Shown here: positions 1 through 64,000 of the stretch, one piece after another
Layout of the letters: every line of letters begins with the position of its first letter
Position numbering within the stretch: position 1 is the stretch's first letter
Source of the DNA: Spirosoma pollinicola
GTDB lineage: Bacteria; Bacteroidota; Bacteroidia; Cytophagales; Spirosomataceae
Reading direction: 5' to 3'
Assembly (NCBI RefSeq): GCF_002831565.1
Contig: NZ_CP025096.1
Span: 4,636,501-4,700,500, forward strand
DNA length: 64,000 bases
The notes under the pieces: model-generated
What the model saw: the letters and a program-made list of their open reading frames with translations, nothing else
Told to the model about the DNA's origin: nothing
Database searches by the model: none
Position numbers and translations under genes: made by a program

Positions 1-73
1 GTACGTTAGACTTTTTGCTTAATAAACCACCTAATTTAATAATCCAATCCCGTTCACAACTCACTCCTGTTCT

Positions 74-526
74 ATGATTTCAATTCGTCCTGGCACCCTC
101 GAAGACATACCCGAAGCTTACGATTTAGTGACCGAACTGGCTATTTATGAGCGAGCCGCCGATCAGGTCACCAATACTGTCGAACAAATGGCCGTTGACG
201 GTTTTGGTCCGAACCCCCTCTTTGGGATGATCATGGCCGAAGATTCCGACAGTCAAAAAATTGTTGGAATGGCCTTGTATTTTTTCCGGTACTCGACCTG
301 GAAAGGCAAACGTCTATATCTGGAAGACATCATCGTGACAGAAGCATTCCGTGGCTATGGTGTTGGCAAATTGCTGCTTGATGCTACCATCGAAATGGCT
401 CGTGAAACAAAATGCACGGGTATGATGTGGCAGGTACTTGACTGGAATGAACCCGCTATTGGCTTTTACAAACAGTTTGGCACCCGTTTCGACGATGGCT
501 GGACAAATTGCCACCTGGATTTTTAG
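74..526 (+). CDS. GNAT N-acetyltransferase, SSAT-like (polyamine/thialysine type)
   Basis: This 150-residue protein is a complete single-domain GNAT acetyltransferase, expected to move an acetyl group from acetyl-CoA to a primary amine. The sequence shows the family's acetyl-CoA loop RGYGVGKLL (about residues 95-103), preceded by YLEDIIV on strand beta-4 and followed by VLDWNEPAIGFYKQFG. The stretches STWKG, LEDI.V and VLDWN are typical of the spermidine/spermine and thialysine acetyltransferases, so a small polyamine or diamine is the likely substrate; that is inference from family resemblance. It starts at an ATG with no clear ribosome binding site and stands alone, followed by a hairpin at 532-605. 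Confidence 0.88.
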   Translation: MISIRPGTLEDIPEAYDLVTELAIYERAADQVTNTVEQMAVDGFGPNPLFGMIMAEDSDSQKIVGMALYFFRYSTWKGKRLYLEDIIVTEAFRGYGVGKLLLDATIEMARETKCTGMMWQVLDWNEPAIGFYKQFGTRFDDGWTNCHLDF

Positions 527-531
527 TGGAA

Positions 532-605
532 AAAGTGAACGTAAGTAGAATGAGTGTGGTGGGTGTAATAAGTACTTATTCACTTATGCCACTTACGTTC
601 ACTTT
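532..605. terminator. Inverted repeat after the acetyltransferase gene
   Basis: Two 15-base arms (532-546 and 591-605) are exact reverse complements, and a 14-bp palindrome lies inside the loop at 567-580. The hairpin begins six bases after the acetyltransferase stop codon and ends before the -7 box of the next gene, so it probably ends transcription of the first gene. There is no long U tract. Confidence 0.5.
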
Positions 606-629
606 CTCCCTTTCCTCCCCCCAATTCCT

Positions 630-637
630 TATCTTTG
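630..637 (+). promoter_or_regulatory. Bacteroidota -7 box TATCTTTG for the transglycosylase gene
   Basis: TATCTTTG matches the Bacteroidota sigma-ABfr -7 consensus TAnnTTTG and lies 23 bases before the ATG at 661. No TTTG -33 box is visible at the usual 19-21 bp distance. Confidence 0.5.
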
Positions 638-660
638 CGTTTCGAGCATAGACATTAAGC

Positions 661-2928
661 ATGACGTATCGTCAACGGAAAGCCATCCGCATAGCAGGGT
701 GGGTGTTTTTAAGTATTTTTTTGCTGGCTCTCGTGGGTGCTGGCGTTGCCTATTCCAAGCGGGAAAGCCTGTTAAAAACTGCGCTGGAACGGGGTATTCG
801 TAAAGCAAAACGAGATTATAACCTCGACGTTAAAATTGGCTCCGCAAAATTTACTGGACTAAGCTCACTGGCCTTTACCGATATTTCGGTGGTGCCGGAG
901 CAGCGTGATAGTTTGGCCCATATCCAGCGGGTTGAACTGGACGTACGTTTCTGGCCGTTGCTCGCAGGCAAAATTGGCCTCTCGGGTATGACCCTCGAAA
1001 ATGGGTTGATTCAGGTAATCAAACGCGACTCCCTTTCAAATATTGATTTCCTGCTGCACCGGAAACGCGATTCGACAGCGGTGGAAAGTACGCCATCAGA
1101 AACGAGTCGACGGACAAATCTGGCTGATGTGGCCGAAAACCTGATCGATAATATTCTATCAAAAATCCCCGATGATCTCAATATCAATAACCTGGAGTTC
1201 AGGGGGGTTGATGTTGGCAATGACACGATCAATCTGCTTACCCAAACGGCCGTCATCAAGAACGAGAACGTTTCGTCAACGATCAAGCTGAATGGCAATC
1301 AGGCAACCTGGCATGTATCGGGAACTGCTGATCCCGGCGACCGGGAGTATAATCTGGCCTTATATGCTGAAGGGCAAAATGGTCGTCCAAGACCCATTGA
1401 GTTACCTTACATTCAAAAAAAATACAACCTTAAAGTACAGGCCGACACATTACGGGCTGAACTTCGGGATGTGGATCGCTCGCGGGGGGAATTCCGGCTC
1501 GAAGGGGCTGGTTCCGTTAGAAATTTGCGAATTAATCATCCGGCCATTGCCCGAACAGATGTACTTGTTAGCCGGGCTGCGATAGATGCCAATCTGTTTG
1601 TGGGCGAAAACTACGTGGGTGTTGATAGCTCGTCAACCCTACACCTTGGCGAAATAAGCGCCCGGCCATTTGTAAAATATACGCTTCCCGATAAAACATC
1701 CTCGACCGGGCAGGGAAAGCAGTTCGACGTTCAACTGCATACAGATCAATTAGACGCTCAATCCATTTTCAACTCCTTTCCACAGGGGCTTTTTGAATCG
1801 CTGGAAGGTATGCAGGTGTCTGGTAAACTCAAATACGATCTGGCTTTTCAGTTTGATACCGCACTACCTGATTCGGTAAAGTTTAACTCTGGTCTGACGC
1901 AGGAAAACTTCCGCATTGTTAAAATGGGCCAGACCGATTTTTCTGCCATCAATCGGCCGTTTGTCTATACACCCTACGAAAAAGGGAAGCCCGTTCGCGA
2001 TATTATGGTTGGCCCTGCAAATCCGAACTACACCCCGCTGAACCAGATTTCGCCCGATTTACGCAACGCCTTATTGACGTCGGAAGACTATAACTTCTTC
2101 ACTCACAACGGTTTCAACGAGAAAGCCTTCCGGGTATCCATTGCGACCAACTTCAAAGAAAAGTCGTTTAAGCGCGGAGCCAGTACCGTTTCGATGCAGT
2201 TGGTTAAAAATGCCTTTCTAAGTAGGAATAAAACCCTCTCCCGAAAGATTGAAGAAATTCTGATCGTCTGGCTTATCGAGAACGAACATATAGTTTCGAA
2301 GGAGCGGATGTATGAAGTATATCTGAACATCATTGAATGGGGGAAAAACATTTACGGCATAGGTGAAGCAGCCAGTTATTACTTCGCCAAAAGCCCGGCA
2401 GATTTGAATTTAGGCGAAAGTATTTTTCTCGCTTTCGTTGTACCCCGCCCAAAAGCCGCACTAAATTGGTTTGTTCCGGATGGCACACTTCAGGTTCGGA
2501 ATGTACGCGGCTATTTCAAGCTGATTGGCCGCATTATGGCTCGACGTGGCTTGACTGTACCCGACTCCGGTGCCTATGGATTTTATGACGTTCGACTGCG
2601 CCAGGGTCTGCGCCGGGAAGTGGCTCCAGTCGATTCACTGTTTCAGGGCGATAGCCTGATGACCGATCCGGCAGATGTTGAGGTAGATGAAGAGGAAGGT
2701 GCAAATGGCATCGGCAATTTCTTCCGCCGACTGTTCAAAGGCAAAAAAGCAGACGATAATCGCAGCAATGACGAGCAGCCTACCGTTCAGCCAGACCGTC
2801 CGGAAGCACTCCCCAGTGAACCAGCACCTGCTGATACCGTAAAAACCCGCAAGCAGCTACGACAGGAAAAACGGGAGCGAAAACGTCGGGAAAAAGAAGC
2901 GGAAAAAGCGTTGGAAGGCAATCAGTAA
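661..2928 (+). CDS. Membrane glycosyltransferase 51 (transglycosylase) with long AsmA-like N-terminal region
   Basis: This 755-residue protein is anchored by one N-terminal membrane segment (about residues 11-30). Residues 35-440 resemble the repetitive beta-rich AsmA/DUF748 type of envelope protein. Residues 450-620 carry a full GT51 domain, the family that polymerises lipid II into glycan strands: SEDYNFFTHNG with catalytic Glu475, RGASTVSMQL, RKIEE, and KERMYEVYLN with the second catalytic Glu552. There is no transpeptidase domain, so it resembles monofunctional MtgA in activity, but it is about three times as long. The tail after residue 690 is charged, rich in Lys, Arg and Glu, and probably disordered. 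A small membrane-protein gene follows 9 bases later and is probably co-transcribed. The catalytic assignment is firm; the role of the N-terminal half is unknown. Confidence 0.85.
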   Translation: MTYRQRKAIRIAGWVFLSIFLLALVGAGVAYSKRESLLKTALERGIRKAKRDYNLDVKIGSAKFTGLSSLAFTDISVVPEQRDSLAHIQRVELDVRFWPLLAGKIGLSGMTLENGLIQVIKRDSLSNIDFLLHRKRDSTAVESTPSETSRRTNLADVAENLIDNILSKIPDDLNINNLEFRGVDVGNDTINLLTQTAVIKNENVSSTIKLNGNQATWHVSGTADPGDREYNLALYAEGQNGRPRPIELPYIQKKYNLKVQADTLRAELRDVDRSRGEFRLEGAGSVRNLRINHPAIARTDVLVSRAAIDANLFVGENYVGVDSSSTLHLGEISARPFVKYTLPDKTSSTGQGKQFDVQLHTDQLDAQSIFNSFPQGLFESLEGMQVSGKLKYDLAFQFDTALPDSVKFNSGLTQENFRIVKMGQTDFSAINRPFVYTPYEKGKPVRDIMVGPANPNYTPLNQISPDLRNALLTSEDYNFFTHNGFNEKAFRVSIATNFKEKSFKRGASTVSMQLVKNAFLSRNKTLSRKIEEILIVWLIENEHIVSKERMYEVYLNIIEWGKNIYGIGEAASYYFAKSPADLNLGESIFLAFVVPRPKAALNWFVPDGTLQVRNVRGYFKLIGRIMARRGLTVPDSGAYGFYDVRLRQGLRREVAPVDSLFQGDSLMTDPADVEVDEEEGANGIGNFFRRLFKGKKADDNRSNDEQPTVQPDRPEALPSEPAPADTVKTRKQLRQEKRERKRREKEAEKALEGNQ

Positions 2929-2937
2929 ATTTGACGT

Positions 2938-3309
2938 ATGAAATCCCTATTTAGACTTTTGCTCATTGTCGTGGTATTTGGCGGCCTTATTCTTTATGTC
3001 GTTTCCCGATATAATAACACGTCCCTTACGCCACAAACAATTGACCTGACCGTTGATTGCTCCGACTTGGAAAATGTATTGGTAACGTCGACGGTAAATG
3101 TCGTTGTCTCGAACCTGTCATCCCGATCGCACAACGATGTGTCGGTAAAAGTTGTGGCATTCGATGAAGCCGGAAAGGTTTTGAAAGAAAAATACACGAC
3201 GTTCTCCCGTACCTTATCGCCCAACAGCAATTTCGACAAACCCGTTACGCTACCAGCCGGGACCAAACGTTGTGACTGTAAAATTGTGAGTTCACATCCT
3301 GTCAAGTAG
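2938..3309 (+). CDS. Small membrane-anchored protein with FxLYD-like domain
   Basis: The 123-residue product has one hydrophobic N-terminal segment (residues 4-22) and an exported domain of about 90 residues. The pattern VVVSNLSSRSHNDVSVKV, then a turn and LKEKYTTFSRTLSPNSN, resembles the beta-sandwich FxLYD type often found in anchored Bacteroidota proteins. Two cysteines close together near the end (CDC) could form a disulfide or bind metal. It lies 9 bases after the transglycosylase gene and is probably in the same operon. The fold is a tentative reading and the function is unknown. It ends 3 bases from the convergent neighbour's stop codon. Confidence 0.7.
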   Translation: MKSLFRLLLIVVVFGGLILYVVSRYNNTSLTPQTIDLTVDCSDLENVLVTSTVNVVVSNLSSRSHNDVSVKVVAFDEAGKVLKEKYTTFSRTLSPNSNFDKPVTLPAGTKRCDCKIVSSHPVK

Positions 3310-3311
3310 GG

Positions 3312-3944
3312 CTAACGTCCTGTTATCGTCACGGCTTTCTGTAGGTAGGTATCTTTATCCAGTTGATCCAATAAAAAAGCTGCCACATCGGCACGGCTTA
3401 TTCTCGGCATAGCGAACAATGAAAACGGCAGGTGTTCGCCAAGCCGCAACTCGCCAGTCAGGGCACCATTTGTCAGAATTGTTGGACGCACAATTGTCCA
3501 ATCGAGGTTACTTTCCTGAACGAATTGTTCCTGCTTTTCTTTTTCGGCAATGACACCACTCAAGAATGTTTTGATAAACAGTTTACTGGGAAGCGATGCT
3601 TCTTCATAACTCGTCCCCACCCCCAGCGACGACACCACAAGAAGTTTTTTAACCCCTGCCTGCTTCATAACCGCAATTAGATTTTTTGTTCCTTCAGCCA
3701 CAGCTTCGTCTTTCTGACCCGGTCGGCTCCCAAGCGAGCACAGGACAGCATCCTGCCGTCGAATGGCGGGTAACAATGTATCGGGCTTTAATACATCGCC
3801 GGTTAAGACGGTCAAATTAGGGTGTTGAATGGAAAGTTTGGCCGGGTCACGGACAAAGGCTGTCACAAAATGGCCTCGATCAAGAGCCTGCTCTACGATC
3901 TGGCGTCCGGTACCTCCGGTGGCACCTACTACTAGTAACTGCAT
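3312..3944 (-). CDS. NAD(P)-binding atypical SDR family protein
   Basis: This 210-residue protein starts with the Rossmann motif VVGATGGTGRQIVEQAL (residues 4-20) and follows the NAD(P)H-binding (PF13460, NmrA-like) pattern: LTGDV near residue 50, VLCSLGS near residue 70, KLLVVSSLGVG near residue 100, and WTIVRPTILTNG near residue 150. Members act as NAD(P)-dependent reductases or redox sensors; the substrate cannot be told from sequence. The usual catalytic Tyr-x3-Lys is not obvious, as in other members of this group. The start codon overlaps the region of the trmD terminator, so its own promoter is unclear. Confidence 0.82.
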   Translation of the reverse strand: MQLLVVGATGGTGRQIVEQALDRGHFVTAFVRDPAKLSIQHPNLTVLTGDVLKPDTLLPAIRRQDAVLCSLGSRPGQKDEAVAEGTKNLIAVMKQAGVKKLLVVSSLGVGTSYEEASLPSKLFIKTFLSGVIAEKEKQEQFVQESNLDWTIVRPTILTNGALTGELRLGEHLPFSLFAMPRISRADVAAFLLDQLDKDTYLQKAVTITGR

Positions 3945-3947
3945 AAA

Positions 3948-3990
3948 AATAACTGGATTGGGGTATGTCTATAACCCAAATCCAGCTATT
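3948..3990 (-). terminator. Terminator of the rimM-trmD transcription unit
   Basis: Arms 3948-3964 and 3974-3990 pair over 17 bases with two G-T wobbles. On the minus strand the stem is followed by a short T-rich run (TTATTTTTA). It lies 25 bases after the trmD stop codon. Confidence 0.7.
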
Positions 3991-4014
3991 CGGTTTTTTT
4001 AACCGGCGTTACCC

Positions 4015-4692
4015 TTATAAATCAAGCAAGTCGGGGCGTCGAACTCGTGTTCGCTCAAGTGCCTGCTCATGTCGCCATTCGTCAATTTTAGCTTCATGAC
4101 CCGATAGTAAAATATCAGGTACCCGATGGCCTTCAAATTCGGCAGGGCGGGTATAAACTGGCGGGGCAAGGAGGTTATCCTGAAACGAGTCGGTCAAAGC
4201 TGATGTTTCGTCGTTCAAAACCCCCGGCAATAACCGGATAATGGCATCTGACAAAACACAGGCCGCCAATTCACCACCTGACAGTACATAGTCGCCAATA
4301 CTTATTTCTTTCGTAACGAACAGTTCCCGGACGCGCTCATCGACGCCTTTGTAATGGCCACACAGAATGATAAGATTCTGTCTTAAGGAAAGTGTATTCG
4401 TCGTTTGCTGATTCAGGCGTTCGCCATCGGGCGTCATGTAGATAACTTCGTCGTATGTGCGCTCTTCCTGTAGCGACCGGATGCATTGGGCAATCGGTTC
4501 AATTTGCATGACCATACCGGCCCCGCCCCCAAACGCGTAGTCATCGACTCGCCGGTGCTTGTCGGCGGTGTAATCGCGCAGGTCATGTACGACCACCTCA
4601 ACGTAGCCTCCCTGTTGCGCCCGTTGCAGAATCGAGTGGGCAAAAAAGCTGTCCAGCAGACGGGGCAGACAGGTAATGATATCAATCCTCAT
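4015..4692 (-). CDS. trmD: tRNA (guanine-37-N1)-methyltransferase
   Basis: TrmD methylates N1 of G37 next to the anticodon, using S-adenosylmethionine, and prevents frameshifting. The 225-residue protein starts at [10 protein letters not shown]. It has the SPOUT trefoil-knot motifs [12 protein letters not shown] and [14 protein letters not shown], which form the AdoMet pocket, and the early acidic motif [11 protein letters not shown]. The length is normal. An upstream ATG (MILP) at 4704 is possible, but the MRID start fits the family better. The start lies inside the end of rimM (11-base overlap), so the two are translationally linked, as in the classical rpsP-rimM-trmD order. Confidence 0.96.
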
Positions 4693-5275
4693 CGGTAGTA
4701 TCATTATCGCCGTTTACCTCTTCTCCTTCATCCGGCTTGTTGTTCTCTTCCATATAGATTTCCAGTAAGCCATCGGGCAATACCACATTGAGTTTCTGGT
4801 TTGCCCGATCTACCGTCCGAACGATGTCGCTATTGATAGGAATCAGGACTTCTTTCCCCTGATAATCCATTGTGATCAGATCCTGTGCGTTCATGGCATA
4901 TACACCCTGCACAATTCCCAACTCACCAGCTTCAGCATCAACAACCTGATAACCAACAATTTCGTGAAAATAGAATCGGGTCTCGTCTGTAATAGGCTCC
5001 AGTTCATCCAATGGCAGAAACGCGCCACAGTTAATAAGTCGTTCGGCCTGCTCAATCGTGTCGACATCCTCAAAAGCAATAATAGCGCGACTGCCTTTGA
5101 CAATGGCGATCGATTCAATAAAATACGGAATCAGATCCCCTTTCACTTCCAGCAACACCGACTCCAGGTCGGCGTATTCGGCCGCATTGTCAACATCCAA
5201 AAAAAGTACTAGCTCACCACTAACGCCGTGCGTTTTGGTGATATGTCCTACCTGATAACAATCGTCTTTAGTCAT
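4682..5275 (-). CDS. rimM: Ribosome maturation factor RimM
   Basis: RimM binds S19 and helps mature the head of the 30S subunit. The 197-residue protein starts at [20 protein letters not shown], where [12 protein letters not shown] is the family's N-terminal beta-barrel signature. The PRC-barrel half contains [12 protein letters not shown] and [10 protein letters not shown]. The C-terminus ends in an acidic tail of about 20 residues rich in Glu and Asp. The reading frame is open for another 69 codons upstream, but that stretch lacks family similarity and covers the rpsP terminator, so the shorter start is chosen. Confidence 0.95.
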
Positions 5276-5358
5276 AATGTAACGCGGTTGGAAAGCCGCA
5301 CTTATAGCGTCAAAAGGCGGCTTTTTACGGGAACACCGCCAGGCCGCGTATCGTACAA

Positions 5359-5390
5359 AAATAGCCTGCTCAACGATGAACAGGCTATTT
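5359..5390 (-). terminator. Rho-independent terminator or attenuator between rpsP and rimM
   Basis: Arms 5359-5368 and 5381-5390 are perfect 10-base complements with a 12-base loop. On the minus strand the stem is followed by a T run (TTTTTGT). It lies about 40 bases after the rpsP stop, so it should end or reduce transcription before rimM-trmD. Confidence 0.75.
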
Positions 5391-5429
5391 ATTACCATTT
5401 TTGCAGGAGCACCGGGCTCCATAGAAAAA

Positions 5430-6179
5430 TTATTCAGCAGCCGGAGCGTCCGTTGCAAGTTTTTCTTCTGTTGCAGGAGCAACTTCAGCTACGGGAGCAG
5501 CAGTTTCTTCAACAACTGGAGTAGTTTCAGCTACAGGAGCAGCAACTTCTTCAGCTACGGGAGCAACTTCAGCAACTGGGGCAGCTGCTTCTTCAGCTAC
5601 GGGTGCTGGTGCTTCTACCGGAGCAGCAGCTTCAACTACAGGTGCTTCTTCAGCTACTGGAGCGGCTTCGGCTACAGGGGCTTCTTCAACAACGGGAGCA
5701 GCTTCAACTACAGGCTCTTCTACCTTGTTTTTCTTAGCAATAGCTTCGGCACGGGCTTCATTCACTTTCTTCTCAGCATCCAGACGAGCGGCACGAGACT
5801 GCTCTTTGGTTTGAGATTTAGTGTCGGCAGCACCGGCTTTGCGGTTGTCTTTCTCGCCTTTCCAGGTCGTGTATTTCTCATCGGCCTGTTCCTGGGTGAT
5901 AGCGCCTTTGTTAACGCCTACCTGCAGGTGTTTGCGATACATGATGCCTTCGTGCGACAATACCGAACGAGCGGTATCCGTCGGCTGAGCACCAACCATG
6001 AGCCAATAAACGGCCCGTTCCGACTTCAATACGACCGTCGAAGGGTCGGTGTTGGGGTTGTACGAACCGATTTTTTCGATAAACCGGCCATCGCGAGGAG
6101 AGGTTGACTCTGCGATCACGATGTCATACATCGCCATTTTCTTGCGTCCACGACGCGCTAAACGAATTTTAACAGCCAT
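5430..6179 (-). CDS. rpsP: 30S ribosomal protein S16 with long Ala/Pro/Glu/Val tail
   Basis: The start is the ATG of [14 protein letters not shown], the normal S16 N-terminus. Residues 1 to about 88 are a typical S16 core, including [12 protein letters not shown] and [13 protein letters not shown]. Residues 89-150 form a charged linker, partly alpha-helical ([16 protein letters not shown]). Residues 151-249 are a low-complexity tail built from variations on APVAEEA and PVVEA. The protein is therefore about three times the length of E. coli S16. Bacteroidota S16 proteins often carry extensions, but this one is long. The -7 box at 6232-6239 and the terminator at 5359-5390 suggest that it is mostly its own unit. 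Confidence 0.95.
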
Positions 6180-6231
6180 TGTGCTTGTTTGTTTTTGACG
6201 GGAGACGCATCCCCCTTGTAAAACGTGGCCG

Positions 6232-6239
6232 CAAAGGTA
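6232..6239 (-). promoter_or_regulatory. -7 box TACCTTTG for rpsP
   Basis: On the minus strand this reads TACCTTTG, an exact TAnnTTTG match, 52 bases before the rpsP ATG. The same octamer stands just upstream of rnpB at 6833-6840. Confidence 0.6.
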
Positions 6240-6246
6240 AGAAAAA

Positions 6247-6319
6247 AGTTTGAGGTTTGTTATCAGAAGTTTGACGTCAATTAAGAAAACGTTAAACTTC
6301 TGATAACAAACCTCAAACT
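6247..6319. repeat. 31-bp inverted repeat between rnpB and rpsP
   Basis: Arms 6247-6277 and 6289-6319 are complementary over 31 bases with one G-T wobble, separated by 11 bases. The element fills the gap between the rnpB 3' end and the rpsP promoter. It could stop rnpB transcription or serve as a processing site, but the arms are far longer than in ordinary terminators and it resembles the other long palindromes in this window. Confidence 0.85.
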
Positions 6320-6331
6320 CTGTTAAAAAAT

Positions 6332-6828
6332 CCCTAAACAACACGAGTCTATAAGCCGGGTTCTGTCTTCCAGTGAAACTTTGCAGCCCCACCAAATGGC
6401 CTATCATTTATCTGGGATGGCCGTCACCGACCACCTCGTTCGACCTACCCGCGTCGGCATTCAGCTCACGCTGAAACGAGAACGGGCCGCCCCACGTCCG
6501 ACGCTTATTTGGTCTTTCAGCCCCTAAGGTTTATCCTGCCCCGCTGGTCGCCCATCGGGCGGTAGGCTCTTACCCCACCTTTTCACCCTTACCAGCTAGT
6601 AATGAATAATGGATAATAATTAATGGATAATGCAGTTTCCTGCATCACTATTTATTTTACATTGTCCATTATTCATTACTAAATGGCGGTATATTCTCTG
6701 TGACACTGGCTGTCGAACGGTCGTTCCCAACCGCCCGCCTTCCCGTTAGGAAGTAGGGTGCCCTGTGCTGCCCGGACTTTCCTCGCCCAATTGCTCAGAC
6801 GCGATAAGCCAACTCGTGTTGCTTAGGG
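6332..6828 (-). ncRNA. rnpB: RNase P RNA (type A) with expanded P12
   Basis: The catalytic RNA of RNase P removes 5' leaders from tRNA precursors. On the minus strand the conserved 5' block GAGGAAAGTCCGGGC (CR-I, near 6785-6771), the central GGTAAGGGTGAAAAGGTG block and the 3' block AGACAGAACCCGGCTTAT (CR-V, near 6367-6350) are all present. Helix P1 is formed by about 17 bases near 6812-6828 pairing with 6332-6348, which sets the ends approximately. In the variable P12 arm there is an AT-rich extension (6597-6681). The gene is about 497 nt, longer than the usual 350-400. Confidence 0.95.
6597..6681. repeat. AT-rich hairpin insertion in the P12 arm of rnpB
   Basis: Arms 6597-6613 and 6665-6681 are 17-base perfect complements built from TAATGAATAATGGA-like units, with a second small hairpin (6630-6635 with 6640-6645) inside. 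It lies where P12 branches off in type A RNase P RNA, a helix known to tolerate length changes. Its base composition differs sharply from the GC-rich core. Confidence 0.8.
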
Positions 6829-6832
6829 ACAG

Positions 6833-6840
6833 CAAAGGTA
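6833..6840 (-). promoter_or_regulatory. -7 box TACCTTTG for rnpB
   Basis: The minus strand reads TACCTTTG five bases before the start of helix P1 at 6828, the distance expected between a Bacteroidota -7 box and the transcription start. Further upstream lies a small hairpin, 6858-6876. Confidence 0.7.
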
Positions 6841-6947
6841 CGACTAAGGCTGTACTTCCCCGAATAAAATTCGGGGATATCCATATTCGAGTCCTTCGGA
6901 CTCTGGGGTACTGGATATTCGGTTGACTTGATGAGTTTGTTATAAAG

Positions 6948-6990
6948 CAATAAAAACGCCCGGTCGCGAATGAACCGGGCGTTTTTATTG
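6948..6990 (-). terminator. Strong terminator of the first susCD operon
   Basis: Arms 6948-6963 and 6975-6990 pair perfectly over 16 bases with a GC-rich core (CGCCCGG) and A/T tracts on both sides, the form of a bidirectional Rho-independent terminator. It follows the susD stop by about 30 bases and insulates rnpB. Confidence 0.88.
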
Positions 6991-7019
6991 GTTGACTAAA
7001 TCAGGTAATTACGACTGAT

Positions 7020-8666
7020 TTACTTTGGATTTTTTGTTGCTGCGCTTCCAGTGGCTGGCGGGTTGTAAGCAATCTCATTATCAGGCACATCCCAATAGTC
7101 TAAATAGCCATAGGTGATGGTTGCATTTTTACTCACAACGCCCGTCCGGCTTAAGGCTACTGCCCCTTTCCGACCATTTTCCAGCAGACCCAAACGACGG
7201 GCATCGTAGAATGACAGTGCACGGAACAATAAGCCAATCCGTCGTTCACGACGTAGCTCTTCCTTAGCCGCATCCAGGGTTAAACTTGTGCCGGCAACGG
7301 CAGCCAAACCGGCTCCCTGTGCTTTACGCACTTCATCGACCAGCGCAAGACCATCCTCAATTTTACCGGTGTTAATCAAGGCTTCTGCCTTCATTAACTG
7401 GTTTTCCTCGTAGGAGCTTGCCAGATATAATTCGTAGCCACCCGCATTTGTATTTGAATACGAGATAACAGACGCGCTACCTTCTGAACCAGCCGCACCC
7501 CGGTTTACCAGATCAAAACGGGTGAAAAAGGCATTTCCCCGCGAGGTTTCACCAATATACGCCGACGCTCTCTGCTTAAAGTTGTTCGAAAAACGCAGAT
7601 CACCCGTTTTAAACTCCTGAATTAACCGTTCCGAGATTTTATAGGTATTGTTAGACCCGGTCGTCTTACCCGACACCGTTCCGGCAGTAGGCGACAGGAA
7701 ATCGCTGGTAGCGTTGGAACGGCCGGTGAATACATTGTCCGCAGCCAGGATACCTGTGTTTGTCAAGGTCAATATACTCGCCCATTGCGCTGCGGTCATG
7801 GCGCTTACGGGCGTATTGACCAGAATGTTCCGGGCTTTCAGGGTGTTGATGTTCCGTTGCCACATAGCTGGCGTTGGTACGTTTCCTTTGCCAACCCGGT
7901 TAAAGCTTGGAATCAGGCCCTGCATGGTTGCTGTATAATCGCCACTGGCCGTTAAGCCGCCCAGAATTTTATAGGCTTCATCCAGATTTTTATTTGCCTC
8001 GGTAATAATAGCTTCCTTGGTCACATAGTTACCATTGGTGCCATTTAGTACTTCGCCATTTGCTTTATCATTAATAATTCCCGCATAGTACATCGACCCG
8101 ATGCGCGAATAAGCATACCCTTTCCACCAGTAGGCCCAGGCTTTCAACGCTCCTTTTTTCGTATCGGCTTCACCCGAAAACGTAGTGGCGTCAATGTTGG
8201 CCAAAAGTGTATTGGCAGCATTGTTGAGGTTGTACATATACGCCCACTCGTAGTAGGTCGAGTTCTGAAAACCCGTCGAGTTTACATTGGCCGTGATACG
8301 CAAAAAGTCGATCTGTTTATTGGGCGAGTTTGGGTTTAGCAGAATGGTACCGTCGTCGAGAGTAACCTGATTTGGGGCACCAATCTGATTAATAAAGACG
8401 TTGGCAATATCCGTCCCGATTACATCGCCCATCAGCTCATGATTGCCAATAGCTCCCGACCAGAAATAGCCCGGCGTACCGTCATAGTATTTTACATCTT
8501 TGAAACCGGTTATATAAAATCCTTCGCCAAAGGAGATCAAACCCGTTTCGGTTTTTAAGGCTGGTGACGATGGCTGGTTCGGATTCTGAACGTCCAGTTG
8601 TTCTTTACAGGATGCCATGAACCCGGAGAAAGCCAGGGTTAAGGCAAATATTTTTAGCTTATTCAT
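7020..8666 (-). CDS. SusD/RagB-family nutrient-binding outer-membrane lipoprotein
   Basis: The 548-residue protein has a lipoprotein signal ending at FMASC (Cys20), so it should be lipid-anchored on the cell surface and act as the lid of its SusC partner. The N-terminal motif KEQLDVQNPNQP and tetratricopeptide-like helices are typical. Near the C-terminus are ELRRERRIGLLFRALSFYDARRLG and a YWDVPDNEIAYNP end, features of the SusD-like group. It lies 27 bases after susC. The imported substrate cannot be read from sequence, because no glycosidase genes are adjacent. It is clearly paralogous to the protein at 36348-38030. Confidence 0.92.
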   Translation of the reverse strand: MNKLKIFALTLAFSGFMASCKEQLDVQNPNQPSSPALKTETGLISFGEGFYITGFKDVKYYDGTPGYFWSGAIGNHELMGDVIGTDIANVFINQIGAPNQVTLDDGTILLNPNSPNKQIDFLRITANVNSTGFQNSTYYEWAYMYNLNNAANTLLANIDATTFSGEADTKKGALKAWAYWWKGYAYSRIGSMYYAGIINDKANGEVLNGTNGNYVTKEAIITEANKNLDEAYKILGGLTASGDYTATMQGLIPSFNRVGKGNVPTPAMWQRNINTLKARNILVNTPVSAMTAAQWASILTLTNTGILAADNVFTGRSNATSDFLSPTAGTVSGKTTGSNNTYKISERLIQEFKTGDLRFSNNFKQRASAYIGETSRGNAFFTRFDLVNRGAAGSEGSASVISYSNTNAGGYELYLASSYEENQLMKAEALINTGKIEDGLALVDEVRKAQGAGLAAVAGTSLTLDAAKEELRRERRIGLLFRALSFYDARRLGLLENGRKGAVALSRTGVVSKNATITYGYLDYWDVPDNEIAYNPPATGSAATKNPK

Positions 8667-8693
8667 ACGGTCAGTTTTTTGAGATGGGTTTCC

Positions 8694-11600
8694 TTAAAAT
8701 CCTATGTTCAGCGAAGCCTGATACGACTTATAGTTTGGCATCGTGCTATGATCGGTTCCTCTGTCCCAGGCTGAATTTGATGTTCCTGAACTAATTTCAG
8801 GATCGAAACCGGTGTACTTGGTCAATGTCCAGAGGTTACGTCCCGACAGAACAAGCTGGACTTTTCTGGTGCCTGGTATCTTAAAGAGTTTAGCGAAGTC
8901 AAGACCGACAGAAACGTTTCTCAGGCGCAGGAAGGAAGCATCTTCGTAGAAATAATCTTTCGTACCATTGGCGGTACGCTGGGCATAAACACCCCGATAA
9001 AAAGCCGTCCAGGCACCTGTTTGCCCATCAATGGTAATTGGATTGGCATAATCACTGTGAATACCGTCCCGATACATCCATTCTTTAGTCTGATTGTAGA
9101 GGTGATTGCCGTTTACCCAATCAAGCTGAAACCCTACCGTCAGGAAGTTCTTGAAGGTAAAATCATTGATAAACGACATGTTAAACTTCGGATTTGGGTC
9201 GCCGAAACTGAATTTATCAGCTGTGAAATAAGGCTGCTTCGTTAATTTATTGACAACAATCCCGTTGCTGGCCAGGGTGTAGCTTTCCTGATCGGCCTGC
9301 GGAATAAACGCAGTGCCGGTTAAGGGAGATACCTCATCGACACTGTGTATTACCTTATAACCGTATAACTGACCGATTTTCTCACCTGCCTTTAGCACAT
9401 AGTTCGTGCTACCGGCATTGGACGTAACCACAACAGGAGCATCTCCCCGAACTGCGATAATTTTGGAGCTTTGCTTACCAAAATTGACGGTGGTATTCCA
9501 TTTGAAATTACCCCCGTTATAAACTGTCGAGTTCAACGACATTTGAAGACCATTGGACCCTAATGTAAAGGCATTATCCGTCAGTTTGCCAAGGCCAACA
9601 GAAGGTGCAACATCGACCTGATAGATCGCATCTTTTGTTTTCCGATTCCAGTAGGTAGCCGATACCGCAATGGCATTTAACCAACTCGACCCTTTCATCA
9701 GGCTAAATACCATGTCGGTACCTAACTCAAGTTCCTCCGATACCTCTACCCCCAGGGCTGGGTTACTCTGGCCATTGGCATAATAAAAGGCTGTGTTTGT
9801 CCCCAATGTGGTTGGCGTAATGGTCACATACCGGTCGAAAGGCTGGGGTTGAATACCTGCCTGTCCGTAAGCAGCTCGTAGTTTTAACTCGGGTAGAAAC
9901 CCATTTACAGGGCTATTTTCCCAGAATTTCAGCGACGACAAGCGCAGGTAGGCATCGCCACGAGGGAATGTAAATGGTTTGGACCCCTGCCCAAAGGCCG
10001 AAGAGAAGTCACTCCGGAAACCGCCCGAAATACCCAGAAAATCACCATACTCAAACCGCTGATTGACCAGATACCCATACGTAATAAATGGTTCTTTGTA
10101 ATCACGGTAAACCCGCCACGACGAGGTGTTTGCGGCATTATATGGCGAATAGGCAGCCGGGAGTCCCATAGCTGCACTGGTATATTCATTTAGCTTGCTA
10201 TTGCGCCAGTCGAACGATGCCTGCGTTACTGATTTGATGGGAATTTTCAGGCCAAAATCCTCTTTTAAATCGAATACAGCGGTCGCTGTAGCCAGAAAGT
10301 TCTGGAACATTTTCGTGTTCACATACTTCGTCAGATCGCCCGTATTGTTGGTGTTGTAGTTCGAGATGTAGGTAGCGGTTCCCTGGGTTAACCAGTACTT
10401 GATGTTCGCGTTGTTGGCCTGGTTCTGAAACTCCAGATCACGGTTTTGGGTCTGAAAATTCAGGCCATATTTTGCGTCCAGTTCAACAAATTTCGGGAAT
10501 TTGTAATTGAGGTTTAAATTCTGGATGATGTCGACCTTGTTATCGTTATTTCGGGTATATGCCTGCCGATAAGACGGGTTCGACGCGTTGATACCAATGG
10601 TCTGGTTCATGTTATAAGGAATGGACCCATCCGTAGTTGTCAGATCAAAGTCAGCTAACGGATAGGCATTCAATAAGCTGAACAGAATAGTACGGTCGCT
10701 GGTCTTTAAGGTACTCTTGGTGTAGGCCAACTGCGTAATGGAGCGGAGAGTAAGGCCCTTTGCCAGATTCATACCAATATTGGCCATCAGGTTACTGCGG
10801 TCAAAATATCCATTATCCCGAATATTGCTTTCCTGATGGCTATTAGACGCCGACACACTAAAGTCTCCCTTTGGGCCTCCACCAGATAGCGCAACACTGT
10901 TGTTGAACGTATTGGCAGGTTTGAAGAAATAGTCGAAATGATCGTGGTATTGTAGATTCGCGTCGTATGGCTTGCTATTGGTAGCCGTCGGATCTGTCGA
11001 GTTGTACTGCACATTCTCGCTGTAAATCCCATTTGCGGCATCGAACACAATCGGTTTTCCCGACGAGCCGATAATGTTGTTGCTGGCATCGGTAACAAAC
11101 GCATGGTATTTAGCCTTGCTCAACCCGCCCACATTTAAGTAGGTGTTCTGGGCAATACTTGACGAAATATCAATATTCATTTGCCCGTTCTTCCCCTTTT
11201 TGGAAAATAACTGGATAACGCCGTTGGCTCCCTGCGCACCATAAATGGTTGCAGCGGCCGCGCCTTGTACGACCTCAACGCGCTCGATAGCGTTCAGGTC
11301 AATGGTTTGCAGGCTGGTTGCGCCCATTTGTATCCCATCAATCAAAATCATGGGTTGAGTGCCCCGGTTGATGGTATTAATACCCCGCAGCAGGATATTT
11401 ACATCGGCCCCTGGCGTACCACTCCGGCTGGTAATCTGCGCACCGGGAATTTTCCCAATAAGTGCCTGATCAATCGAAGCCGAAGGCGCTTGAGGCAAAT
11501 CTTTTGAGGAGACTGATTCGACAGAAATAGCGATTTTCCGCTTGTCTGTAGCAACCCCTACCCCCGTCACCACAATTTCAGCAAGTTGTTTGGTGTCTGA

Positions 11601-11891
11601 GGCCATCTTAACATCTACTACTGAATTAGCACCCAACTCCACTTCCTTCGTCTTCATACCAATGAAGGAAAATATTAATGTACTCTTTGCCGCAGGGGCC
11701 GAAATAGCATACGTGCCATTGGCATCCGTAACCGACCCTATTGTGGTTCCTTTTACAACCACCGACACACCGGGTAGTCCATCGCCATCTTCGGCGGAAG
11801 ACACCTTACCCGTAATTTTTCGATCCTGAGCCCAGGTAGCGGCCCAAGTTGAACATACCAGCAGGATGCTCAACAGTAAATTTTTCCTCAT
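8694..11891 (-). CDS. SusC/RagA-family TonB-linked outer-membrane protein
   Basis: This 1065-residue transporter has a Sec signal (residues 1-21, ending AWA-Q/D), a carboxypeptidase-regulatory-like domain (KITGKVSSAEDGDGLPGVSVVVKGTTIG, about residues 24-100), a plug domain with EVVQGAAAATIYGAQGANGVI, and a beta-barrel ending in a typical C-terminal aromatic (NIGF). It should move a bulky nutrient across the outer membrane with energy from TonB-ExbBD. It forms an operon with the susD gene after it, behind a complete -33/-7 promoter at 11918-11948. Sequence blocks are shared with the SusC at 33051-36308, for example KEWMYRDGI and the closing SYQ..LNIGF. Confidence 0.95.
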   Translation of the reverse strand: MRKNLLLSILLVCSTWAATWAQDRKITGKVSSAEDGDGLPGVSVVVKGTTIGSVTDANGTYAISAPAAKSTLIFSFIGMKTKEVELGANSVVDVKMASDTKQLAEIVVTGVGVATDKRKIAISVESVSSKDLPQAPSASIDQALIGKIPGAQITSRSGTPGADVNILLRGINTINRGTQPMILIDGIQMGATSLQTIDLNAIERVEVVQGAAAATIYGAQGANGVIQLFSKKGKNGQMNIDISSSIAQNTYLNVGGLSKAKYHAFVTDASNNIIGSSGKPIVFDAANGIYSENVQYNSTDPTATNSKPYDANLQYHDHFDYFFKPANTFNNSVALSGGGPKGDFSVSASNSHQESNIRDNGYFDRSNLMANIGMNLAKGLTLRSITQLAYTKSTLKTSDRTILFSLLNAYPLADFDLTTTDGSIPYNMNQTIGINASNPSYRQAYTRNNDNKVDIIQNLNLNYKFPKFVELDAKYGLNFQTQNRDLEFQNQANNANIKYWLTQGTATYISNYNTNNTGDLTKYVNTKMFQNFLATATAVFDLKEDFGLKIPIKSVTQASFDWRNSKLNEYTSAAMGLPAAYSPYNAANTSSWRVYRDYKEPFITYGYLVNQRFEYGDFLGISGGFRSDFSSAFGQGSKPFTFPRGDAYLRLSSLKFWENSPVNGFLPELKLRAAYGQAGIQPQPFDRYVTITPTTLGTNTAFYYANGQSNPALGVEVSEELELGTDMVFSLMKGSSWLNAIAVSATYWNRKTKDAIYQVDVAPSVGLGKLTDNAFTLGSNGLQMSLNSTVYNGGNFKWNTTVNFGKQSSKIIAVRGDAPVVVTSNAGSTNYVLKAGEKIGQLYGYKVIHSVDEVSPLTGTAFIPQADQESYTLASNGIVVNKLTKQPYFTADKFSFGDPNPKFNMSFINDFTFKNFLTVGFQLDWVNGNHLYNQTKEWMYRDGIHSDYANPITIDGQTGAWTAFYRGVYAQRTANGTKDYFYEDASFLRLRNVSVGLDFAKLFKIPGTRKVQLVLSGRNLWTLTKYTGFDPEISSGTSNSAWDRGTDHSTMPNYKSYQASLNIGF

Positions 11892-12396
11892 ATACAGATT
11901 AGCTTAGATGACTTGAACAAAAGTATATTTCATCCAGACAATTCCAAAGATCTATATTAGAAATATACCATTAAATACAATTAATTCTTTTTTAATGCAT
12001 ACTATTAATAAATTATATAATCAATATTATTTAATATATAATATGCCACTTCAACTTAAAAACAGAATTTTATACTAATTATAATAGTTAGATAAAATTC
12101 ATTAGATTAAAATACAGAGAATTTCTATACAGCGTTAAATAAGTATAGTACAATTTATTTGATATTTAAAAAACATAAAAATATACTATTGAACAAGTAT
12201 AAATACTCATTGAAATAACCAATTTCATACCTAACCAAAGATTAAATGTCATTTTAATGATATTTTAACATAATAAATGGTATAATAGCCAATATTGGCT
12301 ATATTAGTTCAATACAAGTTGATATAGGCAAATAATATACGAAAGTACTACCATCAAAAGGCATGGTGTCGGTGAGTATGGTATTGCGCTAAAGCC
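11892..12396. other. AT-rich intergenic region upstream of susC with an 18-bp palindrome
   Basis: About 500 bases hold no supportable gene. The stretch is extremely AT-rich compared with its neighbours. Besides the susC promoter it contains a perfect 18-bp palindrome at 12285-12302 (ATAGCCAATATTGGCTAT), a plausible operator for a dimeric regulator, although it lies about 400 bp from the start codon. Confidence 0.6.
11918..11948 (-). promoter_or_regulatory. Complete Bacteroidota promoter (TTTG-N19-TACTTTTG) for susC
   Basis: On the minus strand a TTTG -33 box (11948-11945) is followed after exactly 19 bases by TACTTTTG (11925-11918), which matches the Bacteroidota primary-sigma consensus. The -7 box is 26 bases before the susC ATG. 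This is the best full promoter found in the window. Confidence 0.75.
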
Positions 12397-12449
12397 AAAT
12401 GACTCATGCCGCCTTTCGCATAAATCGCCAAAGGTGACATGAGTCATTT
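12397..12449 (-). terminator. Hairpin downstream of the DUF4403 gene
   Basis: Arms 12397-12408 and 12438-12449 are perfect 12-base complements, with a nested CCTTT/AAAGG pairing in the loop. It lies 35 bases after the DUF4403 stop codon on the minus strand, and the stem ends in TTT. It probably terminates that unit and shields the susC control region. Confidence 0.6.
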
Positions 12450-12483
12450 ACAAAAGAACGGTTACCAGATAAAGCTTGCCTGG

Positions 12484-13893
12484 TTACTGCAACCCCTCAA
12501 CTTTTACATCAATCCGGCCACGGGCATTCACAACAGCCAGCATGGCGGTGGGCGTCAAATAAACCTGATCGGGTTTGATTTCGTCGATGCGCCCGTTGAT
12601 CGTGACGCCTTTTACTACCTGATTATTTTTAAGTCGCTCCTGCAAAAGTTTTTGCATATCGGCCAGTTGACTGCCAATCGGGATGGTAAACTGTTTTTCG
12701 AGCGTTCGGGCAAAGGTGCCTTTCAGGAGCCAACTGGCCGACTGCTGCAAAATATTCCGGGTGTCCAGATCATATTTTAAATCCCTCAACGAAATGGTTT
12801 GGGAGTCCGCATCGTAGTAGGGTCGACCGCTCAAATAAATATCGCCGTTAATAGTGCCTTTAAGGCCAGCCTTAATGATGAGATTGTCATTCTGGCCGTA
12901 CATGTCCATGTCCGTAATGGTAATTGTATACCGATTTTCGCTGAACGAAAACGTTTTCCCGACAAACTCGTCGGCGGCAAGTTTAGCCGCTTCCTGATAG
13001 CTGGCCTCACTCAGCAAACCAATTCGAAAATCATCGTTTACCTGCGAAACCACGGTCAGGTCAGGAAGCGACACAGCGGGTTTGACATCTGGTTTATCAC
13101 CGGTTGTTGTAAGCGCAAAACCTTCGATCCCAATTGTAGCGCGAATAACGCGTCCCTCAAAACGGAGGGGCGTAATAAGCAACCGCTTGGGCACCACCTG
13201 CAAATAGGTCCGATATTTCTCAGAGATCAGATACGGCTCGCGCAATGTATTCCAGACTTTCAGAACGGGCGTTCGAAGGTCAATATTCCGGCGCACCTGC
13301 TGGTCCAGCGTTTTGGTTATGCTACCCAGGTTCTTGTCGATCATCCGTCCAACAAGGTTGGTTATGGGGATATTCAGGCCCACCACACTCACCGTTGGCC
13401 GACGTACCCAACCGTAGCCATCAGCCTCGGTATGCGTGTTGACAGACCAGTCTTTATCGAGATCAAACTTGGTTTTAAAACGCAGGTCTATTTCGAACTC
13501 CGTTTCTTTATACTGCGTAAAACCCAGCAACGACACACCCGCTTTGACCCAAATACGCAAAGGCACCGTGAAATGAAAAAGGCTATCCTGCGCATTTACG
13601 AGGATAGTCCCCCGCTTCCAGACCTTCGTCATGAACTGATCATTATGATTGTCGTCCAGGCTGTTATCCTCATAAATCAGGCCGTTTACCTGCGCATTGA
13701 TTTGTCGTTCAACATCGCCTAATGCAATCGAAACGGGTACGTGAGCCGTTGACAAAAAACGTTCATTCTGAACTTCCATCCGGGTGGTGTTATAAACTTC
13801 TTTGGGCGCTTTGGGATTCAGTTTGTTACCTGATGGCTGGCAAGATAGAATAAAAAGACTTAGACACAGCGCTACCCCAATTTGATGGCGCAA
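12484..13893 (-). CDS. DUF4403 lipoprotein
   Basis: The product (469 residues from the chosen TTG) has a short hydrophobic signal with lipobox FILSC at Cys18, so it is probably an envelope lipoprotein. The body matches the Bacteroidota DUF4403 type: an early VPVSIALGDVERQIN block, a middle with DLDKDWSVNTHTEADGY, and a late region with DLKYDLDTRNILQQSASWLLKGTF. Function is unknown; the fold resembles lipid-binding tubular proteins only loosely. No ATG exists near the signal peptide. The only reasonable start is a TTG at 13893, inside the arm of the inverted repeat 13884-14005, so that element has probably replaced the original start region. It lies downstream of the Smr gene on the same strand. 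Confidence 0.8.
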   Translation of the reverse strand: MRHQIGVALCLSLFILSCQPSGNKLNPKAPKEVYNTTRMEVQNERFLSTAHVPVSIALGDVERQINAQVNGLIYEDNSLDDNHNDQFMTKVWKRGTILVNAQDSLFHFTVPLRIWVKAGVSLLGFTQYKETEFEIDLRFKTKFDLDKDWSVNTHTEADGYGWVRRPTVSVVGLNIPITNLVGRMIDKNLGSITKTLDQQVRRNIDLRTPVLKVWNTLREPYLISEKYRTYLQVVPKRLLITPLRFEGRVIRATIGIEGFALTTTGDKPDVKPAVSLPDLTVVSQVNDDFRIGLLSEASYQEAAKLAADEFVGKTFSFSENRYTITITDMDMYGQNDNLIIKAGLKGTINGDIYLSGRPYYDADSQTISLRDLKYDLDTRNILQQSASWLLKGTFARTLEKQFTIPIGSQLADMQKLLQERLKNNQVVKGVTINGRIDEIKPDQVYLTPTAMLAVVNARGRIDVKVEGLQ

Positions 13894-14005
13894 GGCTCTG
13901 GCCTTGTGCCTACTATTCTCCGGCCTCTGGCCGGTATTATATAATATTATTAAATCGGCCAGAGGCCGGAGAATAGTAGGCACAAGGCCAAAGCCTTGTG
14001 CCATC
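13884..14005. repeat. Nested 50-bp inverted repeat
   Basis: Arms 13884-13933 and 13956-14005 match as reverse complements at 48 of 50 bases, around a 22-base AT-only loop region. Each arm itself contains two smaller palindromes (GGCACAAGGC...GCCTTGTGCC type, and CCGGCCTCTGGCCGG). The element fills the whole gap between the Smr gene stop and the DUF4403 start, and overlaps the first codons of the latter. No flanking direct repeat was seen. Confidence 0.92.
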
Positions 14006-14011
14006 CGACAA

Positions 14012-15040
14012 CTATTTAAGCGTAACCTTGGTGGCACCATAACCAAACTTCTGTTTCTGAGCGTCTTCAAAGAATTTAACATTGGGGTGCTTGCCCAGGC
14101 GTTTGTGCAACTCCGAGCGCAGGGAGCCACTTCCCAAACCGTGAATAAATGTAATATCGCTCATGCCGCTGGCAATGGCATTTTCGAGGGTTTTTTCGAA
14201 TGTATCGAGCTGAAGTTTAAGCAGTTCGGCGGGGTTTCGGTTGCCCGTTCCAGTAGGCAGTAATGTTTCAATGTGCAGGTCAACAACAGACGTGGGCCGG
14301 TCGATAGATACACTTTCCGTCTCGGAGCGGGATGTGAACATCTCTGCCTTCAACTCTTCGGGGCTGATCCGTTTCGGCTGCGCCTGCGGCATTCTGTTGC
14401 TGCTCGGACTCAATGGCTGCGGTTGTTCAGGTTCGGCATCCAGCTGGGTCAGGAAGCCGGGCAGATTTAGCACTGGCAGCGTTGTTTTTGTTTTGAAAAA
14501 CGTGGTTGCCCGTGCTTTGAATCGTTTTACCAATGGAGCACGTAAGGTCGACTTGCCCGCTCTGAACCAAAGGCCCTGCACAACAAACGTTGGCCAGTCC
14601 TCAAATGTGGCATGAACATACAAATCATTCATTTTTTGCTGTGCCTTTGGCTTCAGCAACCCACTGTGAACGCCCCGAAACTGCACACCTCCGCCAGCAC
14701 CTGCCGATTCTTCGCCCAGTACATAAGCAAAGTCCCAATCGGTATTGTTAATCAAATGGAGCGTGTATTCTCGGTCGTTGATGGCCAGAAATGCCAGGTA
14801 AATACCCTGATTGGATAGAATTGTCGGCGCTTTGGGCTCTACCGTTTTTTGTGGGGCGAAGGTGCTGGTTTTGAGTAATCGTTCAGATTCTAAAGGCGAA
14901 ACCGGAACCAGTTCCGAACGCATCACCGGAATTCGGAAGCCATCTTCAATTTCTATTTCAATCATGTCGCCGGGCAAAAACCGCGACACCACACCCTGTT
15001 CTTTTGCCCGGAGCAACCGGACTTTATCACCAATGTTCAT
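14012..15040 (-). CDS. DUF2027 and Smr-domain protein
   Basis: This 342-residue protein starts with a small beta-barrel-like segment (MNIGDKVRLLRAKEQGVVSRF, residues 1-47), continues with a DUF2027 core, and ends in a Smr domain (about residues 255-342). In the Smr part, VVDLHIETL and FIHGLGSGSLRSELHKRL are the DLHG-like and HGxGxGxLR nuclease/branched-DNA-binding motifs shared with the MutS2 C-terminus. There is no MutS ATPase, so this is a stand-alone Smr protein of the Bacteroidota type. Its biological role is not established; nucleic-acid binding or cleavage is inferred from the Smr domain. Confidence 0.88.
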   Translation of the reverse strand: MNIGDKVRLLRAKEQGVVSRFLPGDMIEIEIEDGFRIPVMRSELVPVSPLESERLLKTSTFAPQKTVEPKAPTILSNQGIYLAFLAINDREYTLHLINNTDWDFAYVLGEESAGAGGGVQFRGVHSGLLKPKAQQKMNDLYVHATFEDWPTFVVQGLWFRAGKSTLRAPLVKRFKARATTFFKTKTTLPVLNLPGFLTQLDAEPEQPQPLSPSSNRMPQAQPKRISPEELKAEMFTSRSETESVSIDRPTSVVDLHIETLLPTGTGNRNPAELLKLQLDTFEKTLENAIASGMSDITFIHGLGSGSLRSELHKRLGKHPNVKFFEDAQKQKFGYGATKVTLK

Positions 15041-15094
15041 AGTAGTCTTTTGTCAAGAGTCAATAGTCATCCAGTTTTTCTGACCATTCTTTTT

Positions 15095-15102
15095 CAAAAG
15101 TA
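15095..15102 (-). promoter_or_regulatory. -7 box TACTTTTG for the Smr gene
   Basis: The minus strand reads TACTTTTG, an exact TAnnTTTG match, 54 bases before the Smr ATG. No -33 box at standard spacing was found. Confidence 0.45.
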
Positions 15103-15171
15103 TAACGGATATAATCAAAAATCCCTTCCAAAGTTTTTTAAATCAATTGAACAGGGAGTTGGCTGAAAGAG

Positions 15172-15972
15172 TCATTCAGCTTCAGAATCAGCGATACGCT
15201 TCGGTAAGTTGCTAGTGCCAAGCTCATTATTATCCTTTAGCGCTACACCCGTCAGTTGTAGCCGGAAAGCCGAGTCGATCAGGTACATTAGTTTATCGAC
15301 TGCCAACTCAGCCGAAAGGCCCTGCTCACGAATATTCGATACGCAATTCCGACGCTCGTCTGTCAAGCCGGGTCGGGGTGCATAGGTGATGTAGGCGCCC
15401 ATGCTATCGAACGAGCTTAGCCCCGGTCGCTCGCCGATAAAGATGATGGCTAACCGGGGTTGCAAAATTCCGCCAATGGCATCTTTAACCGCCACCCGCC
15501 CCTGCTCCACCACAATGACTGGTGCAAGCGAATACCCGGCCTGCTGGATTTTCTCTACAAGTACAGGAATAACCGCCCCGGCATTTTTCATAATGGCCGT
15601 TGCTGATAGGCCATCGGCAACGATAATACTTATATCGGCAGGAGGGCTATTCAACTGCCGAAGCTGCTCTTCGGATGGGGTGTCCAGTAAACGGCCAAAG
15701 TCTGGCCGTTGCAAATACATATCCCGACTCACAGCCCGGCTACGAAGGCAATAAACGGGCAAACCCGTTATCGATAAAGCCGTTGTTAGCTCGTCCAGAT
15801 TTAATTGGGAATACACCGCATCTTTGGCGTGAGCATGAGCCAGCCTGAATTGGAGCGACTCGCTGAGTGGAACAGAAACGCCGGTTTTCCCCAGGGCGAT
15901 CCGGGCATTGGTATAGGCCCTTAGCGGCTCCCACTCATCGGGTTCTATGCCTGTGTTATTCGTTTCGTTCAT
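15172..15972 (-). CDS. eutC: Ethanolamine ammonia-lyase small subunit
   Basis: EutC pairs with EutB to split ethanolamine into acetaldehyde and ammonia with adenosylcobalamin. The 266-residue protein shows the family blocks: TNARIALGKTGVSVPL near the N-terminus, SIIVADGLSATAI in the middle, AIIFIGERPGLSSFDSMGAYITYAPRPG, and DERRNCVSNIREQGLS. The length is close to the family norm. Its ATG overlaps the eutB stop by 4 bases (ATGA), showing translational coupling that suits a fixed subunit ratio. No EutA reactivase gene lies nearby. Confidence 0.96.
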   Translation of the reverse strand: MNETNNTGIEPDEWEPLRAYTNARIALGKTGVSVPLSESLQFRLAHAHAKDAVYSQLNLDELTTALSITGLPVYCLRSRAVSRDMYLQRPDFGRLLDTPSEEQLRQLNSPPADISIIVADGLSATAIMKNAGAVIPVLVEKIQQAGYSLAPVIVVEQGRVAVKDAIGGILQPRLAIIFIGERPGLSSFDSMGAYITYAPRPGLTDERRNCVSNIREQGLSAELAVDKLMYLIDSAFRLQLTGVALKDNNELGTSNLPKRIADSEAE

Positions 15973-17351
15973 GCTGGAAGTAAAGCCGCGAAGAGTTGTT
16001 TTTGTGTACTGCCCGACAAACGGTTGCCTACCTTATCCATAATGCCCTGTTGCAGGAGCCAAGCCTCAAACTCCGGCGACGGACGCAAACCGAGTACCCG
16101 GCGCAGGTAAAGTGCATCATGAAACGACGTTGACTGGTAGTTAAGCATAATATCATCGGCCCCCGGAATGCCCATAATAAAATTGATACCGGCCACCCCC
16201 AAAAGCGTTAACAGCGTATCCATATCGTCCTGATCGGCCTGGGCGTGGTTGGTGTAGCAGATATCCATGCCCATCGGCAGGCCCATGAGTTTGCCACAAA
16301 AATGATCTTCAAGCCCGGCACGGATGATCTGCTTGCCATCAAACAGATATTCGGGACCAATAAAACCTACAACAGAGTTCACCAAAAAGGGATTGAACTG
16401 ACGGGCTACGGCATAGGCCCGAACCTCGCAGGTTTGCTGATCGACATGGTGATTTGCATTGGCCGATAGCGCACTCCCCTGCCCCGTTTCGAAGTACATC
16501 ACGTTATTGCCTACTGTGCCCCGATTCAGCGAAAGGCCCGCGTCGTGTGCTTCCTGCAAGAGAGCCAGATTTACACCAAAACTGGCGTTCGCTTTTTCGG
16601 TACCGGCGATGGATTGGAAAATCAGGTCGACGGGTACGTGTTGCTCGATCAGTTGCAAAGTGGTTGTTATGTGGCTTAACACGCAGTTTTGGGTGGGCAT
16701 ATCGAATCGTTCGCGCAGACCATCCAGCATGTAGAGCAAGCGTGCTGTAGCTGCCGGGCTGTCGGTGGCGGGGTTGATCCCAATCATGGCGTCGCCACTG
16801 CCGTAGAGGAGTCCATCAATAATGCTGGCCGCTATTCCCTTTGCGTCGTCGGTGGGGTGATTGGGTTGCAGTCGAACGGACATATGGCCGGGTAACCCCT
16901 GCGTATTTCTGAACCGGGTAACAACGGTACACTTCTTTGCTACCAGAATTAAATCCTGATTCCGCATCAGCTTAGACACAGCGGCCACCATTTCGGGGGT
17001 AAGGCCGGGGGCCATTTGTTGCAACAGGCTGGTGCTGGCTGCGTCGCTCAGTAGCCAGTCGCGCAGGTCGCCCACCGTAAAGTGGCTTATAGTGGCAAAA
17101 GCGGTTTTGTCATGCGAGTCTATAATAAGGCGCGTTACCTCATCTGTTTCGTAAGGAATTATGGTCTCGTTAAGAAAATTGGTTAACGGCACATCGGCAA
17201 GCGCCATTTGAGCGGCCACCCGTTCTTCGTAACTATCGGCCACTAGACCCGCCAGCACATCGCCCGACCGGAGTGGACTTGCTTTAGCCAGCAGCTCTTT
17301 CAAGTCTGCGAAGCGGTAGGTGAAGTTGCCAATGGTGAACGGATAGGCCAT
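15969..17351 (-). CDS. eutB: Ethanolamine ammonia-lyase large (catalytic) subunit
   Basis: EutB carries the substrate and B12 sites of ethanolamine ammonia-lyase. The 460-residue protein starts at MAYPFTIGNFTYRFADLKELLAKASP, the typical EutB N-terminus; a longer frame upstream runs into the inverted repeat and is not used. Conserved blocks include NHPTDDAKGIAASIIDGLLYGSGDAMIGINP, FQSIAGTEKANASFG, YFETGQGSALSANANHHVDQQTCEVRAYAVARQFNPFLVNSVVGFIGPEYL and GLPMGMDICYTNHAQADQDDMD. It is full length. Activity requires adenosylcobalamin; no B12 riboswitch was seen upstream. Confidence 0.97.
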   Translation of the reverse strand: MAYPFTIGNFTYRFADLKELLAKASPLRSGDVLAGLVADSYEERVAAQMALADVPLTNFLNETIIPYETDEVTRLIIDSHDKTAFATISHFTVGDLRDWLLSDAASTSLLQQMAPGLTPEMVAAVSKLMRNQDLILVAKKCTVVTRFRNTQGLPGHMSVRLQPNHPTDDAKGIAASIIDGLLYGSGDAMIGINPATDSPAATARLLYMLDGLRERFDMPTQNCVLSHITTTLQLIEQHVPVDLIFQSIAGTEKANASFGVNLALLQEAHDAGLSLNRGTVGNNVMYFETGQGSALSANANHHVDQQTCEVRAYAVARQFNPFLVNSVVGFIGPEYLFDGKQIIRAGLEDHFCGKLMGLPMGMDICYTNHAQADQDDMDTLLTLLGVAGINFIMGIPGADDIMLNYQSTSFHDALYLRRVLGLRPSPEFEAWLLQQGIMDKVGNRLSGSTQKQLFAALLPA

Positions 17352-17418
17352 ATTATGGTATTTATTTTGTTTACTCTTCAGGCTGATTAAAACTATAAAT
17401 AAGGGTTGTACTATCCGG

Positions 17419-17537
17419 TTTTTTGTCATGGCACCGGCCACCCGGCCCGACGATAGGAGGAATCTTAAACTTGCCTATTAGTCGAATTTAAGATTCCTTC
17501 TATCGTCGGGTCGGGTGGCCGGTGCCATGACAAAAAA
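17419..17537. repeat. 51-bp inverted repeat between the permease gene and eutB
   Basis: Arms 17419-17469 and 17487-17537 are reverse complements at 49 of 51 bases, with a 17-base loop. The outer ends are T6/A6 runs, so either strand could act as a terminator. It separates two genes of one pathway that read in the same direction. No flanking direct repeat is visible. Confidence 0.9.
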
Positions 17538-17603
17538 CTGCAACTCAATTCGACAAAAAAAAGAATATAATCAGGCTTTCTGTCTAGTTAACTGCTCTGG
17601 CAA

Positions 17604-18911
17604 CTATTTCCTGCTTGATTTGCTTGTATCGTCCTGATAGAAAAATACGCCAAAAACGACCACTAACCCACCAAAAAACAGAAGGCTCAGCCAGCTATAA
17701 AAGTAAATCATTGCCCCCAGCGTTACAACCGCCAACAGTAAGGCGACTGCGGGGAAATAAGGGTACAAGGGTGCTTTGAATGAACGTGGTAAATCGGGCT
17801 GCGTTTGCCGGAGCCGAAACAACGACAACATACTAATGATGTAAACGACTACCGCACCAATAGTTGAGAGAATAACGAGTTTACTCGTATCCAGCGAAAT
17901 AAGGGCTAAAATACCAAAGGTAGCTCCCGCCATCAACGCCAAAACCGGCACCTTTCGGGCGGGGCTTACCTTCGCCAAACCGTGTGGCAGGTAGCCACTT
18001 CGGGCCAGGGCAAAAATCTGTCGGGAATAGCTAATGATGATGCCGTGAAACGAAGCGATCAACCCAAAGAGACCTACACTGGCGAAGAATTTGGTGAGCG
18101 GATTTTGTCGGCCAAGCACAATGGCAACGGCTTCGGGCATGGGGTAATCCAAGTGATCCAAATTCTCCCAATTTGTTATGCCCCCCACGCTGACCATAAC
18201 TGTGAGGGCCAGAAACGTGAGGGTCAATACGGCCGAAATGTAGCCCTTCGCGATGGTATTTTTCCCATCTTTCACCTCTTCGGCCACCATCGCAATCCCC
18301 TCCAGACAAACAAAAAGCCAGATGGCAAAGGGCAATGCCGCAAATACCCCCGACCAGCCAAAGGGCATCGGGTTATGCAAAAAGGTGTCGATTTTGGTGT
18401 AGGGATATACGACACCAATAAATAGCAGCAACTCGCCAATGGCGATGATCGTCATGATGAGCGAAAACCAGGCAGCTTCTTTAATACCCAGCAAATTGAT
18501 TACGGTAAACACAACGAACGAACCAATCGAACACCAGACAACCGGCACAGCAGGGTATAGAAAGTGAACGTAACTGCCAAGAGCCAGCGCAATGGCCGGG
18601 GTGGCAAACAGGAATTCAATCAGAGTTGCATAACCCGCCAGCAACGCCCCCAATGGCCCAAAGGCTTGCAGGGCATAGGCAAACGGCCCTCCCGCATTTG
18701 GAATGGCCGTTGTGAGTTCTGTAAAACTAAAAATGAACGTAAAGTAGAGGAGCGTAATGAAGAGGGTGGCAATGAGCAACCCCACCGTTCCGGCAACGCC
18801 CCAGCCGTAATTCCAGCCAAAATATTCGCCCGAAATAACCAGCCCCACGCCAATGGCCCATAAGTGAACAGGTGTCAACGCTTTTTTGAGAGTCGGCGAT
18901 TCGTTGGGCAT
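17604..18911 (-). CDS. Ethanolamine permease (APC family)
   Basis: This 435-residue inner-membrane protein has about 12 hydrophobic segments. The N-terminal part (HLWAIGVGLVISGEYFGWNYGWGVAG, then FIFSFTELTTAIPNAGGPFAYA) closely follows the ethanolamine permease (TIGR00908, eat) group within the amino acid-polyamine-organocation family. It should import ethanolamine into the cytoplasm for EutBC. The gene lies between the phospholipase and eutB on the same strand. The link to ethanolamine rests on both family similarity and context. Confidence 0.88.
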   Translation of the reverse strand: MPNESPTLKKALTPVHLWAIGVGLVISGEYFGWNYGWGVAGTVGLLIATLFITLLYFTFIFSFTELTTAIPNAGGPFAYALQAFGPLGALLAGYATLIEFLFATPAIALALGSYVHFLYPAVPVVWCSIGSFVVFTVINLLGIKEAAWFSLIMTIIAIGELLLFIGVVYPYTKIDTFLHNPMPFGWSGVFAALPFAIWLFVCLEGIAMVAEEVKDGKNTIAKGYISAVLTLTFLALTVMVSVGGITNWENLDHLDYPMPEAVAIVLGRQNPLTKFFASVGLFGLIASFHGIIISYSRQIFALARSGYLPHGLAKVSPARKVPVLALMAGATFGILALISLDTSKLVILSTIGAVVVYIISMLSLFRLRQTQPDLPRSFKAPLYPYFPAVALLLAVVTLGAMIYFYSWLSLLFFGGLVVVFGVFFYQDDTSKSSRK

Positions 18912-18922
18912 CGGGTTGGTCG

Positions 18923-18950
18923 GTAAGTTGTGACGTACGCCACAACTTAC
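18923..18950 (-). other. Intercistronic hairpin between plc and permease genes
   Basis: Arms 18923-18932 and 18941-18950 are 10-base perfect complements. The hairpin is in the 50-base gap between the phospholipase stop and the permease start. With no U tract after it, it may set mRNA stability or uneven expression of the two genes. Confidence 0.5.
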
Positions 18951-18961
18951 GAATTTATCCG

Positions 18962-21481
18962 TTACCGACTGGCCAGCGCACGTACCTTTCCCATCAGGGG
19001 GTCAGTGAAACCAGCTTTCCCCGTTTCAACCCGACCGGCATACCGTTGCTCAAAATCGGAAAACCCGTCGACTTTCACGCTGAAGTCATACCAGTTGTAA
19101 CTATCTTTTAATGAAAGAATCAGCGTTTTCTGCGCTTTAGCCGCTCCCGCGTTGTCGAGTGTTAGTTGCTGGGGTTTAGCCTGATAGCTGTTGTCGCGAA
19201 CCTGAATCGTGTACGCTCGTCCGGGATCAACGTTTTTCAATTTGACCAGCACATTCCCGGTCAACTTCTTCTTCGCATCTTTTTCATAGTCACAAGAAAC
19301 CTCGATCAAGGGATTGTCAGCATTTCCCGTAAACTCCCGAAAAAATCCGTTAGGGCCATATACACCTACTTGAAAAGACCCGTCGACCGGCCATGTATCT
19401 TGTAGCTCATCACCAGCCGCCACCGTATACGACCGCATTGTAACTTCATTATTGATGCGTTGATGCACCTGAAAAGGAGCGCCCAGCGATTGTTTACCAA
19501 AGGCCTCTTTTTTAGCCGCCATCTTTATAACCAGTTGCTTATTGGCGATATGCCCATCCACAAGCAATTCATACGGTAACGCACTGGATGGCCGCACTCC
19601 TTCCTCCTGTGCAGGCAACAAGGCCGACGGTACAGAAGAATCGTTACACTGCTGGATTTCGGACTCAGAAAGACGCTTGTAATTTTTAGGCACCTCTTTG
19701 AACTGAGCTTTGTGAATACCTTCGATAAACGCCTGCTTGTCTACCGATTTAGGCAGCTTCACCGCTTCGCCCTGATAGGGCCGAAAGGCAGAAGACAGAT
19801 CGCCACAAACCGTTCGACGCCAGGTGCTGATGTTCGTTTCCTCTAGTTTAAGGCCCTTTTTGTGGCTCAGGAAATTTTCCAGAAACTGCAAGGTCGATGT
19901 ATGGTCGAACACTTCAGAGTTCACAAAGCCACCCCGGCTCCAGGGCGACACAATCACTAAGGGAACCCGAAATCCTAACCCAATCGGGCCGGTCCGCCCC
20001 TTATTTTTTCGTTTACTTTCCTGCTCCTGCGTCACAAATTCGGTACGCGTATCGATGCCTTTGCTGGTTTTGCCCGTTTCGGGTTGATCGGGGTGGGCCG
20101 GAACGAAGGGGGGAACGTGATCGAAGTAGCCGTCGTTTTCGTCGTAGGCCAGAATGAAAATTGTCTTCTTCCAGACATCAGGATTTTGGGTCAGGATTTC
20201 CATCATTTCCGAAATATACCAAGCCCCATACCAGGGAGCGCCGGGGTGGTCGGAGAAATTTTCAGGAGCGACGACCCAAGATACCGTTGGTAGTTTTTTG
20301 TTGGTTACGTCCTCCCGAAACTGGTGCAGGACATCCCCTTTCGGCACATTCATTGTGCGCTTTGTCACCCCATCCTCGTAGCCAAGAGTCGACAGCGTAT
20401 GGTAATCAGGATCGCCGGCATTGGTCGTGAATGCCCGCTGGTGGAGATTTTTTTCAGCCTGCGACAACTGAGAAAATTTCTCGGGGGTGTAATTGACCAG
20501 ATCAGCCTCAACAATTTTCTGCCACTGTTGCTGGCTGACCAGTTCCCGTTTCACCTTCGCAAAGTCTTTATCGCCCTCATTCAGGCTTTTAAGTCTGGCG
20601 TCAAGTGACTGTAAACGTTCGGGAAGCTCCTTTTCCTCTTTCTGTATATGTTTGTAATAGGCCGGATGAAACCGGACACGATATTGCGAAAACCATTCGA
20701 TGGGGTTATCCGTAAAGTTGCTCAACCAACCGTCGGCGTCACCTTCAAGTCCCGATGGCAAACTGATCTCATTCTGGTAAATTTTCCAGGAAACATCATG
20801 CTCATTTAATCGCTCTGGAAACGTTTTCCAACTCACTTCAGACCCGTAATCGACGTTTTCATTCCGAACATTGGCAATTGCCTTTAGGTCGTGCGGATCG
20901 CGAAGGGTGCCCGTCCAGAAAAACAGGCGGTTGGGCGTTGTACCCGTCAGGGAGGAACAGAAGTTCTGGTCGCAAACCGTAAACGCGTCGGCCAGCGCAT
21001 AATAAAAAGGCAAGTCTTCCCGGTTGTAGTAGCCCATTGTTAGCGGCATATCGGCATACGCCTTATTACCTGACTTCTTGGCATCCAGCCATTTATCCTG
21101 TTTACCTCCGTTGAACGCATCCACCTGATTTTCCCACGAATGCGGCAACGAACTCATCCAGGTAGCTTTCGTGTCGCGCAGATTTAGTCGAAAGGGTGCA
21201 TACGTTTCGCCAGCCGCGTTGGTCTGGAGCCAGACTTTATTACTGTTGGGCAACCTGATGGCTCGGGGGTCATTGAAGCCCCGAACGCCCTGGAGCGTGC
21301 CGAAGGTATGGTCGAACGAGCGGTTTTCCTGCATCAAAATCACCACGTGTTCGGCATCCAGATAGGTAGTGCCGGGCGACGGATTAATAGCAAATGCTTT
21401 TTGAATAGACTCGGGCAGAATACCCGACAAACCCGTTGACAATAACGCTGCTTTTTTGATAAAGTCTCTTCTGGAATCCAT
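18962..21481 (-). CDS. Phosphocholine-specific phospholipase C, Tat-exported
   Basis: The 839-residue protein begins with a Tat signal (SRRDFIKKAALL, residues 3-14). The phosphoesterase domain starts with HVVILMQENRSFDHTFGTLQGVRGF (about residues 45-70), the metal- and nucleophile-binding block of the acid phosphatase/phospholipase C family, and continues with FILAYDENDGYFDHVPPF. Two C-terminal DUF756-type domains follow after about residue 650. This is the full architecture of the TIGR03396 phospholipases that hydrolyse phosphatidylcholine and, in some members, phosphatidylethanolamine or sphingomyelin. Placed upstream of the permease and eutBC genes, it probably releases head groups outside the cytoplasm. 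A phosphatase to turn phosphoethanolamine into ethanolamine is not in the cluster. Confidence 0.93.
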   Translation of the reverse strand: MDSRRDFIKKAALLSTGLSGILPESIQKAFAINPSPGTTYLDAEHVVILMQENRSFDHTFGTLQGVRGFNDPRAIRLPNSNKVWLQTNAAGETYAPFRLNLRDTKATWMSSLPHSWENQVDAFNGGKQDKWLDAKKSGNKAYADMPLTMGYYNREDLPFYYALADAFTVCDQNFCSSLTGTTPNRLFFWTGTLRDPHDLKAIANVRNENVDYGSEVSWKTFPERLNEHDVSWKIYQNEISLPSGLEGDADGWLSNFTDNPIEWFSQYRVRFHPAYYKHIQKEEKELPERLQSLDARLKSLNEGDKDFAKVKRELVSQQQWQKIVEADLVNYTPEKFSQLSQAEKNLHQRAFTTNAGDPDYHTLSTLGYEDGVTKRTMNVPKGDVLHQFREDVTNKKLPTVSWVVAPENFSDHPGAPWYGAWYISEMMEILTQNPDVWKKTIFILAYDENDGYFDHVPPFVPAHPDQPETGKTSKGIDTRTEFVTQEQESKRKNKGRTGPIGLGFRVPLVIVSPWSRGGFVNSEVFDHTSTLQFLENFLSHKKGLKLEETNISTWRRTVCGDLSSAFRPYQGEAVKLPKSVDKQAFIEGIHKAQFKEVPKNYKRLSESEIQQCNDSSVPSALLPAQEEGVRPSSALPYELLVDGHIANKQLVIKMAAKKEAFGKQSLGAPFQVHQRINNEVTMRSYTVAAGDELQDTWPVDGSFQVGVYGPNGFFREFTGNADNPLIEVSCDYEKDAKKKLTGNVLVKLKNVDPGRAYTIQVRDNSYQAKPQQLTLDNAGAAKAQKTLILSLKDSYNWYDFSVKVDGFSDFEQRYAGRVETGKAGFTDPLMGKVRALASR

Positions 21482-21519
21482 ACGCGAAGTAATTGAGCTG
21501 GCTCGCTGGTTTAATAGGC

Positions 21520-21527
21520 CAAAAATA
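21520..21527 (-). promoter_or_regulatory. -7 box TATTTTTG for the plc operon
   Basis: The minus strand reads TATTTTTG 38 bases before the phospholipase ATG, an exact TAnnTTTG match in an AT-rich stretch. Chance matches are more likely here because of the base composition. Confidence 0.4.
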
Positions 21528-21666
21528 TACGAGATAGAATCAAAAAACCTTTCTGTCAGATTATTAAATCATTTTGTTTCTCTTTTCGCTTTATAGATAT
21601 GGCGGATGAGAATCCGCTCTTTTAATTAGCCAATAGCAGGTGGAAACCCGCTTTACGTGAACTATT

Positions 21667-22089
21667 ATGTGGATTCTCTTTGCCTGTCTGGCCGCTTTAT
21701 CTGCCGCCGTGGTCGTTACACTATCCAAAGCAGGCATTAAAGATGTGGACTCAAGTCTGGCCTTTGCCATACAATCTGTATTGATTTTGATTGTGTCGTG
21801 GAGCGTTGTTATTTTTCAGGGAAACCTGCCCGACGTGACGCGTATCGAACGAAAGGTCTGGATATATTTAATCATTGCGGGAGTAGTCACCTGTATGTCG
21901 TCACTGCTCTCATTTCGCGCTCTGAAGCTGGGCAATGCCTCTCAGGTGTCGCCCATCACCAATACGTCTTTACTGTTTGCGGTCATTCTGGCCACTGTTT
22001 TTCTAAAGGAAAAAATAAGCTGGCAAGTTGTTGTTGGGGCGCTACTCATGGCGGCCGGAGCAATAGTCATTGCGGTATCCAGGGAGTAA
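21667..22089 (+). CDS. Single-domain EamA/DMT-type membrane protein
   Basis: The 140-residue protein has about five hydrophobic helices and ends with QVVVGALLMAAGAIVIAVS, the last-helix motif of the EamA domain; SQVSPITNTSLLFAVILATVFLKEKI precedes it. Most DMT transporters have two EamA repeats (about 300 residues), so this is half length, as in small EmrE-like members that work as dimers. The start and stop look intact. Its substrate is unknown. It reads divergently from the phospholipase operon. Confidence 0.8.
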   Translation: MWILFACLAALSAAVVVTLSKAGIKDVDSSLAFAIQSVLILIVSWSVVIFQGNLPDVTRIERKVWIYLIIAGVVTCMSSLLSFRALKLGNASQVSPITNTSLLFAVILATVFLKEKISWQVVVGALLMAAGAIVIAVSRE

Positions 22090-22140
22090 CTTACTCAAGG
22101 ACTGATGACGTTTCAGGTACGAACTCGTCTATAAAACGAG

Positions 22141-22148
22141 TATCTTTG
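22141..22148 (+). promoter_or_regulatory. -7 box TATCTTTG for the helicase gene
   Basis: TATCTTTG matches TAnnTTTG exactly and lies 23 bases before the ATG at 22172. A 6-bp hairpin (ACTCGT/ACGAGT) stands just upstream. Confidence 0.55.
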
Positions 22149-22171
22149 TTCATTATCTCCTGTGCGTTTTT

Positions 22172-24640
22172 ATGACCGTTTCCGTAAACGAAAAGCTTGA
22201 CCTTGCCCACAACTTTGTCCTGCATACCAACCAGAATATTTTCCTGACGGGAAAAGCCGGTACAGGTAAAACAACGTTTCTTCAGCAGATCAAACAACTG
22301 AGTGCCAAGCGTCTTGTTGTCGTAGCGCCAACAGGTGTAGCCGCTATAAACGCCGGGGGTGTCACAATTCACTCTCTGTTTCAGCTTCCGTTTGGCCCAT
22401 TAACGCCGGGCACTACGCAACGCGAAGGCAAGAAATTCAACAAAGAGAAAATTAACTTACTTCGCACGCTCGACCTGCTGGTGATCGACGAAATCAGTAT
22501 GGTTCGGAGCGATGTGCTGGATGGTATCGACGAAGTTCTCCGGCGGTATCGGACCAGTTCGGCACCCTTTGGCGGGGTTCAGTTGCTGTTAATTGGCGAT
22601 ATGCAGCAGTTGCCTCCGGTCATAAAAGACGATGATTGGGCCTTGCTCAAACCCTATTACGAAACGGGTTACTTTTTCGGTAGTAAAGCCCTGCGTCAGA
22701 CGTCCTACGTGCCCATCGAGCTAACGCACATCTACCGGCAAACCGACGAGCGGTTTATCAGCCTGCTTAATAGCATTCGGGAGAAAACCGTTACCCGCGC
22801 CCAACTCGACAACCTGAATCAACGCTACATTCCCGACTTCTCGCCCGGCGATGACGAGGGCTATATTACCCTGGCGACCCACAACACGGCAGCACAACAG
22901 ATCAATATCCAGAAATTGCTGGCGCTGAAAGGAAAGCCCCGAACCTTTACGGCGACCGTTGAGGGCGACTTCCCGGCGCATACATACCCCACCGATGCCA
23001 GCCTTGAGCTGAAAGTGGGCGCCCAGGTGATGTTTATCAAGAATGACATTTCCCGGGATAAGCTTTATTATAACGGTAAAATAGGGCGAATTACGGACAT
23101 GGACGACTCAGCCATTTACGTAAAAAGTCAGCAGGATGGCGAAGACATTGTCGTGTATCCTGTCGACTGGACGAACATCAAATACACGCTGGACCCTGCA
23201 ACAAAAGAGATCAAGAGTGAACCTATTGGCACGTTTCGGCAAATGCCTCTCAAACTTGCTTGGGCCATTACCGTGCATAAAAGTCAGGGTCTTACGTTCG
23301 AAAAAGCCATTCTCGACGTTTCCTCTGCCTTTGCTCATGGGCAGGTTTATGTGGCCCTGAGCCGCTGCAAAACCCTCGATGGGTTGGTGCTTCGGTCACC
23401 CATACCGGCCCACAGCATCAAGTCGGAGCTGGAACTGGAGGATTTTCACCAGCAGGTTCAACTGCAAACGCCCAACGAACAGCACCTCCATCAGGCGAAG
23501 CTAACGAATCAGCAACACCTCCTGCGCGAACTATTTTCGTTTGAGCGGGCCAACTCATTACTCTACCGCTGTCGGCGAGTAATAAACGAACACGCCAGTA
23601 GTTTAGATGCCGAAAGCTCCCCTATTCTGACGCAGCTTACTACTAGTTTGCGCGAGAAAGCCAGCGATGTGTCAGGTCGTTTCCAGCAGCAGTTGCCGAG
23701 CTATTTCGCCAGTGATAACCTGCCCGAGCACAACCCGGCGTTACAGGATCGGGTTCGAAAAGCGGGCACGTATTTCAAGTCACTCATCGGCACCGAATTA
23801 CTGCCGCTCCTGCACAGTTTCCCGACCGACTGCGATAACAAGAAAGTGCGCGACCTGCTGCTGGAAACGCTGGACGAACTGGAAAAAGAGTTGTTCAGTA
23901 AGCAACGCAGTTTCGAGAGCTGTCAGGACGGCTTTAACGCACTGTCTTACCTGCAAGCCCGCAATCGGGCCGAGTTGGATTTCCAGCCCGAACGCAAAAA
24001 ACACGAACCCAAAGCAGCCGAACCAACACCTTCGGATGGTTCGGCGCGTGGTGGCCTGTACGGCGCCCTGATGAAGTGGCGCAATGACATGGCCGGAGAG
24101 CACAACACCTCCGGCTTTATGGTATTGCCCCAGAAAACCATTGTCGAGCTGGCGCGTGTCCGTCCTACGAATGAGGCAGAGTTGTTGGCCGTAAAAGGCT
24201 TTGGCAAAACGAAAGTGCGGCAGATTGGTGCGGAGATTCTCCGCATCGTTCAGGAGAATCCGTCGGGCCGGGCGGCCAGTGCAGGGGCTCCAAAAACGAA
24301 AGTCGCCAAAGCTCCTAAAGAACCCAAAGAGTTGTCTCCCGCTATTACGCTGGCCTTTTTCCAGTCGGGTAAAACGATCGCCGAGATTGCCACCGAGCGG
24401 AGTCTGGCCGTTTCGACAGTCGAGAGTCATCTGGTGCGCTACGTGGGTACAGGTGAACTGGCCGTTGAAGCCTTATTGCCCGCTCAAAAGCTCGCCAGTA
24501 TCCGGGCTTATATTGAAACCTACCCATCAGAAACCCTGAACCAAGTTCGCCAGAGTCTAGGCAATGACGTATCGTTCAGTGAAATCCGGTTTGTGCAGTA
24601 TGCCCTTCGGGCGGAAGCTGGCGGTGGTGGGGAGGAGTAA
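22172..24640 (+). CDS. Pif1-like SF1 helicase with HRDC and C-terminal HTH domains
   Basis: The 822-residue protein is an ATP-driven DNA helicase. Walker A is LTGKAGTGKTTF (about residues 26-37), Walker B is LLVIDEISMV (about residue 106), and helicase motifs GDMQQLPPV, AITVHKSQGLTFEKAILDV and VYVALSRCKTLDGLVL follow the Pif1/RecD order. Around residues 620-705 there is an HRDC domain, a helical nucleic-acid-binding fold with LARVRPTNEAELLAVKGFGKTKVRQIG. The end (about 725-815) has a helix-turn-helix-like region, FFQSGKTIAEIATERSLAVSTVESHL, as in RecQ-type C-termini. It probably resolves replication or recombination intermediates. This domain set is known in Bacteroidota. Confidence 0.9.
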   Translation: MTVSVNEKLDLAHNFVLHTNQNIFLTGKAGTGKTTFLQQIKQLSAKRLVVVAPTGVAAINAGGVTIHSLFQLPFGPLTPGTTQREGKKFNKEKINLLRTLDLLVIDEISMVRSDVLDGIDEVLRRYRTSSAPFGGVQLLLIGDMQQLPPVIKDDDWALLKPYYETGYFFGSKALRQTSYVPIELTHIYRQTDERFISLLNSIREKTVTRAQLDNLNQRYIPDFSPGDDEGYITLATHNTAAQQINIQKLLALKGKPRTFTATVEGDFPAHTYPTDASLELKVGAQVMFIKNDISRDKLYYNGKIGRITDMDDSAIYVKSQQDGEDIVVYPVDWTNIKYTLDPATKEIKSEPIGTFRQMPLKLAWAITVHKSQGLTFEKAILDVSSAFAHGQVYVALSRCKTLDGLVLRSPIPAHSIKSELELEDFHQQVQLQTPNEQHLHQAKLTNQQHLLRELFSFERANSLLYRCRRVINEHASSLDAESSPILTQLTTSLREKASDVSGRFQQQLPSYFASDNLPEHNPALQDRVRKAGTYFKSLIGTELLPLLHSFPTDCDNKKVRDLLLETLDELEKELFSKQRSFESCQDGFNALSYLQARNRAELDFQPERKKHEPKAAEPTPSDGSARGGLYGALMKWRNDMAGEHNTSGFMVLPQKTIVELARVRPTNEAELLAVKGFGKTKVRQIGAEILRIVQENPSGRAASAGAPKTKVAKAPKEPKELSPAITLAFFQSGKTIAEIATERSLAVSTVESHLVRYVGTGELAVEALLPAQKLASIRAYIETYPSETLNQVRQSLGNDVSFSEIRFVQYALRAEAGGGGEE

Positions 24641-24657
24641 TATGTTATAAATTTTGG

Positions 24658-24665
24658 TATATTTG
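24658..24665 (+). promoter_or_regulatory. -7 box TATATTTG directly at the antitoxin start
   Basis: TATATTTG ends three bases before the ATG at 24669. If it is used, the mRNA would start at or very near that ATG and be leaderless. The first possible ATG at 24654 would then lie upstream of transcription. Confidence 0.4.
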
Positions 24666-24668
24666 AGT

Positions 24669-24896
24669 ATGAGCAACTACGCCGAATTCATCCGTTTAAA
24701 TCCAAACATCCGGTTTGGGAAACCCTGTATTATTGGCACACGCATCGCCGTTCAGGACATTCTGGGTTGGCTGGCTTCAGGGATGTCCAACGTTGACATT
24801 CTGGAAGACTTCCCTGAACTAAGCCTTGAGCATATTCTGGCGGCTCTGGCCTTTGCCGCCGATAGTGAACGTCGAACTCGTCTGATTGCAGCCTAA
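24669..24896 (+). CDS. DUF433-family antitoxin
   Basis: The 75-residue protein contains the DUF433 pattern: IRFGKPCIIGTRIAVQDILGWLASGMS (residues 13-39) followed by ILEDFPELSLEHILAALAFAA. This family is a small winged-helix-like DNA-binding protein paired with PIN-like toxins; it should repress its own operon and block the toxin. An upstream ATG at 24654 would add five residues. Its stop TAA shares one base with the ATG of the toxin gene (TAATG), so translation is coupled. Confidence 0.88.
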   Translation: MSNYAEFIRLNPNIRFGKPCIIGTRIAVQDILGWLASGMSNVDILEDFPELSLEHILAALAFAADSERRTRLIAA

Positions 24897-25231
24897 TGAA
24901 ATTAGTACTGGACGCCAACTTATCATATCGATTAGTAAAAAAAATAACATCTGAATTCCCTGACTGCGTACACATCACCCGAACAGGCTTGCCCATTCCT
25001 GCTGAAGATGTTGCTATTTGGCAATGGGCAAAAATAAATAGCTGTATCATCGTTACGAATGATGATGATTATTACAATCTGGCAAATACGTATGGATTCC
25101 CGCCTAAAGTCGTCCTGTTAAGGATGGGAAATCAATCATCGACAGGTGTTATGAATACATTACTAAAGCATCGTGATGAGATTCAACAGTTGGACCAATC
25201 CAACGAGGTTGGGCTTTTAGAATTATTTTGA
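24896..25231 (+). CDS. DUF5615 PIN-like toxin
   Basis: The 111-residue protein shows the PIN-like core with acidic residues placed for metal binding: LVLDANLSYRLV at the N-terminus (Asp6), EDVAIWQWAK in the middle, and IIVTNDDDYYNLA, where the Asp cluster would complete the site. DUF5615 proteins are VapC-like putative ribonucleases. Together with the DUF433 gene just upstream it forms a standard type II toxin-antitoxin pair. Which RNA it cuts is unknown. The 45-bp palindrome at 25310-25402 lies about 80 bases after it. Confidence 0.87.
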   Translation: MKLVLDANLSYRLVKKITSEFPDCVHITRTGLPIPAEDVAIWQWAKINSCIIVTNDDDYYNLANTYGFPPKVVLLRMGNQSSTGVMNTLLKHRDEIQQLDQSNEVGLLELF

Positions 25232-25301
25232 CACACGCCTGTGACCCACAGCGAACCGGACGATATTAATTTAAAACCCAAATACCTGGAAAGTTCTTAT
25301 T

Positions 25302-25410
25302 GAATTGACGAGTGTCTTTGTCAGTCTGTCATTGGTACTATATACGCCATATCTTGGAGATATGGCGTATATAGTACCAATGACAGACTGACAAAGACAC
25401 TCGAATTGAC
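25302..25410. mobile_element. Perfect 45-bp palindrome with 8-bp flanking direct repeats
   Basis: The core 25310-25402 consists of two perfectly complementary 45-base arms with a 3-base loop (TGG). The octamer GAATTGAC stands immediately on both sides (25302-25309 and 25403-25410), the mark of a target-site duplication. It codes for nothing (93 bp) and would need a transposase from elsewhere. The right-hand duplication contains the TTG start of the next gene. Confidence 0.82.
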
Positions 25411-26200
25411 ACGTATTCAATTCAGCCTGATTACTTTCCGTTACTTTCTATTCTTACTTCTATTCTCTACAACGGGTTTTAGTCAGCAAAATCGGGTCAT
25501 CGACCGTAACGCAATCGGCTGGTTTACGTACAATGGCGACCATAAGCTGAATAAACGATGGGAACTCCATACCGAATATCAGTGGCGCCGGGTGGAACTG
25601 ATTCAGTCCTGGCAACAGTCGTTAGCCCGGCTCGGACTGGCCTTTACATTAACTGATCAGGTTAAGCTGGGGGGCGGCTACACCTTTTTTACGACCTATC
25701 CGTATGGCGACTACCCCGTTGCCGATGCGGGCGTTCCCACCATTGAAAACCGCACCCAGCAGGACATTCAATTTAGCGCTACCGCTGGAATCGTAAAACT
25801 AAGCCACCGCTTTCGACTTGAGCAACGTTGGCTTGGGAGCGGTGCAGACTCGAATCCGCGCCATATTGAGGGTTGGGAATACCAAAATCGTGCCCGCTAC
25901 CAGATTGCTGGCACCATTCCACTTCAAGGAGCGACCATCGACGATGGCGAATGGTATGTCAATTTCTTTGATGAACTGTTTATTGGTTTTGGTCGGAATG
26001 TTGAACAGAACGTTTTCAATCAAAACCGAATTTCGGGTGGCTTGGGGTATCAGTTTCGGGAATCGTTTAGTATTGAGTTAAACTACCTCAATCAGATTTC
26101 GCAACACCCCGAACTGGAGCCGATTACCCGTAAGCCGGTCTTTGAGATCAATAATGGGTTTCGACTGAACGTAAAGTATGACCTGGATTTCAGCAAATAA
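25406..26200 (+). CDS. DUF2490 outer-membrane beta-barrel-like protein
   Basis: The 264-residue protein has a Sec signal (FRYFLFLLLFSTTGFSQQ, about residues 11-28) and a body of alternating beta-strands with WELHTEYQWRRVELIQSWQQSL, LEQRWL and FEINNGFRLNVKYDLDF, matching the DUF2490 type of Bacteroidota outer-membrane protein. Function is unknown. There is no ATG close to the signal; the TTG at 25406 lies in the direct repeat beside the palindrome. In the sequence before insertion the same TTG would follow the present left flank, so the coding part was spared while its leader was replaced by a hairpin. Confidence 0.78.
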   Translation: MTRIQFSLITFRYFLFLLLFSTTGFSQQNRVIDRNAIGWFTYNGDHKLNKRWELHTEYQWRRVELIQSWQQSLARLGLAFTLTDQVKLGGGYTFFTTYPYGDYPVADAGVPTIENRTQQDIQFSATAGIVKLSHRFRLEQRWLGSGADSNPRHIEGWEYQNRARYQIAGTIPLQGATIDDGEWYVNFFDELFIGFGRNVEQNVFNQNRISGGLGYQFRESFSIELNYLNQISQHPELEPITRKPVFEINNGFRLNVKYDLDFSK

Positions 26201-26227
26201 GCTAAAGTCCAGTCAGAAAAAATTGCC

Positions 26228-28123
26228 TTAATCAGTATGGCGAGGCCATTGGGCTATCGGTTGGATGACCATCTGTTTTTGACCGGCAGATGAGCCGGGA
26301 GTAAGCGTTACGGTGATGGCCGTTTTCGTACTGGCAGGCAGTTTCACCTCAAAACCAACCAGTATCGTTCCTGGATTAGGCGCATCGTACTCATGGATCG
26401 GGTCGGTGGGCCAGGTTTTCATCGTCACCGTGGCCGGTTCCATTACCTGAAGTGTCAGCGTTTTACCATCCTTTGTTAGCTCGACCTTGTTGGCCCCGAT
26501 CAGTTTTGCAGATGCCGGACTTAGCATTGTCCAGCGAACAGTTGTTTCGGCAGGCAGGGTTTCGATCTCATCACGAACGACTACATATGCTTTGTTGATT
26601 AGTGCTACGCCCCGGTTCGCCTTCAGCACCGATTCTTTATAAAGGCTTGTCAGATCGGCGGTGGCGTTCATGAACATGGGCGTACTGGCATAGCCCGTAA
26701 GCGGAGCCACACCCTCCACACGTTGCAGCTGACCGTTGACCGTGAGGGTGTTATGGGCAAAATTATTGTACCGAAGGATCTGCCAGCGTTGCGAATTTTG
26801 TTTCATATTCCACAAATCCACGCCTTTGGCCTCCAGCGACTCATACTCCTGCATCCCAAAATCCATAGCCCAGCGAACGCCGTCGGCTTCCACAACAAAC
26901 GATCCGGCATCCATGTGTGCGTGGTTCGTTGAGGGGCTTCCGCCTTTCATGGCTACATAAATCGCTGATGGATCAGACCAGGAAGACCGCATCAAAGCAA
27001 CGGGCGTTTTGCCAGCTCCTACCCACATCAGGGATGTTGGTTCTGTCATTTGATCTAGCTTTACCCCGTTGCTCCACAATAAAGCGGCAGGCAGTATCCG
27101 GTCTCGAACGTACTTTTTCACATCGCTATTCATAAGTCGACTACGCTCAACCCACAGTAAGGACGGGTTATTCAGTTTTTTGGCAAACCAGAACATAGCG
27201 GGCTGCAACTCCCCACCCAAACCTGAATCAGAATAGTTGAAGGCCTTGCCCGATGGCCCAGTCATATTTTCCAGATAACCTGCTGACTTTAAAAATCCCG
27301 GTTGTTCAGAAAGGCCGAAATCACTCCCAAATAGTTTGTCGAGGGCGCTGATGAGCAAGACATTAAAGCTCGTACCATAGCCCCAATAGCTGTAGCCTTC
27401 GGGGTAGGCTCCATCGGGTTTATAGTCACCCATAGGCAATATGACCGATTGCAAGGCTCTGTTTATTAAGGCCTTTGACGCTTCTGGCTGATCTTCATAG
27501 ATGGCAATAGCGCCATAGGTGATCCCGGCATTACAAACCTGATTCCAGTTGTTACTGCTTGTTAGCCAACTGTTATTTTTCGGGTCCATGGACGTTGCAA
27601 TACCTTTCGTCAAAATAGCCGCCTTAATGAGCGCGCGAGATGGCGCGGACAGGTCATTATACAACCAATCGTAGCCAATTGATACCGCCATTGTCATTTC
27701 GGCTACGTCCAAAAAGTGGGATGGATTCCAATCCGAAAAAGCCGACACAGCCAGTAATTCTTTTTCAGCTCGTTGTAGATATTTTGTCTGGTGGGTCATC
27801 CGCCAGGCATAGGAAAGGTAAAAAACCCGGCGCAGGGCTTCCCGTGATTTGTCCAGTAAGCGTCGGCCAATTTGAATCCGTTCGAGGGGAACGGACGGTA
27901 GCATGGCGTCACATTCAGCCAGAATAGCCTGATGCAATTGAGCCCAGGTTTTATCGGCATTGATCGTTCGTTTTATTGTTTCCTCCTCGCCCTTTAACAG
28001 TAGTAAACGCGGGTGATCCGGAAGCTTCGCCGTGGCATTTAGCTGGTTGCTTTGGGCTTGTATGGCGAGTTGAAAAAACAGTGAAACGGCCAGAATACCA
28101 GCAAAGGAACGGAGGTAAACCAT
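26228..28123 (-). CDS. Heparinase II/III-family polysaccharide lyase
   Basis: The product (631 residues from the chosen ATG) has a Sec signal (residues 1-23, ending in IQAQ). Residues 40-330 are a helical toroid with NNWNQVCNAGITYGA and YPEGYSYWGYG, which hold the Asn and Tyr catalytic positions of this fold. The heparinase II/III beta-domain follows with NHAHMDAGSFVVEADGVRWAMDFG, the metal and His signature, and NNFAHNTLTVNG. Such enzymes cut uronic-acid polysaccharides (alginate, heparin-like, oligo-uronides) by beta-elimination. The exact substrate is not readable. An ATG 18 bases upstream (28141) is an equal start candidate. It is divergent from the exported protein at 28297. Confidence 0.88.
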   Translation of the reverse strand: MVYLRSFAGILAVSLFFQLAIQAQSNQLNATAKLPDHPRLLLLKGEEETIKRTINADKTWAQLHQAILAECDAMLPSVPLERIQIGRRLLDKSREALRRVFYLSYAWRMTHQTKYLQRAEKELLAVSAFSDWNPSHFLDVAEMTMAVSIGYDWLYNDLSAPSRALIKAAILTKGIATSMDPKNNSWLTSSNNWNQVCNAGITYGAIAIYEDQPEASKALINRALQSVILPMGDYKPDGAYPEGYSYWGYGTSFNVLLISALDKLFGSDFGLSEQPGFLKSAGYLENMTGPSGKAFNYSDSGLGGELQPAMFWFAKKLNNPSLLWVERSRLMNSDVKKYVRDRILPAALLWSNGVKLDQMTEPTSLMWVGAGKTPVALMRSSWSDPSAIYVAMKGGSPSTNHAHMDAGSFVVEADGVRWAMDFGMQEYESLEAKGVDLWNMKQNSQRWQILRYNNFAHNTLTVNGQLQRVEGVAPLTGYASTPMFMNATADLTSLYKESVLKANRGVALINKAYVVVRDEIETLPAETTVRWTMLSPASAKLIGANKVELTKDGKTLTLQVMEPATVTMKTWPTDPIHEYDAPNPGTILVGFEVKLPASTKTAITVTLTPGSSAGQKQMVIQPIAQWPRHTD

Positions 28124-28296
28124 GATTGAACGAGTTAGCATTTGAACGGTGAGAAGGCGTTGGACCAGAAATATTACTATATCAGATAGCACCGGGTAAA
28201 GTCGAGCCGCCATTTTCTTTTTTATATATTCTGGCCCAATTAGTTGCAGACGTTAGCAGAATAGCCCCCAAACGCCATTTAACCCCGAAATCAAAC

Positions 28297-29994
28297 ATGG
28301 ATAGAAGACAATTTGTCGCGAAAGCCACAACCAGTTTGTGCCTATTGCCATCGCTGACCTTGTTTGAGAACCCTGCTCCGGCCATAAAACCACCCTGGCT
28401 TCTTGAGTTGCTTAAACTGAATGACCAGCAACTGACAACCATTCGAACAACGAGGATAACCGCTCCAGATAATCCTGCTCTGGGCGGTTTGAAAGATGGC
28501 GATGACATTCCGAACCCGCAATCGACTGCCGACTTCATCCGCCGGGCAGCCTGCGCCATAGCCAGCCCCGAATCGCAGTATTACCGTTCAACGGAGTTGC
28601 TCGAGGAAGTCAGGATGGCTGTGGCTTACCTGCTGGCCGTTCAGCATTCCGATGGCACCCTCGACTTACCCGCAACAAATTTTCATTCCACACCCGACAC
28701 AGGCTTTATCGTTAAACGGCTGGCCCCGGCTTATTCCCTGCTTGCTGACTCTAAAACCCCCGGTCTGGACTCGGTGCTTCCGACCTATAAAACGTTCCTG
28801 CTTCGTGCGGGTGAGGCCCTGACCGTTGGGGGCATTCACACGCCAAATCATCGCTGGGTCGTATCGGCGGCTTTGGTAAGGCTACATGCCCTTTGGCCCG
28901 ATGCGCGGTATGTAGCCCGCGTTGAACAGTGGCTTTCCGAACATATTGATATGGACAAAGATGGGCAGTATAACGAACGCAGTACGCTCATCTATTCGCC
29001 CCTCACCAATCGGCTGCTGATCACCATAGCAAAGGGTCTGAACAAGCCTTACCTGCTCGATTATGTGCGACGGAATTTACTGATGACGCTCTATTACATT
29101 CACCCAAATGGCGAAGTTGTTTCAGAAGCGTCGGGGCGGCAGGACAAAGCATTAACCGGCACAATGGAAGGCTATTGGTATGCCTACCGATATATGGCAT
29201 TGCACGATAAAAATGGCGAGATGGCCGAAATGAGCCGGAATATTGAGAAAACGGCTCTGGCAAAAGCCGTTTATTACCTTGATTATTTTCTGGAAGACCC
29301 GTCCCTCTGGCGTGAGCTTCCGGACAGCAAACCCCTACCGACCAATTACCAGAAAACCTTTACGAATTCGGGTCTGGTACGCATCCGGCGCAACAACCGG
29401 GACAGCACTATCTTGTCGGCCAGTCCGGTTTTTCTAACGTTTCATAAAGGTGAAGCCGTGTTACAGGGCCTGCGTATAGCCGCGTCTTTTTTTGGAAAAG
29501 GGCAGTTTCAGACAGAAACCATTGTGCAGGAAGGTACAAGCTGGATACTGACACAATCGTTGGATGGGCCTTATTACCAGCCCTACCCCACCAAAGCTAT
29601 TCCCGCCGATGGTGACTGGGAGAAAATGCCCCGCGCCAATCGGAAACAAAGTGAAGTGCAACACCTTAAAACCCGAATTATCCTTCGCGAAACGCCTGGC
29701 GGGATGGAAGCACAGATACAAATGACCGGCACAACGGGCGTTCCGGTATCTATGGAGCTTATTTTCCGTCCGGGCGGGACGTTTGCGGGTGTAACGAAGC
29801 ACCCTACACGGGCCAATGCTTATCTTCTGTCGGACTCGGGCACCTACACCGTCAAAGGCGATACGATTACCTTCAGACCGGGTAAAGCCCTGCACAAAGC
29901 CGTTCAATTGAGAGGGGCGTTACCGGCTATGGATGCCCCAACCGTTTACCTGACCGGTTTTACGCCCTTTGAACATACGCTAAAACTATCGTGA
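28297..29994 (+). CDS. Exported toroid-like protein, probably carbohydrate-active
   Basis: The 565-residue protein has a twin-arginine-like N-terminus (MDRRQFVAKATTSLCLLPSL). Residues 90-330 are helical with regularly spaced aromatic residues (NHRWVVSAALVRLHALWPDARY, YNERSTLIYSPLTNRLL, GTMEGYWYAYRYM), as in alpha/alpha toroids. The rest is beta-rich and ends with YLTGFTPFEHTLKLS. It is similar in layout to polysaccharide lyases and sits divergently next to a heparinase-type lyase, but the HxHxD signature of that family is absent, and I do not recognise a defined family. A role in breaking down the same glycan is inference. Confidence 0.72.
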   Translation: MDRRQFVAKATTSLCLLPSLTLFENPAPAIKPPWLLELLKLNDQQLTTIRTTRITAPDNPALGGLKDGDDIPNPQSTADFIRRAACAIASPESQYYRSTELLEEVRMAVAYLLAVQHSDGTLDLPATNFHSTPDTGFIVKRLAPAYSLLADSKTPGLDSVLPTYKTFLLRAGEALTVGGIHTPNHRWVVSAALVRLHALWPDARYVARVEQWLSEHIDMDKDGQYNERSTLIYSPLTNRLLITIAKGLNKPYLLDYVRRNLLMTLYYIHPNGEVVSEASGRQDKALTGTMEGYWYAYRYMALHDKNGEMAEMSRNIEKTALAKAVYYLDYFLEDPSLWRELPDSKPLPTNYQKTFTNSGLVRIRRNNRDSTILSASPVFLTFHKGEAVLQGLRIAASFFGKGQFQTETIVQEGTSWILTQSLDGPYYQPYPTKAIPADGDWEKMPRANRKQSEVQHLKTRIILRETPGGMEAQIQMTGTTGVPVSMELIFRPGGTFAGVTKHPTRANAYLLSDSGTYTVKGDTITFRPGKALHKAVQLRGALPAMDAPTVYLTGFTPFEHTLKLS

Positions 29995-30022
29995 TGGCGT
30001 TGAGCTCCTAACGAATCTGGTA

Positions 30023-31177
30023 TTAATTCCGGCCAGCTTTCCGAACCTGACCTAAACCAAACTGATCTCCGGCGGCTACGGCTTTGCCCCCGCTAAAATG
30101 AATTTCGACCATTTTCTCGCTTTGTACATCATTGAAATTCTGATCTTCGAGCGAGGTACTAATTTTCCGGGTTTTCACGTCAATAACATCACCGGTTGAT
30201 GGGTAGGCGTACTTGCCATCAAGGCTAAACGTAATCCAGCCTGGCATATCTTTCAGCAGAATCGAGGTTTTTTGAACGGGTGGCATTACGGTATTATCAA
30301 ATACATGCAACCGGTTATTGGCACCATCGCATACCCATAGTTCTTTTTCATCGGGCGTCAGCCCTATCCCGTGACTAGGGCAGTTGTGTCGTTTCACTTC
30401 GCCAATGTTGAAGCCCTCTACCACCACACGATGCAGGAATTTTCCCGTAACAAGGTCACCAACTTCAAAACCAAGTAAGCCATTGACATTTACATAAACG
30501 AGCGTCTGTGCGCCGTTGATCGTAAACGGGCGGATATCGGCCCCAAACGGCCCGACCTGTTTGGTTACCGAGTGCGTTTTGGTATCGGCCACATTTAGCA
30601 TCGTCGACTTCAGACCCGCCAAATAAACGAAGTTCCCATCCGGCCCGTAAATAGTGTTGTGCGCCCCCGAGTTGGTAACGATTTTTTTAAGTACATCGCC
30701 CGTTTTGGCATCTACAACCGTCCAGAATTCCTTTTCCAGCGACGGCATGTAGATAATTTTACCATCGGGCGAGATCGAAATCCGGTCTACGCCCCCGTCG
30801 TACTGCCTCTCCCACAAAAGCTTTTCTGTAGTGAGATCAATGCACTGAAGCGCTTCGAGCGTGCTGATATATAAACAGTTGGTTGCCAGACTCACATCAA
30901 CACCTTTAACATTCGAGGGTTTTCCATTCTTGCTAAGACCAGCGGTTTTGATGAACTTAACAAACCGATGGTTATTATCGATGTCAAATACCTGAATACC
31001 ATGCCCCCCATAACCCAGGTAATTCCGAACACCGGGCGTGACAACATATAAATAGCGTTGAACTTTGGGCGCAGGCTTCCCGAAACCAGACTCATTAGAA
31101 TCAGAAAACGAAATCCAGCCCGTTGTCGATACGAGGAACACCCCACAAATCAGTGCGAGTACAATGCTTTTTTTCAT
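30023..31177 (-). CDS. Exported YVTN-type beta-propeller protein
   Basis: From MKKSIVLALICGVFLVSTTGW (Sec signal) the protein has 384 residues. Repeats with DxxTGDVLKKIVT, GPDGNFVYLAG, TPDEKELWVCDGANNRLHVFD and SLDGKYAYPSTGDVIDV show a six- or seven-bladed propeller of the YVTN/lactonase kind. It should be periplasmic. Such proteins bind partners or small molecules or act as lactonases; no catalytic site can be named here. The two Cys (NCPSHG, WVCDG) are far apart in the chain. A longer frame starting at 31207 lacks support. Confidence 0.8.
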   Translation of the reverse strand: MKKSIVLALICGVFLVSTTGWISFSDSNESGFGKPAPKVQRYLYVVTPGVRNYLGYGGHGIQVFDIDNNHRFVKFIKTAGLSKNGKPSNVKGVDVSLATNCLYISTLEALQCIDLTTEKLLWERQYDGGVDRISISPDGKIIYMPSLEKEFWTVVDAKTGDVLKKIVTNSGAHNTIYGPDGNFVYLAGLKSTMLNVADTKTHSVTKQVGPFGADIRPFTINGAQTLVYVNVNGLLGFEVGDLVTGKFLHRVVVEGFNIGEVKRHNCPSHGIGLTPDEKELWVCDGANNRLHVFDNTVMPPVQKTSILLKDMPGWITFSLDGKYAYPSTGDVIDVKTRKISTSLEDQNFNDVQSEKMVEIHFSGGKAVAAGDQFGLGQVRKAGRN

Positions 31178-31270
31178 GTCGGGAGGTGGTTTAAAAAAGG
31201 CCAACAAAAGCCAGTTAAAATTGGCGTTTATTGGCCCATCATTCAGGAACTACGATTTGGCTTATTGTCT

Positions 31271-31939
31271 TTATTTCACCGCTTCTGTCAATGCCTTCTG
31301 CATCTGCTCGGCTACGAGTATGTTGCCCGCTTCGTTCAGGTGAACGCGGTCGGTGGTCAGGATGCCCTTCTCTTTATTTTCGGGATTGTTCTTCATATTG
31401 TACTCCAGAAACGCTTTCCGCAGGTCGATCAGGGGAATGTTCTGCCGTTTGGCGAGGTCGCGAATCAGCTGGCTATACTGGTTGAGGTCGCCATCCTGCT
31501 GATTACTGAAATCCGTTTTCTCGCCAATAGCCGCCGGGGTACATAACATCACGCGGGCATTGGCCGCCTTGAGTTTTTTAACCAACGCTTCGTAGAACTT
31601 CACGAATTTGTCGGGATCGGTGCCAGTGCCAAATGAAGCTTTGTGCCACACATCGTTCACGCCCACCCACACAATTACCACATCGGGTTGTTTGGCTAGC
31701 ACGTCATCGTCCATACGCAGAAACAGGTCATAGATTTTATTGCCGCCAATGCCTGCGCCAATCAACTCGAACTGGTCTGAAGGAAGCATTTTTTTCAAAC
31801 GGTCGATATAGCCACCGGGACCAACACCAGCCTGGGTGATGGAATCCCCAAAGAAAACGACACGGGTAGGTTTAGCTGCACTCATGGCGAGCAAACCAAC
31901 AGTTAACAGGAAAAGCAGAGATCGGATAATTGTTGTCAT
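31271..31939 (-). CDS. SGNH/GDSL hydrolase
   Basis: This 222-residue exported esterase has a Sec signal (MTTIIRSLLFLLTVGLLAMSA). Block I is VVFFGDSITQAG with the catalytic Ser, block III is VWVGVNDVWH with the oxyanion Asn, and block V is TDRVHLNEAGN with the Asp/His pair. The Gly block (GAGIGGNKIYDL) is also present, so it should be active. GDSL enzymes near lyases usually remove acetyl groups from glycans or act as lipases; carbohydrate deacetylation fits the lyase neighbours but is inferred. It is 93 bases upstream of the propeller gene on the same strand. Confidence 0.9.
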   Translation of the reverse strand: MTTIIRSLLFLLTVGLLAMSAAKPTRVVFFGDSITQAGVGPGGYIDRLKKMLPSDQFELIGAGIGGNKIYDLFLRMDDDVLAKQPDVVIVWVGVNDVWHKASFGTGTDPDKFVKFYEALVKKLKAANARVMLCTPAAIGEKTDFSNQQDGDLNQYSQLIRDLAKRQNIPLIDLRKAFLEYNMKNNPENKEKGILTTDRVHLNEAGNILVAEQMQKALTEAVK

Positions 31940-32207
31940 ACTCCCTAAAGTAGCCAGGTAGTGTCCATTACTCATGTTTAACTGGGTTTTAGAAAAGAAG
32001 TAAACTAATGGTTACGTGCTTGTACAGTGTCGACCGATGACTCATACCGTATAGTACCGAGTCATTAGGAACTCATGATTTACGACACATGAACAGGTTA
32101 CCAAATTTGATCAGGCTTTTGCCAGAATACCAACACTACGCAAAATAAAACGCTCCATAAAATTCACTGCTTCATACCTGATAAATAACCTAAAATAATT
32201 ACTACCA
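31940..32207. other. Intergenic region with no gene seen
   Basis: Contains partial inverted repeats around 32037-32090 (ATGACTCA, GAGTCAT, CTCATGA) and an AT-rich stretch leading to the broken DUF1508 gene. No coding sequence or RNA was recognised. Confidence 0.4.
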
Positions 32208-32508
32208 ATTGAAAAATTTGTAATTACGACCAGAGCAAACGGAAAAGTTCAGTTTAATCTAAAAGCAGGCAATGGCCAGACAATGCTGGGTAGCGAAGGC
32301 TATTCATTCAAGTCAAGTTGCAAAACGACACCAAATCGGTTTGGAAAATTTGCAGGACGACGCAAAATCTGATCATAAAACATCGTCAAATGGTAAGCCT
32401 TATTTTAACCTAAATGCCGGAAAAGGGCAAGCTATTAGCTCGAGCGAAATGTACATAAGCGAAGCATCGAGAGATAACGGTATTGACTCTGTAAACTGGC
32501 TAAAGTAG
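32208..32508 (+). pseudogene. Broken YegP-like DUF1508 gene
   Basis: Two DUF1508 repeats are visible in two frames. The first frame gives EKFVITTRANGKVQFNLKAG, then LGSEGYSFKSSC. The second, shifted +1, gives TSSNGKPYFNLNAGKGQ, then SSEMYISEASRDNGIDSV. They join at an A run (32322-32325); removing one A restores a reading frame of 99 residues, the normal length for the two-repeat YegP family. The expected start codon is ATT at 32208 instead of ATG. The family's function is poorly known. With two lesions it is most likely dead; a 78-residue fragment from ATG 32272 could still be made. Confidence 0.85.
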
Positions 32509-33050
32509 TCATCTTCGCCTGTTCTTAGTTCTTTTGTTTTTCAGGCGGAGGTATATAATCCGGGTTCAAAATCGGGTGTAATAATGAACAGGACAGAAAA
32601 AAGGGTGGCTATGTCTATGAACAGGCTAAGTTCTAAAGATCAACTCAACGTTTCTTTTTTATCAAACTGATCTATATATTCTTTGGCATTCTAAATAAAT
32701 TTTGAAATAATTAGCAAGTGGTCCACTCAAGTATACATTTATTATTTCTTTACAGTCTAATTCGAATTACTTAATTGTAATTACTTAACTATAAGTACTT
32801 AATATTTTACTCATTACACTGTAATAATTACTCCCCTGTAAATTGTTTTATTGGACAGCATTAAAACTAAAATAATTAAACAATTCAAGAAAAATATGAA
32901 TTTTCCATTTCAAAATATTATTTCGCAATTAGCAATAAGTGCAGAATAACCAGTTGACTTATTCACCTATCGCAAATAATTTTTTATACATTTTCTCCTT
33001 TGTAGTTTTATAGAAAGAAACGAGTTTTCTTAACCTAACACAAACAACTT
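32509..33050. other. AT-rich leader of the second susCD operon with 14-bp tandem repeats
   Basis: About 540 bases without a supportable gene. Three 14-bp direct repeats follow head to tail at 32765-32778, 32779-32792 and 32793-32806, each beginning AATTACTTAA or AAGTACTTAA. They lie about 245 bp before the susC start and may bind a regulator. A weak -7-like box, CTCCTTTG, is at 32995-33002. Confidence 0.55.
32765..32806 (+). repeat. Three tandem 14-bp iterons
   Basis: The 14-mers AATTACTTAATTGT, AATTACTTAACTAT and AAGTACTTAATATT share the core TACTTAA in the same phase. The 14-bp period puts successive sites on different faces of the helix (1.3 turns). They lie in the susC upstream region only. 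Confidence 0.6.
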
Positions 33051-36000
33051 ATGAGAAAATTTATATGCATGAGCATGCTCTTGATTTGCGCACTCAGCAT
33101 AACTGCCTGGGCGCAGGATCGACGGATTATCGGTAAGGTTACCTCAGCCGAAGATGGATCTTCCTTACCAGGGGTTTCGGTGGTTTTAAAAGGAACCTCA
33201 AAGGGTACGACCACCGATGCCGGTGGTATTTTTGACATCTCAGTTCCATCTGCCAAAGGAATTACGCTGGTGTTCAGTTTTGTGGGCGTTGCAACACAGG
33301 AAGTACCTGTTGGCAATCAATCGGAAGTGAACGTGAGTTTAGTATCCGATTCGCGCTTACTTACCGAAGTCGTAGTAACAGGTAGCGGGGTAGCAACCAG
33401 CAAGGCCAAGCTGGGTATTGCCGTAGAAAGTGTCTCAGCCAAGGATTTACCGCAAACGCCAACGGCTTCCATTGATCAGGCGCTGATCGGGAAAATTCCG
33501 GGTGCGCAAATTTCCTCTACCAGTGGTAATCCCGGCGATCCCGTCAACATTCTGCTGCGTGGTATCAACAGCGTACAGGGTGGTACCAAACCTCTGATCA
33601 TGGTGGATGGTGTACAGATTGCTTCGACCGACATTAACTCGCTCGATCTTAGCAATGTAGATCGTGTAGAAGTTGTACAGGGTGCCGCTTCGGCTTCGAT
33701 CTACGGGGCGCAGGGTGCAAACGGGGTAATTCAGGTGTTTACCAAAAAAGGGAAAAAGGGCCGCACGGCTGTTAATTTTTCTTCCAGCTATTCGGCTAAT
33801 GAGTTTCTCAATACGGGAAATGTTCATAAAGCCGACTTGCATCCTTATTTGACTGATGCCAATAATAACATCATCGACACTCAGGGCAATATCCTCGATT
33901 ATACGCAGTATGGAGCCATCGAAGGTATTTCCTATAAATATGGTGGCGCTACTCGCTACGCCATTCAGGATATTCGCAATGATGCCAACACACCCTACAG
34001 TGGCAATCTGAAATATTACGATCACTTCAAACAGGTATTTAAAACCGGTAGCACGACCAATAATAACATCAACGTGTCGGGTGCTTCGGAAAAAAGCGAC
34101 TTTAACATCGCTGCCGCCAATAACCATACCAGCTCGCCAATTCTGACGAAAGAGAATGGGTACATTGATCGCAGCAACCTGTCGGCCAATATTGGTACCG
34201 AGCTATTCAAAGGGTTTACAATTCGTTCCACGACGCAATTAGTCTACACCAAAAACACACTGAAACCGGGCCTGGGCGCTGCCTATGGGCCGTTTAACGG
34301 GGGAAATGGTAACGTGGGATCTGTTTATAATTTCTTAAATACGTCGCCATTTTTCGATCTGACCCGTAAGCTGGCCGATGGTACCTACCCGGTTTATCCA
34401 ACTGCTGACTTTTTGAGCGTAAATGCTGGCAACCCTTACTATCAGGCATCGTATACGGATGCAATCAATAACAAGATCGACGTTCTCCAGAATTTCAATG
34501 CCAATTACAAGATCAACAAATTTCTGGAACTGGATGCCAAATATGGTATCAACTACCGGAACGAAACGGCTCGCTGGACTTACTTCAATCAGTCTCAGAA
34601 TACAAGCTCAGAATACTATCAATCCTGGACTGCCAATTATGCACCTGACAACAAGGGTGAAATCGACAACTTCCAGTATAACAATACGTTCCAGAACTTC
34701 CTGGGTACGGCCTTCATCCGGACAGATTTCCAGGATGATTTCCATATCAAGTTGCCAATTCAAACGAGCACCCAGATATCGTTTGACTACCGTAAAAACC
34801 GGTCGACGCAATATGATACCTATGGTGTAGGCTTAAGTACGGCTCCCCCCTTCAACGTGGCAGCAACGTCCTCGCAGGCCGTAGCCAATGACATCGTGAC
34901 TCCGTTCATTACCTACGGCTATCTGGTGAATCAGAAAGTTGATTTCGGTGATTATGGTGGCATCACGGCTGGTTTCCGAACAGACTGGTCGTCGGCCTTT
35001 GGTGCCGGATCAACGCCGTTCACCTTCCCGCACTTCGATGGTCATATTGCGCCTTTATCGTTCTTTAAGAACAGCAGCCTCTCTAATACGCTGCCTTACT
35101 TTAAGCTGCGGGCAGCTTATGGCGAAGCGGGTATTCAGCCGGGTGCTTTTGACCGCTACCCCGTGTTGAGCCAGCGTAATTTGGGTTCAGGGCTGGTGTA
35201 CACCGTTCCTACAACGACCCAGAACCCAAACCTGAAAGTGGAGGTATCGAAAGAGCTTGAAATTGGTACTGACTTCACCATCGGCGGCAATTCGAACCGG
35301 GCCTGGCTAAGTTCACTTTCGGGTTCGTTTACGTACTGGAAACGTTCGAGCGCCAACGTGATTTACACGGTGAGCGTACCGCCATCACTGGGTTCGACGG
35401 GCCAGTTGACCAACGCCATCGACATGTCGTCAAACGGGGTTCAGTTCTCGTTGAGTTTGCCAATTTACCGGTCTAAAGACCTGAAATGGGATTTCACAAC
35501 CAACTTCGGCCATCAAGTGTCTAAGATTGATGCGATCTCGGGTGGGGCCGACATTATCCTGACGTCAAATGCGGGTAGCACGGCGCTGGTTCTAACGCCT
35601 GGTCAGCCAATTGGTCAGGTATATGGCTACAAAACCTTAACCAGTCTGGACTTTAAAAACCAGGAAGGTGTACCGTACATAACGGATGCCAACCGGGGCA
35701 ACTACACGATGGTGGGTAACTATGTGGTCGACAAAACCACCTATCAGCCTCAGTTCACTAACGAGACTTATCCGTTAATGAACCCAAACCCGAAGTTTAA
35801 CGCGTCGTTTATCAATGGTGTAAGTTTCAAAAACTTCGTGACGCTGAACTTTCAGTTCGACTGGGTTTATGGCAGTCACCTCTACAACCAGACGAAAGAA
35901 TGGATGTACCGCGATGGTATCAGCGGTGATTTTAGCAAACCGGTTACCATCGATGGAAAAACGGGTGCGTACACCGCCTACTGGTCTGGTGCTTACTATG

Positions 36001-36308
36001 GCTTGTGGGGTAGCACACGGGGTGCGGGTAATAACGCCACCAAAGATTTCTTCGTAGAAGATGCGTCGTTCGTTCGGTTACGGAATATTTCGCTGGCGTT
36101 CGATATCGCCAAGGTGGTTAAACTGCCCTACCTGAACAAAGCACAGATCGTCTTTACGGGCCGCAACCTGATGACCTTCACGAAGTATACGGGCTATGAT
36201 CCTGAAATCAGCTCTGGCACATCGAACTCCTCGTTCGACCGGGGTGTCGATCACAGTACCCTGCCAAACATCAAGTCGTATCAGGTGGGTCTGAATATTG
36301 GTTTCTAG
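33051..36308 (+). CDS. SusC/RagA-family TonB-linked outer-membrane protein
   Basis: This 1085-residue transporter is built like the one at 8694-11891: Sec signal (residues 1-21), carboxypeptidase-regulatory-like domain RIIGKVTSAEDGSSLPGVSVVLKGTS, plug with QALIGKIPGAQI and EVVQGAASASIYGAQGANGVIQVFTKKGKKG, and a large barrel ending YQVGLNIGF. It should import a bulky nutrient with TonB energy. The susD gene follows after 39 bases. The close similarity to the other SusC, over both plug and barrel, points to duplication. The loops differ, so the substrates may differ too. Confidence 0.95.
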   Translation: MRKFICMSMLLICALSITAWAQDRRIIGKVTSAEDGSSLPGVSVVLKGTSKGTTTDAGGIFDISVPSAKGITLVFSFVGVATQEVPVGNQSEVNVSLVSDSRLLTEVVVTGSGVATSKAKLGIAVESVSAKDLPQTPTASIDQALIGKIPGAQISSTSGNPGDPVNILLRGINSVQGGTKPLIMVDGVQIASTDINSLDLSNVDRVEVVQGAASASIYGAQGANGVIQVFTKKGKKGRTAVNFSSSYSANEFLNTGNVHKADLHPYLTDANNNIIDTQGNILDYTQYGAIEGISYKYGGATRYAIQDIRNDANTPYSGNLKYYDHFKQVFKTGSTTNNNINVSGASEKSDFNIAAANNHTSSPILTKENGYIDRSNLSANIGTELFKGFTIRSTTQLVYTKNTLKPGLGAAYGPFNGGNGNVGSVYNFLNTSPFFDLTRKLADGTYPVYPTADFLSVNAGNPYYQASYTDAINNKIDVLQNFNANYKINKFLELDAKYGINYRNETARWTYFNQSQNTSSEYYQSWTANYAPDNKGEIDNFQYNNTFQNFLGTAFIRTDFQDDFHIKLPIQTSTQISFDYRKNRSTQYDTYGVGLSTAPPFNVAATSSQAVANDIVTPFITYGYLVNQKVDFGDYGGITAGFRTDWSSAFGAGSTPFTFPHFDGHIAPLSFFKNSSLSNTLPYFKLRAAYGEAGIQPGAFDRYPVLSQRNLGSGLVYTVPTTTQNPNLKVEVSKELEIGTDFTIGGNSNRAWLSSLSGSFTYWKRSSANVIYTVSVPPSLGSTGQLTNAIDMSSNGVQFSLSLPIYRSKDLKWDFTTNFGHQVSKIDAISGGADIILTSNAGSTALVLTPGQPIGQVYGYKTLTSLDFKNQEGVPYITDANRGNYTMVGNYVVDKTTYQPQFTNETYPLMNPNPKFNASFINGVSFKNFVTLNFQFDWVYGSHLYNQTKEWMYRDGISGDFSKPVTIDGKTGAYTAYWSGAYYGLWGSTRGAGNNATKDFFVEDASFVRLRNISLAFDIAKVVKLPYLNKAQIVFTGRNLMTFTKYTGYDPEISSGTSNSSFDRGVDHSTLPNIKSYQVGLNIGF

Positions 36309-36347
36309 TCACGTAAGAAAAAACTTACAACTTAATTTTACTTTAAG

Positions 36348-38030
36348 ATGAAACTCATCAATCCAAATAAATTTCTTTCCACTGCTCTTTTTGCGACCCT
36401 CATGCTTGCCGGGGTCTCTTGTAAGGAACAACTGGATGTGGGCAACCCTAACCAACCAACAGTAACCGCCAATGTCAATACCGAAACGGGTCTGATTGCG
36501 TTTGCACAGGGGGGCGTATACATCAACGGATTCCTGAACGGCGATGGCTGGCTGGGTAATAGCTACTTTTCGTTGCCGATTGGGTATAGCGAACTGATGG
36601 CCGATAACGTGGGGGCGGATGCCTCCAACAATCAGGTGACGACCATTGGTGTTCCCGACTATATCATCCTGGACGATGGCACCAAAGTGACCAACCCGGC
36701 TCCGCAAGTAGGAATTATTCGGTCCTACAATACGCGTGCCGCTACGGGCGCGGGTAACAATGCAATTTATTATCAGTGGCTGAATATGTACGCCTTGAAT
36801 AACGTCTGCAATCAGACGCTGGATCTGGTCAGTACGATTTCATTTGCGGGTGATGCAACCAGCCGGGCCAACACCATCAAAGCGTGGGCCTACTGGTGGA
36901 AAGGCTATGCGTATGCCTCTATTGGTTCCATGTACTATGCGGGCCTGATTGAAGATAAGACGGGCGTTACAAACGGTGATTATGTCACGCATGACGCGAT
37001 CATCAACCAGTCGAATACTTATTTCAATCTGGCGGCTACTACCCTGACCGCAATCACCAGCGCGACGGATTATACTGAAGTGATGACGCAGCTCATCCCT
37101 TCGTTCAATCAGGTGGGCAATGGCGGTGTGCCAACGGTTGACATGTGGAAACGTAATATCAACACGATGCTGGCACGCAACATTCTGGTCAATAAACTGG
37201 CCCCCTTTGTGAATGGAAACCCGGCTGCTACGATCTCTAAATCGTCGACTACCGCGATGACCGCTGCCGATTGGACGAGTGTATTGACGCTCGCCACCAA
37301 CGGGATCAAAAACGGCGATGTTGTCTTTACCGGTCGCAGTACAGCCTCTAACGCGTTCTTCTCGCCATCAGGGGGTACAGTTGCCTCGTTAGCCACAGGT
37401 GTCAATACCTCTACGACGTTCAAGATCAGTGAGCGGTTTATCCAATCGTTCAATACTGGTGACAAGCGGCTGTCGAACAATTTCAACACAGCGACCACCT
37501 ACAAAAATAACTACACGTTTACTACGCGCTATAGCATTACTGCCAATGGCAATGGAACTCCAGGTGTGTATGTGTATGGTTCCAAAGACGTTGGTGCTTA
37601 TGAGGTTTATATGGCGGGCAGCTACGAAGAGAACACGTTGATGCTGGCCGAAGCGAACATGCGTCTGGGCAACATTGATACGGGTCTGGGTTTTGTTGAT
37701 GCCGTACGGACGTATCAGGGCGCAGGTGTAGCCGCCGTAAAAGGCGCTGGCCTGACGCTGGCGGGCGCATTGACCGAATTAACAAAAGAAAGAAGAGTAT
37801 CGCTGTTCGGCAGAGGGCTGTCTTTCTATGACAATCGCCGGTGGGGCTGGACCTACGATATTTCGGTTGGTGGCGGCAGCTATGGTAACACCATCGTGAC
37901 CACTGCCGGTGTAGTGAACACGAAAGCTACCATTAACTATAACTTCATGGATTACTGGGATGTGCCCGCCGATGAAACGGTACTGAATCCACCGACGTCG
38001 AGTGTGGCTACCAGAAACCCTAATTATTAG
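36348..38030 (+). CDS. SusD/RagB-family nutrient-binding outer-membrane lipoprotein
   Basis: This 560-residue surface lipoprotein has lipobox AGVSC (Cys25) followed by KEQLDVGNPNQPTV, nearly the same start as the SusD at 7020-8666. Shared blocks include KAWAYWWKGYAYASIGSMYYAG, QLIPSFNQVGNGGVPT.DMWKRNINTM.ARNILVN and the end NFMDYWDVPADETVLNPP. It should cap the SusC barrel encoded just upstream and bind the substrate. A nested GC-rich repeat and a bidirectional terminator follow. Confidence 0.92.
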   Translation: MKLINPNKFLSTALFATLMLAGVSCKEQLDVGNPNQPTVTANVNTETGLIAFAQGGVYINGFLNGDGWLGNSYFSLPIGYSELMADNVGADASNNQVTTIGVPDYIILDDGTKVTNPAPQVGIIRSYNTRAATGAGNNAIYYQWLNMYALNNVCNQTLDLVSTISFAGDATSRANTIKAWAYWWKGYAYASIGSMYYAGLIEDKTGVTNGDYVTHDAIINQSNTYFNLAATTLTAITSATDYTEVMTQLIPSFNQVGNGGVPTVDMWKRNINTMLARNILVNKLAPFVNGNPAATISKSSTTAMTAADWTSVLTLATNGIKNGDVVFTGRSTASNAFFSPSGGTVASLATGVNTSTTFKISERFIQSFNTGDKRLSNNFNTATTYKNNYTFTTRYSITANGNGTPGVYVYGSKDVGAYEVYMAGSYEENTLMLAEANMRLGNIDTGLGFVDAVRTYQGAGVAAVKGAGLTLAGALTELTKERRVSLFGRGLSFYDNRRWGWTYDISVGGGSYGNTIVTTAGVVNTKATINYNFMDYWDVPADETVLNPPTSSVATRNPNY

Positions 38031-38073
38031 GAGGTATAAAATTTGGGATTGACTATCCCAAGCCAATGGCTTA

Positions 38074-38166
38074 CCACCCCCAACCCCCTCCTAAAACAGG
38101 AGGGGGCTTAAAAAAGGGTAGCCCGTTAAGGAGCCCCCTCCTAAAACAGGAGGGGGTTGGGGGTGG
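38074..38166. repeat. GC-rich nested inverted repeat
   Basis: The outer arms (about 35 bases each, starting at 38074 and ending at 38166) are complementary except for the inner 7 bases. Each arm contains the same small hairpin, CCCCCTCC-TAAAACA-GGAGGGGG. Because TAAAACA reads the same way in both arms, the small hairpin is duplicated as well as inverted. It lies between susD and the DEAD-box helicase gene. Confidence 0.88.
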
Positions 38167-38208
38167 TCTGCTAACGCCAAGAGCCATATTAACCAACTCT
38201 ATAAAATC

Positions 38209-38269
38209 AAAAGCCTTCTGAATTGTCAATCCTGCCAAAGCGGTAGGAACGACAGGTCAGAAGGCTTTT
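38209..38269. terminator. Bidirectional terminator between susD and the DEAD-box gene
   Basis: Arms 38209-38221 and 38257-38269 (13 bases, AAAAGCCTTCTGA and its complement) are perfect, with A and T runs outside the GC core on each strand. The loop holds another weak stem. The genes on both sides converge here. Confidence 0.78.
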
Positions 38270-38319
38270 CTGATTTAAAGCTTATAGAGATTAAACGCTG
38301 TGAGTGACAGCGATATTCA

Positions 38320-39912
38320 TCATTTTTCGTCACTAACTGGCACAGAATCGGCCTGTTGTTTCGGTTGGGAGGCAGCATCGCCCGGCACTTCGCCTTTAGG
38401 CCCGCGACGACGCTTTTTGCGACGTTTTGGTTTATCGGAGAGTTGTCCGTCCACAGCAGGGCGAACTTGTGCCAATGTTTCTGATGCCCCATTTACGGGT
38501 GTTTCCAGACTACCATTTTTGGCCTCTGTGCTCGGCAACCGCTCGACTGGCGCAGGAGCCGTTTGACCATCCCTACGCTGACCTCGATTGTCTCCACGGG
38601 GGCTATCCCCGCGTTTCCCATCACTATGACGTCCGTCTCCACGAGAGCCGTTTCCACGGCCACCATCTCCACGGCCGCCACCGTCGCGTCCGCTCCGGCC
38701 AGACCCACCGCTTCCACGAGAGCCTCCTTTGCCCCGAAGGCCGCTGAACCGTTTGGGGTCGAACACCGGCGATTTGCCCATGCCTAACTCTTCGGTGATC
38801 GACTGTTTATCAACTTCGCGCTCAATGAGTTTTTCGATGTTGACGATTCGGTTTTGATCCTGATCGCTGATGAAGGTAATGGCGGTTCCGGTGGTGGCGG
38901 CCCGTGCGGTACGGCCAATCCGGTGAACATAATCTTCGGCGTCGCGCGGGATGTCGTAGTTGACAACGTGCGTCAGGTTGTCAATGTCGATACCTCGTGA
39001 TAGAACATCGGTAGCGACCAAGATTGGGAAAACTTTGTTTTTGAAATCGCGCAGTACTACTTCACGGTCATCCTGTTCAAGATCAGAGCTAATACCCCGC
39101 GAATCGTAACCAAGTTTGCTCAAGGCCCGAACGATACTATTCACTTCCGACTTGCGGGATGTGAACAACACCATGCTCTGCACAGGTTTCGTACTGTTTT
39201 TGATCAGATGTGCCAGTAACGGCAGTTTTTGATTGTCGAAGGCCAGGTAAAATTGCTGATCAATACCGGCGGCTGGTTTCGACACGGCCAGCCTGATTTC
39301 TTCGGGTTCGGTCAGCAATTTCTTCGAGAACTCCCGGATTTTGTTGGGCATCGTCGCCGAGAAAAGCAACGTTTGCCGTTTGACCGGAATCTTCTCAACT
39401 ATATTCATGATGTCGTCCGAAAAACCCATGTCGAGCATTTTGTCGGCCTCATCGAGCACCAGATAGTCTATTTTATCGAATTTGACATAGCCCAGTTGCA
39501 TATGAGCAATGAGTCGTCCCGGTGTGGCGATAATAATGTCGGCACCGGTTTCGAGGGCTTTGCGTTGCTTGTCCCAATCGTCGCCTTTGCCCCCGCCGTA
39601 GATAGCGATGCTGTTGGCCTGAACAAAATACCCAAAACCTTCCACCTGCTCGTCAATCTGTTTGGCCAGCTCGCGGGTTGGCACCAGAATGAGGGTACTG
39701 GTATGATCGTGGTCGGTATGGGAGATTTTATCGAGCAGCGGGATAAGGTAAGCCGCCGTTTTGCCGGTACCGGTTTGAGCACTGGCGATGAGGTCTTTTC
39801 CGGCCAGAATGACGGGAATGGCCATCTCCTGTACGGGAGTGGCTTTTAAGTAGTTCATGGCGTCCACACCGGCCAGCAGGTCGTCGTGGAGATTAAATTC
39901 CTGAAATGTCAA
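38320..39912 (-). CDS. DEAD-box ATP-dependent RNA helicase with RG-rich tail
   Basis: From a TTG start (TFQEFNLHDDLLAGVDAMNYLKATPVQ, the Q motif) the protein has 530 residues. The motifs are AQTGTGKT (I), PTRELA (Ia), TPGR (Ib), DEAD (II), SAT (III), and HRIGRTAR (VI), all intact. It unwinds short RNA duplexes, probably in ribosome assembly or at low temperature. After about residue 385 the tail is rich in Arg, Gly and Asp (RGDGGRGNGSRGDGR style), then a basic KRRKKRRRGPKG block, both expected to bind RNA. The frame is open further upstream, but that stretch is unlike the family. The -7 box TATATTTG at 39982-39989 supports the shorter start. Confidence 0.92.
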   Translation of the reverse strand: MTFQEFNLHDDLLAGVDAMNYLKATPVQEMAIPVILAGKDLIASAQTGTGKTAAYLIPLLDKISHTDHDHTSTLILVPTRELAKQIDEQVEGFGYFVQANSIAIYGGGKGDDWDKQRKALETGADIIIATPGRLIAHMQLGYVKFDKIDYLVLDEADKMLDMGFSDDIMNIVEKIPVKRQTLLFSATMPNKIREFSKKLLTEPEEIRLAVSKPAAGIDQQFYLAFDNQKLPLLAHLIKNSTKPVQSMVLFTSRKSEVNSIVRALSKLGYDSRGISSDLEQDDREVVLRDFKNKVFPILVATDVLSRGIDIDNLTHVVNYDIPRDAEDYVHRIGRTARAATTGTAITFISDQDQNRIVNIEKLIEREVDKQSITEELGMGKSPVFDPKRFSGLRGKGGSRGSGGSGRSGRDGGGRGDGGRGNGSRGDGRHSDGKRGDSPRGDNRGQRRDGQTAPAPVERLPSTEAKNGSLETPVNGASETLAQVRPAVDGQLSDKPKRRKKRRRGPKGEVPGDAASQPKQQADSVPVSDEK

Positions 39913-39981
39913 GGTAACAGCTAATGAGGGTGGAAAACAGCTGACCTTAACTTCCGGGCCAGCAAACCGCTTGATTTGTAA

Positions 39982-39989
39982 CAAATATA
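39982..39989 (-). promoter_or_regulatory. -7 box TATATTTG for the DEAD-box gene
   Basis: The minus strand reads TATATTTG, 70 bases before the TTG start, leaving a leader long enough for cold-type regulation. Exact TAnnTTTG match; no -33 box at standard spacing. Confidence 0.45.
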
Positions 39990-40039
39990 ACGAATAACGG
40001 CAAAAAACCCTACTTACGCCCGGCTTCAGCAAGGGCATA

Positions 40040-41089
40040 TTACTTACCGGCAAGTATGCCCTTGACATTTGTTTTTATCCGACACAGAAACATGCTTGAA
40101 GCCAGATAGAGCGTAGTACCATCGTCGCCCCAGGCCAGATTTGATATCACTTCACCTGTATCGATGCGCCCAAGAAGTTTACTTGCTGGCGATATAACCA
40201 ATACGCCACCCGGACCGGCCACCCAGCAGTTGCCTTCGCTATCTACCTTAATACCGTCTATCACTTCCTTTGGACGAAATTTAGGCAACGTCGACGCATC
40301 GAAAAAAAGGCGCCCTTTCTCCACCGTTCCATCGTCCTTCACTGGATACGTCATAATCTTTTGGTTTAGCGAATCCGATTGCACGACATACAGTAGATTG
40401 CCCTTTCCGGGCGAGAAAGACAACCCATTTGGGTAAGTTATATCCCTAATGAGCAAGGTTACGGTTCCGTTGGGTTCCAGTCGGTACACCCCATTCACCG
40501 TCGTTTCGCGGGTTGGGTCCTTGTCTTTAAGGGGTAACCCGTAGGGCGGATCAGTGAAATACAAACTTCCATTTGGGTGGGCTACTACATCGTTTGGACT
40601 GTTGTATCGTTTACCCTGATAGGCATCGGTCAGCGTGCGTTTGCCGCCTTTTCCTGCCAGCGGCAAGGCAGCAATACGTCGGTCGCCGTGATCGCATACG
40701 ATTAGTCGCCCCTGCCGGTCAATGGTCATACCATTACTGCCAGGTTCTTCGCTATACGGCAAGTGACCCGTATACCCAGTATGCTCAATATATTTTGACA
40801 AGCCAGTTTGCGGTGACCATTTGTAGGTCGTTTGGGCTTTTGTGTCGTTAACCAGCAAATACCCACTCGAATCGGCAACCCGGCTTTTCACCCAAACCGG
40901 CCCTTCCAAATGTCCGAAACCGGCAGCGATAATCTCGATTTTCGCATCAGGCGGAATCAACTGGTTGAGTTTGGCATCGTTACGAACAACTTCGCCGATA
41001 GTTGCGTATGTCTGCTCTGTTTGAGCAAGTGCCGCACCCGACAAAAACCATCCCAGACAAAGTGTTTTAAATGCAATTCGTTGATACAT
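40040..41089 (-). CDS. SMP-30/gluconolactonase-family protein
   Basis: The 349-residue protein starts at MYQRIAFKTLCLGWFLSGAALAQ (Sec signal). The six-bladed propeller motifs are LEGPVWV near residue 60, NGMTIDRQGRLIVCDHGDRR near residue 120, NSPNDVVAHPNGSLYFTDPPYG near residue 165 and YPNGLSFSPG near residue 220. These give the Glu, Asn and Asp ligands of the SMP-30 metal site. Such enzymes open sugar lactones; as an exported member it would act in the periplasm. The natural lactone is unknown. It is divergent from the royal-jelly-family gene, also a propeller. Confidence 0.88.
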   Translation of the reverse strand: MYQRIAFKTLCLGWFLSGAALAQTEQTYATIGEVVRNDAKLNQLIPPDAKIEIIAAGFGHLEGPVWVKSRVADSSGYLLVNDTKAQTTYKWSPQTGLSKYIEHTGYTGHLPYSEEPGSNGMTIDRQGRLIVCDHGDRRIAALPLAGKGGKRTLTDAYQGKRYNSPNDVVAHPNGSLYFTDPPYGLPLKDKDPTRETTVNGVYRLEPNGTVTLLIRDITYPNGLSFSPGKGNLLYVVQSDSLNQKIMTYPVKDDGTVEKGRLFFDASTLPKFRPKEVIDGIKVDSEGNCWVAGPGGVLVISPASKLLGRIDTGEVISNLAWGDDGTTLYLASSMFLCRIKTNVKGILAGK

Positions 41090-41261
41090 GCGATAAAGCC
41101 ATTGGAGACAGTTAATGCCGTTCACAACCGCGTCATTAACTCAAAGGTTATTCAAATCATATATGTTTAGCAAATGGTCTTTCCCAAAAACAGGCAGCAA
41201 ATTTCCCTAAACCTTACGCTTCTGTTGCCGTTAAACTAGCTACTGACTAACGTATCAAGGA

Positions 41262-42347
41262 ATGAAAATTGCTTATTTGATTGGCTTCATGACACTCACG
41301 AATCTGTCACTGAATGCTCAGTCAGGACAATCCCCTGATTTGGAAACGGTTGCCGAGTTTGGCAAACATCAGCCCATTGGCGTGGGTGTGTCGCAGGAAA
41401 AGCGCATCTTTATCACCTTCCCGAAGAACAGAGAAAACTACGATTATGGACTGGCCGAGATCGTAGCAGGAAAACGAGTGCCGTACCCAAATGCCGAATG
41501 GAATAAATGGGACTCACTGAATCCACAAAACCGATTCATCAATGTGCAGGCCCTTTTCGTTGACCAGACAAACGCTCTCTGGGTACTTGACCCGGCAAAC
41601 CCGGCCGACGAACCGCCTATATCAGCCGGCATTAAGTTGATGAAGATTAACCTGGCAACGAATCAGGTTGAGACGATTTATCGGTTTGACGACCTGCCCC
41701 GCGAACGCACCGGCCTGAACGATATACAGGTCGACACGCGTCGGCAGGTAGCTTATTTATCTGATCCAAAAAGGTCGGCTATTGTGGTGCTGGATTTAAA
41801 AACGGGCAAAAGCCGTACCGTGCTGGAAGGGGACAAATCGACTAAAGCCGACCCGGAGTTCAAGCTCAAGATTGATGGACAGGAAGTTAAAGACGATAAA
41901 GGAAAGCCCTTCAGCAGTAACGTAAACGGCATTGCCCTTACCCGTGATTTTACCTATCTATATTTCAGGGCCATCAACCAGACCAGGCTGTATCGCATTG
42001 CCACGGAATTCCTCAACAACCTTGCCCTGTCGCCCGCAGAGGTATCTTCGCATGTCGAAACTATGGCCGAGACGGGTGTTTCGCACGGTATGGTTGCCGA
42101 TAAAGCCGGAAACGTATACCTGACCGACTCGCCTACTAAGGCCGTTCGATACCTGACGCCGGGTCGTGAACTTAAAACGCTCGTCCGCGACAGTCGTTTG
42201 CTCTGGCCCGACAGCTTCGCCGTTGGCACTGACGGTTATTTATACCTGACAGCCGCCCAGATTCACCGTACCAAACGGTACAATAATGGGCAGGACAAGG
42301 TCGATTATCCGTTCCGGCTGTATCGAATGAAGTTGCCGAATCAATAG
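41262..42347 (+). CDS. Major royal jelly/yellow-family protein
   Basis: This 361-residue exported protein (signal MKIAYLIGFMTLTNLSLNAQ) follows the MRJP/yellow pattern, a six-bladed propeller: GVGVSQEKRIFITFPKN, ALWVLDPANP, GLNDIQVDTRRQVAYLSDPKRSAIVVLDL, VNGIALTRDFTYLYFRAINQTRLYRI, and SHGMVADKAGNVYLTDSPTKAVRYL. Insect relatives act on dopachrome or bind amines; bacterial members have no agreed role. Full length. It is divergent from the SMP-30 gene with 172 bases between, so the two may share a control region. Confidence 0.88.
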   Translation: MKIAYLIGFMTLTNLSLNAQSGQSPDLETVAEFGKHQPIGVGVSQEKRIFITFPKNRENYDYGLAEIVAGKRVPYPNAEWNKWDSLNPQNRFINVQALFVDQTNALWVLDPANPADEPPISAGIKLMKINLATNQVETIYRFDDLPRERTGLNDIQVDTRRQVAYLSDPKRSAIVVLDLKTGKSRTVLEGDKSTKADPEFKLKIDGQEVKDDKGKPFSSNVNGIALTRDFTYLYFRAINQTRLYRIATEFLNNLALSPAEVSSHVETMAETGVSHGMVADKAGNVYLTDSPTKAVRYLTPGRELKTLVRDSRLLWPDSFAVGTDGYLYLTAAQIHRTKRYNNGQDKVDYPFRLYRMKLPNQ

Positions 42348-42447
42348 AAACCTCTCCGTCCTACCATGTAATTATCCCTAATAGTATTAAGACCCCGTTG
42401 GTCCTAGGTGATTGTTCCGCTGGATACTACACTGGCCAGAAAACACA

Positions 42448-42478
42448 GAGCCGGAACTAATCAATTTAGTTCCGGCTC
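42448..42478. terminator. Bidirectional terminator between the MRJP and hydroxylase genes
   Basis: Arms 42448-42460 and 42466-42478 are perfect 13-base complements (GAGCCGGAACTAA) around a 5-base loop. It stands between convergent stop codons at 42347 and 42502. Confidence 0.8.
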
Positions 42479-42501
42479 CTGAAATGCAGTGTCAACTCAG
42501 C

Positions 42502-44754
42502 TTAAATCCGTTTATCCAATTGGGAATTAAACGGCTGATTATATTGTCGCTTGCCGTTAGTTTTGTACAATGCATTGGCTACTGCGCCAAACACGGGTGG
42601 GAATGGCGGCTCCCCTAGCCCGGTTGGGTCGAGGTCATTTTCGACGAAGTGAACCTCAATCTTCTTTGGTGCTTCGTTATGCCGAATGAGCCGATAATTG
42701 TTGAAGTTACTTTGCTCGGCAGCACCATTTTTGTGCGTTAAAGCCCCATAAAATGCGTTGCCAATTCCGTCGACTACTGCTCCCTGTACCATATTCGTGG
42801 CAGATTCCGGGTTTACTACAATACCACAGTCCATCGCGCTGAATACCCGCTCCACATACGGCCCGCCATCGCGGGTCACCATATCGACCACATGGGCCGC
42901 GTATGAATTATGACAGAAATAAGCGGCAACGCCCCGATGGTACTTCTCATTGTTAGGTTTATTCCAGCCCGACTTATCGCGTACCAGCGTGAGTACACCC
43001 GCATACCGGTCGGCGTCATACTCGTTATTCTTGCCAACGGGATTTTCTTTGGCCCGTTTTAAGAGTTCCAGCCGAAACTCGATGGGGTCCTTACCCATTG
43101 CTTCAGCCACTTCATCCAGAAACGATTGCTCAGCGGCTGCGTTGAAGTTTGAGCGCGGAGCCCGGAACGCGCCAATCGTGATGTTGGACGGAATCTCCCA
43201 GCCTTCTGCCAGGTAGTTATCAACGGCTCCGGCCGGGAACCGATTGGCGTGGATCGCATGCTCCGGTATGCCGCCCCCTTTCACGTGGAATCCGATCAGG
43301 TTTTTATTCGCATCCAGCGCGGCACGATACGTTGCGGTGTACATCGGACGATAAATGCCATAGGTCATATCATCTTCGCGGGTGTAGATCAGTTTGATGG
43401 GCGCTTTTACTTTTCTGGAAATCAATGCCGCTTCAGACATATAATGTGCATACGCCCGGCGACCAAAGCCCCCACCCATCCGCGTCATCTGAATCTCAAT
43501 CTTGTCGGCAGGCAGCTTCAGGATTTTTGACAGTGTGGGCTCTACCCAACCCGGAGCCTGCAACGGGCCTACTAACAGGGCTTTTTCATCCGTTACATGG
43601 GCGAAGAAATTCATCGGCTCCATCGTATTGTGCGCCAGGAATGGGGCATTGTACGTGCGTTCGATGATCTGGGCCGCATTTTTAAAGGCCGTTTCGGGGT
43701 CGCCGTCTTTGCGTAATAGTTGAGCAGGCTTTTTAGCATACTCCTGAAACTTTTCCAGCTGGGCGCTGGTACTTTCTAGTTCACCCGGAACGATAACCGC
43801 CCGTTTTCCATCCCTTCCGGCCATCGTATCTTTGGTATCGCCAGCCGGTTCCCAATCCACTTTTAGCTTTTTGCGGGCATTCATGACCTCCCAGGTCGAT
43901 TTGCCCACCACCACCAGCAACTCGTTGAAAGTGCGGGTATCGAAGCCACCCTGCTCAAACCCGTCTTCATATAATTTCAGGGTAAAAACGTCCTTGATGC
44001 CGGGCATTTTAAGGGTCTGCGACGCATCGAACGATTTAAGTTTCATTCCGAAGGCCGGCGGATGCTGAATCATGGCAATGAGCATCCCCTCAGTCCGATA
44101 ATCCAGACCGAACAGCGGTTTGCCCGTGACTATCTTTTTGCCTTCAACATTTCTGGTCGGTTTTCTAACGATGGTAAACTCCTTCGGGGCTTTTAATTTC
44201 ACGCCTTTGGGAACTGGAAGCGTAGCGGCTTTACTGGCCATTTCTCCATACTTGGCCGACTTCCCACTCGCATGATGCAACATACCCGCTTTGGTCGTCA
44301 CTTCAGCTACTGATACTCCCCAGGATTGTGCGGCTGCTTCGCATAACATCTGCCGGGCGGCTGCCCCGGCTTCCCGGAGTGGTTTCCAGTACATACGAAC
44401 CGAATTACTGCCCCCCGTAAACTGAGGCCCTAATTTTGCGTTATCGTGCGGCCCCATGTCAACCACCACATTTTTCCATTCAGCGTCCAATTCTTCGGCT
44501 ACCATCATGGGCAGTGACGTCATGACGTTTTGACCAAATTCAGGATTAGGGCAGATGAGTTTAACGACGTTGTTGGCCGTGATTTGAATGTATCCATTGA
44601 GCTCGGTCCATTGTTCGGGCAGGTTTAGTGTCTGTAGCTTATCGGCGGCTTTAACTCTTGACAACCAGCTAACGCTGAGCATCATACCCCCACCTGAGAG
44701 CAGCGAAGCCTTTAAGAAAGAACGTCGGTTATAAGTCGATTTATTCGTAGTCAT
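42502..44754 (-). CDS. Molybdopterin-binding hydroxylase large subunit (IorB-like), Tat-exported
   Basis: From MTTNKSTYNRRSFLKASLL, a twin-arginine signal, the protein has 750 residues. It belongs to the xanthine dehydrogenase family, isoquinoline 1-oxidoreductase beta type. Key blocks are GPLQAPGWVEP (Mo-pterin region), RMGGGFGRRAYAHYMSEAALIS, GAFRAPRSNFNAAAEQSFLDEVAEAMGKDPIEFRLELL, and the C-terminal GLGEPPFPPVFGAVANAL with the active-site Glu. It should oxidise an aldehyde or N-heterocycle in the periplasm, passing electrons to the [2Fe-2S] partner. The gene for that partner lies 10 bases upstream. No FAD subunit or cytochrome is adjacent. Confidence 0.93.
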   Translation of the reverse strand: MTTNKSTYNRRSFLKASLLSGGGMMLSVSWLSRVKAADKLQTLNLPEQWTELNGYIQITANNVVKLICPNPEFGQNVMTSLPMMVAEELDAEWKNVVVDMGPHDNAKLGPQFTGGSNSVRMYWKPLREAGAAARQMLCEAAAQSWGVSVAEVTTKAGMLHHASGKSAKYGEMASKAATLPVPKGVKLKAPKEFTIVRKPTRNVEGKKIVTGKPLFGLDYRTEGMLIAMIQHPPAFGMKLKSFDASQTLKMPGIKDVFTLKLYEDGFEQGGFDTRTFNELLVVVGKSTWEVMNARKKLKVDWEPAGDTKDTMAGRDGKRAVIVPGELESTSAQLEKFQEYAKKPAQLLRKDGDPETAFKNAAQIIERTYNAPFLAHNTMEPMNFFAHVTDEKALLVGPLQAPGWVEPTLSKILKLPADKIEIQMTRMGGGFGRRAYAHYMSEAALISRKVKAPIKLIYTREDDMTYGIYRPMYTATYRAALDANKNLIGFHVKGGGIPEHAIHANRFPAGAVDNYLAEGWEIPSNITIGAFRAPRSNFNAAAEQSFLDEVAEAMGKDPIEFRLELLKRAKENPVGKNNEYDADRYAGVLTLVRDKSGWNKPNNEKYHRGVAAYFCHNSYAAHVVDMVTRDGGPYVERVFSAMDCGIVVNPESATNMVQGAVVDGIGNAFYGALTHKNGAAEQSNFNNYRLIRHNEAPKKIEVHFVENDLDPTGLGEPPFPPVFGAVANALYKTNGKRQYNQPFNSQLDKRI

Positions 44755-44764
44755 GGTCAAGGGT

Positions 44765-45244
44765 TTATTTACGGGTGGATGACGCAACTCCTTCTTTTGC
44801 CGCCGATTTGATGGCCTCTTTGATGCGCAGATACGTGCCACACCGACAGATGTTGCCGCTCATGGCTAGATCGATGTCCTCATCGGTGGGCTTGGGATTG
44901 GTCTTTAGCAGCGAAGCCGCGCTCATTATTTGCCCCGACTGACAGTAGCCACATTGAGCCACATCGTGTTCGAGCCATGCTTTTTGTACCAGATGCTCAC
45001 CCGTAGCCGACAGCCCTTCGATGGTGGTGATGGCTTCCTTGCCTACGGCAGAAATGGGTAGTTGGCAGGACCGTACGGCCGTTCCGTTCAAATGAACCGT
45101 GCAGGCCCCGCACTGAGCGATTCCGCAGCCATATTTGGTGCCGGGCATGTCCAGATGATCGCGTAAAACCCAAAGCATGGGCGTGGACGGATCGACGTCC
45201 AGCTGCCTGATTTTACCGTTGATTTTCAAGCTATATTTTGCCAC
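44765..45244 (-). CDS. [2Fe-2S] small subunit of molybdenum hydroxylase (IorA-like)
   Basis: This 159-residue protein has eight cysteines in the two cluster patterns of the family: the plant-ferredoxin type [17 protein letters not shown] with a later Cys (residues about 39-65), and the helical type CGYCQSGQ plus CRCGTY (residues about 100-140). It carries electrons from the Mo site of the large subunit encoded next in the operon. It has no signal peptide of its own and is probably co-exported through the Tat signal of the large subunit. Confidence 0.95.
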
Positions 45245-45467
45245 AGTGGTAATTAGTAAGGGTTTATACTAAAGTAGTGTATTGATTACTAGAATGCTGA
45301 TTTTTACGGTCCTTATGATTTATCATGAGTTGATCTGATAAATCAACTGGTTTTATATTGTGAAATCAGCGTTCTACAGTCGATAGTAATGCTGAGCTAG
45401 TTGGAACGAAAGATACTGATTGCGATGAATCATTCACATCCCTGGTCCGACGATACTCGTTCGGTGA

Positions 45468-46334
45468 TTAGCCAACGCGTTGTTTAAACAAGCGCATGAA
45501 ATGCTGAGGGTACTTAAAGCCTAAGTCATAGGCGATTTGACTCACCGATTTGCTTTGGTCAAATATGCGTTCTTTGGCCAGATCAATCACCTTCGCCTGG
45601 ATATATTCCTGAGCTGTTTTACCGGTTGCTTTCTTCACCAGATCACCAAAATAGTTGGCCGACAAATTCAGTTCACCCGCGCAGTAGGTGACCGTTGGCA
45701 AACCTATAGCTTGCGGTTTGTCGGTCAGAAAATAGTCGTTCAGTAGCGTCTCGAACCGTTCCAGCGCGCTTTTGTGCACATTTTCCCGGGTAATAAATTG
45801 TCGATCGTAAAACCGGGTGCAGTACCCCAGAAAGAGCTCAAGCGTAGCGACAATCAGCTTTTTAGAGTGCTTGTCGATAGCATGCTCTAATTCGTACTCG
45901 ATTTTAGAAAAGCAATCCAGTACGATTTGCCGTTCCCGGTTCGATAAATGCAACGCTTCATAGGATTGGTAGCCAAAGAAGGTATATTCCTGAATATGCC
46001 GCCCCAGGGATGTACCGTGGATCAGATCCGGATGAAAGACAAGTGCATAGCCTTTAGGCAGATAGGTTTCTCCATTATTATTCACACCAACCACCTGTCC
46101 CGGTGCCATAAACACCAGCGTACCTTCCTGATAATCGTAGGTATGCCGACCATAAACCAGATCTCCGCAGTTGACATCTTTTAAAAAAATGGCGTAAAAG
46201 CCGAAGTACATTCGGGAGCCCTGTCGGGGAGCCGCCTTTGACAGATCGACGACGCTAACCAGCGGGTGCAGTGTTTCGTTATTATTAAAGACGTTGTAGT
46301 CATTGATTGTCTCAAATCGAAGCAAGGTATCCAT
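45468..46334 (-). CDS. AraC-family transcriptional regulator
   Basis: The chosen start MDTLLRFETINDYNVFNN gives 288 residues; an ATG 51 bases upstream (46385) is also possible. The N-terminal half has the cupin-like sensor pattern (LVSVVDL, GTLVFMAPGQVVGV, PDLIHGTSLG). The C-terminal two helix-turn-helix units include LNLSANYFGDLVKKATGKTAQEYIQ and VSQIAYDLGFKYPQHFMRLFKQRVG. It ends very soon after the second HTH. It is divergent from the aldo/keto reductase gene, so that gene is the most likely target, perhaps also the hydroxylase operon downstream. Confidence 0.88.
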   Translation of the reverse strand: MDTLLRFETINDYNVFNNNETLHPLVSVVDLSKAAPRQGSRMYFGFYAIFLKDVNCGDLVYGRHTYDYQEGTLVFMAPGQVVGVNNNGETYLPKGYALVFHPDLIHGTSLGRHIQEYTFFGYQSYEALHLSNRERQIVLDCFSKIEYELEHAIDKHSKKLIVATLELFLGYCTRFYDRQFITRENVHKSALERFETLLNDYFLTDKPQAIGLPTVTYCAGELNLSANYFGDLVKKATGKTAQEYIQAKVIDLAKERIFDQSKSVSQIAYDLGFKYPQHFMRLFKQRVG

Positions 46335-46520
46335 AGTCCGGTTGGTTATCTGGTTCAAATTTACCGCTTTCCTTCCGTTGTCCATAAGCGATAAACCTTA
46401 ATCAGTAATAATGGTAGTAACATCTGTAATATGTATACCACTCAGGTCAAGAAATGAGGAGACCTTTGCCCTATAAATAGTCAATACAGGACCTTTATCT
46501 GGTAAAAGAAAGCAATTTGA

Positions 46521-47519
<999 letters not shown>

Positions 47520-47559
47520 TCCTGTTGGCTGCTTGAGCCAGCTCAAGCAGCCAACAGGA
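47520..47559 (+). terminator. Hairpin immediately after the aldo/keto reductase stop
   Basis: Arms 47520-47537 and 47542-47559 are perfect 18-base complements with a 4-base loop (CCAG), starting on the base after the stop codon. There is no T run, so it may be a stabilising 3' end rather than a classic terminator. The rest of the 287-base gap to the next gene holds a small palindrome (47668-47680) and no gene. Confidence 0.65.
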
Positions 47560-47778
47560 AATGAGTTAACAAACCAAGGATCTGGCGGTCTATCTCTATG
47601 CGCCTGCTTATAGCCCCTATTTGAGAAGCCTTGAAAATTCGTTTAACACCAAATCAATCGAGCCTAATTTGTTAAACAAATGGAGGACTTGAGCAGCTTC
47701 TTCAAAACAGGCTTCGATCAGGTTAATAACCAATTCACATTTGTTACTAGTTGGTGGGAGATATATCAGGACAAGCTT

Positions 47779-47786
47779 TACTTTTG
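47779..47786 (+). promoter_or_regulatory. -7 box TACTTTTG for the TonB receptor gene
   Basis: TACTTTTG, an exact TAnnTTTG match, 20 bases before the chosen ATG at 47807. It rules out the longer reading frame from 47741 if it is the active promoter. Confidence 0.6.
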
Positions 47787-47806
47787 TGCTACTCATCTCG
47801 TGGCAT

Positions 47807-49909
47807 ATGCTCAATCGTTTACTCCCAACAGTACTATTTCTCGGTTTCCTTTCTCCTGCAATACTCTTTGCCCAAACGTCAACGCCATCGCTGGAGGACA
47901 CGCTCCAGCTTAATGAAGTTGTTGTTCGGGGATACGCTACCAACCGGCGATTGCTGGAAACACCGGCTTCGGTGGGTCTGCTCACACGCCGGGATTTGAA
48001 CCAGCGGTTTGGCACACCTACGCTCGTGCCCGCACTGAACACTCTGCCGGGCGTTCGGGCCGACGAGCGGTCGCCGGGGAGTTACCGGCTGGCGATTCGG
48101 GGCAGTGCCATCCGGTCGCCGTTTGGTGTTCGCAATATCAAGACCTACTGGAATGAACTTCCGCTTACCGATGCGGGCGGCAACACGCCCCTCAACGCAC
48201 TGGATGTGCGGGCTCTAGGCCGAATCGAAGTGATCAAAGGGCCATCAGGAAGTTTGTACGGAGCCGGAACCGGCGGCACCATTCTGTTTAGCGGACTGGG
48301 TGTACCGGCTGGTAAGACGAGCGTTGAAGTTTCTGCTTTAGGCGGCAGCTATGGTCTGTATGGCAATGGCATTGCGATACAGACCGGCAAAAACAACTCG
48401 GCCATATCGCTTAACTACAATCACTTACAGTCTGATGGATACCGTGACCAGAGCGCCGTTGTTCGGGATAACCTCAGCCTGATCGGCTCGTTTAGCGTTA
48501 GCCCAAAACGAACGATCTCTGTGCTGGCCTTATATTCAGACCTGCATTATCAAACGCCCGGTGGTCTCAACGAAGCCCAGTTCAAAGCCAATCCGCGTGC
48601 GTCGCGTCTGGCCACGGCTACCCTGCCCAGCAGTGCAGCCCAGCAGGCGGGCATCTACCAGAAAGTCGGTTATCTCGGCTTTTCGCATGAATACCGCTGG
48701 AACGACCGTATCCAGAACACAACCGTTATCTATGGTTCCACAACCGACTTTGCAAACCCATTTATCACCAACTACGAAAAACGCGCCGATCAGGGGCTTG
48801 GTGGCCGAACAATTACCCAAATTCGTTTTCCTAATGGCCCGTTGCCTACGGTCGTGACAGTGGGGGCTGAATACCTGCGAAACTTTACCGTTGACCGAAA
48901 TTTTGGTAACCGGGGAGGTACGGCAGATACTATCCAGACCGACGAAGAGCTAACGGCACGGCAGTCGACCGTTTTTCTACAGACCGAAACCGAGTTGCCC
49001 GCTCATTTCCGTTTAACGGCAGGCTTAAGCCGGAATGATGTCCGTTACGGGTTTACCCGCTTCCCAACACGAGCTGCGGGTGCGCTTCCCGCCACGCTTC
49101 TGGCTAGAGATTTCGCTCCTGTCTGGCTACCACGCGTCGCTTTGTTGCGCACCTTCGGCCAGAATGTGTCGGCATTTGTGAGCATCAGCACGGGGTACTC
49201 AGCCCCATCGAGTCAGGAAGTTCGCCCCTCGGCAGGGGGCTTCAATACAACGCTCAACCCCGAGCGGGGAACGAGCTATGAAGTGGGGGTTCGGGGTTCG
49301 GCACTGCACAGTCGACTCCGGTTCGATGTGGCCGTGTATCAGTTTCAACTGCGCGAAACCATTGTTCGGCGGTCAGATGCGGCTGGTGCCGAATTCTTCG
49401 TCAATGCGGGCCGAACCGATCAGCGGGGTCTGGAAGCACAGTTCAGTTATGATTTCGTTCTTCCATCGTCACGCTCTACCGTTTCGTTACTACGGCTCTG
49501 GAATAGCCTGACACTCACCAATTACCGGTTCCGGGACTACCTGCAAGGCACTGTCGACCTGTCAAACAATAAGGTTCCGGGTGTAGCGCCAACTACCAAC
49601 GTGACCGGTATCGACGCCGAAACAAACGTGGGCCTTTATGCGCACGTGACCTATTCATTTCTGAAAGAGTTTCCGCTAAACGATGCCAACACTTTTTTGT
49701 CTGACCCAACCCAATTGCTCCAGGCAACTCTGGGCTTCCGGCACGCACTCGGCAAAAACTGGGCAATCGACGTGTATGCCAGTGGCGACAATCTCCTGAA
49801 CAGAACGTACTCGCTGGGATATGACCTGAACGCTGTCGGGAATCGCTATTTCAATGCGGCACCGGCAAGAAACGGCGTCGGTGGCGTTCGATTAAGTGTG
49901 AAATGGTGA
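47807..49909 (+). CDS. TonB-dependent receptor (siderophore/cofactor type)
   Basis: The product is 700 residues from MLNRLLPTVLFLGFLSPAILFAQ (Sec signal). A TonB box-like stretch (LQLNEVVVRGY) precedes the plug (LPGVRADERSPGSYRLAIRGSAIRSPFG, then EVIKGPSGSLYGAGTGGTILF). The 22-strand barrel ends in VGGVRLSVKW with the usual final aromatic. It has no SusC-type regulatory domain and is closer to receptors for iron chelates or cofactors. The ligand cannot be named. The ABC genes downstream are probably in the same operon. Confidence 0.92.
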   Translation: MLNRLLPTVLFLGFLSPAILFAQTSTPSLEDTLQLNEVVVRGYATNRRLLETPASVGLLTRRDLNQRFGTPTLVPALNTLPGVRADERSPGSYRLAIRGSAIRSPFGVRNIKTYWNELPLTDAGGNTPLNALDVRALGRIEVIKGPSGSLYGAGTGGTILFSGLGVPAGKTSVEVSALGGSYGLYGNGIAIQTGKNNSAISLNYNHLQSDGYRDQSAVVRDNLSLIGSFSVSPKRTISVLALYSDLHYQTPGGLNEAQFKANPRASRLATATLPSSAAQQAGIYQKVGYLGFSHEYRWNDRIQNTTVIYGSTTDFANPFITNYEKRADQGLGGRTITQIRFPNGPLPTVVTVGAEYLRNFTVDRNFGNRGGTADTIQTDEELTARQSTVFLQTETELPAHFRLTAGLSRNDVRYGFTRFPTRAAGALPATLLARDFAPVWLPRVALLRTFGQNVSAFVSISTGYSAPSSQEVRPSAGGFNTTLNPERGTSYEVGVRGSALHSRLRFDVAVYQFQLRETIVRRSDAAGAEFFVNAGRTDQRGLEAQFSYDFVLPSSRSTVSLLRLWNSLTLTNYRFRDYLQGTVDLSNNKVPGVAPTTNVTGIDAETNVGLYAHVTYSFLKEFPLNDANTFLSDPTQLLQATLGFRHALGKNWAIDVYASGDNLLNRTYSLGYDLNAVGNRYFNAAPARNGVGGVRLSVKW

Positions 49910-49980
49910 TGATACTGAAAAATTCGGACTGGCGCGGGTATTCACCGCACAGGCGGCCCTGCCGTGCCAGTTAAGAACAT

Positions 49981-50616
49981 ATGCTAACCGTCTCCTCCCT
50001 TACTAAAGCCTATAACGGGCATGTCGTTCTGACGGTGCCAGAAATGCACCTCTCACCCGGTATTCACTATTTTCAGGGTGGGAATGGTTCTGGCAAAACG
50101 ACGTTTTTTCGTACCGTTGGGGGGCTTTTGCCCTTTTCCGGGACTATACTGCTGGAAGATCAGTTCGAGATCAATCGCGATCCGGTTGCCTATCGCTTTC
50201 GGGTTAATTATGCCGAAGCCGAGCCTCTTTATCCGTCGTTTCTGACCGCCCGCGACCTTGCAGGTTTCGTTGGGAAAGCGAAGAAAGCACCCGCTGGGCA
50301 GGTACAAAAACTTGCTGAATTACTAGGTGTCGATACCTTCTGGACGCAGCCCACGGGACAGTTTTCGAGCGGTATGCTTAAGAAATTATCCCTGTTGCTG
50401 GCGTTTCTCGGAACTCCCCGACTTTTACTTCTCGACGAGCCTTTAACGACGCTAGACGTGGCCACAGCGGCCAGACTGTTTGACTACATTCGCCAGCTTC
50501 GGGCAGAACAGGACGTTTCGTTTCTACTAACCTCACATCAGGATATTAGCCTGACGGGGCTGCCATTAACGGCTATGTGGCAGGTAGGAAATGGACTCAT
50601 TACACCTGCAACCTAA
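49981..50616 (+). CDS. ABC transporter ATP-binding protein
   Basis: This 211-residue ATPase has Walker A GGNGSGKTTF (residues 35-44), Q-loop region NYAEAEPLYPSFL, signature FSSGMLKKLSLL, Walker B LLLLDEPLTTLD, and the H-loop in LLTSHQD. All catalytic motifs are intact. It is short, as in exporters with a separate membrane subunit. It starts 71 bases after the TonB receptor and 9 bases before the membrane partner. Confidence 0.93.
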   Translation: MLTVSSLTKAYNGHVVLTVPEMHLSPGIHYFQGGNGSGKTTFFRTVGGLLPFSGTILLEDQFEINRDPVAYRFRVNYAEAEPLYPSFLTARDLAGFVGKAKKAPAGQVQKLAELLGVDTFWTQPTGQFSSGMLKKLSLLLAFLGTPRLLLLDEPLTTLDVATAARLFDYIRQLRAEQDVSFLLTSHQDISLTGLPLTAMWQVGNGLITPAT

Positions 50617-50624
50617 GCCCGGCC

Positions 50625-51701
50625 ATGTTGACGCTCCTCAACCGCATTTTCGTTAGCTCCTTTTACACTAAAAATGCGGGTACATTTCTGGTAATCATCC
50701 TGCTGGCGTTTGGCTTTCTGAGTGCCGTTGAGCACAAAGCCCTCATTACGGCAGCACTGGGCTCTCCGCTTGTTCTGGCAATCGTGTTTGGTTTATGGGG
50801 ATTATATCTACTAAAAACCGTCTCGTTCATCTGGCAGGAGTTGACCGCGCCCGAGCATTTATTTTTCCAGACATTCTGGCTCATTCCTACTCCCACCCGC
50901 CTGCTTTTGTGGGTTGCGGTACAAACAGCCATGCTGTTACCTATACTGGCCTATGCACAATGGATGATCCAGATCGCGTATCAGTACCAGCGATGGGATT
51001 CCCTAAGTGCGATTGTGATTATTAATTTGCTGTATATAGGCATCGGATCATTGGCCGCCGATTATCGACTGCGACACCCCAATCCAAACGCATGGCACCT
51101 CCCCCATGTGTCTCTAAAGCTGCCCTACGAATTCTTCTTTCCAACCTACTGGCTTCGGCAGGAACCCCTTTCACTGGTGCTGACGAAAGTATTTTCGGGG
51201 CTTTTACTGGCGGGCGTTTGTCGGCTCTACCCAACCGACGATTACGATCAGCGATTATTACTTATTGGTCTTTTACTGGCCATACTTGGTCACGCGCAGG
51301 TGGGCGGACAGGTCAGCGCATTCGAGCAGAAATACCTGCTTAGTTTGCCCAACCTGCCAATGTCGCGGATACAGCGGTTTGGTCGATATGCGCTCATGTA
51401 CGGGTTTCTCTGGCTACCCGAATTGGTCATTCTCCTGCACAATTGCCCGGTTGGCATTCCGCTCGATTACATCATCTGGCTCTGGCTAACGGGCTTGGGG
51501 GCCTTGCTCCTGCTGCACAGCCTTGCCTACGGGCACGAAATCAATCCTGAACGCTGGCTTTCGGGTGTGTTTGCCAGTTTTATTGGGGGACTGCTCGCGA
51601 TCATGTTCGGTCTGCCGGTTGGTGCCTGGCTGGTTCTGGTCTGGACTGGTGCGCTGGGGTATTGGTCCTGGTCGTTTGCCCTGCGAGAAATGACACCATA
51701 A
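50625..51701 (+). CDS. ABC transporter membrane subunit, unclassified
   Basis: The 358-residue protein starts at MLTLLNRIFVSSFYTKNAG; a longer frame overlaps the ATPase gene and is less likely. It has around ten hydrophobic segments arranged in two groups, as in ABC-2-type exporters, with WIQIAYQYQRWDSL and QRFGRYALMYGFLWLPEL between. No substrate-binding protein is encoded nearby, which favours export or a mechanical role over uptake. I do not recognise a characterised family. Function follows only from its position next to the ATPase. Confidence 0.72.
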   Translation: MLTLLNRIFVSSFYTKNAGTFLVIILLAFGFLSAVEHKALITAALGSPLVLAIVFGLWGLYLLKTVSFIWQELTAPEHLFFQTFWLIPTPTRLLLWVAVQTAMLLPILAYAQWMIQIAYQYQRWDSLSAIVIINLLYIGIGSLAADYRLRHPNPNAWHLPHVSLKLPYEFFFPTYWLRQEPLSLVLTKVFSGLLLAGVCRLYPTDDYDQRLLLIGLLLAILGHAQVGGQVSAFEQKYLLSLPNLPMSRIQRFGRYALMYGFLWLPELVILLHNCPVGIPLDYIIWLWLTGLGALLLLHSLAYGHEINPERWLSGVFASFIGGLLAIMFGLPVGAWLVLVWTGALGYWSWSFALREMTP

Positions 51702-51811
51702 GGCGTTTATGAGTAACTATCCTGGCTGTTTTTTTACAGACCAGTAGTTCGAAACGAATCCGGGGGCAGCGTAGTTATACTTTTTGCGTTAACGAGTTAA
51801 TAACCAACCCT

Positions 51812-53047
51812 ATGTCTCACTCCCCTCCTATGTTCGATATTATCGTGTTTGGTGCTACCAGTTTTGTAGGCCAGATTATCAGCCGGTATTTGGTTGACCA
51901 GTATGGAGTTGATGGCTCGGTAAAATGGGCCATTGCGGGTCGCTCAGAAAGTAAACTTGCAGCCTTGCGGGTGGCTATGGGCGATTCGGCCCGGAACCTT
52001 CCCCTAATCGTGGCCGACGCCCAATCGGCAGATTCACTTACCCGTTTGTGTACCCAAACAACCGTGGTCATGTCTACGGTTGGCCCCTACGCGCTGTATG
52101 GCGAACCGCTCGTAAAAGCCTGCGTTGAAACCGGCACTGACTACTGCGATCTGACGGGCGAGGCACACTGGATAAAACGCATGATCGACCGGTATGAACG
52201 GCTGGCCCGGCAAACGGGAGCGCGTATCGTGCATTGCTGCGGCTACGACTCCATTCCTTCCGATATGGGCGTCTATTTTTTACAGCAACAGGCGCAAGAG
52301 CGTTTCGGGCAGTATTGCTCAAGCGTACACATGCGGGTGAAGTCGGCTAAAGGTGGTGCATCGGGCGGTACGATTGCCAGTGTGCTTAATCTGGTTAATG
52401 AAGCTTCTACCGATTCCGCCTTACGCAGAGAACTGGCCAACCCCTACTCCATTTGTCCTGCGGTCGATTATGTTCGTCCCAAACAAAAGCCCATTATGTC
52501 GGTGGCATACGATGACGATGCGAAAGCCTGGATAGCCCCATTTGTGATGGCCGCCATAAATGAACGGGTTGTACAACGCTCTAACGCCCTCCTTCATTAT
52601 CATAAATATTTCATGTACAATGAGGCTATGCTGACGGGTAAGGGACCATTAGGCTATTTTGGCTCGGTGGCTATAACGGCGGGAATAGGCGGATTTATGC
52701 TGGCGGCTGCCGTTTCGCCTTTGCAGCGTATCATCAAACGTTTTCTGCCCAAACCGGGCGATGGGCCTGGTCCGGAAGCCCAACAGAACGGCTATTTTGT
52801 TCATGACGTGTATGGACACACCGACTCGGGGGAAACCCTAAAAATCCGCGTTTCGGGCGATCGTGACCCAGGCTACGGTTCAACGGCCAAGATGATTTCG
52901 GAGGCCGGTGTTTTGTTGGCCCAGGGTACATCTAAAGCCGACAAAGCCGGTGGTTTTTATACCCCGGCGGCCATCTTTGGCGCAAAGCTGATCCAGCGTC
53001 TGCAAAACTTTTCGGGTATGAAATTTGAGGTAATTGAATCGAATTAA
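51812..53047 (+). CDS. Saccharopine dehydrogenase-like oxidoreductase (trans-acting enoyl reductase type)
   Basis: This 411-residue protein has an N-terminal Rossmann fold: DIIVFGATSFVGQIISRYL, AIAGRSESKLAALR and VVMSTVGPYALYGEPLVKACVETGTDYCDLTGE. The last block with HWIKRMIDRY and CCGYDSIPSD is typical of the SCCPDH / trans-acting enoyl reductase group rather than of lysine biosynthesis. One hydrophobic stretch around residues 285-310 may touch the membrane. The start may be either ATG (51812 or 51830). A near-consensus -7 box TACTTTTTG precedes it. Its stop TAA overlaps the stop of the convergent neighbour. Confidence 0.85.
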   Translation: MSHSPPMFDIIVFGATSFVGQIISRYLVDQYGVDGSVKWAIAGRSESKLAALRVAMGDSARNLPLIVADAQSADSLTRLCTQTTVVMSTVGPYALYGEPLVKACVETGTDYCDLTGEAHWIKRMIDRYERLARQTGARIVHCCGYDSIPSDMGVYFLQQQAQERFGQYCSSVHMRVKSAKGGASGGTIASVLNLVNEASTDSALRRELANPYSICPAVDYVRPKQKPIMSVAYDDDAKAWIAPFVMAAINERVVQRSNALLHYHKYFMYNEAMLTGKGPLGYFGSVAITAGIGGFMLAAAVSPLQRIIKRFLPKPGDGPGPEAQQNGYFVHDVYGHTDSGETLKIRVSGDRDPGYGSTAKMISEAGVLLAQGTSKADKAGGFYTPAAIFGAKLIQRLQNFSGMKFEVIESN

Positions 53048-54024
53048 TGTCCGGTTATTTGATCCAGAATCCAGTTCGACCGGGCACCGGTTTCGCCTGT
53101 GCTTGGACTGCTGCCTTCACCCCTGATATCGCGCACGATCAACTCGATCAGGGGTTGCTGCACATGTTCCGGGAAGGGAACAGTGTATTCATCTACCCCA
53201 GATTCTGTTTCTACTTTAATCCTGAAATTCTCAAAATACGAAAAGGTAATTTTCCCTTTGGAGCCGATGAGTTGCGTTTGCTCCATACGCTGCTCTTTGT
53301 TGACTGTGAAACACCAACTGCCGGTACCCAGCACGCCTGACTCGAAGGCAAAATTGGCCACGACAATATCATCTGCCGAATACAAACCGGCCTGATTCTG
53401 AGCAATGCCGCTGGCTGTTTTGATAGGGCCAAGCAGGTACTCCAGAAAATCGAACTGATGGGAGGCTAAATCGTGAAAAAGGCCGCCCCCCGAAATGGCC
53501 GGCGTAACCCGCCAGTTCGGCTCTGGCCCCGCGCCTAGTTCACGGGCCGCCGGTTGCCAGGTCAATTGCACCGATACATACCGGATATCGCCAATAACCC
53601 GCTGGTCAACCAGTTCTTTAACTGTCAAAAAGTACGGAAGTGACCGGCGGTAAAACGCGACAAAAAGAGGAACCCCGGTTTCCCGGCTTACCCGGTTCAT
53701 GGCTTCGCATTCGGCTGCGTTAAGGGCCATTGGCTTCTCGACGTATACCGGCTTTCCTGCACGCATAGCCCGAATGGCATAGTCGGCATGGCTGTCCGGC
53801 GGGGTAGCGACATAGACAGCATTGACATTGGGGTCATTGATCAGAGCATCGGCATCATCGTACCAGGTGGGGACATTGTGTCTTCTGGCATAATCGGCGG
53901 CTTTTCCGGCATCCCTCCGCATCACGGCCACCAGAACAGAATTTGGCACTTTATTAAACGCCTGACCGCTTTTCACTTCAGTTACATCTCCGCAACCGAT
54001 AATACCCCATTTCACCTGATCCAT
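53044..54024 (-). CDS. Gfo/Idh/MocA-family oxidoreductase
   Basis: This 326-residue NAD(P)-dependent enzyme starts at MDQVKWGIIGCGDVTEVKSG, with the GxGxxx nucleotide loop at residues 9-14. NAVYVATPPDSHADYAIRAMRAGKPVYVEKPMALNAAECEAM contains the family's catalytic EKP Lys. The C-terminal alpha/beta domain includes GGGLFHDLASHQFDFLEYLLG. Members oxidise or rearrange sugars or inositols. The substrate is unknown. It is convergent with the enoyl-reductase-like gene and shares the four bases TTAA with it. Confidence 0.92.
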   Translation of the reverse strand: MDQVKWGIIGCGDVTEVKSGQAFNKVPNSVLVAVMRRDAGKAADYARRHNVPTWYDDADALINDPNVNAVYVATPPDSHADYAIRAMRAGKPVYVEKPMALNAAECEAMNRVSRETGVPLFVAFYRRSLPYFLTVKELVDQRVIGDIRYVSVQLTWQPAARELGAGPEPNWRVTPAISGGGLFHDLASHQFDFLEYLLGPIKTASGIAQNQAGLYSADDIVVANFAFESGVLGTGSWCFTVNKEQRMEQTQLIGSKGKITFSYFENFRIKVETESGVDEYTVPFPEHVQQPLIELIVRDIRGEGSSPSTGETGARSNWILDQITGH

Positions 54025-54210
54025 AGCTTTTTGTTTCTCGCAGATACCCGCAACCAACAAAGCATAGTTAGTCAGATTCCTATTCGTTTCTACCTATTGC
54101 TTTATTTTCACAGGACTTATTTAGCCACGTTAAGACAAGCTACTGCGTATTGTCATCAAGTGATTTGAGTCAGCGCAGGCATGGCTCATATTGGTGTGGA
54201 TAGAGAGCAG

Positions 54211-54243
54211 AAACGCTGGCTCTTTTAGGGCCAGCGTTTTTTT
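54211..54243. terminator. Terminator near the end of the aminotransferase gene
   Basis: Arms 54211-54220 and 54230-54239 (AAACGCTGGC and its complement) pair perfectly. On the plus strand seven T follow, which fits a Rho-independent terminator; on the minus strand, in the direction of the aminotransferase gene, the U tract is short (TTTC). It lies 70 bases past that gene's stop. Confidence 0.65.
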
Positions 54244-54313
54244 ATAACTAACACAATATGGAATGAAAGGCTTGTAAAGAACGCCTTTCGCTTCGATAGA
54301 CTGAGGTTCAGGG

Positions 54314-55630
54314 TTAGCTTTTTTTCTCTTTTCCGGCTGCGAGTTGTTTGGTCGACATCGCTTCAATAGCCACCACGAGCCGGTCCAAATCTTTGGGGGA
54401 ATGATAAATGTGCGGTGTAACCCGAACGCCGTGAATGTTTTCCCAGTCAATGCCCGTTGTATGAATTTTATACTTGTTCAGCAACTGTCCATCCACTTCG
54501 CTGGTCTTCATCCCGTCAATCGAAAACAGGCCGACAGCTCCGGCAAATTCGGGTTTGAGCGACGTGTGAATCTTCACACCCGGCAGGTCTTTCACCCGTT
54601 CCATCCAGTAATTTTTGAGGTAATGTGCCCTGGCAAACTTCCGTGCCGTACCTATACTGTTATGGAAGTCAACGGCGGTGGCAATGGCCATCTCGGAGGC
54701 AAAGGAACGCGTTCCCAGACTCTCGAACTTACGAATATCGGGCCCATCGGGTTCGTTGTTGGACAGTAATGCCCAGACGTTTTTGATTTTATTCTGACGG
54801 ATATACAGCATTCCACTCCCAAATGGCGCACAAAGCCATTTATGGAGGCTGGTCGCGTAATAATCGGCACCGAGGTCGGGAATTTTGAAATCGAAGAGTG
54901 CAAATGAATGAGCGCCGTCGGCAATTACTTCGATACCCCGCTTGTGTGCTTCATCGGCTATTTTCCGAACGGGCATCACCTGCCCAATCCAGTTAATCAT
55001 ATGGGTAACGTGCACCACTTTGGTTCGGGGTGTAAACGCCTTCACGTATTGCTCCGCCAGGGCATTGGCATCTTCGCTTGGCAGGTTTAAATCCAGAAAA
55101 ACCAGTTTGATACCATCCCGTTTTTCGCGCTGTTTCCAGGCGTTGAGCATATTGGGGTAGTCCTGTTTGGTTAAAACCACCTCGTCGCCGGCTTTCAGGT
55201 TCAGGCCAAAAATGACAGTATTAAGTCCTTCGGTAGCGTTGCGGTTAATGGCAATTTCTTCTGGAGAACAGCCCCCTAGATCGGCCAGTTTGCTCCGTAG
55301 TTCTTCGCGCCCCTGATCCAGAATCCGCCACATGTAATAGGATGGGGCTTCGTTACTATACTGGTAAAACCGAATATGCGCATCCTGCACCACTTTGGGC
55401 TGCGGACAAACCCCGCCATTGTTGAGATTTAGCAAGGTAGGCGATACCGTATATTCAGATTTCACCCACGACCAGAAATCTTCATCCTGTGCCCATTCGG
55501 CAGCAGATTTCAGGGAGGCATCGATAGTGGAAACGGGGTTGGCAAACGTTTCAGGGAGAAACGCGGGGAGTGTCAGCGCACCGGTTGCAGCGGCTGCCGT
55601 TTGGCGAAAGAAGGTTCTACGAGTTGACAT
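54314..55630 (-). CDS. Tat-exported class V aminotransferase-fold PLP enzyme
   Basis: From MSTRRTFFRQTAAAATGALTL, a twin-arginine signal, the protein has 438 residues. It is similar to isopenicillin-N epimerase and cysteine desulfurase-like enzymes: NLNNGGVCPQPKVVQDA at the start of the fold, NRNATEGLNTVIFGLNLKAGDEVVL, ADGAHSFALFDF, and YYATSLHKWLCAPFGSGML with the PLP Lys264. All cofactor residues are kept. A PLP enzyme folded in the cytoplasm and then exported is well suited to the Tat route. The reaction is unknown; amino acid epimerisation or elimination are both possible. Confidence 0.88.
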   Translation of the reverse strand: MSTRRTFFRQTAAAATGALTLPAFLPETFANPVSTIDASLKSAAEWAQDEDFWSWVKSEYTVSPTLLNLNNGGVCPQPKVVQDAHIRFYQYSNEAPSYYMWRILDQGREELRSKLADLGGCSPEEIAINRNATEGLNTVIFGLNLKAGDEVVLTKQDYPNMLNAWKQREKRDGIKLVFLDLNLPSEDANALAEQYVKAFTPRTKVVHVTHMINWIGQVMPVRKIADEAHKRGIEVIADGAHSFALFDFKIPDLGADYYATSLHKWLCAPFGSGMLYIRQNKIKNVWALLSNNEPDGPDIRKFESLGTRSFASEMAIATAVDFHNSIGTARKFARAHYLKNYWMERVKDLPGVKIHTSLKPEFAGAVGLFSIDGMKTSEVDGQLLNKYKIHTTGIDWENIHGVRVTPHIYHSPKDLDRLVVAIEAMSTKQLAAGKEKKS

Positions 55631-55965
55631 GCAGGGATGTATAGAGGTGATGATGAGCGATGTACAGTAAAAATACATATTTTCTGCATACGAAATAACA
55701 GGCCCGTTTTCGGGTAGCCTAATTCATTTATCAGACTGCGAACAGTTGATCTTTCTAAGCCTGACTCAGTAAAAAGTATCTGAACAGACTCCTTAGCCAT
55801 TTTTGTAAAAATGTTACCAATAGATCACATAGTTGGATTGGTGAAACAAATCCAGTAATCGGAAGTTGATTTCATATCGAAGCATACAGTAGCCTGTAGA
55901 TCGCTGCAAGCCTGTTTTTATGGAATATATCCCTGTATTCTTTGTCAGAATGCAGCAATAGACCG

Positions 55966-57561
55966 ATGTCTGAAACAAGTATACCCCCTAATCGGACTAA
56001 CCAGTCCGAAAACGAGCGATTACGATTTTCCCTCCAGGCGGCAGGTATTGGCACTTGGGATCTGGACTTGATTACTAAAGTGGCCTGGTGGGATCAGCGG
56101 ACCAAAGAATTGTATGGCTTTACCGGTACTGACACCCGAGACTTCCAATCGGAGCAGGACCTGATGCAATACATTCATACTCAGGATCGAGAACGGATGA
56201 AAGACGCCATGCAGCGGGCGATGGACCCACGCTCCGGGGGCCTCTACGTGATCGAATTCCGGATTATTAAACGGGACAATGGCCAGGTTCGATGGGTACG
56301 GGCAAATGGACAGGCATATTTTGATGGACAAGGGAAGGCCATCCGGCTCTCGGGCACCGCGCAGGATATCACGCAACAAGTTCTGTCCCGTCAACTCACA
56401 GAAGAAGTTCAGGAGGAGTTACGGGGGGCCATTGAACTGGCTCAGTTGGGTACCTGGCAGGTTGACCTGACTACGGGTTATATCGACTACTCGTCCAGAC
56501 TTAAGCTCTGGCATGGTATTGAGCCCCATGAGGTTATTACTGCTGAACATGCTTTTCGACGCGTTCCTGAGGGAGACCACCAGCAAATTAAGAAATCAAT
56601 GCTGAAAGCGATCTCTCTTGGTTCTGATGGCTACTATGACATTGAGTATAGGCTCATAGATCCGATTGAGGGGGAAAGGATCATGCATTCGCAGGGAAAA
56701 GCCTACGAAAATCAACAGGGTCAGATATACAAGATTTGTGGCAACGTGCAGGACGTGACACAACAACGGAAGGCGCAGTGGGCTTTGGAACAGCAGGTTG
56801 CCCAGCGAACCCAACAGCTGGAAGTCTCATTGGAAGATTTACGTCGGTCCAACGAAAACCTGAAACAATTTGCCTACGTAGCTTCTCATGATCTACAGGA
56901 ACCACTCAGGAAAGTACAGCAGTTTGGCGATTTGCTGAAACGACAATACGCTCCCCACTTAGGAGAGGGAGTTACTTATCTGGATCGAATGCAGTTAGCG
57001 GCTCACCGAATGTCGCAGCTTATCCATGACCTACTCAGTTACTCGCGTATTGCTACCGGTTCCGAACGGCTGGAGTCCGTATCGCTGGAACAGGTCGTTC
57101 AGGAAGTCATCAGCGATCTGGATGTCGTTATTGACGAAACGGGTGCTTACTTAGACGTCTCACCGTTGCCTACTGTATCAGGAGATTCCTCCCAATTGAG
57201 GCAGCTCTTCCAGAATCTGATTAGTAACGCCTTAAAATTCCGGCAGCCAAACAGTAATCCCGTGATTCATATTCGGGCTCATCTGATTGCGGCAGACACA
57301 CTACCTGACACCGTCCGTCCTGCTTCGGGTGTGTCCAAATACTACAAAATTGACGTGTCCGATAATGGCATTGGTTTTGAAGAACATCACGTTGAACGTA
57401 TTTTTCAGGTTTTTCAACGGCTTCATGGCCGAAACCAATATGCGGGAACGGGCATTGGACTCGCTATCTGTGAAAAAGTAGCGGCTAATCATGGAGGTAC
57501 GATCCGGGCACAGAGTTCACCCGGCATGGGCGCTACCTTTAGTGTGTACTTGCCCGATTAG
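55966..57561 (+). CDS. PAS-domain sensor histidine kinase
   Basis: From the ATG at 55966 the protein has 531 residues (a TTG at 55942 would add eight). It contains two PAS domains with PAC motifs (about residues 20-140 and 155-270), a coiled coil (about 272-300), and a HisKA domain with the phospho-acceptor His308 in FAYVASHDLQEPLRKV. The HATPase_c domain shows the N box NLISNALKFRQPN, G1 DNGIGF and G2 GTGIGLAICEKV. It has no transmembrane segment, so it senses a cytoplasmic signal, as bacteriophytochrome-like kinases of Bacteroidota do. It is convergent with the response regulator gene. Confidence 0.93.
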   Translation: MSETSIPPNRTNQSENERLRFSLQAAGIGTWDLDLITKVAWWDQRTKELYGFTGTDTRDFQSEQDLMQYIHTQDRERMKDAMQRAMDPRSGGLYVIEFRIIKRDNGQVRWVRANGQAYFDGQGKAIRLSGTAQDITQQVLSRQLTEEVQEELRGAIELAQLGTWQVDLTTGYIDYSSRLKLWHGIEPHEVITAEHAFRRVPEGDHQQIKKSMLKAISLGSDGYYDIEYRLIDPIEGERIMHSQGKAYENQQGQIYKICGNVQDVTQQRKAQWALEQQVAQRTQQLEVSLEDLRRSNENLKQFAYVASHDLQEPLRKVQQFGDLLKRQYAPHLGEGVTYLDRMQLAAHRMSQLIHDLLSYSRIATGSERLESVSLEQVVQEVISDLDVVIDETGAYLDVSPLPTVSGDSSQLRQLFQNLISNALKFRQPNSNPVIHIRAHLIAADTLPDTVRPASGVSKYYKIDVSDNGIGFEEHHVERIFQVFQRLHGRNQYAGTGIGLAICEKVAANHGGTIRAQSSPGMGATFSVYLPD

Positions 57562-57703
57562 CCTACTATATTACTTAACTAATTTGCTGTACTTTTTTTG
57601 AGCAATTTGCCTGAATGTTCGAAATTGATAACTTTTTTACCATTCCAAGTTGTACAAGATCTAAATTATTAAAGATCCTTTTCGAGCAGTAATTCAGTCG
57701 AAA

Positions 57704-58141
57704 CTATTTTAGAAACCGCTTGGGATGCTGACACTCAGTCCAGTAAGCAATAATGGCGGCTAGTTGCGTTTTCCAGGCTTCGAAGGTCACTTTCTTCTCG
57801 AACATGCCTTGTATAGTCAACTCATATGCCTCTTCGATCAACGAATCGATAACTGGGTGTGTCATGAAAATGAATGGAATGCATTTTCGACGCAGTTGTG
57901 AGTCTTTGTCAATTTGCTGGCGAAGTTCCAGTCCACTCATACCGGGCATACTAATTTCCGAAATGATCAGGAAAGGTAACTGGTGCGTTGTTGTTAAGTA
58001 ATTGAGAGCGGTTTTACCTTCTGAAAAAACCAAAACAGGGTGTGTTAAATTTAATTCAGCTATAGCCTGTTTAAACATATCGTGGTCATCTTCATCAGCA
58101 TCGATAAAAATGATGGGGAATTCATCCATACTACTATTCAA
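57704..58141 (-). CDS. Stand-alone response regulator with Glu in place of the phospho-acceptor Asp
   Basis: This 145-residue protein is a single receiver domain. The N-terminal acidic pair is in IDADEDDHD, the conserved Thr in FIFMTHP and the Lys in GMFEKKVTFEAW. At the phosphorylation site, however, LIISEISMPGMSG has Glu62 (codon GAA) where almost all receivers have Asp in xxDxxMPxMxG. Glu at this position often mimics the phosphorylated state. The protein has no output domain, so it should act by protein contact. The histidine kinase gene is next to it, convergent, 142 bases away. Confidence 0.9.
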   Translation of the reverse strand: MNSSMDEFPIIFIDADEDDHDMFKQAIAELNLTHPVLVFSEGKTALNYLTTTHQLPFLIISEISMPGMSGLELRQQIDKDSQLRRKCIPFIFMTHPVIDSLIEEAYELTIQGMFEKKVTFEAWKTQLAAIIAYWTECQHPKRFLK

Positions 58142-58499
58142 TTGATGTTTCAGGTAAAAGAAAAGCCCGGTTCAATACCGAGCTTTCAAATCTTTTATAT
58201 GACTTAACGTTGAGTAAAACGATAACCTATCTATATCTCGGCGACTAAAAAGTCGTTCTGTGTAAGGAAGAAAAACCGTTAATTATCAGTGTACCTAAAT
58301 TATGCCAAACATCAATCCTCCTACACAAATACCTCACAATCAGACAACTATCCCAAAGCCATCTTTAACGATGCAGCAGCTAAATGCGACTTTTTTACCC
58401 AATTTTGTGTGAATAAAAACACATCTTTGTTTTTTGAGTCCTTTATAAGCGGCCAAATAGGGTAATTCTCCAAAATTTACGCCGAGGGAAAAGATACTG
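58142..58499. other. Intergenic region without supported gene
   Basis: The 358-base gap between the symporter stop and the response regulator start carries a weak hairpin just upstream of the latter (about 58158-58187, AAGCCCGGT pairing with ACCGAGCTT) and an A/T-rich stretch. A 67-codon frame overlapping the symporter end has no visible coding features. Confidence 0.4.
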
Positions 58500-60191
58500 T
58501 TAAGTAGCTGAGCGAAAAGCTGTTTTTTGTAAAATCCAGGCAATCATCACCACCAGCAGACAGCCAATTACGTTCAGCCACAAAAAAGCGGTCAAATCCA
58601 GATACCAGCTCACGATTACCAGAACCTCAGAAATAATTGATGACCAGAACGTAGCCCGGCCTCCAATTGATTTAACATAAAAGGCTACCACAAAAACGCC
58701 TAGAATAACCCCATAAAATAGCGAACCCAGAATATTGACCGCTTCGATCATACTCCCTAACCGGTTAGCAAATTGTGCGACGACAATGCAAAACACGCCC
58801 CAACCTACGGTTGCCCAACGCGAAACGCGTAAGTAATGCGCATCGTCGGAATCGTTCCTGATCAGTTGCTTATAGATATCGACTACGGTTGTTGAAGCAA
58901 GGGAATTATAAGCCGAGGCAATACTCCCCATCGACGCGCTGAAAATAACGGCAATCAGCAGGCCAATCAGGCCATGCGGCAGGTAGTCGAGTACAAACCG
59001 TAGAAAAACATAGTTAACATCGTTGATATCGGCCGATGGGTTGTTCTTTTGAATGAGTTTGGTAACGTCCGTTTTAACAAGTTTCAATGCTTCATCTGTT
59101 TCCCGCAAAATAATGCCCGCAGCATCTTGCCCAGCCTCATTATCGGCCTGAAGCGCTACCTGCATGTCCTGCACCGCCCGCTGCCGTTGCGTCGTCAGAT
59201 TCTGATGTTTTATTTCTGCCAGTTGATAGGCCGAAGCATATTGGCTGTTTTTCAGTTTATCAGTTTCCTGCTTGTTAAAAAAAGTTGGCGATGGATTGTA
59301 TTGGTAAAATACGAACACCAGTACACCCACCAGCAGTATAAGGAACTGCATCGGCACCTTCAGTAAACCGTTCATTAACAGGCCCAGGCGGCTTTGCCCA
59401 ATGGTCTCGCCCGTTAAGTATCGCCCTACCTGCGACTGATCGGTGCCGAAGTATGACAGTTGCAGGAAGAATCCGCCAATAAGGCCAGACCACAAATTGT
59501 AGCGGCTGTTTGGATCAAAATTCAGGTCGATCAGGTTCATACGACCAGCTTCGCCCGCCACATGCAGCGCGTCGACAAAACCAACGCTTTCGGGCAGCAT
59601 TTTAACGGTTAGATAACCCGCTAACCCCATGGCAAAGGTTACAATGGCCATTTGCTGAAGGTGTGTGTAAGAGATCGCTTTTGTGCCGCCCGTTACGGTA
59701 TAAATGAGTACAATACCGCCCATTAGCAGATTTGTCCAGTAGATATTCCAGCCCAGAATTGTTGAGAGAATAATGGCCGGAGCATAAATCGACAAGCCCG
59801 TCGAGAGGCCGCGCTGTAGTAAAAACAAGCCTGCCGTAAACGTGCGCACACGAGCATCGAAACGATTTTCCAGAAATTCGTAGGCCGTATACACTTTCAA
59901 CTTGTGGAAAATTGGCACGAACGTTACCGACAGGACAACCATTGCCAGCGGCAAGCCAAAATAGAACTGCACAAAACGCATTCCATCGGTAAAACCCTGC
60001 CCCGGTGCCGACAAAAACGTGACCGCACTGGCTTGCGTCGCCATGACCGACAACCCGACATGATACCAGGGTAACGATTGGCCAGCCAGGAGATAATCGT
60101 CCATACTTCGGCTGCCACGGCTTCGCCACAGGCCGTAGACCATAATGCCTACCAGTGCCAGAATTAATACACTCCAATCAACAATACTCAT
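58500..60191 (-). CDS. Sodium/solute symporter (SSS family)
   Basis: This 563-residue inner-membrane carrier has 13 or so hydrophobic helices. The pattern GSRSMDDYLLAGQSLPWYHVGLSVMATQASAVTFLSAPGQGFTDGMRF and VTGGTKAISYTHLQQMAI is typical for SSS proteins, with the sodium-site region in helix 1. An unusual soluble insertion of about 85 residues (roughly 305-390, rich in Gln, Lys and Glu) separates helices after FYQYNPSPTFF. It probably imports an organic anion or sugar with Na+. Its start overlaps the stop of the 41-residue membrane-protein gene (ATGA). Confidence 0.9.
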   Translation of the reverse strand: MSIVDWSVLILALVGIMVYGLWRSRGSRSMDDYLLAGQSLPWYHVGLSVMATQASAVTFLSAPGQGFTDGMRFVQFYFGLPLAMVVLSVTFVPIFHKLKVYTAYEFLENRFDARVRTFTAGLFLLQRGLSTGLSIYAPAIILSTILGWNIYWTNLLMGGIVLIYTVTGGTKAISYTHLQQMAIVTFAMGLAGYLTVKMLPESVGFVDALHVAGEAGRMNLIDLNFDPNSRYNLWSGLIGGFFLQLSYFGTDQSQVGRYLTGETIGQSRLGLLMNGLLKVPMQFLILLVGVLVFVFYQYNPSPTFFNKQETDKLKNSQYASAYQLAEIKHQNLTTQRQRAVQDMQVALQADNEAGQDAAGIILRETDEALKLVKTDVTKLIQKNNPSADINDVNYVFLRFVLDYLPHGLIGLLIAVIFSASMGSIASAYNSLASTTVVDIYKQLIRNDSDDAHYLRVSRWATVGWGVFCIVVAQFANRLGSMIEAVNILGSLFYGVILGVFVVAFYVKSIGGRATFWSSIISEVLVIVSWYLDLTAFLWLNVIGCLLVVMIAWILQKTAFRSAT

Positions 60192-60313
60192 GATAACCAG
60201 CGCATTAATCCATAAAAAAACAAGATTTCGGCAACCAGGCTACCAATAACAATGGCATAAAGTTGGGTCCATGAACGAGCAAAAGGGGGTAGATCGGTAG
60301 GGTCTTCGGGCAT
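60188..60313 (-). CDS. 41-residue membrane protein coupled to the symporter
   Basis: Reading the minus strand from the ATG at 60313 gives MPEDPTDLPPFARSW, then a hydrophobic helix (IVIGSLVAEILFFYGLM) and the stop TGA inside the symporter ATG (ATGA overlap). The layout, a charged Pro-rich start, one helix of about 20 residues and tight overlap, is that of a small transporter subunit. It is below the usual length cut-off for gene calling. There is no family I can name. The small helix could stabilise or regulate the symporter; this is inferred from context. Confidence 0.7.
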   Translation of the reverse strand: MPEDPTDLPPFARSWTQLYAIVIGSLVAEILFFYGLMRWLS

Positions 60314-60389
60314 ACAGGAACGGCTTATGGGACTATAACGGCGAAAATAAGGGAAATCGGTGTAAACTAATTTAAATAGGCTTTACGAC

Positions 60390-61298
60390 TCACTTCCCGA
60401 TTCGTAAATGGTAACTGACAAAGGGGATTAACGTAAGCGGTGCTGCAATTTTGGTACCAACAATAAAGGGAACATATAAAGCCAGATCAAAGGCATGACG
60501 ACGGCGATCAAAGCGAACGCCTGCCGATACAACACCCGCAAAATCGACATTCCCACCGCCACCAAGCAACACAAAATTCTCACTGATGAACGTCAGTTTC
60601 GGGCTAACTTTTCGTACTAGCCCAAATGTGCCCACAACGTTTCGGGACAATTCTCCATTTGATACACTCCACCCTAACCCGTAGGTTGTGTTATTTCGTC
60701 GATCTCCGGTCGTTACTATGCCCTGCACATAGCCAATACCGACGAGTGAATTACTATTGCCATTAAAAAGTCCACCATCACGCAGCCCTATATACTGGGC
60801 ATTAACACCCAGGCGAACCCGACTGCTGACCGGCAATGAAACTTTTGTTGAGAGGTTGAATAGCGCCGTTGGTACAAATGAAAAAAATGAGGCATTTACG
60901 CTCCAGTTATCAGAAATGCCATACTCAAACTGACTGATATACAAGGCATAATTTCGAAAATACAGTTTATTCTTTTCGGCCGAAAAAGCCGTTGGTGCGA
61001 ACCGCATGGTTTGCGGAAACAGGTTGGGATAAACGTCACCTTCTGCTTGTGCACCTTCCTGTTCTATTCGAACAATCTGATCTGTTTTCAATCGAACTTC
61101 TCCCAGGTTGTTGGTCCGGATAACGGCCTCTACACTGTCCTGACGAACCAACTCACCCCGTAGTTGCGTACCATCTTTCAGCACAATAGTGTAGGTACGC
61201 TTCGCCGGAGCGGGTTGTTTTTGGGGTTGGTAATAGTCGTTCTGGGCTTTAGTTACGATGGCTAACAGGACAAGAAGGAGAGTAATTATGTGTTTCAT
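60390..61298 (-). CDS. Exported protein with LKDGTxLRG repeat and barrel-like C-terminus
   Basis: The 302-residue product has a Sec signal (MKHIITLLLVLLAIVTKAQ). Residues 35-75 carry the motif VLKDGTQLRGELVRQDSVEAVIRTNNLGEVRL, a small beta-domain also found twice in the paralogue at 61475-62674. The remaining 200 residues have alternating strands and the end RFDRRRHAFDLALYVPF...YHLRIGK, as in small outer-membrane barrels. Function is unknown. The shared features show that this gene and its upstream neighbour arose by duplication. Confidence 0.75.
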   Translation of the reverse strand: MKHIITLLLVLLAIVTKAQNDYYQPQKQPAPAKRTYTIVLKDGTQLRGELVRQDSVEAVIRTNNLGEVRLKTDQIVRIEQEGAQAEGDVYPNLFPQTMRFAPTAFSAEKNKLYFRNYALYISQFEYGISDNWSVNASFFSFVPTALFNLSTKVSLPVSSRVRLGVNAQYIGLRDGGLFNGNSNSLVGIGYVQGIVTTGDRRNNTTYGLGWSVSNGELSRNVVGTFGLVRKVSPKLTFISENFVLLGGGGNVDFAGVVSAGVRFDRRRHAFDLALYVPFIVGTKIAAPLTLIPFVSYHLRIGK

Positions 61299-61474
61299 AA
61301 ATTCGGTGGGTTTGCTGTTATTTCGCACGAATAACAAACAAGGCAAAAAACATACCCAATTACAATCATACAACAAATACCTCTTTTTGCGATTGACGAA
61401 CACATCAACCCGTACCAATTAGTATGTCAGGTAGTTAACTCAAATACTTTCCAGGCTCTTTTACAGATCAATAA

Positions 61475-62674
61475 TCATTTGCCACCGATACCCACGCTAT
61501 ACCCGAGGTAGGGCAAAATACGAACCTGTTTACCATTCCACTGGTCCGTATTTCTATAAATCAGGCCATAAAATCCCAGGTCAAAGGCATGACGACGGCG
61601 ATCTAATCGGAAGGCAAAGGACGTGGAAACGCGTTCGGATCCATCATCATAGATATACTGGTTGGTGCCCAAATTGATTCGATTGTCGCTAATGAGCGTT
61701 AGATAGGGAGACACTTTCTGCATAATACCCAGTGTTAGAAACGACTGATTTGGAATATGCACATCCACATAGGCTGGCGATGACGGTGGGTATACACCTG
61801 AATACACATAGTACCGTTGTTTCCCCCGATCAGTCAAGCCAAACCCAAGCGTAACATTCCGCTGATTACTACCGATGGACGTTAATAGCTGGTAAGTCAA
61901 TGGACCCCGTTTGGAACTGGTGTTGGCATATCGATCCAGATATTTTACATTCAGGCCCACCCTGAAACGGTTGCCAAGCGGTACGCTCAGTTTTGTAAAG
62001 AGTTGAGAATTGTTTGGCAGAAATCCATTTAACGCATAAAAGTTAACCAGGGCTACATAGGTAATTGGCGTGATAAAACTGGCCCCTACGCTCCAGTTTC
62101 GCGTAATTCCGTAGCCAAACTCATTAAGTACCACGAGTGTGTTCCGGTAATAAAACCGACCTTTATCGGGGGTAAAAGCCGTTTGCCCTGTCAGTAACCA
62201 GGCCGGAAACGGATTCTGGAAGGTAGTCCCATCAGCACTATATCCATCAGACGAGGCCGCACTACGAACCGTATCTACCCGAACGAGTAATTCCGGCTCA
62301 AAATACGTTAGTTGACCGTTACTCTTACGGACGGTAATCATCGTACTGTCGCGCCGTACAAAGGTGCCATTAAGTTGCGTACCATCTTTCAGCACAAACA
62401 CGGTCCCGTTTGACTGATCCAACTGCGCCGGAGTATCAGGACGGTTTGCCGAAATTGACAGGACCTGATCGGCTTCTACGTAGGACATGTCGCCATTAGG
62501 TTTTCGGACGGTGATGATGGAGCTATCCTGCTGAATAACACGGCCCCGCAACGTTGTTCCATCACGCATGAGCAGGTACAAATGGGTACGTTGAGTATCC
62601 TGTGGCGTAATTTTCATGAGTTGCGCCCACAAAATAGTTGGGGCAAGCAATAGGAAAAGAAGAACTGTTTTCAT
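61475..62674 (-). CDS. Exported protein with two LKDGTxLxG repeats and barrel-like C-terminus
   Basis: The 399-residue product starts with a Sec signal (MKTVLLFLLLAPTILWAQ). Two copies of the small domain are seen, LLMRDGTTLRGRVIQQDSSIITVRKPNG (about residues 34-61) and VLKDGTQLNGTFVRRDSTMITVRKSNG (about 93-119). A barrel-like part follows and ends FRLDRRRHAFDLGFYGLI...LGYSVGIGGK. The close relative downstream has just one copy of the small domain, so a repeat was gained or lost. The function is unknown. The start codon is only 46 bases from that of the divergent aminotransferase gene. Confidence 0.75.
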   Translation of the reverse strand: MKTVLLFLLLAPTILWAQLMKITPQDTQRTHLYLLMRDGTTLRGRVIQQDSSIITVRKPNGDMSYVEADQVLSISANRPDTPAQLDQSNGTVFVLKDGTQLNGTFVRRDSTMITVRKSNGQLTYFEPELLVRVDTVRSAASSDGYSADGTTFQNPFPAWLLTGQTAFTPDKGRFYYRNTLVVLNEFGYGITRNWSVGASFITPITYVALVNFYALNGFLPNNSQLFTKLSVPLGNRFRVGLNVKYLDRYANTSSKRGPLTYQLLTSIGSNQRNVTLGFGLTDRGKQRYYVYSGVYPPSSPAYVDVHIPNQSFLTLGIMQKVSPYLTLISDNRINLGTNQYIYDDGSERVSTSFAFRLDRRRHAFDLGFYGLIYRNTDQWNGKQVRILPYLGYSVGIGGK

Positions 62675-62720
62675 GGTCGAGGGTGTTAAAATTTATAGAA
62701 GCAATATTGAAATTTCCATC

Positions 62721-63929
62721 ATGTATACGGTTACAAACCGGCAATTATTTTTCCAGCATATAGCCCAGACCTCCGATTTTCCGTTAGGGTTGGAAATTGA
62801 ACGAGCCGAAGGTATTTATCTTTTTGAACAGGCCGGTCCCGAACACGCTGAGCCGAAGTCCTACATGGATCTCATCTCAGGAATTGGCGTGAGTAATGTT
62901 GGCCATCGACACCCGCGCGTCCTGGAAGCCATTCATAATCAGCTGGATAGATACCTACACCTGATGGTGTATGGCGAATTTGTGCAAACGTCCCAAACAC
63001 AATTGGCGCAGGCACTGGCGGCAACGCTTCCGGCTACTCTCGATACAGTTTATTTTACCAACTCGGGTACCGAAGCGGTGGAGGGAGCCATGAAACTAGC
63101 CAAACGCTTCACGGGTCGCACCGAGATCATTAGTTGCTTCAATGCCTATCATGGTTCTACCCAGGGGGCACTGTCGCTGTCGGGCGATGAGAATTTCAAA
63201 CGAAATTACCGTCCGCTCCTACCCGATATCCGACATATTCGCTTTGGCAATGTACCCGACCTTGAGCTGATCAGCCATCGAACAGCTGCCGTTGTGATGG
63301 AAGTTATTGGGGGCGAAGCAGGGGTTCGCGTACCAGATGCTGCCTATTTACAGGCCGTCCGCCAACGATGTACCGACACGGGCACATTGTTGATCTTTGA
63401 TGAAATCCAGACGGGTTTCGGTCGGACGGGTACGTTCTGGGCCTTTGAGGGTTTCGGGCCGGTAGTGCCTGATGTACTCCTTTGCGCTAAAGGAATGGGG
63501 GGCGGTATGCCGATCGGTGCCTTTATAAGTTCGGCAGAAATTATGAGTGTATTCAGGAACAACCCGATTCTGGGGCACATCACCACATTTGGCGGGCACC
63601 CGGTTTCGTGTGCCTCCTCGCTGGCAACGTTGCAGATTATTCGGGACGAAAAGTTACATGAACAAGCCGAAGCTAAAGGTCAATTGATCAGGCAGTTGCT
63701 AAAGCACCCCGCGATTCGGGAAGTGCGGGGCAAGGGGCTGATGCTGGCGGTAGAATTTGAGTCGTTTGAGGTACTGAAACCCGTCATTGACCGGGCAATA
63801 GACCGGGGTGTAATTACCGACTGGTTTCTGTTTTGCAACAACTCGATGCGCCTTGCGCCACCGCTTATTATTACGGAAGCCCAAATTCGGGAAGCCTGCG
63901 CTGTGATTCTGGCCGCTATTGACGTCTGA
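62721..63929 (+). CDS. Class III pyridoxal-phosphate aminotransferase
   Basis: The 402-residue protein begins at MYTVTNRQLFFQHIAQTSDFP. The fold-type I motifs are VYFTNSGTEAVEGAMKLAKRFTGRTEIISCFNAYHGSTQGAL, VMEVIGGEAGVRVPDAAYLQAVRQRC and LLIFDEIQTGFGRTGTFWAFE, and the PLP Lys lies in DVLLCAKGMGGGMPIGAFI. Members include acetylornithine, 4-aminobutyrate and similar omega-amine transaminases; the exact substrate is open. No arg or gab genes are next to it. A longer frame upstream overlaps the divergent gene and is not supported. Confidence 0.93.
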   Translation: MYTVTNRQLFFQHIAQTSDFPLGLEIERAEGIYLFEQAGPEHAEPKSYMDLISGIGVSNVGHRHPRVLEAIHNQLDRYLHLMVYGEFVQTSQTQLAQALAATLPATLDTVYFTNSGTEAVEGAMKLAKRFTGRTEIISCFNAYHGSTQGALSLSGDENFKRNYRPLLPDIRHIRFGNVPDLELISHRTAAVVMEVIGGEAGVRVPDAAYLQAVRQRCTDTGTLLIFDEIQTGFGRTGTFWAFEGFGPVVPDVLLCAKGMGGGMPIGAFISSAEIMSVFRNNPILGHITTFGGHPVSCASSLATLQIIRDEKLHEQAEAKGQLIRQLLKHPAIREVRGKGLMLAVEFESFEVLKPVIDRAIDRGVITDWFLFCNNSMRLAPPLIITEAQIREACAVILAAIDV

Positions 63930-64000
63930 TCAGGGAAACATCACCGTTAGGGTACCCACCAGCAGGGCTATTCCGAATAGTATCAATAGGCCAATCAGCG
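63930..64000 (-). CDS. C-terminal end of a membrane protein (cut by window edge)
   Basis: On the minus strand the last 71 bases give 22 residues (LIGLLILFGIALLVGTLTVMFP) followed by TGA, just beyond the aminotransferase stop. The strongly hydrophobic sequence suggests the last helix of a membrane protein. Nothing more can be said from this fragment, and a chance open frame is possible. Confidence 0.4.
   Translation of the reverse strand, partial: LIGLLILFGIALLVGTLTVMFP

Follow-up and report, generated by a model that had tools for sequence, protein, structure and literature searches.

Palindromes of Spirosoma that share a conserved tip and keep perfect arms: a probable family of small mobile elements

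A perfect palindrome that stands between two copies of an octamer, beside a DUF2490 gene, raises the questions of whether it was inserted there as a mobile element and of what keeps its two arms identical. It lies in the window, the whole stretch of 64,000 nucleotides of Spirosoma pollinicola that was analysed, which belongs to a genome of 8.79 Mb in a single contig (G000; the labels G and L denote genomes and loci). Both the sequence and an inverted-repeat search returned the layout described in an earlier note on this DNA, namely perfect 45-bp arms, a 3-base loop and flanking octamers, as well as the non-coding character and the size of 93 bp that it had given for the element (Table 1). With the outermost pair included, the arms span 25309-25354 and 25358-25403 (46 nt, 100% complementary, 3 nt apart); because this C-G pair overlaps the octamers, the element proper is taken as GAGTG...CACTC, 25310-25402. 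It is the sole 100% pair among the window's 8 inverted repeats whose arms reach 28 nt or more (distance up to 60), its predicted RNA fold has a z-score of -17 with 0 of 200 shuffles equally stable, and an exact octamer abutting both ends is expected by chance at about 4^-8 per palindrome. Two more long inverted repeats of the window, at 17418-17538 and 13884-14005, have arms of 58-60 nt that are 91-92% complementary.

Table 1. Features of the palindrome and its surroundings, in window coordinates.
Feature	Position	Strand	Basis or remark
Left target-duplication copy, GAATTGAC	25302..25309	.	Single related sequence at five empty orthologous sites
Left arm, 45 bp (46 counting C at 25309)	25310..25354	.	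Inverted-repeat search
Conserved family tip, 21 bp, GCCATATCTTGGAGATATGGC	25346..25366 (G000:C1:4661846-4661866)	.	Tip pattern search
Loop, 3 bases	25355..25357	.	Inverted-repeat search
Right arm, 45 bp (46 counting G at 25403)	25358..25402	.	Inverted-repeat search
Right target-duplication copy, GAATTGAC	25403..25410	.	
DUF2490 gene adjoining the insertion	25406..26200	+	TTG start within right octamer; relatives' ATG corresponds to ATT at 25430-25432

The adjoining gene had been identified as DUF2490 with its TTG start inside the right-hand octamer. The identity holds and an in-frame TTG is present at 25406, but its use as the true start is uncertain, since the ATG of the relatives aligns with ATT at this locus. 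The suggestion of the earlier note that the mRNA leader now starts with the hairpin would depend on this start codon and on the position of the promoter. Further upstream, a DUF433-DUF5615 pair (24654-25231), which we take to be toxin-antitoxin-like, occupies the place of a different gene in the relatives and has matches elsewhere in G017 and G007. Upstream of the palindrome, a short remnant, ACCGGACGATATTAA, at about 25255-25269 matches the end of that different gene.

The site is found without the palindrome in five related genomes (G027, G010, G017, G007 and G026). When the palindrome and one octamer are removed, the restored site aligns with all five relatives gap-free across the junction in a multiple alignment, with identities of 102/140 (G027), 106/147 (G010), 108/145 (G017), 107/143 (G007) and 107/156 (G026). 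The gene downstream of the orthologous sites is DUF2490 as well, the intergenic DNA of the relatives is recognisable, and G026 has GGTTTGACACGTA where the joined window site has GAATTGACACGTA. The earlier note had proposed an insertion with target-site duplication and had suggested looking for orthologous loci with a single octamer; a single related sequence was found in all five genomes, which bears the proposal out. At this same site, G027 and G010 carry a short hairpin with 13-bp arms, and G007 carries the same hairpin with one mismatch.

Further copies tell the same story, and together with the dispersal of the family described below they support the mobility that had been suggested. Empty relatives were found for six of the ten loci tested in the source genome (L003, L005, L006, L008, L021 and L024), with four for L006, three for L024, two for L021 and one for L008; at L019 the relatives hold other hairpins, and L012, L014 and L015 were not judgeable. 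L005 provides a second exact 8-bp duplication, as GTTTTATT flanks the palindrome on both sides and occurs singly in the relatives L215, L222 and L231, while L225 has a different hairpin at that position. At L003 the palindrome breaks a coding sequence that is continuous in G014, G002, G022 and G010, so that 5 residues stand in for the final 20 of the relative L294, and a decayed duplication, TTCAAACT, remains readable with 6/8 positions matching; L003 (1472-1560) is thus a case in which a family palindrome cuts a conserved protein short near its C-terminus. Exact duplications of at least 8 bp were seen in 2 of 113 copies, the window copy and L005, where about 0.4 are expected from flank shuffles with generous slack, and across copies no clear general duplication signal was detected in any genome (p 0.02 in the source genome without slack). 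At the L021 site, L208 and L212 hold a different, imperfect long hairpin starting with a GTCATGCTGACGAAGGAAGCATCTT-like sequence, possibly another small mobile element.

The window palindrome is a member of a dispersed family whose copies have the tip in common but not the arms. The tip pattern GCCATATC-N(3-11)-GATATGGC has 23 matches in the source genome, all with a 5-nt centre (21 bp), and the reversed pattern has 0; all 39 one-sided tip 11-mers of this genome fall in family copies. The tip occurs in 15 of 36 Spirosoma genomes, at 0 to 29 copies each, and in 1 of the 186 genomes that represent other genera of the bacterial family. With a stricter pattern it was detected in 13 of 222 family genomes, comprising 12 Spirosoma and one of another genus (G221), which holds 24 copies by the looser pattern; the sole congener compared, G220, has none by the stricter one. 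Among named GTDB contigs, the 20-base tip was found in 15 stretches, all from Spirosoma, and the exact tip was absent from viral contigs. The 44-base arm has no exact match in the GTDB contigs, a set from which the source genome and very near genomes are possibly absent.

The outer ends differ between copies, and outside the source genome the arms of non-orthologous copies look unrelated. Among 92 of 113 arms compared, 17 pairs score at least 20 against 10 in shuffles, a small excess. In a blind test of the source genome's own arms, 9 pairs score at least 18 against 2.4 expected (p 0.005), a weak, significant similarity of the kind expected if spread there was recent; L003 and L005, for example, share 38 matches in 51 columns, tip included. 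Even copies that are young and still have their duplications intact are dissimilar in their arms, which is not what an ordinary MITE burst would leave, so that either old, already diverse copies are moved by cut-and-paste or the arms are rewritten in the course of movement.

No transposase with matching ends, as the earlier note had envisaged, was found by the end and tip pattern searches. As in MITEs, the window element is short, non-coding and made up entirely of inverted repeat, and the window copy and L005 combine an exact 8-bp duplication with an empty orthologous site; an autonomous relative with the same ends was not found, the patterns run on the source genome returning family copies or background only. 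The end pattern GAGTGTNTTTG gave 20 matches, 4 of them at the termini of L001 and L005; its reversed control gave 16. The sole inverted pair of ends less than 6 kb apart (3902738/3908050, 5.3 kb) encloses membrane-type and unassigned proteins and no transposase match; two of the proteins are without a Pfam or NCBIfam match, one of them also without a PDB match, and they are not transposase-like. A longer end pattern with 3 mismatches allowed returned L005, L008 and 10 unpaired others (control 3), and the lone tips of G010 and G014 proved to be tip-mutated copies or unrelated DNA, with no parent element among them. A link to RAYT was likewise rejected, because the Y1_Tnp count does not track copy number: G033, with 10 copies, has none, and G014, also with 10, has only one, at 1e-4. 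The tip is absent from 30 Y1_Tnp loci.

The symmetry of the arms was assessed in 151 distinct palindromes (23/23 read in G000, 29/29 in G010, 14/14 in G008, 10/10 in G014, 24/24 in G221, 9/10 in G003, 14/22 in G022, 9/15 in G032, and 19 in others), the longest perfect arms being 51 bp. Outside the tip, 3,565 arm pairs contain 3 mismatches, all three A opposite C, a count that applies to copies picked by their tip and to arms extended until mismatches become dense, heavily decayed outer arms thus being cut and uncounted. Past the palindrome edges, symmetry drops straight to chance (25% vs 26%).

A number of palindromes have orthologues in other species, both flanks aligning at about 70-90% identity, and these indicate how the symmetry behaves over time. 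In the orthologues L017 (TGATTTTTAGAATTTTAGCGATGGGACAAACGCC) and L102 (TGATATTTAAAGGGAAGGGACAAACGCC), for example, the arms differ between the two and each is symmetric. Seventeen orthologous comparisons of half-palindromes revealed 75 substitutions and 183 gap columns, against 1 internal mismatch; these comparisons use one genome per species and are not all independent (L013, L021, L206 and L207 recur), and L022/L104, L151/L011 and L137/L118 show poor alignment beyond the tip and could represent replacements. Since the two arms of a palindrome have been separated for as long as two orthologous arms, similar numbers of internal differences would be expected if the arms were uncoupled. These comparisons show that the arms drift, with both arms changing together, which supports the active upkeep of symmetry that the earlier note had offered as one reading of the perfect arms. 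Moreover, the palindrome edge of L131/L113 and of L142/L098 falls at different points of a flank that is present in both species, so that growth at the edge does occur.

The arms are corrected and the tip is not. In G000, G010 and G014 copies were selected through a single side of the tip, which leaves the partner side free of ascertainment. The 61 copies so selected carry tip mismatches at 9 of 610 partner positions, against 1 of 1,561 in the arms (Fisher p 8e-5); the very short L022, and L378, whose arms are decayed and whose tip has one mismatch, did not reach the threshold of this set, and five other matches of the one-sided search are unrelated DNA. Copies with one tip mismatch and intact arms are among the lone tip 11-mers of G010 and G014. 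Within a copy, symmetry is therefore kept least where the copies resemble one another most. At the L021 site the tip is altered on both sides in two relatives, so that the tip too is capable of mirrored change. The joint alteration of both arms with the loop side spared is the pattern associated with template switching.

Taken together, the family is probably one of non-autonomous, MITE-like mobile palindromes that insert with an 8-bp target duplication and keep their symmetry through fold-back template switching primed by the tip. Insertion, with a stagger of 8 bp, would be the work of a trans-acting factor that recognises the tip and possibly also the GAG ends, and copies may persist mainly just after stop codons or between convergent genes, where a hairpin would be harmless or could serve as a terminator. 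During replication, the nascent strand would fold back on itself at the tip, whose stem would act as primer, and the polymerase would copy one arm from the other. Such copying would erase differences between the arms, would spare the priming tip and could move the edges into flanking DNA. The correction mechanism is one that we infer from the comparison of sequences; under fold-back priming the tip stem, being the primer, is not recopied and the arm beyond it is, which would yield the excess of mismatches in the tip noted above. More tentatively, the palindromes could represent a class of mobile DNA that inherits symmetry rather than sequence, in which the tip is both the handle of the trans-acting factor and the fold-back primer, and in which movement or replication keeps rewriting one arm from the other. 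If this is so, copies that share almost no arm sequence and yet stay perfect are to be expected, and the patchy presence, with 24 copies in G221 and none in its congener G220, would mirror the presence of the factor.

The genomic setting bears on an unlikely alternative, namely that the palindromes are bidirectional terminators or mRNA 3'-end hairpins, whose arms are held by selection on RNA pairing and whose tip is a selected stem and not mobile. By crude ORF calls, the 127 Spirosoma copies lie between convergent (42), tandem (65) or divergent (5) genes or inside an ORF call (15), and in 94 of the 112 copies outside ORF calls a stop codon lies -20 to +35 of an edge; the convergent placements and the nearby stop codons suit a terminator. 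In G221 a stop codon is near the edge in 13/16 copies, and 8/24 copies are inside ORF calls. Read inward, the arms are C-poor and G-rich in G000 and G010, and A- and C-rich in G221, whose copies resemble two-way terminators in that each strand reads a stem and then a T-rich tail; the frequency of other hairpins at orthologous positions also fits. Against this, the window copy has neither a T-run nor a terminator call at the palindrome, wobble pairs are nearly absent from the 3,565 arm pairs (the first two arm mismatches are not G.T on the plus strand), and mismatches concentrate in the tip, a region that selection on RNA would protect no less than the arms. Furthermore, a 21-bp tip shared by unrelated loci, together with the empty sites, requires spread. 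A search of Rfam gave 14 matches up to an E value of 1, none above the gathering threshold and mostly to microRNA hairpins. One copy, L096 (1453-1549), extends 11 bases into both convergent genes by the crude ORF calls, so that its arms would provide both stop codons.

Growth in place, in which a fold-back switch copied native flank across a small hairpin so that one arm is ancestral local sequence, would account for the different edges within the shared flanks of L131/L113 and L142/L098. It is highly unlikely for the family, as at both the window site and L006 the relatives contain neither arm and the palindrome is a net insertion, the single-copy window arm is present at this site in none of the five relatives, and the identical tip recurs at unrelated loci. 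That the tip is the site of a chromosomal DNA-binding protein under selection, with the arms as a by-product, agrees with its near-symmetric 21 bp, its fixed spacing (a 5-nt centre in 23/23 copies of the source genome) and the patchy, as if factor-linked, distribution; this reading is very unlikely, since it leaves the empty sites with duplication and the long symmetric arms unexplained, and 39/39 one-sided tip 11-mers of the source genome in family copies means that lone sites do not occur there. Inverted chimaeras exist, and an artefact of sequencing or assembly might be imagined on that ground; its probability is negligible, since the same tip recurs together with perfect arms both at orthologous sites and across many separate genome records.

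The mobile palindrome that is thus favoured resembles bacterial MITEs, RUP, YPAL/RU-2 and the Rickettsia palindromic element in being shorter than 200 bp, free of genes, built as an inverted repeat and flanked by a target duplication. Those families are known by their shared sequence, whereas copies of the Spirosoma family have the tip alone in common, each with symmetric arms of its own. According to the consulted part of PMC2229807, YPAL inserts at or beside dyad symmetry, as is the case here. In Rickettsia elements the identity of the repeats decays over time, unlike in the Spirosoma palindromes, and in Nematomorpha mitochondria long, mismatch-free inverted repeats have been judged actively maintained, with template switching proposed (both in the part of PMC6649704 used here); the latter are mitochondrial and lie inside coding genes, and that part describes no shared tip or target duplication for them. 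Mirrored changes, a conserved loop and hairpin priming are features of quasipalindrome correction in the sections consulted of PMC8794818 and PMC7202029, the former discussing hairpin-loop priming for RNA stems; there the process acts on existing short stems, whereas here it would concern a dispersed family with arms of 30-50 bp. REP/RAYT systems are likewise dispersed, extragenic bacterial palindromes; REP stems are 6-13 bp with a terminal tag (GTAG/CGTC) and common G-T pairs (PMC3733652, in the portion seen), and a Spirosoma genome with 10 copies, G033, lacks Y1_Tnp. Intrinsic terminators are hairpins after stop codons too, although the Spirosoma palindromes have far longer arms and a shared tip, and the window copy is without a T-run. 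Perfect inverted repeats across 118,019 genomes have been placed near terminators (PMC13155455, whose main text holds no words beginning Spirosoma, Cytophag or Bacteroid). In the portion of the literature covered on Spirosoma repeats, MITE palindromes, arm homogenisation, inverted repeats at convergent genes and concerted evolution of palindromic repeats, no published description of a tip-sharing palindrome family was found, and none of the consulted parts of PMC2229807, PMC6649704 and PMC3733652 describes a common tip together with free arms and symmetry that lasts.

It has long been asked how hairpin stems can drift in sequence and still pair perfectly. One proposal for the maintenance of stems is template switching, put forward by authors who, in the Discussion of PMC8794818, call their own evidence circumstantial. 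The Spirosoma family offers more than 100 natural replicates in which the tip stays constant and the arms vary; relatives allow the insertion sites to be dated, and orthologous pairs lie at graded distances, so that the rate, the direction and the edge movement of arm correction become measurable. Setting the corrected arms against the uncorrected tip tests hairpin priming directly. The family also raises the question of how genomes tolerate perfect palindromes with arms of this length.

Perfect arms are not exclusive to the tip family, although the latter is cleaner. In 464 kb of the source genome, 8 of 13 hairpins without the tip are perfect, with 11 mismatches in 305 pairs; these hairpins being less perfect, the correction of arms is not equally strong everywhere. 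An E. coli control had 0 hairpins with arms of at least 20 in 100 kb, a sample too small to carry much weight. In 400 kb of the tip-free genome G001 (L182-L201), 7 hairpins with arms of at least 20 were found, all 7 perfect and with different tips. Finally, the orthologous hairpins L040 and L041 of the low-tip genomes G004 and G005 have a common inner arm, AAAACAAAGGCC; L041 is slightly asymmetric, and the two possibly belong to a decaying or terminator-like subfamily.
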